Origin: a virus
Virus record (IMG/VR): IMGVR_UViG_3300046787_000968
Location: 1-44,661 of that record
Reading direction: 5' to 3' (one strand)
Length of the DNA: 44,661 nt
Below the pieces are notes generated by a model. That model saw nothing but the letters and a program-made list of their open reading frames with translations, was not told the DNA's origin and searched no databases. The position numbers were made by a program, and so were the translations under genes. Shown in pieces: positions 1-44,661 of this stretch; position 1 is the stretch's first letter; every line of letters starts with the position of its first letter.

Positions 1-1344
1 TCATGCGGGCATCTCCAGTTCCAGCATCTCAGCCCCCGTTGTTTTGGGCTTCATGGTTTCCAGCAGGGGGATCCAGTTATCTGTGCGCCAACTGACCTCA
101 ACTGTATCGTCCTCATGGAGCGTGATCCGTTCCACCAGGCTTCGGATGATGTGGCTTTTCACCTGATCAAAGTAGTTATCCCAAATCTTCGCAGTGCGCT
201 GCAAGATGAGCACGACCGCCTGCGGTTCTGGAATGCCAGGGTTGATGGACTGGATACTTTGCCAGTATTGGGTGAGCATCGTGCCCGAGCGCAGGAAATC
301 AAGTACCTGTTTCGTCACCTCTTGCTCGAGGGGTTCAGCCGGTTGGTTCGGGATGCTGCTCTGGCTGGCACCTTCGTGCATCTTCTTGTTGTGCACGTAG
401 TATCGATAGACCTTGCCTGACTTTTTTTGTGTCGCCATTGGCAAGTACAGGTCACCGCCGGAGCTGTAAATCAGACCACGCAACAGGAACTCGGTGCGCG
501 CCTTCATGGCCCAGGTGGCCTGGTTCTTGGCCTCGCTGGTGCGTGCCATCATCTCTTGCACGCAGTCCCATTTGGCCTGGTCAATCAAGGGCTGGTGGGC
601 CCCAGCGTAGAACTGCCCCTTGTGCGAAATCATCCCGAGGTACACCCGGTTTTTCAGGACCTTGTGGAGTGATTGTTTGCAGAAATGCCGACCTGATTTC
701 GTCAAGCGGTTTTGTTCCTTCATTTGTTGGACCATCAGCGTGGTGGAACCAGTGTGGATATATGTGTCAAAGATCCAGTTCACGGTTTCCGACTCTTGCG
801 GATCAATCAGCAATTGACGGTCCTCAACCCGATAGCCAAGCGGCACAACACCTCCCATCCACATACCTTTTCGCTTGGAGGCGGCAATCTTGTCGCGGAT
901 GCGCTCGCCGGTCACTTCTCGCTCGAACTGAGCAAATGACAGCAGCATATTGAGCATCAGGCGACCGGTTGAAGTGGCCGAGTTGATCTGCTGGGTCACC
1001 GAGCTGAAGCTGACCTGGTGCTTGTCAAAGACCTCCACCATCTTTGCGAAGTCAGCCAGGGAGCGGGAGAGACGGTCGATTTTGTAGACCACCACCATGT
1101 CCACCTTGCCTGCCTTGATGTCAGCCATCAAGCGCTTGAGACCCGGGCGCTCCATGTTCCCTCCCGAGTAACCCGGGTCCTCGTAGGTGTCTTGCACAGG
1201 GACCCAGCCCTCGTTGCGCTGACTGAGGACATAGGACAAGCCCGATTCGCGTTGTGCATCGATGGAGTTGAACGATTGGTCCAGTCGCTCGTCAGAGGAA
1301 ACGCGGCAGTAAACAGCGCAACGTTTGGGCGTCAACATGCTCAT
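1..1344 (-). CDS. Large serine recombinase (phage integrase/resolvase family)
   Basis: Probably catalyses prophage integration and excision by serine-mediated strand exchange. The N-terminal resolvase domain (about residues 8-150) has the catalytic motif YCRVSS with nucleophile Ser16 and Arg14, and the later KIDRLSRS motif. A recombinase domain follows (about 165-270), then a long C-terminal region. Residues around RGLIYSSGGD align with where this family usually carries a zinc ribbon, but the usual Cys pairs are absent. The ATG at 1344 was chosen because it overlaps the upstream stop (ATGA), indicating translational coupling; an in-frame extension to 1389 lies inside the neighbour. The stop codon is the first three bases of the window, so the attachment site on this side lies outside. 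Confidence 0.93.
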   Translation of the reverse strand: MSMLTPKRCAVYCRVSSDERLDQSFNSIDAQRESGLSYVLSQRNEGWVPVQDTYEDPGYSGGNMERPGLKRLMADIKAGKVDMVVVYKIDRLSRSLADFAKMVEVFDKHQVSFSSVTQQINSATSTGRLMLNMLLSFAQFEREVTGERIRDKIAASKRKGMWMGGVVPLGYRVEDRQLLIDPQESETVNWIFDTYIHTGSTTLMVQQMKEQNRLTKSGRHFCKQSLHKVLKNRVYLGMISHKGQFYAGAHQPLIDQAKWDCVQEMMARTSEAKNQATWAMKARTEFLLRGLIYSSGGDLYLPMATQKKSGKVYRYYVHNKKMHEGASQSSIPNQPAEPLEQEVTKQVLDFLRSGTMLTQYWQSIQSINPGIPEPQAVVLILQRTAKIWDNYFDQVKSHIIRSLVERITLHEDDTVEVSWRTDNWIPLLETMKPKTTGAEMLELEMPA

Positions 1345-1823
1345 GCTTCCCCCCTGGCTTTGAGGCCAAAGAAGGCAGGTCCTGACCACTGTGTGCCGGT
1401 GATGGCCTTGGCGATCGCTGACAAGCTGCCGTAAATCTGGCGGTTGTATTCGTAGCGACCGTCGGCCAGCACTTGAACCCGGTATTCCTTGCCGTCGAAT
1501 TCCCGAACCAGAGTTGCGCCGGGCATGGCCACCGCTTTGAGTGGGGATTTGCTTTTGATCTTGGAGAGTTGCTGGCCATAGTCGGCCAACCTTTCTCGGG
1601 TCGACTGGGGCAATGTGCCAAAGGCTAACTCTTGAAATCGGTAGGACAGTCGAGAGGTCATGAACTTGCGATTAGGGTGAACTGGACGGCGCGGGAAGTG
1701 CACATCCCAAACCTTCCAGAGATCGGGCATCTTCATAGCATCGAGGGCTAAGACCTTGCGCTGGATGGCATTGAGTTGGTCGAGGCTGCGCTGTTCGCGT
1801 GGGGTGATGGATCGTTGCTTCAT
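1341..1823 (-). CDS. DUF2924 domain protein
   Basis: A 160-residue protein whose C-terminal half (LVREFDGKEYRVQVL, then SLSAIAKAITGTQWSGPAFFGL) matches my knowledge of DUF2924. That family is regularly found immediately upstream of phage-type serine recombinases. Its function is unknown; its fixed position suggests an accessory or directionality role in recombination, which is inference. It overlaps the recombinase start by 4 bp and is itself overlapped by the upstream gene by 4 bp, so the three leftward genes form one coupled operon. Confidence 0.85.
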   Translation of the reverse strand: MKQRSITPREQRSLDQLNAIQRKVLALDAMKMPDLWKVWDVHFPRRPVHPNRKFMTSRLSYRFQELAFGTLPQSTRERLADYGQQLSKIKSKSPLKAVAMPGATLVREFDGKEYRVQVLADGRYEYNRQIYGSLSAIAKAITGTQWSGPAFFGLKARGEA

Positions 1824-2059
1824 GCGTGAACTCCTTGTTGTGTAGACAGATTCACATTCACGCTCTGCCAGGCATGGAAGTCCACGAACTCGTCGAGATC
1901 AGTGGCGTAAAGCTGACTGCTGTGGATTTCGCTCAGCATCTGGTGTTGACTGACAGCGCCTTGCGCCATCAGTTCGGAGATCTGAGAAAGAGAGAGAAAA
2001 CCGCTCTTTTCAGAGCGTTTGCCGAGGTGGCTTGCGGAGGGGTTCAGGGCGGCTGTCAT
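1820..2059 (-). CDS. Small protein of recombinase operon, unknown function
   Basis: About 79 residues from the ATG at 2059 (MTAALNPSASHLG...). The frame stays open to a possible TTG at 2092, and neither start has a convincing ribosome binding site. The sequence is polar with no domain I recognise. The stop overlaps the DUF2924 start as ATGA, supporting coupled translation and a real gene. As first gene of the recombinase operon it could be a regulator or excision factor, but no DNA-binding motif is visible. Confidence 0.6.
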   Translation of the reverse strand: MTAALNPSASHLGKRSEKSGFLSLSQISELMAQGAVSQHQMLSEIHSSQLYATDLDEFVDFHAWQSVNVNLSTQQGVHA

Positions 2060-2221
2060 GGGTATGGAGGTGTGCGAAAAAACCGTCCACAAATCCTATG
2101 AGCGAGCCCCTCCAGAGGTAACGTGTTTTGGCGGGCCATTGGGGGACACGATCTGGAAACCCGCATAAATCCTGGATCTTTTGAGCCAAGGCCAGGAGCC
2201 AAGCGGCTTGGATATGCACTT

Positions 2222-2256
2222 TTGACAAACCTGTAAAAAGCTGTATATTTATCCAG
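2222..2256 (+). promoter_or_regulatory. Sigma-70-like promoter overlapped by a LexA-type (SOS) box
   Basis: TTGACA (2222-2227) is followed after 16 bp by TATATT (2244-2249), a near-consensus promoter pointing at the gene starting at 2350. The -10 lies inside CTGTATATTTATCCAG (2241-2256), a CTG-N10-CAG palindrome matching the LexA consensus CTGTATATATATACAG at 14 of 16 positions. LexA binding there would block RNA polymerase, so this unit is predicted to be SOS-induced. Function is inferred from motif and geometry. Confidence 0.7.
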
Positions 2257-2349
2257 CAATCCGGCAAAACTCATCCCAAGCCCCAAGTCTTCAGATCAGG
2301 GGTTGAGACGCCTCATTGCCAAAACAAACAACAACAAAGGAGACAAAGA

Positions 2350-3591
2350 ATGAGCCGCACTCAGACCTACGCCGACATCTTGCTGAACCTGCCTGTCGAC
2401 GACACCCTTAAAACCTTCATCGAGCGCCACACATTGCCTATGCCCGAGGGCTGGATTTGGCATGACTCCATCCAGGCCTCCAAGAGCCTGATTGGCTTGA
2501 TTCAGCTGCATCCGAATGTTGCTATGCGCGACCGCATCGTGGCCGGTTTACACGCCAGCACGCTGCTGGCCCACCCCTTGGGCAAGCAGGCCATGTTTCA
2601 GGCTGCGCATGACCGACCGACGGAATTGATGGGGCTCATTGCCTGCAAGAGTGACCTGCATCGGGCGTTCTGGCTGTATGTCCATCATCCGGCACTGTTT
2701 GAGGCAGCGGCCGAAATCGAATATCTGGACCACCATGGTCAGCAAGCCCAACAGCACGATCTTGGGATCAAGCATCCCATCAAGCGCGACGAGACCTCGA
2801 TTGCTGCGTTCAGTGACGCCATCAAAGGTTTCTACCAGCGGGAGTTGGGGTGTGGCGAGGTGTGCGTGGTCAATGTGCTGGACCGGGCGCGTGGCACGCA
2901 GCTGGTCTCCATCCACGCCAAAGACCTGGCCACTGCCAAACTGGAGTTTGAGGGCAGTCAGCTGCAACGCCGGGTGGGCAGTCCGAACATCCACATGGTG
3001 CTCGAGTACGCTCAGACCACCGGTGTGGCCCGCACCATCATCCGGGGCGGGGCCAAGTACCACGCCATGTTGTGTGAGGCTTTCGCCAGGTACCTGCTTG
3101 GTGTGGATGCCGATGCACAGCGGATCCAGACGCCGCGCCTGAACCTGTCCACGTTGCGCTTGGGGTTGAACATTCCGCAGGCGATTGATGACGGATTTGT
3201 CGGATTGCAGGTCAAGAGCGTGACCGTGGTCAGTGGATGCGGACGGCTCAAGATGGAATGCACGGCCAGTGCTTCCAGCGATCAACGCTGCGTGACGGAG
3301 CTGCTTCAGGACTACTTCGTTGCTGAGAACCCCCTCGCTCGCGGCTGGACGATTCAGGCTGCTGTTCTCAACTTCTATCTGGCACCGATGCGGGGCAAAA
3401 GCCGCTGTCAGGTGGTCAGTGTGGAGGTCACAAGCAAGGGGCGACTGAACCTGCACAAGTTCGATGAGAAGCTGCGTGCCCAACTTGAGGGCTATCTGGT
3501 CCAGTTGGGCATCTTGAAGGCGCAGCAGGTCCTCAAGACCGAACGGGAGCAGGAAGAGCCTGCGACCATGGACGGCAGCTTGTTCGAGTGA
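2350..3591 (+). CDS. Unrecognised 413-residue protein under a LexA-type promoter
   Basis: A soluble-looking protein with no signal peptide or membrane segment and no family I recognise. The N-terminal part is helical and His/Leu rich (near HHPALFEAAAEIEYLDHHG); the C-terminal part looks alpha/beta and ends in a charged tail. The ATG has a strong upstream AAAGGAGA. It is the first gene after the LexA-covered promoter, about 100 bp downstream, and the next gene starts 7 bp after its stop, so both are probably co-transcribed. Codon use resembles the rest of the phage. No function is assigned. Confidence 0.85.
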   Translation: MSRTQTYADILLNLPVDDTLKTFIERHTLPMPEGWIWHDSIQASKSLIGLIQLHPNVAMRDRIVAGLHASTLLAHPLGKQAMFQAAHDRPTELMGLIACKSDLHRAFWLYVHHPALFEAAAEIEYLDHHGQQAQQHDLGIKHPIKRDETSIAAFSDAIKGFYQRELGCGEVCVVNVLDRARGTQLVSIHAKDLATAKLEFEGSQLQRRVGSPNIHMVLEYAQTTGVARTIIRGGAKYHAMLCEAFARYLLGVDADAQRIQTPRLNLSTLRLGLNIPQAIDDGFVGLQVKSVTVVSGCGRLKMECTASASSDQRCVTELLQDYFVAENPLARGWTIQAAVLNFYLAPMRGKSRCQVVSVEVTSKGRLNLHKFDEKLRAQLEGYLVQLGILKAQQVLKTEREQEEPATMDGSLFE

Positions 3592-3598
3592 GGTGTGG

Positions 3599-4573
3599 AT
3601 GGAGTTGACCCTCAATCAGCAAGCCATCAGCTTGGCCGCATTGATGTTCGTGCGAGGCAATGCATCCTTTGAGAGCAGCCTGCACGATGAAGAAATTGCG
3701 GCCCTACAGGTTCTCAAACAGGTGAAGGCCGTTGTACCCGGTGTGGTCAACAGCCAGGATGCCCTGTGTGCTTTCTGCGGCCTTTACCGTGGCCCGATCT
3801 TCAGAACAGACGATGGGCTCATGGTGCAGTGTCCGGATTGTGGCCCGTTTGCGCTGGATCCGGCCAGTCAGCGCAGTTGGAGGTTGGACGACGAATGGCT
3901 GATCCGAAAGCTGCGCGGCGCATTGGACATTTCTCCGCACGCAACTGCCACCCACATCGTTGATGGTGTGTGGGACATTGGTCGGTATAAGAAGCGACCG
4001 GTGGTTCTGGCTCGCCGTATCGATCTGGTCGAGCGGCACGGGCTACGGATATTCCATGGACCCGAGCCACGCAGCCAAAGCTGGGTGATCACGCCACGGC
4101 CCTTGGTACGGCAACCGCTGGACCCGTTAGCGGGGACGGCTACGTGGTGGCATCTGGAAGATCGCTTCGCCCTGCATGGTTTGGCATTCCGATTGCTCGA
4201 TCCGGACCAAGGTGAAAAAGCCGATGCCCTGCAAGATGGCACCCCGAGTGTGGCCGTCCATGGGCCGTTCAGTGCAGACTTCGCCTGGGTGCACCTGGGG
4301 GACTGGCCGCACGGCCCCATTCGTTTGACCGATGCCCAGGCCCGGGTGTTTGAGGCGCTGTGGGAGCACCGTGATCGGGCTCAATCGTCGGAATTCATCA
4401 TGCGAGCGGCAGGACTCGACAGCGAAAAGCCCATGGACGTGTTCAAGCTGAAGGCCGCAAACCGAGGCGATCCCGCCTACGAGGGGCCATTGCATGCGTA
4501 TGAACAACTGGTCAGTCGGCAGCGCAGGCTCGGGCTGTATCGGCTGGTCTGGGCGGAGCCGTCAAGCCTTTGA
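3599..4573 (+). CDS. Zinc-ribbon protein of unknown function
   Basis: About 324 residues from the ATG at 3599, preceded by TGAGG at suitable spacing; a GTG at 3593 is the alternative start. Two CxxC pairs (Cys57/Cys60 and Cys78/Cys81) 17 residues apart form a probable zinc ribbon near the N terminus. The C-terminal 80 residues (from RLTDAQARVFEALWEHRD) resemble a small helical, possibly winged-helix domain. It follows the 413-residue gene in what looks like a two-gene transcription unit. A nucleic-acid-binding role is plausible from the zinc ribbon but unproven. Confidence 0.82.
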   Translation: MELTLNQQAISLAALMFVRGNASFESSLHDEEIAALQVLKQVKAVVPGVVNSQDALCAFCGLYRGPIFRTDDGLMVQCPDCGPFALDPASQRSWRLDDEWLIRKLRGALDISPHATATHIVDGVWDIGRYKKRPVVLARRIDLVERHGLRIFHGPEPRSQSWVITPRPLVRQPLDPLAGTATWWHLEDRFALHGLAFRLLDPDQGEKADALQDGTPSVAVHGPFSADFAWVHLGDWPHGPIRLTDAQARVFEALWEHRDRAQSSEFIMRAAGLDSEKPMDVFKLKAANRGDPAYEGPLHAYEQLVSRQRRLGLYRLVWAEPSSL

Positions 4574-4577
4574 AAGC

Positions 4578-4640
4578 AGAATCTAACATGGAGTTTGACT
4601 TTTAACATTAACAATGTTAGATTCTTTCTGTATGTTAGAT
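4578..4640 (+). promoter_or_regulatory. Operator/promoter of the AbiE-like pair
   Basis: AGAATCTAACAT (4578-4589) and ATGTTAGATTCT (4614-4625) form a perfect 12-bp inverted repeat. TAACATT/AATGTTA (4603-4619, 3-bp centre) is a second palindrome, and ATGTTAGAT recurs at 4632-4640. A promoter TTGACT (4595-4600), 17 bp, TAGATT (4618-4623) runs through the array. The arrangement is what negative autoregulation by the downstream winged-helix protein would need. Transcription would start around 4630, just before the ATG at 4632. Confidence 0.7.
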
Positions 4641-5633
4641 AAGACGCTACCCCAGCAAACCGTCCGGTACTTGAACCAGGTCATCGGAGGGGAAGCCGTG
4701 CGCGTGGCTGGCAGCGCAAGAACCGCTGAGCTGACGTATTTTCTTCAAGAAACCTACGACGTGTTGACCGGCGAGCTGCTGGGACAACCGATCACACTGG
4801 CCTGTGTCAAAGGGCATCAGCCACTGGCTGCTCAACAAATAAGCCAACACACCAAAATGCTGCGTGAGCTGTTGGATACGCCAGTCATCATCGCATTGCC
4901 AGAGATTGCCCCCGGTGAGCGAAAGCAACTGATTGCGCACGGTGTGGCCTTCGTGGTTCCTGACAGGCAGCTTTTTGCACCGCAGCTGGGCGTGATTTTG
5001 ACCGAGCGCTTTGGCGCTGAACCTCGCAGGGAGCAGGAACTGTTCAGCCCTGCCACTCAGGCGCTGTTGATCTGGTTTTTGAATCACCATCCGGTCACGG
5101 AAACCTGGCATCCGTTTGAAGAGGCTGCAGCGCTAGGTTATGCCGGGATGACGGCCACAAGGGCTGTGCGCGAGTTGTTGCAATTCGAACTGTTTGAACT
5201 GGAAGTGCGAGGCCGGGCCAAATACCTCAAGCTCCAAAGTACCCGCCGTGATCTTTGGGAAAAGGCCAAGCCCCACCTGCGCACACCGGTTCTCAGAACC
5301 TTGTGGACCTACGAAAAGCGCATTGTGCAAGTGACGGACGCGCGTTGGGCTGGGGAGAGCGCCTTGGCTCATCTGACCATGCTCAATGAACCGCGCCAGC
5401 AAGTTGTGGCCCTGACGGCCGAGGATGAGCAGCGGGCAAAGCAGGCCGGTATTTTCTTCGAGCCCCGTGAGATTGCCGATGGCATTGCTGTGCAGGTGTG
5501 GCGTTATGAGCCCGGCATGCAAGCGAAGGAAAAGACCGTGGATCCTTTGTCTTTGTGGCTCAGCTTGAGGGATAACCGTGACGACCGGATCCAGATGGCG
5601 CTCGATGAGATTGAGGAGAAGTTCTTGTGGTGA
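4632..5633 (+). CDS. AbiEi-like / MarR-type winged-helix regulator, putative antitoxin
   Basis: A 333-residue protein from ATG 4632; an in-frame ATG at 4614 lies in the operator and upstream of the predicted transcript start. A central winged-helix region (about 150-210, ...EEAAALGYAGMTATRAVRELLQFELFELEV) follows an alpha/beta N-terminal domain containing HGVAFVVPDRQLFAPQLG. That combination is known to me from HTH regulators paired with AbiEii-type nucleotidyltransferases. The next gene starts inside its last codons, so the two are translationally coupled like toxin-antitoxin partners. Autoregulation through the upstream palindromes is likely. It could instead be a phage regulator. No Shine-Dalgarno precedes the start, so the mRNA may be leaderless. 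Confidence 0.75.
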   Translation: MLDKTLPQQTVRYLNQVIGGEAVRVAGSARTAELTYFLQETYDVLTGELLGQPITLACVKGHQPLAAQQISQHTKMLRELLDTPVIIALPEIAPGERKQLIAHGVAFVVPDRQLFAPQLGVILTERFGAEPRREQELFSPATQALLIWFLNHHPVTETWHPFEEAAALGYAGMTATRAVRELLQFELFELEVRGRAKYLKLQSTRRDLWEKAKPHLRTPVLRTLWTYEKRIVQVTDARWAGESALAHLTMLNEPRQQVVALTAEDEQRAKQAGIFFEPREIADGIAVQVWRYEPGMQAKEKTVDPLSLWLSLRDNRDDRIQMALDEIEEKFLW

Positions 5634-6367
5634 GAGGGCAGGCAATTTTTCAAAAGTGGTTCAAAGACTTCGAGAACCAGTATGTGCTGATCGGCGGGAC
5701 GGCCGCCTCAATCACCATGGAAGAGGCGGGTGTGCCGTTTCGAGGCACCAAGGATCTGGACATCGTTTTGCACGTAGAGGTCTTGACACCTGCTTTTGGA
5801 CAGAAATTTTGGGAATTCGTGCAAGCTGGTGGTTACCAGCAAAAAGAAGGCGATCCTGAGAAAAAGCCCTGCCTGTACCGTTTTCAGAAACCGCTAGACG
5901 ACGAATTTCCCTACATGCTGGAGCTGTTTTCTCGCGTGCCGGACGGCTTGAATTTTGTGCCTCCAGGGCATCTGACGCCCATTCCAATGGACGAGCAGGT
6001 CTCCAGCCTGTCGGCCATCTTGCTTGATGATGAGTATTACCAGTTCGTGCTCACCGGTCGAAAAAACAAGCACGGCATACCGTCTTGGGTGGGCGAGGAC
6101 CGACTGATTCCATTGAAAGCGGTGGCATGGATGGAAATGACCGAGCGTGTCCGGCAGGGTGTAGTCATCGATTCCAAAAATATCAACAAGCACCTGTCGG
6201 ACATCGTGAAGTTGTCAGCATTGCTGCAGCCGGGGCAAGTGATTGAGTTGCCCGCCAAACTCCGTGCCGACTTACAGGCGTTTGCCCAGGCAGTTGTCGC
6301 ATTGAATCGGCCCGAACAGTTGCAAGCCATGGACCGGGTTGCTGCTTCATACGCTTTCGACTTGTAA
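5627..6367 (+). CDS. AbiEii-like nucleotidyltransferase, putative toxin
   Basis: A 246-residue protein with a nucleotidyltransferase signature: Gly23-Gly24-Thr25 (LIGGTAAS), the acidic pair Asp43 and Asp45 (TKDLDIVL), and a probable third carboxylate at Glu99 (MLELFS). This is the hG[GS]...DhD pattern of AbiEii/AbiGii-type proteins, some of which inactivate tRNA by adding nucleotides. The GTG start (5627, or 5630) overlaps the regulator stop by 7 bp and is preceded by GAGGAG. Toxicity, phage exclusion or host-takeover roles are inferred from family and pairing. A terminator-like hairpin follows. Confidence 0.78.
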   Translation: MVRGQAIFQKWFKDFENQYVLIGGTAASITMEEAGVPFRGTKDLDIVLHVEVLTPAFGQKFWEFVQAGGYQQKEGDPEKKPCLYRFQKPLDDEFPYMLELFSRVPDGLNFVPPGHLTPIPMDEQVSSLSAILLDDEYYQFVLTGRKNKHGIPSWVGEDRLIPLKAVAWMEMTERVRQGVVIDSKNINKHLSDIVKLSALLQPGQVIELPAKLRADLQAFAQAVVALNRPEQLQAMDRVAASYAFDL

Positions 6368-6379
6368 ATCCATCCTCAG

Positions 6380-6413
6380 TCCGTCGGCCAGTGCCTTCCG
6401 ACGGAACTTTTCC
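6380..6413 (+). terminator. Terminator-like hairpin after the nucleotidyltransferase gene
   Basis: TCCGTCGG (6380-6387) and CCGACGGA (6398-6405) form a perfect 8-bp stem with a 10-base loop, followed by AC and a short T-rich run (TTTTCCT). It lies just after the stop at 6367 and separates this operon from the early genes. The T tract is short, so efficiency is uncertain. Confidence 0.6.
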
Positions 6414-6493
6414 TCGCCACATCCGTCCCCTGACTTGCGCAGCCGGGTGGGTGACGCATGCCATGCGTCATGTCCGCTGTATGTCGGCAGTTA

Positions 6494-6549
6494 TTAAGGA
6501 ACTGGAGATATCGCCAAAGTTCCTTAATCAGTTCCTTATCAGTTCCCTA
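6494..6549 (+). repeat. Iteron-like AGTTCC(T/C)TA repeats plus inverted repeat
   Basis: TTAAGGAACT (6494-6503) is the exact inverse of AGTTCCTTAA (6518-6527). The AGTTCCTTA unit then repeats head-to-tail at 6518, 6530 and, as AGTTCCCTA, at 6541, at 11-12 bp spacing. The array sits 50 bp before the HTH gene at 6603. One helical turn between units suggests cooperative protein binding, either as an operator for the adjacent HTH proteins or as replication-initiator iterons. Confidence 0.7.
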
Positions 6550-6602
6550 TTGATTTTTTGAAATAGCAGCGTTGTCCCTCAACTCTCTGAAAGGAGTGAC
6601 CA

Positions 6603-6872
6603 ATGCTGCTAGCAACACCAGCGCTTTCAACGCTCAACCCCTTGAGCGTCATGGCCCCAGAGCCACACATGCCCCCACGGCAAGTCCTGAGCGAAGCCGA
6701 CCTTGCCTCGCGCTGGGGCATGAGCCCCAAGACCCTCCAACGTTGGCGAATGGAAGGGCGTGGCCCCCATTACTTGAAGCTAGGCAAGCGGGTGAACTAT
6801 CCCCTCAATGCCGTGATTGCCTTCGAGAACTGCGTCCAGCACGTCTCCACCTCGCAACGAGCAACTGCTTAA
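6603..6872 (+). CDS. Small helix-turn-helix protein (AlpA/excisionase-like)
   Basis: An 89-residue protein with a MerR/AlpA-type helix-turn-helix (LSEADLASRWGMSPKTLQRWRMEGRGPHYLKLGKR split by its turn; residues about 28-62) and a proline-rich N-terminal extension. This fold is typical of phage excisionases and early regulators. AAAGGAGTGACCA precedes the ATG. It is the first gene of the rightward early operon and lies directly downstream of the AGTTCC repeats, which are its most obvious candidate binding sites. An excision role is possible given the serine recombinase, but is inference. Confidence 0.85.
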   Translation: MLLATPALSTLNPLSVMAPEPHMPPRQVLSEADLASRWGMSPKTLQRWRMEGRGPHYLKLGKRVNYPLNAVIAFENCVQHVSTSQRATA

Positions 6873-6883
6873 GGAGCCACCCC

Positions 6884-7369
6884 ATGAATCACCTTCAATT
6901 GCAACAGGCGGCCTTGCCTGACCTCTCCGAGAGCCAGATCAGCCGTCTGCCCAAAGACCAACTGGCTCATTTCAGCAACGCGGTGCAGCAACTCCATGAC
7001 TGGACGCTGCAGATGCGCGGCCGAATCAACCGGGGCATGGAAATCCGCTATGCCGACCAGATTCGACAGGTCGAGAGCCTTGGTCAAGACGAAGCTGCCA
7101 GATTCCGCATCGACGACGGTGACCTGCAGATCGATGTCTCTCAGCCTAAAGAAATCGTCTGGGACCAGAAGCACCTGTCTGAAATCGCAGAACGAATGGT
7201 CGTTGCCGGTGACCGCGTACAGGACTTCATGCAGGTCCAGTTCTCGGTGGCTGAGCAGGACTACGCCCGCTGGCACCCGCTGCTGCGTGCGGCATTTCAG
7301 CCCGCCCGCAAAGAACTCATCACCGAGCCCACCTTCCAGATCCGCTGGGTAGGTGATGTCCAGCTCTGA
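6884..7369 (+). CDS. Early phage protein, unknown function (161 aa)
   Basis: Starts at ATG 6884 after AAGGAG (6871-6876); the frame is open further upstream but that part overlaps the HTH gene. The protein is acidic and largely helical, with regular heptad-like stretches in the first half (LQLQQAALPDLSESQISRL). It resembles hypothetical proteins found next to DUF669 genes in phage replication modules. I recognise no catalytic motif. It lies 11 bp after the HTH gene and 54 bp before the DUF669-like gene, so it is very likely in the same operon. Confidence 0.8.
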   Translation: MNHLQLQQAALPDLSESQISRLPKDQLAHFSNAVQQLHDWTLQMRGRINRGMEIRYADQIRQVESLGQDEAARFRIDDGDLQIDVSQPKEIVWDQKHLSEIAERMVVAGDRVQDFMQVQFSVAEQDYARWHPLLRAAFQPARKELITEPTFQIRWVGDVQL

Positions 7370-7423
7370 GCGCCCACAGCCTTCATCCTCACCCAAACAC
7401 CACCAATCAATGGAGATTTCTCA

Positions 7424-8101
7424 ATGAACCACGACAACCACCACCAGGCCGCATGGTCTGATTTCAATGACGCCGATGCCCAGCAAGGCGAGTTCAACCT
7501 GATCCCCAAAGGCACCCAGGCCCTGGTCCGCATGGCCATCAAACCCGGCGGTCATGACGACGTCAGCAAGGGCTGGACGGGTGGCTATGCCACGGCATCG
7601 GATGAAACGGGCGCAGTGTTCCTGTCCTGCGAGTTCGTGTTGCTCACAGGCCCATTTGCCAAGCGCAAGATCTGGAGCAATGTGGGCTTGCATTCCAACA
7701 AGGGGCCAACCTGGGCGCAGATGGGGCGCAGCTTTATCAAGGCGGTACTCAACAGTTCGCGCAACATCCACCCGGATGACAACTCACCGGAGGCACAACG
7801 CGCTCGCCAGATTCGAAGCTTTGGTGACCTCGATGGTGCTGAATTTGCCGCGCGCATCGGTATTGAAAAAGATGGCCAAGGCGAGTACCGCAACATCATC
7901 AGGCTGGTGATTGAGCCTGACCACAAGGAATACGCAGAGCTGATGCAGGCCAAGCTGCAACGTGATGGAGGAACGGGTGGGGGCTCTGGCGGGGCCCCAG
8001 CGACTGCCGTACCCACATCAGCGGCGCAAGCTCCTCAGCCGGGGGCCAGCTACACCCCCCGTCCTGGCAACGGGCAGGGCCGACCTGCATGGGCTCAGTG
8101 A
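7424..8101 (+). CDS. DUF669-like phage protein, probable ssDNA-binding/recombination accessory
   Basis: 225 residues. The first about 180 form a compact beta-rich domain (FNLIPKGTQALVRMAIKPGG..., KIWSNVGLHSNKGPTWAQMG, RQIRSFGDLDGAEFAARIG) typical of DUF669 proteins in phage replication modules. The tail is Gly/Pro/Ala/Gln-rich and disordered and ends in RPAWAQ, similar in style to the flexible tails of single-stranded DNA-binding proteins but without an acidic tip. GGAGATTTCTCA precedes the ATG. Position before a primase-helicase supports a role at the fork or in recombination. Activity is inferred. Confidence 0.75.
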   Translation: MNHDNHHQAAWSDFNDADAQQGEFNLIPKGTQALVRMAIKPGGHDDVSKGWTGGYATASDETGAVFLSCEFVLLTGPFAKRKIWSNVGLHSNKGPTWAQMGRSFIKAVLNSSRNIHPDDNSPEAQRARQIRSFGDLDGAEFAARIGIEKDGQGEYRNIIRLVIEPDHKEYAELMQAKLQRDGGTGGGSGGAPATAVPTSAAQAPQPGASYTPRPGNGQGRPAWAQ

Positions 8102-8113
8102 TGGCGAGGCTGC

Positions 8114-8542
8114 ATGAAGTGCTGGGTGTGTTCCCGTCAGGCCAGAGGATTTGGCCATGTGGATCTGCGCTTCAAGGTGGGGCATCCCAAGCGATATCCC
8201 ATCGACTGGATCTTCTGCTCAAGGCGATGCCAAGATTGTTTTCATCGGCTTTACGCGGCCGGTGTGCGCTATCTCGAACGCGAGAGCGCATTGCCGACGG
8301 GAGTGGGCGTGATAGATCCGACTGAAGCAGAAATCACCGCCATGCAGCAATGCCTCAAGCCTTTGGGTGAAGCTGCTAGCGAGATCGGAATGGATCGCCC
8401 GCTGTCGAGCTACACCCATCAAGAAGCTCTGCAGCTGATCAACGCCGTGGTCACGACCTATGTCGAGGCCATGGTTCAAGAACACGAACGCAGCAAGTAC
8501 CCCAGCGTTCGTATGCAACTGGATGCCCAGCCAATCAACTGA
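8114..8542 (+). CDS. DUF6511-like zinc-binding phage protein
   Basis: A 142-residue protein starting MKCWVCSRQARGFGH with a CxxC at residues 3-6 and a second Cys cluster in IFCSRRCQDCFH, so it probably binds one zinc ion. The middle and C terminus (YTHQEALQLINAVVTTYVEAM) are helical. The pattern fits my memory of DUF6511, small phage proteins encoded near primases; the label is tentative. A GCGAGG ribosome site lies before the ATG. It starts 12 bp after the DUF669-like gene and is part of the early operon. Confidence 0.75.
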   Translation: MKCWVCSRQARGFGHVDLRFKVGHPKRYPIDWIFCSRRCQDCFHRLYAAGVRYLERESALPTGVGVIDPTEAEITAMQQCLKPLGEAASEIGMDRPLSSYTHQEALQLINAVVTTYVEAMVQEHERSKYPSVRMQLDAQPIN

Positions 8543-8577
8543 GCTGAGCGTCCTTCCAACCTTTACCAATCAACTGA

Positions 8578-8601
8578 TGCAGACGGCGAAAGCCGTCTGC
8601 A
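8578..8601 (+). promoter_or_regulatory. 10-bp stem hairpin with GAAA tetraloop
   Basis: TGCAGACGGC and GCCGTCTGCA flank GAAA (8588-8591), a perfect 10-bp stem closed by a GNRA tetraloop. No T tract follows, so it is not a classical terminator. It ends within a few bases of possible start codons (8605 and 8617) of the next gene and could control its translation or serve as an RNase processing or stabilising element. Confidence 0.55.
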
Positions 8602-8616
8602 GGGATGACTGTTTTC

Positions 8617-8904
8617 ATGAAAAAAACCAAAACAATGATTTCTCCAAAGAGGCAGCCAGCTCATATGGCGGCTGACTTCGCTGAGGACTATCTCGTCACG
8701 GCCGAACAGGCTTCGGCAGCGCTGAATTTGCCGCTGTACTACTTTATCGACGCACGCAAGCGCGCTGAACTGGGAATCCCGTATTACTCGATCAATCGCA
8801 TGGTGCGCTATCGGATCCGGGAACTTCACAAATGGCAAGTGAGGTTCGCAGCCGAGCAGGTCAGGCACGCAGATGCATCTCAAACGGGAGGTGCTCATGC
8901 TTGA
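8617..8904 (+). CDS. Small helix-turn-helix-like early protein
   Basis: About 95 residues from ATG 8617; ATG 8605 is an alternative but leaves no room for a ribosome site. The core (LVTAEQASAALNLPLYYFIDARKRAELGI, about residues 27-55) resembles a degenerate AlpA/MerR-type HTH followed by a short wing (YYSINRMVRYRIRELHKWQ). It overlaps the primase-helicase start by 8 bp, so the two are coupled. It may load or regulate the replication protein; that is inference from context. Confidence 0.7.
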   Translation: MKKTKTMISPKRQPAHMAADFAEDYLVTAEQASAALNLPLYYFIDARKRAELGIPYYSINRMVRYRIRELHKWQVRFAAEQVRHADASQTGGAHA

Positions 8905-11215
8905 TTTCAATGATGTCCCCAGCGGCCTCACGCGCAAATCAGCTGAGGGCAGTACGGATACGGCGCGTGAGAAAGATGAAATCCGCTCAGCCCTCAACGA
9001 ACAACTGGGCTTGTTGGTAATGGATGTCTGGCCTTCGGGCAAACGTCGCCAGAACAAGTACCTGGTCGGCGATGTGATGGGTGGTCCCGGCGACAGCCTG
9101 GAGCTCCTGCTTTCGGGCCCCAAGACTGGCTTGTGGACCGACCGCGCCACGGGTGAAGGCGGTGACATCCTCGACCTCATTGCCCGTTACTACAGCCTCG
9201 ATGTGCAGGCCCAATTTCCGCAAGTTCTCGAGCGGGCCAAGGGTTGGCTTGGCCGAGTCTCAGCCATGCCCGCAAGCAGCGTGACAGCCAGTAAAGCCAA
9301 AGCACCTGCCGTGGACGAGCTCGGCCCTGCAACGGCCAAGTGGGATTACCAGGACGCCAGCGGAAAACTCATCGCTGTGGTTTACCGCTACGACCCCGAG
9401 CCCGGGCGCAAGGAGTTCAGGCCCTGGGATGTGCGCCGTCGCAAGATGGCTCCTCCAGAGCCGCGTCCTCTGTACAACCAGTCGGGCATGCTCAAGTCTG
9501 AGCAGGTCGTGATGGTGGAGGGCGAGAAGTGCGCCCAGGCATTGATTGACCTGGGGGTGTGCGCCACCACGGCCATGCATGGAGCCAACGCTCCCGTCGA
9601 AAAAACCGACTGGTCTCCCTTGTCTGGCAAGCACGTCTTGATCTGGCCGGATCGGGATAAGCCCGGCTGGCAATACGCAGACCATGCATCGCAGGCCATC
9701 ATGCAGGCGGGGGCCAAGTCGTGCGTGATCTTGCAGCCACCGGCTGAGAAGCCCGAGGGCTGGGATGTGGCCGATGCCGTACAGGATGGCTTTGACATCA
9801 CGGGCTTTCTGGCAGTTGGCGAGAGAGTTCCTGTAGTGCATCAGATCGATGTGCATGCGCCCATGCAGTTGGTCGACGGCATCGACTACACGAACGAAGA
9901 TGGCTTGGCCATGGCCTTTTCTCACCAGTTCTCCGAAGACTGGCGCTACTGCGCGCCGTGGAGCAAGTGGCTCGTGTGGAATGGTGTGCGCTGGAACATC
10001 GATAAAGCCTTGTATGTGATGCACCTGTGTCGCTTGATCTGCAGGGCAGCGTCGGTACAAGCGGATGGCACCAAGCTCAAAGGTCGCTTGGCCAGCTCTG
10101 GAACGATCTCGGCGATCGAGCGCATTGTGCGTTCGGAGCCGCGTCACAGCGCCACGGTTGAAGAGTGGGACTCCAGCGTCTGGCTCCTGAACACGCCCGG
10201 TGGCATCGTGGACTTGCGCACTGGTGCACGTGGCCCCCACGATCGGGATCGCCGCATGACCAAGGTCACTACGGCCACGCCGCAAGGCGATTGCCCGGTC
10301 TGGCGCAATTTTCTGGTGAACGTCACAGGGGGTGATGAAGAGCTTCAGGACTATCTGCAACGAGTGGTGGGTTACTGCCTGACGGGCGACATCAGCACCC
10401 ACGCGCTCTTCTTTCTGTACGGCACAGGAGCCAATGGCAAGTCGGTCTTCGTGAACGTGATCTCCACGGTTCTTGGCGACTATGCCGCCAACGCGCCCAT
10501 GGACACCTTCATGGAATCGCGCTCGGACCGGCACCCGACCGATCTGGCAGGACTGCGTGGTGCCCGCTTTGTCTCGGCAACGGAGACAGAGCAAGGCAGG
10601 CGTTGGAACGAATCCAAGATCAAGGCGATCACGGGTGGGGATGACATCACGGCGCGCCTGATGCACCAGGATTTCTTCACCTACAGGCCGCAGTTCAAGC
10701 TGCTCATTGCAGGTAATCACAAGCCTGCGATCCGCAACATCGATGAGGCCATGCGCCGCCGCATGCACCTGATCCCTTTCACGATCACGGTCCCTCCAGA
10801 AAAGCGTGATCCGCTCCTGACCGAGAAGCTGCTTGCCGAGCGCGACGGAATCATGGCTTGGGCGGTGCAGGGCTGCCTGCTTTGGCAAAGCCAGGGCCTG
10901 GTTCAACCCAAGTCCGTGGTGAGTGCGACCGAGGAGTACTTCGAGGCCGAGGACGCCATGGGGCGGTGGATGAGCGAGCGCTGCAATCTGGGCATCAACC
11001 ACAAGGCACTGACGGCCACGCTTTTCAACGACTGGAAACAGTGGGCCGAACTCAGTGGTGAGTACATAGGCACGCAGCGCCGGTTCTCGGACGCCTTGCT
11101 GGCCAGAAGGTTCGAAAAGTGGCGCAACTCCATGGGGGTGCGTGGCTATCAGGGGATCGACCTCAAACAGCCCACCTCCTTGCCTACCCGGTCCTACCCA
11201 TACAACGATGATTGA
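8897..11215 (+). CDS. Phage primase-helicase (TOPRIM + D5/P4-type SF3 helicase)
   Basis: 772 residues from ATG 8897, preceded by GGGAGGTG. The N-terminal part contains a primase-like region and a TOPRIM-type domain with the acidic motifs VEGEK (about 207-211) and PDRDKPG (about 250). A D5_N-like linker leads to an SF3/P4-family ATPase with Walker A GTGANGKS (about 509-516), Walker B-like ARFVSATE, and a sensor/Arg region ending in AMRRRMHLIPF. These proteins prime and unwind DNA at phage and plasmid origins, so this is the main replication protein. The gene overlaps the upstream HTH gene by 8 bp. Length is normal for the family. Confidence 0.93.
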   Translation: MLDFNDVPSGLTRKSAEGSTDTAREKDEIRSALNEQLGLLVMDVWPSGKRRQNKYLVGDVMGGPGDSLELLLSGPKTGLWTDRATGEGGDILDLIARYYSLDVQAQFPQVLERAKGWLGRVSAMPASSVTASKAKAPAVDELGPATAKWDYQDASGKLIAVVYRYDPEPGRKEFRPWDVRRRKMAPPEPRPLYNQSGMLKSEQVVMVEGEKCAQALIDLGVCATTAMHGANAPVEKTDWSPLSGKHVLIWPDRDKPGWQYADHASQAIMQAGAKSCVILQPPAEKPEGWDVADAVQDGFDITGFLAVGERVPVVHQIDVHAPMQLVDGIDYTNEDGLAMAFSHQFSEDWRYCAPWSKWLVWNGVRWNIDKALYVMHLCRLICRAASVQADGTKLKGRLASSGTISAIERIVRSEPRHSATVEEWDSSVWLLNTPGGIVDLRTGARGPHDRDRRMTKVTTATPQGDCPVWRNFLVNVTGGDEELQDYLQRVVGYCLTGDISTHALFFLYGTGANGKSVFVNVISTVLGDYAANAPMDTFMESRSDRHPTDLAGLRGARFVSATETEQGRRWNESKIKAITGGDDITARLMHQDFFTYRPQFKLLIAGNHKPAIRNIDEAMRRRMHLIPFTITVPPEKRDPLLTEKLLAERDGIMAWAVQGCLLWQSQGLVQPKSVVSATEEYFEAEDAMGRWMSERCNLGINHKALTATLFNDWKQWAELSGEYIGTQRRFSDALLARRFEKWRNSMGVRGYQGIDLKQPTSLPTRSYPYNDD

Positions 11216-11227
11216 GAGGGAAATCCA

Positions 11228-11428
11228 ATGAAAAAGATTTCAGATATCGGCTCTTTGACACAACTGACGAGTCATTACATTGGTTCTTTACGCGGGCGCG
11301 TAGACGCGCATAAAGAGAGGGGATGTTATGTACCGTCAATAACGTCAGTCTCATTGTCAAAACCGGCATGCGCCGGTTCTGACTTCCCAGCGGCGCATCG
11401 GAATATTTCGTTTGGAGGGCAGGTATGA
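11228..11428 (+). CDS. Possible small ORF or leader (66 aa)
   Basis: MKKISDIGSLTQ... begins after GAGGGAAATCC, 12 bp after the primase stop, and its TGA overlaps the next ATG (ATGA). Those signals favour translation. Against it, the sequence has no recognised domain, its composition is unlike its neighbours, and the DNA contains two hairpin-forming stretches. It may be a translated leader coupling the next gene to the primase. Confidence 0.4.
   Translation: MKKISDIGSLTQLTSHYIGSLRGRVDAHKERGCYVPSITSVSLSKPACAGSDFPAAHRNISFGGQV
11361..11378 (+). promoter_or_regulatory. Hairpin upstream of small early gene
   Basis: AACCGGC (11361-11367) and GCCGGTT (11372-11378) enclose ATGC, a 7-bp GC-rich stem. 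A second potential stem (GCGCGT/ACGCGC) lies near 11298-11312. Neither has a T tract. They suggest structured RNA between the primase and the gene at 11425. Confidence 0.4.
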
Positions 11429-11667
11429 AGATCCCTCCAGCACGTTACCCATCGCCCCTTGGGCGGATGCAGGCCACCCCCATGGACGTCGAAGCCACCA
11501 AGCGCCAGGGATGGCGCGAGCAACACATCCTGGTCATCTCGGAAGAGGACGAGCGCCTGGACTTCCTGGAGCGCCAACTCATTCGCACCATTGGTGAGCG
11601 GCTCTACGGACAAGGTCAGGGCCAAAACCATGGTCACTCTCAATCCAAGGGAGGTGGCCATGGTTGA
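11425..11667 (+). CDS. Small conserved-type phage protein (80 aa)
   Basis: An 80-residue basic/acidic protein (MKIPPARYPSPLGRMQATPMDVEATKRQGW...) with a Gly/His/Gln-rich C-terminal tail. It has a good GGAGGGCAGG ribosome site. I recognise the pattern as a small hypothetical encoded between phage primase and DUF6362 genes, with no known function. The next gene overlaps it by 8 bp, so expression is coupled. Confidence 0.7.
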   Translation: MKIPPARYPSPLGRMQATPMDVEATKRQGWREQHILVISEEDERLDFLERQLIRTIGERLYGQGQGQNHGHSQSKGGGHG

Positions 11668-12055
11668 AACCTGGACAGTCGAAGCGGTGGCAGAGCGCTT
11701 TGTCGATGCGGCGAGAACTGCCAGGCGCCTGCCACGTGTGGCGGTACAGGGTTACGCCAGCACCTGGCCCATCGTTATCTTGCCAAGCGACGCCTACCCG
11801 GATCCGCACCGGGTGTATCGAATGGCACCTCCATCCCCACAGGATGTCGAGCGGATGCTCGAAGTCATGCGCTGGGTGCAGATGCTTGAACTCGATGAGC
11901 GGCACCTGGTGTGGATGCGGGCCAAGCGATTTGACTGGGTGGAGATCAGCAAGCGCTTTGCTTGTGACCGCACCACAGCATGGAGACGCTGGAAGAGGGA
12001 CATGCAAGTGGTGGCTGACCTGCTCAACAGGCAGGCAGCACAACCGAAGCGGTGA
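11660..12055 (+). CDS. DUF6362 protein with C-terminal HTH
   Basis: 131 residues from ATG 11660, preceded by AAGGGAGGTG; the frame extends upstream but overlaps the previous gene. The start WTVEAVAERFVDAARTARRLP, the PSPQDVERM block and the C-terminal helix-turn-helix (WVEISKRFACDRTTAWRRWKRDM, about 96-118, split at the turn) match DUF6362 as I know it. The HTH resembles sigma-factor or terminase-small type DNA-binding helices. It is the last rightward early gene before the repeat-rich gap and may bind DNA there. Regulatory function is inferred. Confidence 0.82.
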   Translation: MVETWTVEAVAERFVDAARTARRLPRVAVQGYASTWPIVILPSDAYPDPHRVYRMAPPSPQDVERMLEVMRWVQMLELDERHLVWMRAKRFDWVEISKRFACDRTTAWRRWKRDMQVVADLLNRQAAQPKR

Positions 12056-12079
12056 GGATTCGAACCAGAGAGGAAATTA

Positions 12080-12153
12080 GCGTGTTTTGGCGTGCATGCG
12101 CGGCGCAATTCAAACTGAAAAGTGAATGCGCGGTTTTTGGGGCCAAAACACGC
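12080..12153. repeat. 12-bp inverted repeat in noncoding gap
   Basis: GCGTGTTTTGGC (12080-12091) and its exact inverse GCCAAAACACGC (12142-12153) flank 50 bp that also hold two copies of ATGCGCGG (near 12095 and 12125). The 12-mer CGTGTTTTGGCG at 12081-12092 recurs exactly at 2122-2133 near the left control region. Together this suggests a shared protein-binding site or an origin element. Confidence 0.65.
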
Positions 12154-12213
12154 TGCAACATTTGGGCGATTTGCCGCTACATTTTCGTCTACGGTGGACA
12201 AACGAGTGCAAAG

Positions 12214-12300
12214 ACAGTGATGACAGTCGCGCACAGTCGATGACACCTCGGAACGCCCTCGAAACAGTCGAAAAACAGTTGGGGAAGAGTCAATGACAGT
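12214..12300 (+). repeat. Helically phased ACAGT(C) motif cluster
   Basis: ACAGT occurs at 12214, 12223, 12233, 12264, 12275 and 12296, with a near copy AGAGTC around 12286. The spacings are 9, 10, 31, 11 and 21, all close to multiples of one helical turn. The 12056-12335 gap otherwise has no gene. Such phasing suggests a multimeric protein-binding array such as an origin or operator. Confidence 0.5.
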
Positions 12301-12335
12301 CAATGTCATCGACGTCCACTGACGATGTCCGACTC

Positions 12336-12584
12336 CTATCGATGAACTTCGATTTCCCCAGCGGCCTCGTATTGAGCCAGCTTTTCCAGCGGCAGGTACA
12401 CGGTTGGTTTTCCCTCGCGGAGAATCTCCAGACGGCTGTTGACTTCTGATCCCACTTTGTAGGTCCCAGCAACCAGCGGCGTAAAGCCTGCTCCGGATGC
12501 TGTGGCCTCAGTCGGGCTTTTGCGGGCCAGAACCCCGCGAATTACTTTGATTTGCACTGCAAGACATTCTCGTTTTGCGGCCAA
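12336..12584 (-). CDS. Small leftward protein of unknown function
   Basis: Up to 82 residues from a TTG at 12584, or about 73 from a GTG at 12557 (MQIKVIRGVLARKSP...). The body is well mixed and looks like a real compact beta-rich protein (GTYKVGSEVNSRLEILREGKPTVYLPLEKL). The ribosome site is weak and the gene is isolated on the minus strand between rightward genes. It could be a small regulator or a remnant. No family recognised. Confidence 0.5.
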   Translation of the reverse strand: MAAKRECLAVQIKVIRGVLARKSPTEATASGAGFTPLVAGTYKVGSEVNSRLEILREGKPTVYLPLEKLAQYEAAGEIEVHR

Positions 12585-12601
12585 TTTTACCGGTCACCCC
12601 T

Positions 12602-13882
12602 ATGAATCATCCTGAGATCCTCATGGTCCCAGTGGACGCGCTCGTCCCCTATGCACGAAATGCCCGCACCCACAGTGATGCCCAGGTGGCGCAAATCGCG
12701 TCCTCGATCACCGAGTTCGGCTGGACCAACCCCATCCTCACGGACGGTGCCAAGGGCCTGATCGCAGGGCACGGCCGTCTGATGGCGGCGCGCAAGCTAG
12801 GCATCAAGGAGGTGCCGGTCATCGAATTGGGTCACCTGACACCCGAGCAGAAGAAGGCCTACATCCTGGCCGACAACCGTCTGGCCGAGAACGCGGGCTG
12901 GGACGAAGAGCTTCTGAAACTCGAGTTGGCCGAACTCAAAGCAGCTGACTTTGATCTCGACTTGATGGGCTTCACCGACAAGGAGCTCGAAGAGCTTTTG
13001 AACGGGGACGAATCAGGCGGTGGTTTGACTGAAGATGACGCAATCCCAGAAGCACCAGTAGACCCGGTATCCAGACCTGGGGACTTGTGGATTCTCGGCA
13101 ACCACCGCCTCCTTTGTGGTGACTCCACCGTCTTGTCGGACGTGGAGCGCCTCATGGGTGGCCAATTGGCTGATATGGCCTTCACCGATCCACCCTACAA
13201 CGTGGACTACGGCAACAGTGCCAAAGACAAGATGCGCGGCAAAGACCGGCGCATCATGAATGACGATCTGGGTGAGGGGTTCTTCCAGTTCCTCTATGAC
13301 GCCTGTCTGAACCTGCTTGTGGTCACCAAGGGCGCCTGCTACGTGTGCATGAGCTCATCTGAACTGCATACCCTGCAAAAAGCCTGGATCAAGGCAGGCG
13401 GCAAGTGGTCCACGTTCATCATCTGGTCCAAAAACACCTTCACGCTCGGTCGTGCGGATTACCAGCGCCAGTACGAACCCATCCTGTATGGCTGGAAGCA
13501 GGGCTCGGACCACTTCTGGTGCGGGGACCGTGATCAGTCGGACATCTGGAACTACAACAAACCCCGAGTCAACGACTTGCACCCGACCATGAAGCCAGTC
13601 GAGCTGGTCGAGCGTGCCATCAAGAATTCATCGAAGAGCCGGGACATCGTGCTGGATCTGTTTGGCGGCTCCGGCACCACCTTGATCGCCAGTGAGAAAA
13701 CCGGACGTCACGCCCGTCTCATTGAACTCGATCCCAAGTTCGTGGATGTGATCATCAAGCGCTGGGAGGACTACACCGGTCAGCAGGCGGTGCGCGAGGA
13801 CGATGGCATGAAATTCGGTGAGTTGAACATCAGTGCTGACGCCGCACAGGTGCAAGATGCACCTGCGGGCGAGACCGCCTGA
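12602..13882 (+). CDS. ParB-like domain / DNA methyltransferase fusion
   Basis: 426 residues from ATG 12602. Residues about 8-95 form a ParB/Spo0J-like nuclease-fold domain (VPYARNARTHSDAQVAQIA, GHGRLMAARKLG). The remainder is an amino-methyltransferase with catalytic DPPY at 196-199 and SAM-binding DLFGGSG at 352-358. Motif IV before motif I is the order of beta-class N6-adenine or N4-cytosine enzymes. It lacks a restriction partner here, so it is probably an orphan phage methylase protecting phage DNA or marking it for packaging or replication. No strong ribosome site is visible. Confidence 0.92.
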   Translation: MNHPEILMVPVDALVPYARNARTHSDAQVAQIASSITEFGWTNPILTDGAKGLIAGHGRLMAARKLGIKEVPVIELGHLTPEQKKAYILADNRLAENAGWDEELLKLELAELKAADFDLDLMGFTDKELEELLNGDESGGGLTEDDAIPEAPVDPVSRPGDLWILGNHRLLCGDSTVLSDVERLMGGQLADMAFTDPPYNVDYGNSAKDKMRGKDRRIMNDDLGEGFFQFLYDACLNLLVVTKGACYVCMSSSELHTLQKAWIKAGGKWSTFIIWSKNTFTLGRADYQRQYEPILYGWKQGSDHFWCGDRDQSDIWNYNKPRVNDLHPTMKPVELVERAIKNSSKSRDIVLDLFGGSGTTLIASEKTGRHARLIELDPKFVDVIIKRWEDYTGQQAVREDDGMKFGELNISADAAQVQDAPAGETA

Positions 13883-13884
13883 GA

Positions 13885-14091
13885 TCAGTTACCCGGGAAA
13901 TTCGGGTACAGGTCTCCACTGCTGATGTCGGCCGTGTAGGTGATTTTGTCAAATTCGCCTTGCTCATCAGCCAGGTACACGCCCCCAACCGACTGGATGG
14001 CCACGCCGTATTTGCGGGTGAGCGCAGTCAGCTCGGCGATGAAGCGGTCGTAATTCTGTTCGGTCTGCGTTGTGGTGTTGATGGCTGCCAT
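13885..14091 (-). CDS. Small phage protein, unknown (68 aa)
   Basis: MAAINTTTQTEQNYDRFIAELTALTRKYG... has a clear AAGGAG site 7 bp before the ATG. It converges on the methyltransferase with 2 bp between stop codons. It is the last gene of a leftward block. The C-terminal half looks like a small beta domain (VGGVYLADEQGEFDKITYTA). No function recognised. Confidence 0.72.
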   Translation of the reverse strand: MAAINTTTQTEQNYDRFIAELTALTRKYGVAIQSVGGVYLADEQGEFDKITYTADISSGDLYPNFPGN

Positions 14092-14101
14092 GGTCGTCTC
14101 C

Positions 14102-14455
14102 TTAAGCGGTCAGGGATTCTTCGATGAGCTGGGCGTGGATCACAAACCCAGTCAGGTAGGGCATTCCCCTTGGGATGCCTGTTTCGCGTGCGGTGATGCG
14201 GCCAATCTTCCAGTCCATCCATTTGGTGATGGCCTTGGCAACAGCGGCGTCCATCGCGAGGCCAAAGCTCAAACCGTCCTGCACCGTGTCTGCGAAATGC
14301 CTGCCTTGCTTGCTGTCCAGAAAGGCGCGCACCGATTCAAATGGTTCTCTTGTGGCCTCGGCAACTTGGGTCATCGCGATCGGCCAGGTCATACTGGCGT
14401 AGCCACCCATCGTTCCCCAAAATCCCCAGGCTTCGTTTTGGGTGCTGAGCATCAT
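14102..14455 (-). CDS. Conserved-type phage/plasmid protein, unknown (117 aa)
   Basis: From ATG 14455, preceded by AAAGGAG; the frame is open further upstream but would overlap the previous gene. Contains MLSTQNEAWGFWGTMGGYA, FLDSKQGRHFADTV and RETGIPRGMPYLTGFVIHAQ, a pattern I have seen in hypothetical proteins of phages and conjugative elements. The start overlaps the upstream gene's stop by 4 bp, so the leftward genes are coupled. No catalytic residues can be assigned. Confidence 0.75.
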   Translation of the reverse strand: MMLSTQNEAWGFWGTMGGYASMTWPIAMTQVAEATREPFESVRAFLDSKQGRHFADTVQDGLSFGLAMDAAVAKAITKWMDWKIGRITARETGIPRGMPYLTGFVIHAQLIEESLTA

Positions 14456-14730
14456 GCGGCGCTCCTTTGGGCTTGGGCGGCGCTTGCAAATTGCGCTTGT
14501 GCGCTGGCAATCATGTCCAGTCGCAGATTCGGGGTGATGCTGCAGGCGAGGTGGTTGAGCGCCCAATTCATGATGTCGGCTTTGTCTGATGGGGTTTGTG
14601 CCTCCTCAAGGCGTCCTGCGTACCGGTCCAATTCGCGGATCGCTGCCTCCAGAGTGTTGCGAGCTGTTCCCAATGCATCAAGCGCTCGCTTGTCGTTGTA
14701 TTGGGCTTCGAGGACAGTGCGGGTGGTCAT
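14452..14730 (-). CDS. Small helical protein, unknown (92 aa)
   Basis: An almost entirely helical, Ala/Gln/Arg-rich protein (NDKRALDALGTARNTLEAAI, then ASAQAQFASAAQAQRSAA), probably forming a coiled coil. AAGGAGCACCGAC precedes the ATG. It is coupled to the next gene by a 4-bp overlap. About 100 bp separate it from the upstream leftward gene; that gap holds a weak AT-rich dyad around 14794-14809. Confidence 0.72.
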   Translation of the reverse strand: MTTRTVLEAQYNDKRALDALGTARNTLEAAIRELDRYAGRLEEAQTPSDKADIMNWALNHLACSITPNLRLDMIASAQAQFASAAQAQRSAA

Positions 14731-14830
14731 GTCGGTGCTCCTTGTTGCGATGTTTGTATGAACGCTCTACTTGAGGATGAAGTAAAGCGATTCATCAAAT
14801 TTTTTTGATCTGTCGCTAATCGGAGACTGA

Positions 14831-15190
14831 TCAGCCCAGACGCGCGAGGTACCGAACGCTGTCTCCTCCTGATGGATCGATGAACAAGTAGGGGCGACCA
14901 GGTGCTCGCACCATCACGCACAAGCGGCCATCCCAGTAATCGCCTCCCTTGCCTTTGAGCCAGTCGCGAGACTTTCCCAGGTTCAATTTGAAGCCATCAA
15001 ATTCTTCGGGGTCCATCTCCCGGATCTCGGTCACGTACACCGCCTCGACGCCGCAAGCGGCAATGTCAGAGATGTTTGTAGGCTTGCGGCCAAAGGGCAA
15101 CGGGATGCTGAGCTTTTGAACCTGCAATTCGCGGCCATCGAAGTTGATGGTTGTGGGCTTGGATTCGATGGTGATAGTGATCGGGTTCAT
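14831..15190 (-). CDS. Phage protein of unknown function (119 aa)
   Basis: A beta-rich 119-residue protein (MNPITITIESKPTTINFDGRE..., LCVMVRAPGRPYLFIDPSGGD) with GAGGACC before the ATG. It lies 7 bp after the DUF3489 gene in the leftward operon. No family recognised. Its well-formed alternating pattern and ribosome site support a real gene. Confidence 0.75.
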   Translation of the reverse strand: MNPITITIESKPTTINFDGRELQVQKLSIPLPFGRKPTNISDIAACGVEAVYVTEIREMDPEEFDGFKLNLGKSRDWLKGKGGDYWDGRLCVMVRAPGRPYLFIDPSGGDSVRYLARLG

Positions 15191-15197
15191 GAGGTCC

Positions 15198-15641
15198 TCA
15201 AACGGTTGTGGTGGTGATGCGGTAGATGCGATCTGTGCCGGGCTGCTTTTCTGATGTGATATCCAGCCCCAGTTTCTTTTTGAGTGCGCCTGCCATCGCC
15301 CCGCGCACCGTGTGGATCTGCCAGCCTGTGGCCTCGGTCATCTGGGGCAACGTGGCACCTTCTGCGCGTGTGAGCAGCTCAATCAGTACGGCTTGCTTGG
15401 TGCCTTCGCGTTTGGCGCGCGGCGCTTGACTCGTGAAGCCAATCACCTGCAGTCCTGTGGCTGTGGCCACGAACACCTCAGGCTCTGCGGCACTTGGCTC
15501 GATGAGCTCTGCGTTGTGCATCGAGGTCAGCACCTTGATGCGAGCCCCGCCTTTGATGGTGTCGGGGAAGTTGATCAGTTTCTTTTGTGGATGCTGCGCA
15601 GCCGCTTCGAGTAGTGCGCGTTGGGTGTCCGTGAGTTTCAT
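15198..15641 (-). CDS. DUF3489 protein with winged-helix-like C terminus
   Basis: 147 residues. The C-terminal half (TKQAVLIELLTRAEGATLPQ, ATGWQIHTVRGAMAGALKKK, LGLDITSEKQ) is a characteristic DUF3489 region that resembles a winged helix. The family occurs in proteobacterial phages and mobile elements, often with DUF2924 proteins and serine recombinases, as here. It may regulate this leftward operon or assist recombination; neither is proven. The start overlaps the DUF6900 stop by 4 bp. Confidence 0.85.
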   Translation of the reverse strand: MKLTDTQRALLEAAAQHPQKKLINFPDTIKGGARIKVLTSMHNAELIEPSAAEPEVFVATATGLQVIGFTSQAPRAKREGTKQAVLIELLTRAEGATLPQMTEATGWQIHTVRGAMAGALKKKLGLDITSEKQPGTDRIYRITTTTV

Positions 15642-15856
15642 TGTTTGCCTTTCGATGTTGTTGATGTGTTTTTTGCTGTTGCGTTATTTGCAGCCATGCC
15701 TGCGGCGTAAGCAGCCTCCAGCGCACTCTTGATGGCCCAGACCGCAACGTCGTGGAAGTCCGAGCGATCGCTGTGCTGTGTCTCCAGCGTTTCGATGAAC
15801 AAGTGTTCTTTGGCGATCTGCGCGAGCAACTTGTTCAGGTCCTTGTTTTGTTTCAT
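15638..15856 (-). CDS. DUF6900 protein
   Basis: 72 residues containing LLAQIAKEHLFIETLETQHSD and RSDFHDVAVWAIKSALEAAY, which matches DUF6900 as I know it. The C-terminal 15 residues are Thr/Ser/Lys-rich and disordered. It is the first gene of the leftward operon and lies 107 bp from the divergent HNH gene. No convincing promoter consensus is visible in that gap. Function unknown. Confidence 0.8.
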   Translation of the reverse strand: MKQNKDLNKLLAQIAKEHLFIETLETQHSDRSDFHDVAVWAIKSALEAAYAAGMAANNATAKNTSTTSKGKQ

Positions 15857-15963
15857 TGGCTTGCTTGCTTTCGTTCATCCAATGTGATGGATTGACGCTC
15901 TGAATCAAGATGAAGCCAAGTCAATTTTTGAAGCTGTCGCTTATTCCTTGAAAGACGATTGAG

Positions 15964-16332
15964 ATGCCGCGAAGTGCGCCCACTCCATGCCGATACCCGG
16001 GTTGCGCACAGGTGCTCAACGTGCCTGGGTACTGCGCCAATCACCAGTCGAAGGTGCACCGTGAATACGGTCGTGCGCGCAGAGGGTTTGATACGGAGCT
16101 GGGCTTCTATCAATCGGTCAGGTGGCGCAACACCCGTGCAGCGGTGTTACGGGATAACCCGCTTTGCTGCAGGTGCCAGGCCAAGGGGTTGTTGCAACCG
16201 GCCAAGGTCGTTGACCACATCGTTCCAGTCAAGGATGGCGGTGAGCGCTTTGAGCGAGCGAACCTGCAGAGCCTGTGCGTGCCCTGTCACAACGCCAAGA
16301 CCGCCTCAGAGACCGCGTCCTCGCGCCAGTGA
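15964..16332 (+). CDS. HNH endonuclease adjacent to terminase
   Basis: 122 residues with an HNH fold: CCRC (paired with CVPC) as structural zinc ligands, the core DHIVPVKDGGERFERANLQ with catalytic His, and LCVPCHNAKT. An extra N-terminal Cys/His cluster (CRYPGCAQ...CANH) may bind a second zinc ion. HNH proteins directly upstream of terminase in HK97-type phages take part in cos cleavage and packaging. Length and position fit that class. Confidence 0.9.
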   Translation: MPRSAPTPCRYPGCAQVLNVPGYCANHQSKVHREYGRARRGFDTELGFYQSVRWRNTRAAVLRDNPLCCRCQAKGLLQPAKVVDHIVPVKDGGERFERANLQSLCVPCHNAKTASETASSRQ

Positions 16333-16497
16333 CCCCGTCCTGAGGGGGTAGGGGGGATGAATCTCTACAGACTGCCGCCCAAGATGCGTTGGCCTGCGCA
16401 AATTTTTGTGCGTGCAAATTGAACAAGGGGGGGTATCCCTCAAACCTGCGCAGCAAAGGCCGTGCATCAGATGAACATCAAACCAAGCGGGTGATTT
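16333..16497 (+). other. HNH-terminase gap, candidate cos region
   Basis: A 165-bp gene-free stretch between HNH and small terminase. It starts with a G-rich run (GAGGGGGTAGGGGGGATGAA, 16341-16360) followed by AATCTCTACAG. Similar G-runs followed by a TCTCTAC-type sequence lie at this position in other HNH-carrying cos phages I know of. A second run of seven G lies at 16428-16434. Packaging site assignment is by position only. Confidence 0.35.
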
Positions 16498-16959
16498 ATG
16501 GGTGGACGCAAGCCACTGCCGACTCAAGTCAAGCAGATCAAGGGGACCTTGCAGCCATGCCGGACCAACTACCACGAACCTGTCCCAGAAGGCTTGCTGG
16601 TTGAGCCTCCGGACTACATGCCTGAGGGTGCCAAGGCTGCCTGGCGCTACGCGCTTGAATGTGCTCCACCCTCGCTGATTCGTAAGCTGGACATGTCCGT
16701 GCTGGAGATCTGGGCTTGTGCAGCAGATCTCTACCGGCAGGCCCAGGCGGGCATCGGCAAAACCGGTCTCTTGGTGAAGGCGCCCCACAGCGGCGTGCCC
16801 ATGCAGTCGCCGTACCTGGCCATTGCCAACAAGCAGGCCCAGATCATGACCAAAGCTGCGATCGAGATGGGATTCACCCCGGCATCTCGCTCGCGCATCT
16901 CCATTCCAAATGAACGACCGGGCGAGGAGCTCGATCTCTGGGAGGACATCGTGGGTTGA
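16498..16959 (+). CDS. Terminase small subunit, P27 family
   Basis: 153 residues beginning GGRKPLPTQVKQIKGTLQP, a typical P27-family N terminus. A helical DNA-binding and oligomerisation core follows (WRYALECAPPSLIRKLDMSVLEIWA), then the conserved SPYLAIANKQAQIMTKAAIEMGF block. It recognises phage DNA and stimulates the large terminase. The large-subunit frame is open across its end, and the chosen large-subunit start lies 16 bp after this stop. Confidence 0.92.
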   Translation: MGGRKPLPTQVKQIKGTLQPCRTNYHEPVPEGLLVEPPDYMPEGAKAAWRYALECAPPSLIRKLDMSVLEIWACAADLYRQAQAGIGKTGLLVKAPHSGVPMQSPYLAIANKQAQIMTKAAIEMGFTPASRSRISIPNERPGEELDLWEDIVG

Positions 16960-16975
16960 CCCAAAGGGATACAGG

Positions 16976-18682
16976 ATGCGCACATACGCTGCGAGCGCCA
17001 AACAATATGCTGAGCGCGTTGTCTCCCATGAAATCCTGACCTGCGAGTGGGTCCAGAAAGCCTGCAAACGCCAGCTCGATGACCTGATCCGCTTCAAACG
17101 CAAGAGCAGTCTCTACCAGTTCAACCCGGAACTGCTTGACCGCAATGGCAGGCCCTACAGGCCAGCGGACAACCTGTGCGCCTTCATTGAGCGACTGCCC
17201 CACGTCAAAGGCCCACTGGCGAGCAAGATGTTTGTTCTGGAGCCCTGGCAGGTGTTCATCCTGTCCACGGTCTTCGGGTGGGTCAAATCGGACGGCAAGC
17301 GCCGCTTCAGGCGCTCCTACATCGAGGTGCCTCGGGGCAACGCCAAGTCCACCCTGTCCTCGGCAGTTGGTCTGTACATGCTGGCGGCCGACCGTGAGGG
17401 CGGCGCTGAGGTCTATTCGCTGGCCACTACCCGCGATCAGGCCCGCATCGTCTTTGGCGATGCTCAGACCATGGCGCGCCTGAGCCCGGGTTTCAGGAAC
17501 CGTTTTGCTGTGAACGTCGGAGCGCACAACATGCATGTGCTTCAGACCGGCTCCAAGTTCGAGGCGCTCTCGGCAGAAGGCTCCACGCTCGACGGCTTGA
17601 ACATCCACTTTGGCTGCATCGACGAGTTGCACGCCCACAAGACCCGAACGGTCTATGACGTGGTGGAGACCGGTACCGGCAAGCGGGACAACTCACTGCT
17701 GTGGGTGATCACCACGGCTGGCAGCAACCGATCGGGCATCTGCTACGAGGTCCGAAGCTTTGTCACCAAGCTGCTCAACAGGGTGTTCGAAGACGACTCC
17801 CAGTTCGGGATCATCTATGGGCTCGATGAAGGTGATGACTGGGCCGCCAAGAACTCGCTCATCAAAGCCAACCCCAATTGGGGCATCTCGGTGCGAGAGG
17901 AGATCCTGGTGCCCCTGCAGGCCAAGGCCATGCAGTTACCGAGCGCGGTCAACAACTTCAAGACCAAGCACCTCAACGAATGGGTGAGTGCAGACACGGC
18001 CTGGATGGACATGCGGTCCTGGGATGCCAGTGCCAACCCTGATCTCGAGCTCGATCAGTTCCTGGGCCAGCCCTGCTGGCTCGGTCTGGATCTGGCCAGC
18101 AAGACGGATATTGCGGCGCTCGTCATGGTGTTCGAGCACCCTGACACGCCCGACGCATACGCGGTGTTTGGCAAGTACTACCTGCCCGAGGACACGGTCC
18201 AGGCTGCTGGCAACAGCCAGTACGAGGGCTGGGCCCATACAGGACGCCTTTCGGTGACGCCGGGCAACGTGATCGATTTCAGTTGGATCGAAGCTGATCT
18301 GCTGGACATCGCATCCCGGTTTTCGGTGGAGGCCGTGGCTTTCGATCCGTTTCAGGCCACACAGCTGTCCACCCGGATGCTCTCCGAGGGCCTGCCCATG
18401 ATCGAGGTGCGTCCTACGGTGCTCAATTTCAGCGAACCGATGAAGGCGCTTGAAGCCCTGGTTCTGCAAAAGAAGCTCGTCCATGACGGTGACCCGGTAC
18501 TGGCCTGGATGGCCAGCAACGTGGTGGCCCACACGGACGTCAAAGACAACATTTACCCGCGCAAGGAGCGAGCAGAAAACAAGATCGACGGCATCGTGGC
18601 ACTGATCATGGCCCTCTCACGGGCAATCAAACCGGGGGACTCGGTGGTGCTGGGATCCGACTATGAGCTGATGCTGCTCTAA
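16976..18682 (+). CDS. Terminase large subunit
   Basis: 568 residues from ATG 16976. The packaging ATPase domain has a Walker A-like PRGNAKST (119-126) and Walker B CIDE (Asp216-Glu217). The RNase H-like nuclease domain has Asp372 (GLDLASKTD), Asp457 (AFDPF) and Asp538 (NKIDG). It cuts concatemers and pumps DNA into the prohead through the portal encoded next. The frame is open to 16910 but the extra 22 residues are Arg/Ser-rich and overlap the small subunit, so the later start is preferred. Confidence 0.95.
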   Translation: MRTYAASAKQYAERVVSHEILTCEWVQKACKRQLDDLIRFKRKSSLYQFNPELLDRNGRPYRPADNLCAFIERLPHVKGPLASKMFVLEPWQVFILSTVFGWVKSDGKRRFRRSYIEVPRGNAKSTLSSAVGLYMLAADREGGAEVYSLATTRDQARIVFGDAQTMARLSPGFRNRFAVNVGAHNMHVLQTGSKFEALSAEGSTLDGLNIHFGCIDELHAHKTRTVYDVVETGTGKRDNSLLWVITTAGSNRSGICYEVRSFVTKLLNRVFEDDSQFGIIYGLDEGDDWAAKNSLIKANPNWGISVREEILVPLQAKAMQLPSAVNNFKTKHLNEWVSADTAWMDMRSWDASANPDLELDQFLGQPCWLGLDLASKTDIAALVMVFEHPDTPDAYAVFGKYYLPEDTVQAAGNSQYEGWAHTGRLSVTPGNVIDFSWIEADLLDIASRFSVEAVAFDPFQATQLSTRMLSEGLPMIEVRPTVLNFSEPMKALEALVLQKKLVHDGDPVLAWMASNVVAHTDVKDNIYPRKERAENKIDGIVALIMALSRAIKPGDSVVLGSDYELMLL

Positions 18683-18714
18683 AGAGACGGCAGGCGCGTT
18701 TTCTGACACCACAG

Positions 18715-20193
18715 ATGGGAATCTTCAACCTCTTTGACCGATTCAAAGCCTCCACAAGTGATCGCTCCCCATGGGGCGATTTCTTTTTTGAGCCGGTGTC
18801 GGTGCGCAGCGTTTCTGGCATGCGCGTCTCGGCCGATTCGGCCATGCGCCTGGCAGCGGTTTATGCCTGCGTGCGCATCCTGTCTGAGACCATGGCCTCG
18901 CTGCCACTGGTTGTCTACCGTGCTCGAGCGGACGGGGGCAAGGACCGGGTGACGGACCACTGGCTCTACCGGGTGCTGGGCAAGAAGCCCAACCGCTACC
19001 AGAACCCGTTCGAGTGGCGTGAGATGCTGCAGGGGCACCTGGCCCTGCGTGGCAATGCCTTCTGCCAGATCCTGGCCAACGGCCGGGGCGAGATCACCGA
19101 GTTGATCCCGATTCATCCTGACCGGGTGCGCATGGAGCTGCTCACCGAAGGAGACTACCGCTACCGGATCCAGAACCAGACGGGTCACGAGTTGGTTCTG
19201 CCTCGGGGCGAGGTTTGGCACCTGCGGGGCTTGTCCTCGGACGGCCTGCTGGGACTGAGCCCCATCGAGCTCTCCCGAGAGAGCTTGGGCATGGCGTTAG
19301 CCGCGCAGGACTACGGTGCTCGGTTCTTCAACAACGATGCCAAACCCACGGGAGGGTGGATCGAGTTCCCGGGCAACTTCAGGGACACCGAGGCCAAGCG
19401 GGTGTTTCGGGAGTCCTATCAGGCTGCTCAGTCCGGTGCCAACCGAGGCAAGGTGCTTGTGCTGGAAAACGGCATGAAGTTCCATGAGGTGGGTGTCACG
19501 AACAAGGACGCTCAGTTCCTGGAGCTTCGCAAGTTCCAGATCACGGACATCGCCCGCCTGTTTCGGGTGCCGCCACACATGATCGCGGACCTGGACCGGG
19601 CGACGTTCTCCAACATCGAGCAGCAGAGCCTGGAATTTGTCATGCACACCATGACGCCCTGGGCTGAGCGTTGGGAGGCTTCGATCGAAGCGGACTTGAT
19701 GCTGGACGGTGATGAACTCGAAATCGAATTTGACTTCGCCAACCTGATGCGCGGCGATGCAGCCAGTCGCTCGGCCTACTACCAAAGCGGCATCCAAAAC
19801 GGCTGGCTCACCCGCAACGAGGCCCGAATCGCCGAGAACCTCAATCCGATCAAAGGACTCGATCAACCGCTCAGGCCGCTGAACATGGTTGAAGAAGAGG
19901 AAGCCGAAGCGCAGGAGTCAGAAGACGAGGGGACTGACGCAGCAGACGCAGACACCCCGGTCGAGCCTGATCAACAAATGAGCCAGCGATTGCGCAAGCT
20001 CATTGAAGTCAACGCCCAGCGTCTGGCCCGGCGCATCAGCAAGAAGGGCAGCCTGGACGCTCAGGAAATCACCCTCATTGCCCAAGCCCTGGGCCTGCAA
20101 GAGCCCGTTGTGCGTGCCTGGGCGCTATCTCAACCGTCTACCGATGAACCAGTGCTGCTCAAGACGCTGATCCAACTTGGAAACTCCACATGA
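18715..20193 (+). CDS. Portal protein, HK97 family
   Basis: 492 residues. The core (MRVSADSAMRLAAVYACVRI, LRGNAFCQILANGRGEITEL, FRVPPHMIADLDRATFSNIE) is the HK97-type portal pattern. The protein forms the dodecameric DNA entry ring. A C-terminal extension of about 100 residues after NPIKGLDQPLRPLNMV contains a very acidic stretch (EEEEAEAQESEDEG) and a helical tail, longer than minimal portals. It overlaps the protease start by 4 bp. Confidence 0.95.
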   Translation: MGIFNLFDRFKASTSDRSPWGDFFFEPVSVRSVSGMRVSADSAMRLAAVYACVRILSETMASLPLVVYRARADGGKDRVTDHWLYRVLGKKPNRYQNPFEWREMLQGHLALRGNAFCQILANGRGEITELIPIHPDRVRMELLTEGDYRYRIQNQTGHELVLPRGEVWHLRGLSSDGLLGLSPIELSRESLGMALAAQDYGARFFNNDAKPTGGWIEFPGNFRDTEAKRVFRESYQAAQSGANRGKVLVLENGMKFHEVGVTNKDAQFLELRKFQITDIARLFRVPPHMIADLDRATFSNIEQQSLEFVMHTMTPWAERWEASIEADLMLDGDELEIEFDFANLMRGDAASRSAYYQSGIQNGWLTRNEARIAENLNPIKGLDQPLRPLNMVEEEEAEAQESEDEGTDAADADTPVEPDQQMSQRLRKLIEVNAQRLARRISKKGSLDAQEITLIAQALGLQEPVVRAWALSQPSTDEPVLLKTLIQLGNST

Positions 20194-21128
20194 ACAAACA
20201 CCTTCTGATTTCTGAATTCCTGACCACGCCGTGGGCGCTCATGCCCGAGCGTTTGCAGGCCATGACCGCTGTTCTTACCCGCTGGTCCTCAGATGAGCCG
20301 CCAAGCGACGAAACCTTGTTTCAGGTGAATGCGGACCGGGTTCTGCGCGACACGCGCAAACAGTTCGCCTCAGATCGTGCTGCTTCCAATGCCGGAGCTG
20401 GCATCGCGGTCCTGCCCCTGTATGGGGTGGTCACGCAGCGCGGCAACATGGTCGATGACATCTCCGGGCCGGGCAGCACCAGCACCCAGAAATTCACGAG
20501 CGCTTTGCGCCAGGTACTGGCTGACAACACTGTGGGGCAGATCCTGATCGACATCGACAGCCCTGGTGGCAGCGTCTACGGCGTGGCTGAGCTGGCCGCA
20601 GAGATCGTCAAAGCCCGTGCCCAAAAGCCTGTGGTGGCCGTGGCCAACAGCCTGGCCGCTTCCGCTGCCTACTGGATCGGCTGCTCGGCCGGTGAGTTCT
20701 ATGTCACCCCGGGTGGCGAGGTGGGCTCCATTGGTGTCTGGCAGGCCCACTTTGATTACTCGAAGGCGCTGGAAGAGGAGGGGGTTAAACCCACTCTGAT
20801 CTCTGCTGGCAAGTTCAAGGTCGAGGGCAACCCGTATGTGCCGCTGGATCCTGAAGCGCAGGCCTTCATGCAGTCCCGTGTGGATGACTACTACAACGCC
20901 TTCATCGAAGCCGTGGCCAAGGGCCGAGGCGTCTCAGTTGCCGATGTGCAGGGCGGCATGGGCGAAGGCCGGGTGCTGGGTGCCGATGCAGCCCTTGCCG
21001 CCAAGATGGTGGACGGCATTGCCACCTTCGATGATGTGCTGGCCAAGATGCAAAAGTCAGCCATCTCTCAAAAGCCACCGGGTGCCTCCCGGCTTGGTCA
21101 GGCCCGCGCTGCTCTCGCGCTGATCTGA
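20190..21128 (+). CDS. S49-family head maturation protease
   Basis: 312 residues with the SppA/S49 fold: IDIDSPGGSVYG, then ANSLAASAAYWIG carrying the probable nucleophile Ser, and SAGKFKVEGNPY with the catalytic Lys. In HK97-like heads this class cleaves the scaffold region of the capsid protein. The ATG overlaps the portal stop (ATGA). A terminator-like hairpin lies between this gene and the capsid gene. Confidence 0.93.
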   Translation: MNKHLLISEFLTTPWALMPERLQAMTAVLTRWSSDEPPSDETLFQVNADRVLRDTRKQFASDRAASNAGAGIAVLPLYGVVTQRGNMVDDISGPGSTSTQKFTSALRQVLADNTVGQILIDIDSPGGSVYGVAELAAEIVKARAQKPVVAVANSLAASAAYWIGCSAGEFYVTPGGEVGSIGVWQAHFDYSKALEEEGVKPTLISAGKFKVEGNPYVPLDPEAQAFMQSRVDDYYNAFIEAVAKGRGVSVADVQGGMGEGRVLGADAALAAKMVDGIATFDDVLAKMQKSAISQKPPGASRLGQARAALALI

Positions 21129-21188
21129 TCTCCTAAAGATTCCGTTTTCCCAATTCAGCAGTCCTCCGTTGAGGGCTGCCGATCACCT

Positions 21189-21248
21189 GCGACCCGTTGG
21201 TCGCGCCTCAAACCGCCGCCCCGAGCTTGACGCCAGGGCGGCTTTTTT
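21189..21248 (+). terminator. Double hairpin with T6 tract before capsid gene
   Basis: GCGACC/GGTCGC (21189-21204) forms a small hairpin. GCCGCCC (21215-21221) then pairs with GGGCGGC (21236-21242) and is followed directly by TTTTTT (21243-21248). The second element is a canonical intrinsic terminator, yet it lies inside the head operon 18 bp before the capsid ATG. It may need antitermination, or it may define the 5' end of a stable capsid mRNA. Confidence 0.75.
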
Positions 21249-21266
21249 ATATCTGGAGCAACACCA

Positions 21267-22598
21267 ATGAGCAAGCAATTGCGCGAGCTGCAAGCCCGCA
21301 AAGCCACCCTGGTCAAGGACGCCCGAGCCCTGACCGATATCGCCGCCGCCGAAGAGCGCGATATGACCGATGAGGAGTTGAATGCGTTCAACGCCCTCAA
21401 GGCCAAGATCGAGGCGGCGTCAGCAGCCATCGACCGCGAGGCTGCCCTGATCGCCGAAGAGGCGCATATGGCCAATGTAGCCCACTCGACAGTCTCCCAT
21501 GGCCACACAGCTACGGTGATTTCCGTCATCGACAACCTGGAAGCCGACCCCAAGCACGGCTTCAAAACCGTGGGCGACTTCCTCAAAACCGTGCGTCAGG
21601 CGCAAAACCCCGGTAGCGCCATCGACGAGCGTCTCCTGATTGGCTCCGGTCGCGGTGCCGTCGCCCCTGCCTCTTTTGGCAACGAAGGCTCGGCGCAAGA
21701 CGGTGGCTTTTTGGTACCGCCCCAATTCGCTCAAGAAATCTTCCAGCTCTCCTTGGGTGAAGACTCCTTGCTGCCGCTGACTGACAACGTCGAGATCACG
21801 GGCAACACCATGGCCTTCCCCAAGGATGAGACCACGCCCTGGGGCACCAATGGCATCAGAGCCTACTGGCAAGGCGAAGCCAATCCAGCCGGTGCCACCA
21901 AACCTGTGCTGGGTCTTTCCACACTGCGCCTCAAAAAGCTCATGGCCCTGGTACCGGTGACGGATGAGTTGCTGGACGACACCAATGCGCTGTCGACCTA
22001 CCTGCCCGACAAGATCGCCACTTCCATTCGCTGGAAGACCAACGAGTCGATCCTGTTTGGCGCGGGCACCGGCCTGCCTGTGGGCTGCATGACCAACGCG
22101 ACCACGGTGACGGTGGCCAAGGAGTCGGGCCAGGCAGCCCAGACCCTGTTGGCCCAGAACCTGGCCAAGATGATTTCGCGCCTGCCGCCGGGCTCGTTTG
22201 GCAAGGCCGTTTGGATTGTCAACAACGACGTACTGCCAGCTCTTTTCACGCTCATGCTGGGCAACTACCCGATTTACCTGCCCACGGGATTGCCCGTCGG
22301 CGGCATCCAGGTCTCGCCCTACGGCACATTGCTCGGTCGCCCGGTGTTCGTCTCCCAGCACGCCAACAGCTTTTCTGCAGCGGGCGATGTGTTGCTGGCC
22401 GACCTGTCGTACTACCAGACCATCACCAAGGCTGGTGGCATGCAAACGGCCACCTCCATGCACCTGTACTTCGACTCGGACCTCACGGCGTTCCGGACCA
22501 CCTTCCGCATGGACGGCCAGTCCAAGATCGCAGCGCCCATTGCACCGGCCAAGGGCAACGCCACCTTGTCGCCCTTTGTCCAACTGGGCGCACGTTGA
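21267..22598 (+). CDS. Major capsid protein, HK97 fold
   Basis: 443 residues. Residues about 1-75 are a helical delta/scaffold region (LRELQARKATLVKDARALTD, EERDMTDEELNAFNALKAKI) expected to be cleaved by the upstream protease. The shell domain includes EGSAQDGGFLVPPQFAQEI and LRLKKLMALVPVTDELLDD, ending FRMDGQSKIAAPIAP. These are typical of HK97-fold capsids. TGGAGCAACACCA precedes the ATG just after a terminator-like hairpin, suggesting separate control of the most abundant virion protein. Confidence 0.95.
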   Translation: MSKQLRELQARKATLVKDARALTDIAAAEERDMTDEELNAFNALKAKIEAASAAIDREAALIAEEAHMANVAHSTVSHGHTATVISVIDNLEADPKHGFKTVGDFLKTVRQAQNPGSAIDERLLIGSGRGAVAPASFGNEGSAQDGGFLVPPQFAQEIFQLSLGEDSLLPLTDNVEITGNTMAFPKDETTPWGTNGIRAYWQGEANPAGATKPVLGLSTLRLKKLMALVPVTDELLDDTNALSTYLPDKIATSIRWKTNESILFGAGTGLPVGCMTNATTVTVAKESGQAAQTLLAQNLAKMISRLPPGSFGKAVWIVNNDVLPALFTLMLGNYPIYLPTGLPVGGIQVSPYGTLLGRPVFVSQHANSFSAAGDVLLADLSYYQTITKAGGMQTATSMHLYFDSDLTAFRTTFRMDGQSKIAAPIAPAKGNATLSPFVQLGAR

Positions 22599-22627
22599 TC
22601 GTCGCCTGAACCTTAAGGAGAATTCTG

Positions 22628-23077
22628 ATGTTTCCCAACGCAAAAGCCAGCGAGCAGCTGTCTATTTTGGCCACCCTCGATCCGGGCAATCAGGCACCGG
22701 GTGTCGCCAACACTGGCTGGGTGCCGCTGAACACCCACCATGGCCTGCTGGCGCTGGTGCAAACCGGCGCTTTGGCCACAGGTGCCACCGTCGACGCCAA
22801 GCTGCAGCAGGCACTGGACGCCAGTGGCACGGGTGCCAAGGACGTGGCGGGCAAAGCCATCTCGCAGCTCACCCAGGCGAGCAACGGTGCCAACCGTCAG
22901 GCACTCATCAACTTGCGTCCTGACGAGCTCGATGTGAACAATGGCTTTGCCTTTGTCCGCCTCGTGGTCACTGTGGCTGCTGCTGCGGCCAACACCTCGG
23001 CGCAGCTGCTGGGCGTCAATCCGCGACTGGCCTCAGCCGAAACAGCCAACCAAGCTGCTGTGGCTCAGATCGTTTGA
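22628..23077 (+). CDS. Probable head decoration/accessory protein
   Basis: 149 residues, Ala/Gln/Asn-rich and helical, beginning MFPNAKASEQLSILATLDPGN. AAGGAGAATTCTG precedes the ATG. It lies between capsid and connector genes, where head decoration or head-fibre proteins are usually found. No characteristic motif is visible, so the structural role is from position. Confidence 0.7.
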   Translation: MFPNAKASEQLSILATLDPGNQAPGVANTGWVPLNTHHGLLALVQTGALATGATVDAKLQQALDASGTGAKDVAGKAISQLTQASNGANRQALINLRPDELDVNNGFAFVRLVVTVAAAAANTSAQLLGVNPRLASAETANQAAVAQIV

Positions 23078-23097
23078 TCTGAAGGGGAGAGCTGCGC

Positions 23098-23721
23098 ATG
23101 CCCATGCAGTTGATCACCCCGCCAGCGGCCGAGCCCGTCTCGCTGGCCGAGGCCAAGCTCCACCTGCGTGTGGACTTTGACGACGACGATGCCCTGATTC
23201 AGGCGCTGATCTCTGCAGCCCGACAGGCCGCCGAGATGCTGATCCAACGGCAGCTGGTCACGGCCCGCTGGCGCATGGTGCTCGACAGCTTTCCGGGCTG
23301 CGGCCTCATGGGGGTGCCTGCAGGGCAGACCTTCACGCTGCCCGGGCATGCCATCCTGATTCCCAAGTCACCCCTGCAATCGGTGGTGGAAATCCGCTAT
23401 CTGGACATGGCAGGCATCTGGCAAGTAATGCCAGCAGCGAACTACACCGTCGACAACGCCTGCGAACCTGGCCGCATCACGCCCGTGTTCGGGCAGATCT
23501 GGCCAATTGCCCTGCCTCAGATTGGGGCTGTGAGCGTGATCTTTGATGCAGGGTATGGAAGCGCAGCGGATGTGCCCGAAGGCCTCAAAAGCTGGATCAA
23601 GCTGCGTCTGGGCAGTCTTTACGCCCACCGCGAAGAAGTCGCGTCGATGGCCCGAGGTCGCATTGACCCCTTGCCTTTCGTCGATGGCCTGCTAGATCCC
23701 TACAAAGTACCCCTGATATAG
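23098..23721 (+). CDS. Head-tail connector, gp6-like adaptor
   Basis: 207 residues. The N-terminal half (LITPPAAEPVSLAEAKLHLR, LIQALISAARQAAEMLIQR) is the classic gp6/YqbG-type connector signature; the second half is beta-rich and ends in a helix (GLKSWIKLRLGSLYAHREE). It attaches below the portal ring. GGGGAGAGCTGCGC precedes the ATG. Confidence 0.9.
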   Translation: MPMQLITPPAAEPVSLAEAKLHLRVDFDDDDALIQALISAARQAAEMLIQRQLVTARWRMVLDSFPGCGLMGVPAGQTFTLPGHAILIPKSPLQSVVEIRYLDMAGIWQVMPAANYTVDNACEPGRITPVFGQIWPIALPQIGAVSVIFDAGYGSAADVPEGLKSWIKLRLGSLYAHREEVASMARGRIDPLPFVDGLLDPYKVPLI

Positions 23722-23728
23722 GGCCTTT

Positions 23729-24079
23729 ATGAACCCGATCGGAGCAGGCGCATTGACGCGCCGCATCAGGATTCAGCGACCCAGCACCACCAAAGACCGC
23801 CTGGGTGGTCCATGTCGCACCTGGCTGGATGTGACGACCGTCTGGGCTGACATTCAGCCGCTGTCCGGACGTGAAGCGGTGATCGCTGGGCGGATCTCGG
23901 CAGAACTCACCCACCAGATCACGGTGCGCCATCAGAGCCTTTTTGATAACCCCCAGCAAGTGGCCCAGATGCGCGTGCTCTACAAAGCCCGTGTGTTCAA
24001 CATCCACTCGGCTCTTGATGAAGACGAGCGCCGGGTCAAACTCATCTTGTTGGCTTGCGAAGGGCTTGACGATGGCTAA
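23729..24079 (+). CDS. Head closure protein (SPP1 gp16-like)
   Basis: 116 residues with LTRRIRIQRPSTTKDRLGG, WADIQPLSGREAVIAG and ITVRHQSLF, a typical small beta-barrel head-closure adaptor. It plugs the connector and joins the tail. It overlaps the next gene by 8 bp, consistent with the connector operon. Confidence 0.88.
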   Translation: MNPIGAGALTRRIRIQRPSTTKDRLGGPCRTWLDVTTVWADIQPLSGREAVIAGRISAELTHQITVRHQSLFDNPQQVAQMRVLYKARVFNIHSALDEDERRVKLILLACEGLDDG

Positions 24080-24563
24080 ACGTGAAACCGTCAAGATCGA
24101 AGGCCTGGCAGAACTGGGTAAAGCCCTGCGCGAATTGCCAGACCGTGTTGCCAAAAACGGCCTGCGTGTGTCGGTGTACGCCGGGGCCAAGGTCGTGCGG
24201 GACGAAGCCCGCGCCCGGGCACCCAAGGCGCAGCAGCCCTTGGGGCCGAACCAGCCCCCACCGGGCACCCTCAAACGCTCGGTGATCATGAAGCACATCC
24301 CCGAGCTCTCCAGCCTCACGCGCCAGACCTTCTTTGTGACGGTGCGTCACGGCAAGAAGTACCGCAAGCAGGGCAAAAAAGGCAACCTGTCCCAGGACGC
24401 CTGGTATTGGCGCTTTGTGGAGTTTGGCACCCGAAAGATGGCGGCACGCCCATTTCTGCGTCCGGCGCTCGAGGCCAAACGGCGCGAAGCCGCTCAGGCC
24501 ATGAAAGAGCGCTTGCAGCAGCGAGTGGCGCTGGAAGCCAAAAAATTCAGCACAAGACCTTAG
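24072..24563 (+). CDS. HK97 gp10-like neck/tail-joining protein
   Basis: 163 residues from ATG 24072: VKIEGLAELGKALRELPDRV, VVRDEARARAP and a late WRFVEFGTRKMAARPFLRPA block, all typical of HK97 gp10-type proteins, with a long basic C-terminal helix. The frame is open upstream but that part lies in the head-closure gene. Its product sits at the head-tail interface. Confidence 0.9.
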   Translation: MAKRETVKIEGLAELGKALRELPDRVAKNGLRVSVYAGAKVVRDEARARAPKAQQPLGPNQPPPGTLKRSVIMKHIPELSSLTRQTFFVTVRHGKKYRKQGKKGNLSQDAWYWRFVEFGTRKMAARPFLRPALEAKRREAAQAMKERLQQRVALEAKKFSTRP

Positions 24564-24572
24564 GAAACAGCG

Positions 24573-24917
24573 GTGCAGGACTTCTTTGACGCCATCCATA
24601 ACTTGGCCGGTGGTGAGGTGTACGCCCTGGTCGCTCCTGAAAGCGCCCAATACCCGGCCATCGTTTACACGCCCATCGCGCAAGAACACATCTTTGGCAT
24701 CGATGGGCCAAATTTGTCAGGAGGCCTGCAGCGCGTGCGCGTGCAGGTCGACACCTACGCCAGAACCTACCAGGAAGCCTTGCACCTGCAAGACCAGGTC
24801 CTGGCTGCGCTTTTGGCCGACATTAGCACCATCGCCGATGTGCGCATGGGGCTCAGTGAATTTGAAGCGCAAGCCCGGCTGTACCGGGTGAGCGTGGACT
24901 ACACCTACCACCGCTGA
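24573..24917 (+). CDS. Tail completion protein, DUF3168 family
   Basis: 114 residues from a GTG start with AGGA upstream. AQYPAIVYTPIAQEHIF, GGLQRVRVQVDTYARTYQEA and LYRVSVDYTYHR are typical of DUF3168 tail-terminator proteins, which cap the tail tube and join it to the head. It follows the gp10-like gene by 9 bp. Confidence 0.9.
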   Translation: MQDFFDAIHNLAGGEVYALVAPESAQYPAIVYTPIAQEHIFGIDGPNLSGGLQRVRVQVDTYARTYQEALHLQDQVLAALLADISTIADVRMGLSEFEAQARLYRVSVDYTYHR

Positions 24918-24964
24918 ATCCGTTTCAGCCCACAACAGTTTCACCGCACAACAGGAGCACGTGC

Positions 24965-25375
24965 ATGAGCAGCACCGCCATCACCGCACAGGGTATTGCC
25001 ATTGCCCGCTTTGGCACCACCACCTTTGAAACCATCCCCAACGTGGTCTCGTTTCAGGGGCCCGGAGGCCAGGCCTCGGTCATCGATGTGACCAATCTGG
25101 CCTCAACTTCCAAAGAAAAACGCGTGGGTTTGCGCGACGAAGGCCAGCTTTCGCTGAGTCTTCACTACAACCCCGAAGACGCAGTGCACCAGGGCCTGCG
25201 CACCGACCGCGCCAACCGCACCCGTCGTCAGTTTCGGATCACCTTCACCGATGTGGCTGCAGCCACTTGGACGTTTTACGGCTATGTCACGCAGTTCAGT
25301 GTGCAAGGCGGGGTGGACGCGGTGGTTGAAGCCAGCGTGACCATTGAAATCGACGGCGACATCACAGAAAGCTAA
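24965..25375 (+). CDS. Major tail tube protein
   Basis: 136 residues, beta-rich (FGTTTFETIPNVVSFQGPGG, VIDVTNLASTSKEKRVGL, WTFYGYVTQFSVQGGVDAVV), with the DVTNLASTSKE motif common in siphovirus tube subunits. It directly precedes the tail chaperone genes, the standard order. Subunits polymerise around the tape measure. Confidence 0.9.
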   Translation: MSSTAITAQGIAIARFGTTTFETIPNVVSFQGPGGQASVIDVTNLASTSKEKRVGLRDEGQLSLSLHYNPEDAVHQGLRTDRANRTRRQFRITFTDVAAATWTFYGYVTQFSVQGGVDAVVEASVTIEIDGDITES

Positions 25376-25379
25376 ACCC

Positions 25380-25745
25380 ATGAACCTCCTGTCCAAAGAA
25401 GCCATCCTATCTGCCGACGACCTGCCGCGCGAAATCGTGAGCGTTCCCGAATGGGGCGGTCAGGTGTACGTGCGCACCATGACCGGCACCGACCGCGACG
25501 CCTTTGAAGCCAGCCTGATCACGAGGGATTCAAACACCTCGTCTAACGATCAACGCATGCACAACGTGCGCGCGCGCCTGGTCTCGCTCACCTTGTGTAG
25601 CGAGTCGGGCGAGCGCATATTCCAAGATGGTGACATCGACGCCTTAGGCCGCAAAAGCGCCCGGGCGCTCGACCGGGTCTTTGCTGTGGCCCAGCGCCTG
25701 AACGGCATCGGCGCCGATGAGGCGCAAGCCGCAAAAAACGCCTGA
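25380..25745 (+). CDS. Tail assembly chaperone G
   Basis: 121 residues from ATG 25380: MNLLSKEAILSADDLPREIV, VYVRTMTGTDRDAFEASL. Lies between tube and tape-measure genes like lambda G. The final codons (GCA AAA AAC GCC TGA) include a slippery heptamer that allows a -1 frameshift into the next ORF. It works with the fusion product to wrap the tape measure during tail assembly. Confidence 0.9.
   Translation: MNLLSKEAILSADDLPREIVSVPEWGGQVYVRTMTGTDRDAFEASLITRDSNTSSNDQRMHNVRARLVSLTLCSESGERIFQDGDIDALGRKSARALDRVFAVAQRLNGIGADEAQAAKNA
25733..25739 (+). promoter_or_regulatory. -1 ribosomal frameshift site A AAA AAC
   Basis: The heptamer A-AAA-AAC fits the X XXY YYZ rule in the zero frame of the G gene, two codons before its stop. 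Slipping -1 continues as CGC CTG ATT and enters the T-type ORF without a stop. This parallels the lambda G/GT system, although lambda uses a different heptamer. Confidence 0.88.
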
Positions 25746-26092
25746 TTGCCAGCCCGGCCCGGCGCTTTGTGTTTCGGCTGGCGCTGACTTTGGGTCTTCC
25801 AGTGCGCGAGTTGCTGGCGCGCATGGGCTCTGACGAGCTCACCGAGTGGATGGCGTTTTATCAGTTGGAGCCCTTTGGGGATTTCCGGGCGGACTTGCGC
25901 TCGGCCATCGTCGCATCCACCTTGGCCAACGCCCACCGCAGCAAGGAGGGCAAGCCCTTCACGCCGGAGGACTTCATGCCCTTTGTGGATAAGAAAAACC
26001 GTTCAGATCAACCCAAGGCATCTGAAGCAGATGCGGCACGCCTGAACATCGCCCGCTTCAAGGCCATGTTCGCGCACCGCATCAAGAGATAA
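25739..26092 (+). CDS. Tail assembly chaperone T part, made as G-T fusion
   Basis: The -1 frame from 25739 encodes about 117 residues (RLIASPARRFVFRLALTLGL..., LLARMGSDELTEWMAFYQLE) ending before the tape measure. It resembles the DUF4035-type T domain. There is no good independent start or ribosome site; the GTG at 25769 is weak. The predicted fusion is about 237 residues. The C-terminal RLNIARFKAMFAHRIKR is basic. Confidence 0.85.
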   Translation, partial: RLIASPARRFVFRLALTLGLPVRELLARMGSDELTEWMAFYQLEPFGDFRADLRSAIVASTLANAHRSKEGKPFTPEDFMPFVDKKNRSDQPKASEADAARLNIARFKAMFAHRIKR

Positions 26093-26102
26093 GGCAACCC
26101 CC

Positions 26103-28577
26103 ATGGCTGATATCGGCTCCTTGGTCATCAAACTTGCAGCCGACACCGCCGAGTTTCAGGCCGATCTCGGGCGCAGTGCACGTTTGCTGGACAAGCACGC
26201 CTCGGACATGAAAGCCTCGCTGCAGCAGGTCGCTGGCGTTGCCCGAACCGCTTTTGCGGTGGTCATTGGCACCACTTCGGTGGCCGCACTGCGTGACTTT
26301 GTGACCCAGACCCTGGAGACTTCGGCAGCACTGCAAGGTCTGGCCGAGCAAACCGGGGCGAGCGCCACGGCGCTGTCGGGTTTTGCGCCCGTGGCCACCA
26401 TCTCGGGCACCGCGATGGACGCCATCGGCGGGAGTCTGGCCAAACTCTCCAAAGGTCTGGCGGGTGTAGACGATGAGACGGCCGGGGCCACCAAGGCGCT
26501 GCAGTTTTTAGGCATACGGGCCAAGGATGCCAGTGGCAACTTGCGCGATCCTGCCGAGGTCATGAACGATGTGGCCTTAAAGCTCTCTGAATTTGAAGAC
26601 GGCGCGGGCAAGACAGCCTTGGCCATGGAGCTCTTTGGCAAGTCGGGCGCGGCCATGCTGCCCTTCCTCAAAGACCTTGCAGAAAACCAGGACCTCAATA
26701 TTCGGCTCACGGCCCAGCAGATCGAGGAAGCGGATAACGCTTCCAAGGCGCTGGCGCGCATGAAGGCCGAGACAGGCTTTGTCGCTCAGACCCTGGTCAC
26801 GGCTGCGATCCCGTCCATGACGGTGCTGGCACAGGAGCTCAAGCAGGTGCTCTTTGGAGCGGACGATGCGGTGAGCGGTATCCAGCGCCTGCGCACCGAT
26901 GGCTCGCTCACCACCTGGGCGCAGATCACGGCGTACGCCATCGCCGTGGTCATCGACGCCCTGCGCGGCATTGGCCAGACCATCAAGTCGGTGATCGGCA
27001 GTTTCCAGGCGGTGTGGGCAGACATTGAGCTGGCGGGGACGTTTTTAGCGGGGGGCGAGGGGCTCAATCCATTTTCTGAAGAGAACCGCGCACGCCTCAA
27101 AGCGGCGCTGGACAAACGCAATGCCATCGTCGCGCAGGCCAACCAGAACTATGTCGAGCTTTGGGACATGCCGCTCTTGGCCGATGCGGTCACCAAACGC
27201 TTTGATGACATTCGAAAAGGCACCGATGCGAGCAACTCTGAAACAACTGCACCGGCGCCCCTCAAGCGCCTGAACTACAGCACCGCCACCACGGCCGTCA
27301 CAGCCACGGCCATGGCAGGCATCGACAGTGAACTCAAGCGACTGCAAGGCCTGGTGGATACAGAGTCGGGCATCCTCAAGGACCGCCAACGCATCATCGA
27401 CCTCTATGAAAACCAGGGCTACCTGAGTTTCAAGGAGGCCAGTGACGCCCGCTTGGCTGCGCAGCAAGATTTCACGCAAAAGCTCTCTGCCTTGTCCTTG
27501 GATGAGGAAACCGTTTTACGTAAAGGTCTCGACACGGTCGCTAAAACCAGCCAGGACAAACTCAAGCTCGAGGACAAGCTCCTGGAGATTGCCCTCAAAC
27601 GCCAAAAGCTCGAGCGTGATGCCCAGCAATCCGACCTGGAGCGACAGATCCGGCTGCCGGGCGAATCGCTCAAAGACCTGCAAGAGCAGGCCTCGCGCGG
27701 TCAGGCCCAGTTGCGTGCCAGCGAAGAGCAGATCAAAACCCTGCGCGAGACCGGCGCCATCAGCGAGTTGGACTCGCTGCGCCGCTTGGGTGAAGCCCGT
27801 CAGGAAAGTGCGAACCAGCTGGCCACACTGGCCGAGCAGGCGCGTGCCTTGGCAGACGCCGCCCCCGGCAATGAAAAACTCGCCGACGCCCTGCACAAAA
27901 TCGAAGAAGCCGCCCGCCAAGCGGCAGATGGCGCTCAGCTGTTGACGCAGCGGGCCAAGGAACTCTCGGATCCCGAAGCCGGATTTGCCAAGGGCATGCG
28001 CGCAGTGGCCGAAGAAGCTGAGCAGATTGGCAAGCAGATGGAAGCGGCAACAATCCGCGCGTTCAACGGCATGACCGATGCGCTGGTGGGCTTTGTGATG
28101 ACGGGCAAGCTCGACTTCAGGTCGCTGGCCAACTCCATCATCTCGGACCTGATCCGCATCCAGATCCAGCGCGCCATCACGCTGCCCCTGGCCAAAGCCA
28201 TGAGCAGTTTCTTTGGTTTTGCCGATGGCGGGGTCATGACGGCAGAGGGGCCATTACCGCTGCGGGGCTACGCCAGTGGCGGGATCGCCAATTCGCCGCA
28301 ACTGGCGGTGTTTGGCGAAGGCTCGCGGCCAGAGGCCTATGTGCCATTACCCGATGGGCGGACCATTCCCGTGACCATGAGCGGTGGCGCTGCTGGGGGC
28401 ATGGGTGCGGGTCATGTGTTCAACATTTCCGTGAATGTCTCTGACGCAGGTGCTGCCACACGGGGCGACAGCGCGGGCGGTCGTGACCTGGGCCAGGCAG
28501 TGGCCAACGCGGTACGCCAGGAGCTGCTGGCGCAAAAGCGGGCCGGTGGCTTGCTCGACAGCAGGAGGGCTTTGTAA
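26103..28577 (+). CDS. Tail tape measure protein (lambda H-like)
   Basis: 824 residues, close to lambda gpH. The N-terminal part (IGSLVIKLAADTAEFQADLG) and long helical coiled-coil centre (about 440-640, many LRASEEQIKTL-type heptads) set tail length. A hydrophobic stretch around residues 275-310 may insert in membranes. The C-terminal block DFRSLANSIISDLIRIQIQR, FADGGVMTAEGP and YASGGIANSPQLAVFGE is the lambda tape-measure C-terminal domain, cleaved in lambda. Confidence 0.94.
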   Translation: MADIGSLVIKLAADTAEFQADLGRSARLLDKHASDMKASLQQVAGVARTAFAVVIGTTSVAALRDFVTQTLETSAALQGLAEQTGASATALSGFAPVATISGTAMDAIGGSLAKLSKGLAGVDDETAGATKALQFLGIRAKDASGNLRDPAEVMNDVALKLSEFEDGAGKTALAMELFGKSGAAMLPFLKDLAENQDLNIRLTAQQIEEADNASKALARMKAETGFVAQTLVTAAIPSMTVLAQELKQVLFGADDAVSGIQRLRTDGSLTTWAQITAYAIAVVIDALRGIGQTIKSVIGSFQAVWADIELAGTFLAGGEGLNPFSEENRARLKAALDKRNAIVAQANQNYVELWDMPLLADAVTKRFDDIRKGTDASNSETTAPAPLKRLNYSTATTAVTATAMAGIDSELKRLQGLVDTESGILKDRQRIIDLYENQGYLSFKEASDARLAAQQDFTQKLSALSLDEETVLRKGLDTVAKTSQDKLKLEDKLLEIALKRQKLERDAQQSDLERQIRLPGESLKDLQEQASRGQAQLRASEEQIKTLRETGAISELDSLRRLGEARQESANQLATLAEQARALADAAPGNEKLADALHKIEEAARQAADGAQLLTQRAKELSDPEAGFAKGMRAVAEEAEQIGKQMEAATIRAFNGMTDALVGFVMTGKLDFRSLANSIISDLIRIQIQRAITLPLAKAMSSFFGFADGGVMTAEGPLPLRGYASGGIANSPQLAVFGEGSRPEAYVPLPDGRTIPVTMSGGAAGGMGAGHVFNISVNVSDAGAATRGDSAGGRDLGQAVANAVRQELLAQKRAGGLLDSRRAL

Positions 28578-28913
28578 ATGGCCGTGTTCACATGGATTCC
28601 ATCGCTGGGGGCTAGCCTGGCCATGCGGCCCAATGTGCGGCGGGTGGCATTTGGCGATGGGTATGAGCAGCGCCTGGCCTTTGGCATCCACACCCAAGCC
28701 GAGGTCTGGACGTTGGAGTTTCGTGGGCGGACCACGCAGGATGCCGGAGCGATCGACGATTTCTTGCGCGCTCGCGGGGGTGTGCAGGCCTTTGAGTGGA
28801 CCACCCCGGCAGGCACTGCTGCCAAGTTCACCTGCGAAGAGTGGAGCCGCTCGGTAGATGAGCCCGACGTCGAGACTGTGCGGGCCACATTCAAACAGGT
28901 GTTTGATCTGTGA
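28578..28913 (+). CDS. M: Minor tail protein M homologue
   Basis: 111 residues: FTWIPSLGASLAMRPNVRRV, AFGDGYEQRLAFGIH, FEWTTPAGTAAKFTCEEW, the lambda gpM pattern. It is part of the tail tip. The ATG follows the tape-measure stop directly, and the stop overlaps the L start by one base (TGATG). Confidence 0.9.
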   Translation: MAVFTWIPSLGASLAMRPNVRRVAFGDGYEQRLAFGIHTQAEVWTLEFRGRTTQDAGAIDDFLRARGGVQAFEWTTPAGTAAKFTCEEWSRSVDEPDVETVRATFKQVFDL

Positions 28914-29632
28914 TGACCGAACAAGCCAAGACTTCCCCAGCGATCACCTCAGAAATCCAGAAACTCGCCCCCAGCGCCGTGATCGAGCTCTTTGTGCTGG
29001 ACCTGTCGCTCTTTGGCCAGGGACCAGTGAGGTTCCATGCGGGCACCAACGCCCTCATGCAGCGCGTGGTCTGGCAAGGCCACGCCTATGAAGCGTTCCC
29101 GATCCAGGTTGAGGGCTTTGAATTCAATGGTGGCGGTCAGGTGCCACGTCCCCGGCTGCGGGTGGCCAATGTCACGGGCTCGATCACCGCGCTCGTGCTG
29201 AGCTACCAGGACCTGGTGGGAGCCAGGATCACCCGCAAACGGACCCTGGCCAAGTACCTCGATGCGGTCAATTTTGCGGACGGCGTGAACCCTACGGCAG
29301 ATCCTTTGGCTGAGTTCGCCGACGACGTTTACTGCGTTGACCGCAAGTCGCGTGAAACGCGCGAGGTGGTCGAGTTCGAGTTGGCTGCGTCCTTTGATCT
29401 CGAAGGCGTCAGCTTGCCGCGTCGTCAGATTGTGCAAAACGTCTGCCCCTGGTCCTACCGGGGTGCCGAGTGCGGCTACACGGGCAGTGCGTATTTCAAC
29501 GCGAATGACGAGGTGGTGAGCAGCAAGGCGCAAGACGCCTGTGGCAAACGCCTGGCCTCTTGCCAGCGGCGCTTTGGTGACCATGCCGAATTGCCATTCG
29601 GGGGCTTTCCGGCGGCTGGCTTGTTCCGTTGA
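28913..29632 (+). CDS. L: Minor tail protein L homologue, probable Fe-S protein
   Basis: 239 residues from ATG 28913. Conserved tail-tip features: IEGFEFNGGGQ-like motif (VEGFEFNGGGQVPRPRLRVA) and a C-terminal cysteine set (VYC, NVC, AEC, DAC, ASC). Lambda gpL is known to bind an iron-sulphur cluster through such cysteines, so this homologue probably does too. It interacts with K, I and J. Confidence 0.9.
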   Translation: MTEQAKTSPAITSEIQKLAPSAVIELFVLDLSLFGQGPVRFHAGTNALMQRVVWQGHAYEAFPIQVEGFEFNGGGQVPRPRLRVANVTGSITALVLSYQDLVGARITRKRTLAKYLDAVNFADGVNPTADPLAEFADDVYCVDRKSRETREVVEFELAASFDLEGVSLPRRQIVQNVCPWSYRGAECGYTGSAYFNANDEVVSSKAQDACGKRLASCQRRFGDHAELPFGGFPAAGLFR

Positions 29633-29648
29633 TGAATGCGGTCCATCC

Positions 29649-29678
29649 ATGAATGAAATCACTGAATGAATGAAATCA
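29649..29678 (+). repeat. Duplicated start region, 13-bp direct repeat
   Basis: ATGAATGAAATCA occurs at 29649-29661 and again at 29666-29678. The first copy opens a six-codon ORF (MNEITE, stop at 29667-29669) that overlaps the second ATG, the start of the K-like gene. It may be a leader that reinitiates at the real start or a replication slip. Confidence 0.6.
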
Positions 29679-30391
29679 ATCAATCTCTGGCCTTGGCCCA
29701 CGCCGCCAAAGAGTTTCCCCGTGAAGCCTGTGGGCTGCTGGTCATTCAAAAGGGCCGCGAAGTCTATTGCCCTTGCCGCAACATCGGGGTAGGTACCGAC
29801 CAGTTCGTGATCCACCCCGAAGACTATGTGGCAGCCGACCGACAGGGCGAAATCGTTGGGGTGTTCCATTCGCACCCGAACTTGCCCCCTGAGCCCAGTC
29901 AGGCCGACCGTGTGGCCTGCGAGGCCACAGGGCTGCCCTGGTTCATCGTGTCGTTTCCCGCTGGTCAATGGGTGCAGATCAAGCCTGAGGGCTATGTCGC
30001 GCCCCTGGTGGGCCGTCAATGGGCACATGGGGTACTTGACTGCTACGCCCTGGTGCGCGACTGGTACGTGCAAGAGCGTGGCATCGAACTGCCCAATTTT
30101 GAGCGCTTTGATGAGTGGTGGAAGCGCGGCATGAACCTGTACCTGGAAAACTTTGGATCCGCCGGGTTTGAGGATACGGATCTGACGGATCGGACAGATC
30201 TGAAGGTGGGGGATGTGTTCTTGATGCAGGTCGCCTCCCCTGTGCCCAACCATGCGGCGGTGTATCTGGGTGACGGTTTGATCCTGCACCACTTGCAAGG
30301 CAGGCTCTCGAGTCGCGACGTGTACGGCGGCTACTGGCAAAAGGTCACCACCCACGCGCTGCGGCATCCAGACCTGCACCCGCATCTTTAA
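29666..30391 (+). CDS. K: Tail assembly protein K homologue (JAMM + NlpC/P60)
   Basis: 241 residues. The N-terminal JAMM metalloprotease-like domain has Glu near EACGLL and the HSHPN...PSQAD motif (about 75-88). The C-terminal NlpC/P60 domain has catalytic Cys in GVLDCYALVRDW and His in PNHAAVYLGDG. Lambda gpK shares this two-domain layout and is thought to cut peptidoglycan during DNA entry. The start lies in a duplicated ATGAATGAAATCA element. Confidence 0.92.
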   Translation: MNEINQSLALAHAAKEFPREACGLLVIQKGREVYCPCRNIGVGTDQFVIHPEDYVAADRQGEIVGVFHSHPNLPPEPSQADRVACEATGLPWFIVSFPAGQWVQIKPEGYVAPLVGRQWAHGVLDCYALVRDWYVQERGIELPNFERFDEWWKRGMNLYLENFGSAGFEDTDLTDRTDLKVGDVFLMQVASPVPNHAAVYLGDGLILHHLQGRLSSRDVYGGYWQKVTTHALRHPDLHPHL

Positions 30392-30435
30392 CCATTTCTT
30401 TTACCGCTCTTAAAACTTGCAGCACGAGTCTTGCC

Positions 30436-31032
30436 ATGGCCACGATCCTTCTTCTCGGTGAACTGGGCAGGCGCTTTGGGCGTCGCCATCAGATGGCGGT
30501 GGCTTCGGCCGCCGAGGCGGTGCGGGCCCTTTGTGCGAATTTTCCGCAGTTTGAGCGCGAGTTGGTCTCCTCTGGCGAGCGGGGTGTGGGCTACAGGGTG
30601 CTGGCCGGGCGGGACCAACTCGCGCTCGACCGATTGCATGAACCCACCGGCCAGCAGCGCATCACCATCGCGCCTGTGGTCTCGGGAGCGGGCGGCAACG
30701 GTCTAGGTCAGATCCTGCTGGGGGCAGCTTTGATCGCTGTGTCCTGGTGGAACCCGATGGGCTGGGCAGCCGCTGGCTCATTCTTGTCGCAAGCGACCCT
30801 GTATTCGGTAGGCACATCCATGATCCTGGGCGGTGTGGCCCAGATGATTGCGCCCACCGCCAAAGCTTCAGATCCGTCCGAGCGCCCAGAAAACCGCCCC
30901 AGTTATGTGTTCAACGGGGCCGTGAATACCACCGCCCAAGGCCATCCCGTGCCAGTGGGCTACGGCCGCATGATCGTGGGTTCGGCTGTGATCAGTGCGG
31001 GCATCGATGTCGATGAAATACCTGTCCTTTAA
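30436..31032 (+). CDS. I: Tail assembly protein I homologue
   Basis: 198 residues with an N-terminal ubiquitin-like region (ATILLLGELGRRFGRRHQMA), a Gly/Ala-rich hydrophobic segment (GLGQILLGAALIAVSWWNPM, about 95-130), and YGRMIVGSAVISAGIDVDEI at the end. This is the lambda gpI pattern. It lies between K and J as expected. Confidence 0.9.
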   Translation: MATILLLGELGRRFGRRHQMAVASAAEAVRALCANFPQFERELVSSGERGVGYRVLAGRDQLALDRLHEPTGQQRITIAPVVSGAGGNGLGQILLGAALIAVSWWNPMGWAAAGSFLSQATLYSVGTSMILGGVAQMIAPTAKASDPSERPENRPSYVFNGAVNTTAQGHPVPVGYGRMIVGSAVISAGIDVDEIPVL

Positions 31033-31055
31033 ATCCCTGTTGATGAGATCACTGC

Positions 31056-34000
31056 ATGAATCTGATGCCGGCTTCAAAACCTTTGATCATCGGCGCAGGC
31101 GGTGGCGGCAAGTCCGGTGGCGGTAGCGCCCGTGTGGCCCAAGAAGCTGCCGACAGCTTGCGCTCCAAAGCCTACGCCCGTGTGGTCGATTTGGTGTGCG
31201 AAGGAGAAATCGAAGGCCTGGTGCAGGGCCTGCAGTCGGTCTTTCTGGACGACACGCCGATTCAGAATGCCGATGGCAGCTACAACTTTTCTGGGGTGAC
31301 GCTTGAAAGCCGCCCCGGCACCCAGCAGCAGGGCTACATCCCGGGCTTTGCCTCGGTAGAAAACGAGGTCTCGGTCGGCGTGGAATGCAAGTTTGCCAAG
31401 CCGGTCGTGCGCGCCATCACCGACCCCGACGTGGACGCTGTGCGCCTCAAAGTGAGCATGCCCGCGCTCACCTTGCAGGACACGACCAACGGCGACTTGA
31501 ACGGCACATCGGTCAGCTATGCGATCGACTTGCAGTCAGCAGGCGCTGGTTTTGTTCAGGCGCTCACCGACACGGTTTCTGGCAAGACCACCTCGCGCTA
31601 CCAACGCAGTTACTACGTGCCGCTGTCCGGCACAGGTCCTTGGGATGTCCGCCTTCGCAGGCTGACCGAAGACGCGACCCAAAGCAGCCTGCAAAACAAG
31701 ACCTTCCTAGACTCGTACACCGAGGTCATCGAGAGCAAGCTGCGCTACCCCAACAGCGCCTTGATGGCCCTGCGGGTGGACGCCTCGCAGTTCAACGCCA
31801 TCCCCCGGCGCAGCTATGAGCTCAAACTCCTGCGTGTGCGGGTGCCGTCCAACTACGACCCGGAGTCTCGCGCATACGCGGGTGTCTGGGACGGCACCTT
31901 CAAGGTGGCCTGGACGGACAACCCGGCTTGGTGTTTTTACGATCTGGTCACCAACACCCGTTATGGCTTGGGGCATTTCATCCCAGAGTCTCAGGTTGAC
32001 AAGTGGGCGCTGTACCGGGTGGCCCGTTACTGTGATGAACTGGTGCCCGATGGCCTGGGTGGGCACGAGCCCCGCTTCACCTGCAACCTCTACCTGCAAA
32101 CCCGCGAGCAGGCCTACAAAGTGGTGCAGGACATGGCTTCGGTCTTTCGGGGCATGGCCTATTGGTCGGGTGGTGCCATCACCGTCACGCAAGATGCGCC
32201 CCAAGACCCGGTCTATCAGTTCACTGCTGCCAACGTCATCGATGGCGAGTTCGCCTTACAGGGCTCGTCCGCCAAGGCTCGGCACACCGTGGCCCTGGTC
32301 AGCTGGGTCGATCCGGAGGATTTTTACAGACAGAAGGTGGAATACGTTGAGGACGTCGCGGGCATCGCGCGCTACGGCGTGGTGCAAGCCGATGTGGTGG
32401 CCATGGGCTGCACCTCGCGCGGGCAGGCCAACCGGGTGGGCAAGTGGCTGCTGTATTCAGAGCAGTCCGAATCAGAAATCATCACTTTCCGCACAGGCTT
32501 GGAGGGTGCGGTGGTGCGCCCGGGCGATGTCATCCAGATGGCCGATCCGAGTCGGGGCGGCATGCGCCTTGGGGGGCGCGTCGCAGCAGCTACCACCACC
32601 AGCGTTACCCTGGACCAGGATTTGCCAGCCGATTTACCCTGGCGGCTTTCGGTGATCTTGCCGAGCGGAGCCGTGGAAGAGCGCTTGGTGGGGGCCACTT
32701 TCGCATCGGCCAGCGGTGATGCACACGCTCGGCGAACCCTCACGGTCACCATCCCCTTCAGCATGGCACCGCAAACCGATGCCATCTGGGTACTGGCTTC
32801 TTCCATCATCGAGCCGCAACTGTTTCGGGTGGTGTCAGTGGCCGAGCGCGAGCCCGGTGTGCATGAAGTCACGGCTCTGGCCCACAACCCGGGCAAGTAC
32901 GCGGCCATTGAAGAGGGCCTGGCGCTGCAGCCGCGCGCCATCACGGTGCTGTCGGACATGCCTGCCGCCCCCACAGCCCTCAGCATGCAAGAGAGCCTGT
33001 ACCGGGTCAAAGACCGGGCGCAGGTGCTTGTCCAACTGTCCTGGGCTGAAGTGCCCGCGGCCATTGCTTACCGGCTTTCCTACCGGGTGGGCGGAGGCAA
33101 CTTCGTGAGCTTGCCGCTGGTGAGCGCCAATTACGCAGAAATCCGCGATGCCCAGGAGGGTGAGTACGAGTTCAGCTTAAGGGCCATTGGCATCACCCGC
33201 AAGGAGAGCGCGCCCGCCACACTCAGCGCCACGGTGCTGGGCAAGACACTGCCCCCATCGGATGTGACCGGCTTTACCGTGCAGCGGCGCATGTCCGATC
33301 TGCTGCTGAGCTGGGACGAACTGCCCGATGCTGATCTGGCGGGCTACGAGGTGCGGGTTGGGCCTGGCTGGGACGACGCCCAACTGGTTGCCAAGACCTT
33401 AGGCACCCAGATGGTTCACGACCAGGACGCAGCAGGGCAGTACCCGTACCACATCCGCGCTTACGACACTTCGGGCCAATACAGCGCGCATGTCACCACC
33501 TTTGTGTTGACCTTGCCGGCCCCGGCCACGGTGCGCCAGTTCGATGTGGTGCAGTCGGCCAACCGGCTGGAGTTTCGCTGGCAACCCAACCCTGAGCCCG
33601 AGGTGGTGGGCTACGAGCTGCGAGAAGGTGCGGCATGGGACGCCTCGCTCTTTGTGGCCGAGGTCAAGTCCACCAGCTACACGCTGCCCTCAGGCTTTGA
33701 TGGCGAGCGCAAATTCTGGATCAAGGCGATCGCCTCGCCCGGCATCTACAGCGACACGCCCACTTTCGTCTCGACTGTGGTGGCCCAGCCGCAAAACGCC
33801 AATCTGATCCTCGAGCGTGACGAGCAAGCAGGGGGCTTTGCTGGCACCATGCATTTCGCCTCGGTGGTCACGGTCAATGGCAAAAACGTGCTGCGCATGA
33901 ACACCGGCGCGCAAGTGGCCGAATACCTTTTCGAGCTGGATCTGGTCTCGCCCATCCGGGCACAGAACACCTTGCTCAGCAGCCTGGGCGCTTCGGTCGA

Positions 34001-34601
34001 TGACCGCACCACCTGGCAGGAAGCCAACTTTGTCTGGAGCGGTGATGCCGCTCGAAGGCAGTGGACCTACGACGGCGCCATCGCCAACGTGGACGCGCGG
34101 TTTCAGATGGCGCGAGAGGATGTGCTGCACCCGGGCGAGCTCTGCGGCTGGCGGCTCAGCGGATCTGTGATGGGCATTGGCAATGCAGTAACGAGCCAGT
34201 CGGCGGGCGTGAGTTACGGCGATGGCCGCTACGGCATGGGGCTCATGGTCAAAGACACCACTCAGGTGGCCTGGACTGTGAACATGCCGCAGGTGTTTCA
34301 CACCTCGTTCTGGTTCATCCCCCAAGAGGTCACGACCTGCGTGATCTGGAAAGCAACAGGGCCAGTCGGCGCTTTGCTGCTGGGCTATGACGCCCAAACG
34401 CAAGACTTCTTCTTGGAAGACCATTTGTCCAGGCGCGTCACGCTCGCATTTGGGCTGGAATCATCCGATCGGGTCTGTCTGGGGTTATGCCAGACCAGCA
34501 CAGAACGCCGCCTCTTTGCCGCCAGGATGGGCGGCGGTGTCCAGTCGGCCCGCGCACGGCTTGAGCCCGTGGGTGCGTTCAGCAGTTTGCGGCTGTATTG
34601 A
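31056..34601 (+). CDS. J: Central tail fibre / host-specificity protein J homologue
   Basis: 1181 residues, near lambda J in length. It begins with the Gly-rich segment GAGGGGKSGGGSARVA and the conserved LRSKAYARVVDLVCEGEIEG. The N-terminal 600 residues form the conserved tail-hub region (YLQTREQAYKVVQDMASVF, AWCFYDLVTNTRYGLG). Fibronectin type III-like repeats follow (about 640-920), then a divergent C-terminal receptor-binding part. It determines adsorption, probably with the fibre proteins downstream. Confidence 0.94.
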   Translation: MNLMPASKPLIIGAGGGGKSGGGSARVAQEAADSLRSKAYARVVDLVCEGEIEGLVQGLQSVFLDDTPIQNADGSYNFSGVTLESRPGTQQQGYIPGFASVENEVSVGVECKFAKPVVRAITDPDVDAVRLKVSMPALTLQDTTNGDLNGTSVSYAIDLQSAGAGFVQALTDTVSGKTTSRYQRSYYVPLSGTGPWDVRLRRLTEDATQSSLQNKTFLDSYTEVIESKLRYPNSALMALRVDASQFNAIPRRSYELKLLRVRVPSNYDPESRAYAGVWDGTFKVAWTDNPAWCFYDLVTNTRYGLGHFIPESQVDKWALYRVARYCDELVPDGLGGHEPRFTCNLYLQTREQAYKVVQDMASVFRGMAYWSGGAITVTQDAPQDPVYQFTAANVIDGEFALQGSSAKARHTVALVSWVDPEDFYRQKVEYVEDVAGIARYGVVQADVVAMGCTSRGQANRVGKWLLYSEQSESEIITFRTGLEGAVVRPGDVIQMADPSRGGMRLGGRVAAATTTSVTLDQDLPADLPWRLSVILPSGAVEERLVGATFASASGDAHARRTLTVTIPFSMAPQTDAIWVLASSIIEPQLFRVVSVAEREPGVHEVTALAHNPGKYAAIEEGLALQPRAITVLSDMPAAPTALSMQESLYRVKDRAQVLVQLSWAEVPAAIAYRLSYRVGGGNFVSLPLVSANYAEIRDAQEGEYEFSLRAIGITRKESAPATLSATVLGKTLPPSDVTGFTVQRRMSDLLLSWDELPDADLAGYEVRVGPGWDDAQLVAKTLGTQMVHDQDAAGQYPYHIRAYDTSGQYSAHVTTFVLTLPAPATVRQFDVVQSANRLEFRWQPNPEPEVVGYELREGAAWDASLFVAEVKSTSYTLPSGFDGERKFWIKAIASPGIYSDTPTFVSTVVAQPQNANLILERDEQAGGFAGTMHFASVVTVNGKNVLRMNTGAQVAEYLFELDLVSPIRAQNTLLSSLGASVDDRTTWQEANFVWSGDAARRQWTYDGAIANVDARFQMAREDVLHPGELCGWRLSGSVMGIGNAVTSQSAGVSYGDGRYGMGLMVKDTTQVAWTVNMPQVFHTSFWFIPQEVTTCVIWKATGPVGALLLGYDAQTQDFFLEDHLSRRVTLAFGLESSDRVCLGLCQTSTERRLFAARMGGGVQSARARLEPVGAFSSLRLY

Positions 34602-34643
34602 GCAGGCGCTGATTTTTTTAGCAATTCAGTTTTAAGGCATCAC

Positions 34644-35090
34644 ATGATTGACGAAAACATGCAACTGCAGGGGGCGATGACCCTCATTGTTCGCCGCGCC
34701 AGTGGCGACATCGAAACCGTTCACAAAGACAACATCATCGTCAACGTTGGCTTTGATTTCATCGCCGACGCCATCGGCAAATCCACCAGTCGTCCCTCGG
34801 TCATGGGTTTCATCGCTCTGGGCACAGGAACCACGGCGGCTGCGGCCAGCCAGTCGGCCCTGGTCTCCGAGCTCGACCGAAACGCCGCCACCTATACCCA
34901 CACCGTTGGCACCAAAGCCTTCAGCTTCACTGCCGACTTCCCCGCAGGTGACGGCACGGGGGCAATCACGGAAGCTGGGGTGTTCAATGCCGCATCGGGC
35001 GGCATCATGCTCGACAGGGTGGTGTTCCCGGTGGTGAACAAGGGGGCGGACGACAGCCTGACGGCAGTGTTCACCTTCACCATGAGCTGA
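34644..35090 (+). CDS. Tail-tip associated phage protein, unknown (148 aa)
   Basis: A beta-rich 148-residue protein (MTLIVRRASGDIETVHKDNI, DFIADAIGKSTSRPSVMGFI, ITEAGVFNAASGGIMLDRVV) of a type commonly encoded just after J or in fibre clusters. The ALGTGTTAAAASQSAL and EAGVFN motifs resemble baseplate or fibre-linked structural proteins. A structural role is inferred. It follows J by 42 bp. Confidence 0.75.
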   Translation: MIDENMQLQGAMTLIVRRASGDIETVHKDNIIVNVGFDFIADAIGKSTSRPSVMGFIALGTGTTAAAASQSALVSELDRNAATYTHTVGTKAFSFTADFPAGDGTGAITEAGVFNAASGGIMLDRVVFPVVNKGADDSLTAVFTFTMS

Positions 35091-35095
35091 TAACC

Positions 35096-36448
35096 ATGGC
35101 CGAGACGGTCACTGTAGGCGAGTCCCAAGGCCCGCGCTACACCTGGGCCAATGCCAGTTTCACTTGGCAGAGCGCCAGTGCGGGCAAATCCTGGCTCACG
35201 GCTTACCCCGCTGTATATGTGGTCGCAGTGGCTGCCACGCTGGCTTGGACGCAGGCGTCAGGTCGTCAGCATGGCAAGCGTCTTGGCGAAAATCTGTCCC
35301 TTGCAGAAACCCGGCGTCATCAGGCCGCGCTGCAAAGGACAGAGTCAATCGGGTTTGCCGACACCTACTACGACTTGATCGCCTATGTCCTGCGCTGGGT
35401 TGAGTCGCTGGGGGTGACTGAGGGCGTTGCCAAATCGAGCCGCAAGTCCGTTCAAGAAAACCTTCAAAGTCTGGACGGCTTGGCCCGCTCCATAGCCAAA
35501 GCCTTGCAAGAAGGCTTGCCTGTAACCGAGGTCTTGTCTCGGCAGATGCGCCAAAAGCATGCTGAGAGCCTGCCAGTGGCATCGGTATCCGCGCGGGTCG
35601 CCACCAAAACAGTCGCTGAAAGAGTGGCTTTGACCGATGACCTGGATCAACGCTTCAGCAAACGGGTCAGCGAAGGGCTGAACTTTGCCGAAACTTATTA
35701 CGACCTGATCGCCTTCATCCTGCGCATTGGCGAAGGTTTGGCTGTAAGCGATCAGGCCTCCAGGCGGCTTCAAAAGCCAGTCGCTGAGGCTCTCAGCACA
35801 AAGGATCAGCTTACCCGCAGATCCGTCAAACAGGTGGCCGAGGCACTGGCGTTTGCCGAAACTTTGGGCCGCACAGTGGCCTACAGGCGGTTCTTGCAAG
35901 AAGGTCTGGGTGTCTCGGAAGCCTTGCGCCGGGCGATGCGCCTCAGGGCCCATGAAGCCTTGGCGCTCGCTGAGCAGTATCGCCGCCACGCCAACGGCGT
36001 GATCAGCGACATGATCGTGGCCAGCACCGAGATCACCGAAGCCGATTTTGCAAGCATCGTCGAAGCGGGTCATCCCCCGGGCTACACGGATTTCCGGGAC
36101 TTCATTCAGGGCGACTACACCTACCAGCGCGCCTTGTTCCGTGCCATCCTGAAGTCCAGAAACTCCGACCGGGGTTTTATTGACGCGCTACGCGTGACGG
36201 TAGACGTGCCCGATGTCTTTGACCGGGGCACTGTGCAGATCACCGATGCGCAGGCAGGTGCCGTGATTGGCTTTGCCCGAATTTTTAGGGTGCCGCCCGA
36301 GGTGACCATGACCCACAAGGGCGGCACGGTGGTCGCCATCCCGCGCCTGTCCAGTGCGGTCACCCGAACAGGGTTCACTGCCATCTTAGAAAACACCGCT
36401 GGCACCCGCGTGACCGGCACCTTCACCTGGATCGCTCAGGGGTACTGA
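35096..36448 (+). CDS. Tail protein with thirteen 18-residue repeats
   Basis: 450 residues. Residues about 63-300 consist of 13 tandem units with consensus xExLxxxE/D (GENLSLAE at 64, TESIGFAD at 82, VESLGVTE at 102, on to HEALALAE at 286). The period is exactly 18 residues, or 20 in units containing a two-residue insertion such as YYDLIAYVLR. The C-terminal 150 residues are beta-rich (FDRGTVQITDAQAGAVIGFA) and look like a virion domain. It is probably a rod- or fibre-like structural protein; the family is not recognised. Confidence 0.82.
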   Translation: MAETVTVGESQGPRYTWANASFTWQSASAGKSWLTAYPAVYVVAVAATLAWTQASGRQHGKRLGENLSLAETRRHQAALQRTESIGFADTYYDLIAYVLRWVESLGVTEGVAKSSRKSVQENLQSLDGLARSIAKALQEGLPVTEVLSRQMRQKHAESLPVASVSARVATKTVAERVALTDDLDQRFSKRVSEGLNFAETYYDLIAFILRIGEGLAVSDQASRRLQKPVAEALSTKDQLTRRSVKQVAEALAFAETLGRTVAYRRFLQEGLGVSEALRRAMRLRAHEALALAEQYRRHANGVISDMIVASTEITEADFASIVEAGHPPGYTDFRDFIQGDYTYQRALFRAILKSRNSDRGFIDALRVTVDVPDVFDRGTVQITDAQAGAVIGFARIFRVPPEVTMTHKGGTVVAIPRLSSAVTRTGFTAILENTAGTRVTGTFTWIAQGY

Positions 36449-36488
36449 CAGCTCCAATGTACCTCAGTCATTTGCCCACCCATTCACC

Positions 36489-37424
36489 ATGCAAAACTTC
36501 ACCGACATCCCGTCCTCGCGCACGCTGTCTGACTCACTCATCGAGATCCTGAACAACGACAAGACGGCGATCTCCTGCAACAGCGGCACCACATTTCCGA
36601 CGACCAACCAGCAAGTGGGCATGCTGTGCTACCGCACGGACCAGCTCAAGCTCTATCAGCTGATCGGCACCAACCCGGACAACTGGCGCTTCATCATGGA
36701 CCTGGCCAGTGGCATCGACGCCCAGTTCGCGGCCAAACTCAATGCCGCCGCCTACACAGCAGCGGACGTGCTGGCCAAGCTGCTCACGGTGGATGGCCCG
36801 AGCTCCGGGCTGGATGCCGACTTGCTGGACGGCCAGCACGCCAGCGCTTTTGCACCAGCTTCGCACAATCACAACTCGGCCTATCTGGGCATCAGCGCCA
36901 AGGCGACGGACGCAGACCGCCTGGACGGCTACGACGCCTCGGCCTTTGTCCGCTCGGTCAACGGTAGTGGTCCTGACGCGAACGGCAACGCCACAGTCAA
37001 CATCGATTTGTCGGGGCGGGTAGCGCGCAGCGGCGACAGCATGAGTGGGCGCCTCACGCTGCCCAGCCAGACCGTACAGAGCACCTCGCCCACGATCGAC
37101 TTTTACGACACAGACCAGGGCAGCACCCGTTATCTGCATGTCAACAGCAACCTGATGGGGTTTTTGAAGACCGACGGTAACTGGGACATGTACATGAACA
37201 ACGGCGGCTCCATGTGGACCGCCAACTATGGCTGGCTGCACGACTACTTTTTCAAGCAAGTGGCCAATTGCGGTGGTACTGGTTACGCCATCAATTGCTA
37301 TGGCAGCGGCAACATCACCAGTCGGCATGACTACGAGTTGATTGATGAAGGTGGACAGGTGAGGTTGCGCACGGTGAACGTGCTGACCAATTGCAACTGC
37401 AATTGCAACTGCTGTGGCTGCTGA
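36489..37424 (+). CDS. Tail fibre protein with Asn-Cys C-terminal tail
   Basis: 311 residues. The N terminus (FTDIPSSRTLSDSLIEILNN, MLCYRTDQLKLYQLIG) and repeats LLDGQHASAFAPASHNH and RLDGYDASAFV are typical of phage tail fibres. The C-terminal domain has DTDQGSTRYLHVNSNLMGFL. The last 11 residues are NCNCNCNCCGC, six Cys immediately before the stop, with no such clustering elsewhere in the protein. They could form thioethers, disulphides or a metal site. The following genes encode oxygenases and a radical SAM enzyme, so this tail is the best modification-substrate candidate. Confidence 0.88.
   Translation: MQNFTDIPSSRTLSDSLIEILNNDKTAISCNSGTTFPTTNQQVGMLCYRTDQLKLYQLIGTNPDNWRFIMDLASGIDAQFAAKLNAAAYTAADVLAKLLTVDGPSSGLDADLLDGQHASAFAPASHNHNSAYLGISAKATDADRLDGYDASAFVRSVNGSGPDANGNATVNIDLSGRVARSGDSMSGRLTLPSQTVQSTSPTIDFYDTDQGSTRYLHVNSNLMGFLKTDGNWDMYMNNGGSMWTANYGWLHDYFFKQVANCGGTGYAINCYGSGNITSRHDYELIDEGGQVRLRTVNVLTNCNCNCNCCGC
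37389..37412 (+). repeat. 12-bp tandem repeat encoding NCNC units
   Basis: AATTGCAACTGC occurs twice head-to-tail (37389-37400, 37401-37412) in frame, each encoding Asn-Cys-Asn-Cys, followed by TGT GGC TGC TGA. The repeat could expand or contract by slippage and so change the number of cysteines. Confidence 0.85.
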
Positions 37425-37438
37425 AAGGGGATCTGCTC

Positions 37439-38233
37439 ATGAAAACCATCCGCATGTCTTATCCGCTGCAAAGCCCTGCGAGCACAACAAACGCGCACCG
37501 AAACAACCTCATTCGCATTCAGAGGGTGGAGGGCGATTTCTTGATCGAACACCTTACGCCTGCATTTGAGCAAGCCTTGGATGAAAGTGGCCGGGTCATT
37601 GATGAATCGTCTGCGCCCATGTTGGTCGGCCATCAAAGCGCATTTGTCCACGCTGTCACAGTAAGTGACCTGCAAAACCTCGCGCAAGATCCCGGCAATG
37701 CCTACACCGTCTGGCTCTTTGCACTGCGTCAAGGGGAGAATGAGCCGGTGTGGATCAACAAGTTCGCGCAGACTGCCTTGTCTAAAGAAGGGTTTCGGCA
37801 GTACTGGAACCAGCAGCCCATGCTGGTCTTGGCCCAGCTTTGGATCCCACCGCTAGGTCTTGAGCCCTCACTGGTGCTCATGTGCTCGCCACAAGCGGGT
37901 CAGACCGAGGTGACCGGTTTTGAGTTTGATCACGAGTGGGAAAGCAATTCGGTTGCCATGGCTCTGGCGTTTCCCTCGTTTCGCTTGGTCGATGAGGGGG
38001 GTGATCCCCGGCGCATCCGTATCTCGGCGGTCAATGACCAGGGGATGGTGCTCCCGGCGTCTGGGCAGGTGCTACTGAGCACCACGGCCGGTGCTTTGAG
38101 CAACAGCCGCCCAAACCTGGATCAAGGGCAAGCCCTTGTCACGCTCTTTGGCGCAGACCCCGGGGCCCTGGCCAAGATCAAGCTGGGATTCAAGTGGTTC
38201 AGCGGTGTCGAAGAGCTGGAGGTGCGGGTGTGA
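37439..38233 (+). CDS. Cassette protein 1, unknown with possible Ig-like C terminus
   Basis: 264 residues from ATG 37439, after AAGGGG. The N-terminal part (MKTIRMSYPLQSPASTTNAH) has no recognised domain. The C terminus (RIRISAVNDQGMVLPASGQV, LLSTTAGALS, KIKLGFKWFSG) resembles a bacterial Ig-like (Big/invasin-type) sandwich. No signal peptide. The next gene begins in its stop codon (GTGA). It may be a structural partner, chaperone or additional substrate of the modification enzymes. Confidence 0.75.
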   Translation: MKTIRMSYPLQSPASTTNAHRNNLIRIQRVEGDFLIEHLTPAFEQALDESGRVIDESSAPMLVGHQSAFVHAVTVSDLQNLAQDPGNAYTVWLFALRQGENEPVWINKFAQTALSKEGFRQYWNQQPMLVLAQLWIPPLGLEPSLVLMCSPQAGQTEVTGFEFDHEWESNSVAMALAFPSFRLVDEGGDPRRIRISAVNDQGMVLPASGQVLLSTTAGALSNSRPNLDQGQALVTLFGADPGALAKIKLGFKWFSGVEELEVRV

Positions 38234-39219
38234 GCGGTGCTGAAAAAGTCCGTGCGCGCTTCGTGCAGCGGGTCGATGAGTTCACACAACCGCTGGCCGT
38301 GGAGGTTCTGGCTGAGGCGGATCGCTTGACCTGGCGGCTGTTGGAGCCATTGGAGATGCTTAGGCAAGATTACCCTGTCGGTAAGGTGACCCAAAAGCAG
38401 TATCGGGTCCATCCTTTGGGCGCTTCGGTCTCAAAATCGCATTCATTGCCCAGACGCGGCCAGCCCAGTCCCTACATCTTGCCAGTCAGAGTGGACATGC
38501 CATCTGGCCACACCGAGACCATTGATGGCGTGCCGTGGGGCCTGGTTGATGAAATCGCCCTGGATCCACAAGCCATGCACGCCAAGCCCCACATGTATGG
38601 CGAGCACCTGAGTGATTGGGCTGCCTGGATGTTTGTGCTGTGCACAGATACCTGGCGTTTCATGACACCCTTCAACCGCCATGTGCTCACCCACAGCAGC
38701 CGGGTAGACAGCGAAGGCTTTACCGCCTTGTCTTTACCGCTCACCAAGGCGCGCCAGACGCATTTGGTTGCCGGGTCATGCCTGGTGCCATGGCATGAAT
38801 CGCCGCTCAGCGCTCAGATGGTGCTGCGCATCAACGCCCACCCAGGCGGACAACTTTGGACCAACCTTCAAGTGGATGAGCACGTGACTTATGCCAAGCC
38901 AAGTGAGGCTCTGGCCGGGCATGCCCACACCATTACCCGGCTGCACGAACACATGCCCAAGCTCACTGTGCAAGCCCCACCAGTGGTGACAGCAGATCAG
39001 TGGGTGGAGCTGGAAATACGGTCCTCAGAGCCCGCCGATGCCTGTCTGCATGTGCACGCCGTCTCGGGCTATGTCCCACACCAACGCGTCCGCATGGTTG
39101 CAGGAAGGGCCCAAATTCGGGCCCTGGCCTTGGGGCTGCGTGCCGGAGAAAACCTGCATCTTCAATTTGGATTAGGGGCCGTCACCGCACTGGCCCAAGG
39201 AGTAATTCATGTCATTTGA
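38230..39219 (+). CDS. Cassette protein 2, unknown
   Basis: 329 residues from the GTG at 38230 that overlaps the previous stop. The middle is aromatic and His-rich (KPHMYGEHLSDWAAWMFVLC, WRFMTPFNRHVLTH); the C-terminal 90 residues (TADQWVELEIRSSEPADACL, RMVAGRAQIRALALGLRAGE) look like a beta-sandwich similar to cassette protein 1. No known enzyme motif. It shares the coupled operon with the oxygenases and radical SAM gene, implying joint function. Confidence 0.75.
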   Translation: MSGAEKVRARFVQRVDEFTQPLAVEVLAEADRLTWRLLEPLEMLRQDYPVGKVTQKQYRVHPLGASVSKSHSLPRRGQPSPYILPVRVDMPSGHTETIDGVPWGLVDEIALDPQAMHAKPHMYGEHLSDWAAWMFVLCTDTWRFMTPFNRHVLTHSSRVDSEGFTALSLPLTKARQTHLVAGSCLVPWHESPLSAQMVLRINAHPGGQLWTNLQVDEHVTYAKPSEALAGHAHTITRLHEHMPKLTVQAPPVVTADQWVELEIRSSEPADACLHVHAVSGYVPHQRVRMVAGRAQIRALALGLRAGENLHLQFGLGAVTALAQGVIHVI

Positions 39220-39928
39220 CGCATCAGCGCACGCCCCGCCACCCATCATGGCGGTGGCCACACAAGCCAGTCCGCATCCGTTCGCATCAACCGATGCTTC
39301 AGAGAACCACCCAACGTCATCCCAGAGTTGGGTTTTTTCTTTGTGGCCCAGCATTGTGCATGTCCATCCATCAGGCATACAGCTCGAACTGCTTGAACGA
39401 CTGGCGACGGCCGTCCTGCGGGAAGACGCCGAGCACCGCTGGGGGCCCGAAGCCTGGCAGTGCCGCAGCCACGACTTGCTGCAGGGGGGCGTATCCCCGG
39501 CGGATGGTCTGCATGACATGTTGTCGGTGGTCCGTGAGCACCTGCAATCCATCTGGGGCACATACCGATACCGCCTCAGCGCCCACATCATGCGCTGCCA
39601 GCCGGGATTTCATGTGGCTGAGCACATCGCCAGTTCGCGTGCTGGGCTAAATACGGTGCTGTTTTTGCAAGCCGACTACCCAACGACTGACAGTCCCAAT
39701 GTGCGAACGCCGGGTTGTATGGTCATTGGCAATCCGGCCAAACGCGTCAATGAAACCGTGCTGCCTTGGGAAACGCCGGTGCATTTTCCGATTACGCCCC
39801 AGCCGGGCCTGCTTGTAACCATGCCCCTGTGCACGCCACATGGCTACTTTCCTCTGCGCACCCAGACACGCGACACCCTGGCCATCGAGTTTCACTCGGT
39901 GGCAGAACCGGAGGCAGAACATGCTTGA
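39209..39928 (+). CDS. Possible double-stranded beta-helix (2OG/Fe-type) protein
   Basis: 239 residues after AAGGAG. The first about 45 residues are low-complexity. The rest resembles a jelly-roll oxygenase: RYRLSAHIMRCQPGFHVAEH with His135 and Glu138/His139 as possible metal ligands, LNTVLFLQADY, and a distal PHGYFPL (His211) with Arg221 in RDTLAIEFH. This matches the HxD/E...H...R spacing of Fe(II)/2-oxoglutarate enzymes only loosely. It could also be a cupin-like binding protein. It overlaps the next gene by 8 bp. Confidence 0.6.
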   Translation: MSFDASAHAPPPIMAVATQASPHPFASTDASENHPTSSQSWVFSLWPSIVHVHPSGIQLELLERLATAVLREDAEHRWGPEAWQCRSHDLLQGGVSPADGLHDMLSVVREHLQSIWGTYRYRLSAHIMRCQPGFHVAEHIASSRAGLNTVLFLQADYPTTDSPNVRTPGCMVIGNPAKRVNETVLPWETPVHFPITPQPGLLVTMPLCTPHGYFPLRTQTRDTLAIEFHSVAEPEAEHA

Positions 39929-40529
39929 TGTACGAAGTCCCGTTTCATTTTTCGATGGCGTTCTGGATCCGGGCGTAACGCAGGAGCTCGTCGATTGGCT
40001 ACAGCACCTGCAATACCGCTATTACCGCATCACCAACAAAAACGAGCCGGAGCCGTTTCCGATCTGGCACCGCGAATTGTTGGGTCGGGACTGGCCCATC
40101 AACCAAGCTTCGGACTACAGCTGCACGCCGCAATTCCTGCAGGATCAAACCAGCGTGCTCTCTGATGTTTGGCGGTCATGCATGCGGGCGCTGCAACTGC
40201 CTGACATGACCCAGTGCCATGGCGTCTACGCCAATGCCAACACCCATGGTAACGAAGGCAATGTCCACATCGACAGCCAGCACCCGCTGGACAGAACCCT
40301 GTTGATTTATGGCGTGCGGCAGTGGCAAGCAGGGTGGGGCGGAGAAACAGTGTTCTACGACCAGGAGGGTCGCCTGCTGGGATCGGTCATGCCCGCGCCC
40401 GCTCGGGTGGTGTTCTTTGCTGGGCACATCCGCCATGGCGTCAACCCCATCTCCCGTGCCTGCCGTGATCTGCGTCCTGTCTTGGTGTTTAAAACGCGGC
40501 TGCAGGAGCCGCAAAAGGCCCTCTCATGA
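39921..40529 (+). CDS. 2-oxoglutarate/Fe(II)-dependent oxygenase
   Basis: 202 residues from ATG 39921 after GGAGG. A clear double-stranded beta-helix signature: HID (His116, Asp118) as metal ligands, WGGETVFYDQEGRLLGSVMP, and FFAGHIRHGVNP with distal His172, followed by Arg182 for 2-oxoglutarate. This is the prolyl-hydroxylase-like superfamily that hydroxylates protein side chains. The start overlaps the previous gene by 8 bp and the stop overlaps the radical SAM start by 4 bp. Substrate is unknown; Asn or Pro of virion proteins is the natural guess. Confidence 0.87.
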   Translation: MLDVRSPVSFFDGVLDPGVTQELVDWLQHLQYRYYRITNKNEPEPFPIWHRELLGRDWPINQASDYSCTPQFLQDQTSVLSDVWRSCMRALQLPDMTQCHGVYANANTHGNEGNVHIDSQHPLDRTLLIYGVRQWQAGWGGETVFYDQEGRLLGSVMPAPARVVFFAGHIRHGVNPISRACRDLRPVLVFKTRLQEPQKALS

Positions 40530-41884
40530 AGTTTCAAATTCACGCCTTGCGCCAAGACGGCCAGAAAGTCTTGCTGCACTACGACAACCAGCTGTCCACG
40601 CTGACCTGGCAGGACGGCACACCCGTGGTGCTGGTTCAGCCTGGCAGTTTCCGGGATGCCACGGCGGTGTCGTTCAGCCAACCCGGCCGCAAGGGTCAGG
40701 TGCGCATCCTCAAGATCAGTCTGGGGCTGTCTTGCAACTACGAATGCAGCTACTGCAACCAGCGCTTTGTGTCGCATGCGGTCGCGAGCAATCCGGATGA
40801 CATCGAGCCGTTCATCAGTCAATTGACCGATGCGCTACTTGAACCACCCGAGCGCATCGAGTTCTGGGGTGGAGAGCCCCTGGTGTACTGGAAGACGCTC
40901 AAACCGTTGGCCGAACGTTTGCGTGGCTTGTATCCGGAAGCTCAGTTCAGTGTCATCACCAATGGCAGCTTGCTCGACGCGGATAAGAACGAGTGGTTCG
41001 ACCGCATGGGGTTTTCTGTGGGCTTGTCGCATGACGGTCCAGGCCAGTCCACCCGCGGCCCCGATCCGCTGAGTGACCCCGAAAAACACGCCGCCATCAT
41101 GGACCTTTATGCCCGCTTGCATCCTCAGGGCCGTATCAGCATCAACGCCATGGTTCATGCTGGCAACCAAAGTCGGGCGCAGATTCAGGCTTGGCTGCAG
41201 CAGCGCTTTGGCCAGGATGTGAACATCGGGGAGGGCGCTTTCATTGATCCCTACGATGAAGGCGGCTTGGCAGCAACCCTGCAAACCCAGCAGGACCATG
41301 TGCGTTTCAGGGCCTTGGCCTACAAAGAAATGCGCCAGGGCCTGGCTTCGCGCATGTCGGTGGCGCAGCAGCGCATCATGGACTTTGTGCAGTCCATCCG
41401 TACCGCACGCCCTGCATCCTCGCTGGGCCAAAAGTGCGGCATGGACAAACCGGACAACCTGGCGGTGGACCTGCACGGCAAGGTGCTCACCTGCCAGAAC
41501 GTGAGCGCAGTTGCCACTGCGCCCAATGGGCAGCCCCACCAGATTGGCCATTTGTCTAATTTGCAGGCAGTCAAGATGCGCAGCGCCACGCACTGGAGCC
41601 ACCGATCAGACTGCCCCAGCTGCCCGGTTCTGCAATTGTGCAAAGGCTCATGCATGTTTTTGCAAGGACGGCTCTGGGATGCGGGTTGCGATGCAGCCTA
41701 TTCGGATAACCTGCCGTTTCTGGCTGCGGCCATCGAGTACCTCACGGGTTGCATTCCGTACTACATCGACGGCGACTTTCGTGAAGACCGCAAAGACATC
41801 TTTGGGCAGGTCCACGGAGTCCCCGAACAAAGCACCAAGCGCGTGATTCCAATCCTGGCCTACGACCGAACTGTCGCAGCCTGA
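40526..41884 (+). CDS. Radical SAM/SPASM peptide-modifying enzyme
   Basis: 452 residues. The SAM-binding [4Fe-4S] motif is CNYECSYC (Cys70, Cys74, Cys77), followed by GGEP (115-118). The C-terminal SPASM domain is complete: Cys304-x13-Gly318-x4-Cys323, gap, Cys363-x2-Cys366-x5-Cys372-x3-Cys376, gap, Cys388, the seven-Cys pattern for two auxiliary clusters. Such enzymes form thioether or carbon-carbon links in ribosomal peptides or mature enzymes. There is no small precursor gene nearby. It ends the coupled cassette, after two oxygenase-type genes and a Cys-tailed fibre. An N-terminal 60-residue domain may bind the substrate. Confidence 0.93.
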   Translation: MKFQIHALRQDGQKVLLHYDNQLSTLTWQDGTPVVLVQPGSFRDATAVSFSQPGRKGQVRILKISLGLSCNYECSYCNQRFVSHAVASNPDDIEPFISQLTDALLEPPERIEFWGGEPLVYWKTLKPLAERLRGLYPEAQFSVITNGSLLDADKNEWFDRMGFSVGLSHDGPGQSTRGPDPLSDPEKHAAIMDLYARLHPQGRISINAMVHAGNQSRAQIQAWLQQRFGQDVNIGEGAFIDPYDEGGLAATLQTQQDHVRFRALAYKEMRQGLASRMSVAQQRIMDFVQSIRTARPASSLGQKCGMDKPDNLAVDLHGKVLTCQNVSAVATAPNGQPHQIGHLSNLQAVKMRSATHWSHRSDCPSCPVLQLCKGSCMFLQGRLWDAGCDAAYSDNLPFLAAAIEYLTGCIPYYIDGDFREDRKDIFGQVHGVPEQSTKRVIPILAYDRTVAA

Positions 41885-41946
41885 GTCCAAAAACAATTAG
41901 TTCGACAGTCAATTCAACAGTCCATTCAACATTCAACCCAACACAC

Positions 41947-41978
41947 ACCCGCCTGGCTTCGGTCAGCGCGGGTTTTTT
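41947..41978 (+). terminator. Intrinsic terminator before lysis genes
   Basis: ACCCGC (41947-41952) pairs with GCGGGT (41968-41973) around a loop that can pair further (CTGG/TCAG), with TTTTTT (41973-41978) directly after. It separates the modification cassette from the holin gene, whose TTTGGAGAAACGT ribosome site begins just downstream. The layout copies the terminator before the capsid gene. Confidence 0.75.
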
Positions 41979-41993
41979 ACTTTGGAGAAACGT

Positions 41994-42377
41994 ATGCCTG
42001 AACCGACAAGCTCTGGCGTAGCAGGGGCGGCCGTCGCCTACAAGGCCTTTGGCGGGACCGCTGCGGCGGTGGCCAGTGGCGCCACGCTGGCCGCCGTGGT
42101 CGTCATGCTCATGACGCCGCCGCGCGACAAACGCGAGTGGGCCGTGGGGCTCATCAGCACTGTGGTCTCCAGCATTGGGGGCGGTGCCATCACTGTGGAG
42201 CATTTCCATTTGCACCATTGGGCCTTTTCAACCGTGGGTCTGTGCGCCCTGGGTGGGCTCATATTCGCCTGTGGGCTGCCAGGCTGGGCCATGGTGCGCT
42301 GGGTGTTCAATTTCATCGGACAGCGCCGCGATGCCTCCATCGACCAGGTGGCCAAGGACGTGAAGGAGATGCTGTGA
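41994..42377 (+). CDS. Putative holin
   Basis: 127 residues with three hydrophobic segments (about 20-42, 51-68 and 80-102), Gly/Ala/Val-rich, separated by charged loops (TPPRDKREWA) and followed by a charged C terminus (QRRDASIDQVAKDVKEML). Size, topology and position before an endolysin fit a three-helix holin that opens the inner membrane for the endolysin. No sequence family recognised. The stop overlaps the endolysin GTG. Confidence 0.78.
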   Translation: MPEPTSSGVAGAAVAYKAFGGTAAAVASGATLAAVVVMLMTPPRDKREWAVGLISTVVSSIGGGAITVEHFHLHHWAFSTVGLCALGGLIFACGLPGWAMVRWVFNFIGQRRDASIDQVAKDVKEML

Positions 42378-42856
42378 AACCGCAAGACTTCATCGCACTC
42401 ATTGGCCCAGCGGCCCAAGCCAGCCGCTTGCAGACAGGCATCCCCGCCAGCTTCGTGGTGGCTCAGGCCGCTCTGGAGTCCGGCTGGGGCGAGTCGGGCC
42501 TGGCCAAACGGGCCAAGAGCCTTTTTGGCATCAAGGCTGACCGCAGCTGGACGGGCCAGCGCATCACCCTCAATACCCGAGAGTTTCTGAACAAGCAGTG
42601 GGTGGTGATCCCGGCCGACTGGCGTGCATACCCCGACTGGCAGACATGCCTGGTGGACCATGGTCAGTTCTTGCGCCGTAACAAGCGCTACGCCGCCTGC
42701 TTTGCCTGCACCACAGGCAAAGCATTTGCACAAGCGGTGGCCAAGGCGGGCTATGCCACCGACCCGCGTTATGCCGACAAATTGATCGCCATGATCGACA
42801 AATACCAGCTCGAAGTGCTGGACACACCGCTGAACCTATCACCGGAGGCCACATGA
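42374..42856 (+). CDS. Endolysin, GH73-type glucosaminidase
   Basis: 160 residues from GTG 42374 with GAAGGAG upstream. FVVAQAALESGWGESGLAKR carries the catalytic Glu of FlgJ-like glucosaminidases, followed by SLFGIKADRSW, YPDWQTCLVDHGQFLRRNKRY and YATDPRYADKLIAMIDKY, all GH73 hallmarks. It cuts peptidoglycan glycan chains at lysis. No signal peptide, so export depends on the holin. Confidence 0.93.
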   Translation: MKPQDFIALIGPAAQASRLQTGIPASFVVAQAALESGWGESGLAKRAKSLFGIKADRSWTGQRITLNTREFLNKQWVVIPADWRAYPDWQTCLVDHGQFLRRNKRYAACFACTTGKAFAQAVAKAGYATDPRYADKLIAMIDKYQLEVLDTPLNLSPEAT

Positions 42857-43431
42857 GTGCGTGGCTATTACCATGGCTTGGCGCCTTGCCCCTGCGATGG
42901 ATCGTCTCAAGCCTGCTGGCTGCGGGCCTGTTTTGGGCGGGTCACCGACTGGGGCAGCAGGGTGTTCAGCAGGCCTGGGACGCAGAGAGATTGCACCAAC
43001 AAACCGCCGCCTTGCAGCAATCCCTGCAGGTAGCCCAGGTTCAAACCCGGCAAGAACAGATCAACCAGAGCATTACCACCGACCATGACACCCGCAAAAC
43101 CCAACTTCAGCACCTGTGGCAACCCCCAAAGGCTTCTGCCGTTCCAGTGGCTGTTTCGCCTGATTCGCAGCCTGTGCCTGCTGGCCTGCGCACTGACGCT
43201 AACCGCCTGCGCGACTCAATCAACCCCAGCAGTCCCGGCCCCGTGCCCACCCATGCCCAACCTGCCACACATCTTGATGCAGCCGCCACCTACGCTGTAC
43301 CTGATCCCGCCATCGCTCAGATCCCCGTGAGCTGCGAACAATTGGCCAGTGATGCGGCCGAGGCCACGCTCATGGTCTTGTCATTTCAGCGCTGGTACGC
43401 CGAGCAGGCCAAAGCCAAAGATAAGCCATAG
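42853..43431 (+). CDS. Rz: i-spanin, Rz-like
   Basis: 192 residues with an N-terminal membrane anchor (WIVSSLLAAGLFWAGHRLG, about 17-35), a periplasmic coiled coil (AERLHQQTAALQQSLQVAQV) and a Pro-rich linker. It starts 4 bp inside the endolysin stop. Together with the nested Rz1 lipoprotein it would fuse inner and outer membranes in the last step of lysis. Order and nesting support the call more than sequence similarity. Confidence 0.85.
   Translation: MSAWLLPWLGALPLRWIVSSLLAAGLFWAGHRLGQQGVQQAWDAERLHQQTAALQQSLQVAQVQTRQEQINQSITTDHDTRKTQLQHLWQPPKASAVPVAVSPDSQPVPAGLRTDANRLRDSINPSSPGPVPTHAQPATHLDAAATYAVPDPAIAQIPVSCEQLASDAAEATLMVLSFQRWYAEQAKAKDKP
43085..43330 (+). CDS. Rz1: o-spanin, Rz1-like lipoprotein nested in Rz
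   Basis: 81 residues entirely inside the Rz gene in the +1 frame, as in lambda. The N-terminal region (WLFRLIRSLCLLACALTLTA) is a signal sequence ending in the lipobox LTAC with the lipidation Cys, followed by a proline-rich mature part (PAVPAPCPPMPNLPH). It would sit in the inner leaflet of the outer membrane and pair with Rz. Confidence 0.85.
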   Translation: MTPAKPNFSTCGNPQRLLPFQWLFRLIRSLCLLACALTLTACATQSTPAVPAPCPPMPNLPHILMQPPPTLYLIPPSLRSP

Positions 43432-43725
43432 AACGGGGGCAACAGCCACCCCCCTCAACACAGTGCTCCCATTCGCTTGACTTGTGTGCCCACCAGAGCG
43501 TTGACACATGTATGGCCTCTTTGGGGGTTTACTGAGTGTTTGCTATCGCAGCAAATTAGGATGCATGTGCCACCTAAATAATAAAAAGATATATAAAATT
43601 ATTTCTATATAAAATTAATTTCTTTTTTGGGTGATTCTGATGTTTTGTGCTGTATAAAACAACAGTTTTTTTGGAAAATTAGGTGAACTGGTGAACCTCT
43701 CCAGTTTCAGAGGTATCATGAACAA
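43432..43725. other. AT-rich gap after the lysis cassette, probable phage-host junction
   Basis: No gene fits here. GGGGG/CCCCC (43435-43453) forms a small hairpin after Rz. Around 43570-43680 the DNA becomes very AT-rich, with a tandem repeat TATATAAAATTATTTC (43590-43605) / TATATAAAATTAATTTC (43606-43622). CTGTATAAAACAACAG (43650-43665) is a CTG-N10-CAG sequence matching the LexA consensus at 12 of 16 positions. The composition break suggests the prophage ends near here; no att core can be named because the other end is outside the window. Confidence 0.5.
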
Positions 43726-44661
43726 ATGATTGATTCGATCCTTGGAAAAAAGCCTCAGTTCTCGGGTCATGAGACCTTTCCGCTGCGGCAGTTGTGGCTA
43801 AAGAAGGCCTTTGATTCTGTACAAAACCGCCCTTATTTCGGCGAGGCACCTAAGCACATATTTGCTGATGAGGAAGCGATTGTTGACTTCGGCGTCGGAA
43901 AAAACATGGTCAGCTCTATTCGTTTTTGGGCCGTTGCCTGCAACGTTCTCGAAGAGAGCAGTGACTCATACAAGGTGACATCTGTAGCGGATGCGCTGTT
44001 CAACGAATTTCAAGGCCTCGACCCCTACTGCGAAAACATCTCAACTGTTTGGTTGATGCATTGGTTTCTCGCAAGCACTCCTGATCGGACGACTACTTGG
44101 TACTACCTGTTCAATCACGTGGTGCAACAGGTTTTCGACAGAGACTTCATCGGCAAGGCACTTGCAGGCGAACTGGAGAGCATTAAGGCAAAAATTTCGC
44201 AGGCAACATTGAAGCGAGATGTGGAGTGCTGCATTCGAAGTTATGTTCCGCGAGCTAACAGCGATTCCCCTGAAGATTTGAGTGAGCCTTTGCTGGGTGA
44301 GTTGGGACTGATTGTTCACAACTCAAAAGATTCGTTTGAGTTCCGCAGAGGGGCTAAGCGCTCGCTGCATGATGGAATTTTCGGGTATGCGTTGCTCGAC
44401 TATTGGGAGCGTCTAGAGGCTTCTGGGTCTGTCATGGCGTTTGATCGTGTGGCGCATGACTATGGGTCTCCTGGGCGCGTATTCAAGATTGATGAGAACG
44501 GTATTGCTGAGCGGCTAATTTCGTTGGAACAAATCACGAACGGACAGATTCAATGGACTGAGCAAGCTGGGCTACGACAAGTGACGTTAAAAAATAATTC
44601 CGAAAAGGGCGTCAAGGCACTGAAGGAAAAGCTGCTCAAAATTGCCTACAGCAAAGACTAA
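43726..44661 (+). CDS. DUF4007 family protein
   Basis: 311 residues beginning PQFSGHETFPLRQLWLKKAF, with VDFGVGKNMVSSIRFWAVAC and WLMHWFLASTPDRTTTWYYL, the DUF4007 signature as I know it. These genes tend to lie near PAPS-reductase-like and other genes in putative defence loci. Codon use is more AT-rich than the phage genes. It follows the AT-rich junction and is probably not a virion gene. It could be the first gene of a defence operon continuing beyond the window, or a cargo gene at the prophage edge. The stop is the last codon of the window. Confidence 0.82.
   Translation: MIDSILGKKPQFSGHETFPLRQLWLKKAFDSVQNRPYFGEAPKHIFADEEAIVDFGVGKNMVSSIRFWAVACNVLEESSDSYKVTSVADALFNEFQGLDPYCENISTVWLMHWFLASTPDRTTTWYYLFNHVVQQVFDRDFIGKALAGELESIKAKISQATLKRDVECCIRSYVPRANSDSPEDLSEPLLGELGLIVHNSKDSFEFRRGAKRSLHDGIFGYALLDYWERLEASGSVMAFDRVAHDYGSPGRVFKIDENGIAERLISLEQITNGQIQWTEQAGLRQVTLKNNSEKGVKALKEKLLKIAYSKD

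Follow-up and report, generated by a model that had tools for sequence, protein, structure and literature searches.

Why should a phage fibre end in a run of alternating asparagine and cysteine residues? The question is raised by an IMG/VR virus record of 44.7 kb (hereafter the window, meaning the whole 44,661-nucleotide stretch that was analyzed), which contains a lambda-like tail module (J at 31056-34601) and whose nearest relatives are found in Limnohabitans, Rhodoferax, Polaromonas and other Burkholderiaceae genomes. An initial annotation of this DNA described the repeat as a possible means of tuning crosslinks or metal binding. It did not connect the tail to a downstream gene for a radical-SAM/SPASM enzyme, though that gene accompanies the tail in nearly every locus.

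A fibre tail composed of Asn-Cys units

The assignment of the gene product as a phage fibre is supported (Table 1), and its structure is predicted poorly (pLDDT 52). The open reading frame (ORF) has the C-terminus ...TNCNCNCNCCGC*, with the stop codon following directly. Its last 36 bases are two exact, in-frame copies of AATTGCAACTGC (37389-37400 and 37401-37412) and then the codons TGT, GGC, TGC and TGA (TGTGGCTGCTGA, 37413-37424), in frame to the end of the ORF. The encoded tail is NCNCNCNC-CGC, with six Cys among the last 11 residues, so that re-reading the sequence confirmed the tandem 12-bp copies and the cysteine content noted initially. In the alignment of the window's fibre family, N301, C302, C304 and C308 are invariant, as are N269 and C270 of the upstream pairs, whereas N260 and C261 are at least 90% conserved.

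Table 1. Locations of the features discussed; coordinates refer to the window unless another locus is named
Feature	Coordinates	Strand	Remarks
Tail fibre gene	36489..37424	+	311 aa; C-terminal module closes with (Asn-Cys)4-CGC tail; PHROG tail-fibre matches; homologues in alignment
Conserved C-terminal fibre module (GFLKTDGNWDMYMNN...NYGWLHDYFF)	37071..37262	+	Tail-free; core of independent query
Two upstream Asn-Cys pairs, N260-C261 and N269-C270	37266..37298	+	Fibre-family alignment
(Asn-Cys)4-Cys-Gly-Cys tail	37389..37421	+	Proposed radical-SAM substrate; sequence and locus surveys
First follower	37439..38233	+	Probable second copy of follower family; alignable, only ~14% identical
Follower protein	38230..39219	+	Confident Ig-like C-terminal domain (model); GTGA overlap with preceding gene
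2OG-Fe(II)-oxygenase-like protein	39209..39928	+	Aligns with PF13759-type oxygenases of sister loci; HxA (HIA/HVA) for HxD
2OG-Fe(II) oxygenase (PF13640)	39921..40529	+	HxD...H; likely start 39921, longest ORF opens at 39840
Radical-SAM/SPASM enzyme	40526..41884	+	452 aa; CX3CX2C and seven SPASM Cys; phrog_1802; ATGA overlap with oxygenase gene
Hint-fused tailed proteins	L197 (Achromobacter phage JWF) 6667-8118; L325 (phage 2-1) 2296-3738		

Among 15 relatives (the window included), four N/D-C units and the CGC end are kept while synonymous codons are exchanged (AAT/AAC, TGC/TGT). Because the codons vary synonymously and the protein is constant, selection acts on the protein. The 12-bp DNA unit had been regarded as the working element, but these codon swaps mark the exact 12-bp repeat as incidental; at the protein level the unit is the Asn-Cys pair, encoded by 6 bp. 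The suggestion that copy number varies proved correct except for the size of the step: unit number varies in 6-bp, not 12-bp, steps. For example, L228 has five Asn/Asp-Cys units versus four in close relatives, and the tail of Achromobacter phage 2-1 is one unit shorter than that of JWF. Nor is the tail unique to this genome, since it is real and common to homologous fibres that share the same downstream genes.

Such tails occur in ~100 non-redundant phage proteins, and the tail is far beyond chance expectation. We analyzed 98 non-redundant tails, selected with a pattern that favours Asn, Ala and Asp before Cys; under this preference, the residue preceding each tail Cys is Asn in 357, Ala in 67 and Asp in 36 of 486 instances (73%, 14% and 7%). 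Tails are three to nine units long, and 43 of the 98 stop exactly at the stop codon. Because the search pattern favoured these residues within tails, isolated Cys residues elsewhere in the tailed proteins, which were not selected by the pattern, constitute an independent test of the Asn-Cys code. Asn precedes 69% of them directly, versus an Asn background of 9%, whereas at position -3 of isolated Cys in tailed proteins no enrichment of Asn was observed. Asn-x-x-Cys bridges as a general rule are therefore unsupported at isolated Cys. An extreme case is the protein encoded at 210-1286 of locus L183, in which many irregularly spaced Asn-Cys pairs are distributed across the first half, before a Hint domain.

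The motif is rare in whole bacterial genomes, with matches in four of 398 proteobacterial genomes. One corresponds to an already known Limnohabitans prophage; in the remaining three the match is internal or due to simple sequence, and no such radical-SAM gene was found nearby.

Two other features of the window were observed. A 450-aa protein encoded just 5' of the fibre gene (35096-36448) contains several imperfect repeats (e.g., 35354-35395 and 35684-35725). At the right edge (43726-44661) lies a gene for a DUF4007/SspB-like protein (PADLOC SspB, 3.5e-111) of the phosphorothioation-type defence; the remaining genes of any SspB-type system would fall beyond the window's edge.

Association of the tail with a radical-SAM gene

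We surveyed IMG/VR from three starting points: the enzyme, the tail DNA and the tail-less fibre domain. The enzyme query yielded 77 IMG/VR loci, to which loci from cultured phages and bacterial genomes were added, and 91 loci had a strong profile hit. With a minimum of three alternating X-Cys units in an ORF taken as the definition of a tail, 83 of the 91 loci have an alternating tail, (Asn/Ala/Asp-Cys)n, on the enzyme's strand, and one of the 91 has a tail on the opposite strand. Among the eight enzyme loci that lack a tail, three (L010, L018 and L060) have little upstream DNA, in L072 a Hint domain follows a Cys-rich stretch, and in L022 and L210 the enzyme is present and no tail was seen. 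In the last two, L076 and L212 (Polynucleobacter necessarius PPGSP2 prophage), the radical-SAM frame is interrupted and a tail Cys is changed to Arg (NCNCDRNCGC). Though a single case, this coincidence has the appearance expected if a shared function had been lost.

The tail-DNA query was blind to the enzyme, and a locus was scored if the pattern occurred at the C-terminus of an ORF of at least 80 aa. The enzyme was present in all 24 such loci with at least 2.5 kb of downstream sequence; another 11 tailed loci with less than 2.5 kb downstream were left out as unscorable. If shorter loci that show the enzyme are added, the count becomes 32/32, compared with 3/26 where the pattern was matched but not at a C-terminus of this kind (Fisher P 3e-13, which is indicative only because the loci share ancestry). 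One of these three carries a tail followed by a Hint domain. A small number of the enzymes counted in the tail-DNA set resemble the window's enzyme only weakly (L092 and L099). Asn-Cys tails beside radical-SAM genes weakly similar to the window's were seen in L092, L099 (which has four such genes) and L106, hinting at more than one enzyme subfamily among the tail-linked genes.

With the tail-less fibre domain as query, a tail was found at all 78 complete C-termini and the enzyme downstream in 71 of the 78 loci, the remaining seven having less than 4.5 kb of downstream sequence. The Pseudomonas phages Dolphis and Itty13 contain the fibre domain with a chaperone-type domain at its end and no tail, and no Pseudomonas phage appeared among protein-search matches to the enzyme. 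We also sampled 401 genomes of the Limnohabitans family. Apart from the one already known, five gave matches, together containing an interrupted copy of the enzyme gene and five intact loci. A tail is present in four of the five intact loci, in one case followed by a Hint domain, and absent from the interrupted copy; G326, one of the four tailed loci, probably duplicates the L206 contig and so is not independent.

These counts are of loci, which are related, and not of independent origins; an impression of breadth is given by the diversity of the enzymes, which number 86 at 90% identity and form 16 groups at 50%. The well over one hundred phage and prophage loci range from 40-kb prophages to contigs of ~170 kb, and the tail is carried by different fibre backbones and by stand-alone genes of 95-130 aa. 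Three consecutive small genes (~95-120 aa), each with its own Asn-Cys tail, occur in L037 (6014-7096) and in L040/L042 (5609-6549); in L037 each of them is a shaftless copy of the fibre C-terminal domain. Radical-SAM genes of Campylobacter CP220 and Thermus Cumys were set aside as distant, and no alternating tail of at least three units was found on the fetched strand. Overall, the genetic link between tail and enzyme is strong.

In several loci (JWF, 2-1, L107, L173, L183, L213 and L231), the final tail Cys marks the start of a self-processing domain of the Hom_end_hint type (Hint), and Halomonas is also among the loci with a Hint domain fused directly after the tail. As judged from these sequences, the domain would make the end of the tail a cleavage junction and free its C-terminus, which suggests that a free tail end matters.

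The enzyme and the genes between

Between the fibre gene and the radical-SAM/SPASM gene lie, in order, two followers, a 2OG-like gene and a 2OG-Fe(II) oxygenase gene. The run is tightly packed: 14 bp separate the fibre gene from the first follower, and each of the next four junctions is an overlap, GTGA at 38230 and ATGA at 40526 among them.

In the enzyme, the CX3CX2C motif is present, and its cysteines (C70, C74 and C77) are invariant in 29 diverse family members, as are the SPASM cysteines C304, C323, C363, C366, C372, C376 and C388. The protein exceeds the cut-off of the SPASM model TIGR04085 (32.5 versus 27 bits) and matches many RiPP maturase models in NCBIfam, in every named case far short of the curated threshold; its best NCBIfam match, the PapB thioether maturase family NF047865, scores 55.2 bits against a cut-off of 340. 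The model for anaerobic sulfatase-maturating enzymes (anSME), TIGR03942, likewise scores below its threshold (45 versus 349 bits), although the profile aligns with anSME structures (4K36-4K39) from the radical-SAM core through the SPASM region. In anSME, an Asp that follows a SPASM Cys has a catalytic role; at this position all 29 members have an invariant Gln instead (C323-Q324). The enzyme is not a prokaryotic viperin (pVip) by NF038283 (53 versus 180 bits) and, unlike pVip, has a SPASM domain; a PADLOC pVip hit (1.7e-14) covers the core domain only. A Pfam search found no PqqD/RRE (RiPP recognition element) in the enzyme. As in RiPP systems, a putative modifying enzyme is encoded beside a putative precursor with a conserved Cys-rich core.

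Of 86 non-redundant loci, 54 encode a member of the follower family, whose gene generally begins no more than ~15 bp from the stop codon of the tailed fibre. The follower's model gave no convincing PDB match, and its relatives are unnamed phage proteins only. We infer that it is a fibre-associated structural or assembly protein.

The product of 39209-39928 has no Pfam match and is homologous to PF13759 members; its HxA is conserved in the eight aligned near relatives. In known halogenases, an HxA-type site binds halide. The site could possibly be either an inactive iron site, in a partner of the next oxygenase, or a halogenase-like halide-binding site. The protein encoded at 39921-40529 belongs to the 2OG-Fe(II) oxygenase superfamily, with a PF13640 score of 30.7 bits (gathering score 27) and HID...H in its translation. 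Its PHROG match, phrog_274, is named "DNA endonuclease V" in disagreement with the Pfam assignment, and the PHROG name looks wrong. Genes for 2OG-Fe(II) oxygenases were found in 41 of the 69 loci with at least 4 kb of upstream sequence, and an obligatory role was rejected on this count. Because an entire clade on larger contigs (L061-L070 and L077) is without them, the oxygenases are optional.

Proposed chemistry and relation to known systems

Gene linkage, a conserved Asn-Cys code, intact cluster-binding residues and close packing of the genes are all seen directly, and linkage alone does not prove a substrate. The reading that we favour, with a probability of roughly 0.7, is that the tail is a substrate of the radical-SAM enzyme, which most likely introduces crosslinks derived from Cys (thioethers) at the tip of the fibre. 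The (Asn-Cys)n tail would then be a built-in C-terminal substrate of a dedicated enzyme from the same gene run. After translation of the fibre, the enzyme would generate a 5'-deoxyadenosyl radical at its CX3CX2C cluster and oxidize tail residues at the Asn-Cys units, while the SPASM auxiliary iron-sulfur clusters would help to position the Cys thiolates. The likeliest products would be bridges from Cys sulfur to carbon, which might convert a flexible tail into a crosslinked knob, rigid and redox-stable, and perhaps tie together the chains of a fibre trimer, and the oxygenases encoded between would act as optional tailoring enzymes. The identity of the substrate, the bond type and a role in tip stability and/or receptor binding are inferred from genomic data.

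The enzyme could instead modify the tail without crosslinking it, by producing formylglycine or a dehydro residue from Cys, by epimerization or by forming an Asn-Cys heterocycle, with a reactive or metal-binding tip as the result. This alternative draws on the matches to sulfatase-maturase structures, on the annotation of the JWF gene as such an enzyme and on the adjacent Asn-Cys unit, which differs from the spacing of known thioether substrates. We nevertheless consider it unlikely, given the Gln in 29/29 members at the position of the anSME Asp and a tail without a sulfatase-like CxPxR motif; formylglycine formation by an anSME-type enzyme in particular is disfavoured by the Gln. CxC runs in general bind soft metals, and this property, together with the variation in unit number between relatives, would fit an unmodified tail that forms disulfides or holds metal, is tuned by repeat number and is accompanied by a radical-SAM gene with some other job. 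Such a tail leaves unexplained why nearly all enzymes come with a tail, why no tails were found outside the enzyme context and why Asn so strictly precedes isolated Cys, and we regard it as quite improbable. Of the roles initially suggested for the tail, crosslinking is still favoured, whereas an account limited to free thiols or metal binding is unsupported.

Many of the loci are related betaproteobacterial prophages, as would be expected if tail and enzyme merely hitch-hiked in one inherited tail module with no functional link. The association nevertheless holds although the enzymes fall into 16 groups at 50% identity, fibre backbones and intervening genes differ and some tails are encoded by stand-alone genes, and Dolphis and Itty13, which share the fibre domain, lack the tail, with no Pseudomonas phage in the enzyme protein search; hitch-hiking thus seems very improbable. 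A slippage artefact, that is, simple-sequence expansion, has in its favour the exact 12-bp tandem copy and the similar letters that simple repeats give in bacterial genomes; it is negligible in our estimation, being ruled out by synonymous codon variation around a constant protein among relatives.

Crosslinking by the radical-SAM enzyme, which we continue to prefer, need not involve a known bond. Asn is found at -1 of isolated Cys and not in the Asn-x-x-Cys spacing, and Ala and Asp also occupy the Asn position. Because the adjacent Asn-Cys unit is unlike the cited substrate spacings, the bond itself may be new. A more far-reaching version, held tentatively and at somewhat less than even odds, is that an (Asn-Cys)n polymer on fibres and small fibre-like proteins is converted by a phage-borne radical-SAM enzyme into a tip that is crosslinked or heterocyclic. 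On this view, the virion would carry a receptor-contact element remodelled covalently by previously unseen Asn-Cys chemistry, its end freed by Hint domains in some phages.

These data suggest that a large, unstudied group of phages chemically remodels the tip of its host-contact fibre. If so, radical chemistry helps to build the virion structure with which phages contact the host, the recurrent and unexplained phage family phrog_1802 would have an explanation, and enzymology would gain a tailed substrate. Such tips could also be recognized in metagenomes by a simple rule, a C-terminal alternating Asn-Cys run with a downstream radical-SAM gene. Mass spectrometry of the cultured phages JWF and 2-1 would put the proposal to a direct test.

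The established products of radical-SAM/SPASM enzymes are peptide natural products and a small number of enzyme cofactors. Open-licence papers yielded no description of a tail-enzyme link or of a fibre-modifying radical-SAM enzyme, which is not proof of novelty; radical-SAM genes in phages are mentioned without a link to a tail (PMC2853527, PMC7029224). The phage family phrog_1802 ("radical SAM domain-containing protein") is the same family (E 1e-60) and includes Achromobacter phage JWF, and its entry gives no substrate and no link to an (Asn-Cys)n tail. Known radical-SAM thioethers join Cys to alpha, beta or gamma carbons, and NxxcA has a Cys-Asn beta-thioether with Asn-x-x-Cys spacing (PMC8326336). 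The ranthipeptide maturases (PapB, CteB/SCIFF and NxxcA) resemble our enzyme as radical-SAM/SPASM proteins acting on Cys-containing substrates, PapB being its best NCBIfam match. Our enzyme scores only 55 against the PapB cut-off of 340; the maturases also differ in acting on a small leader-core peptide rather than a virion-fibre C-terminus, and in substrate spacing (Asn-x-x-Cys or Cys-x3-Asp versus Asn directly before Cys), and no RRE was found here by Pfam. QhpD, the quinohemoprotein amine dehydrogenase maturase, is a radical-SAM enzyme outside the RiPP systems and joins Cys with other side chains inside a protein (PMC8326336). Our enzyme matches its quino_hemo_SAM model and would likewise act on a protein, but scores 34.7 bits against a cut-off of 453 and differs in substrate and context. 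The anSME proteins (4K36-4K39) are relatives of solved structure from the radical-SAM core through SPASM; their Asp is Gln here, no sulfatase is present and the substrate motif is different. Hint domains associated with Hom_end (PF05203) follow the tail directly as fusions in JWF, 2-1, Halomonas and others, and are absent from the window's fibre, where the tail is already C-terminal. RiPP systems release a small peptide, whereas the substrate here would be an entire fibre, the tail end of which could be freed by Hint domains in some phages.
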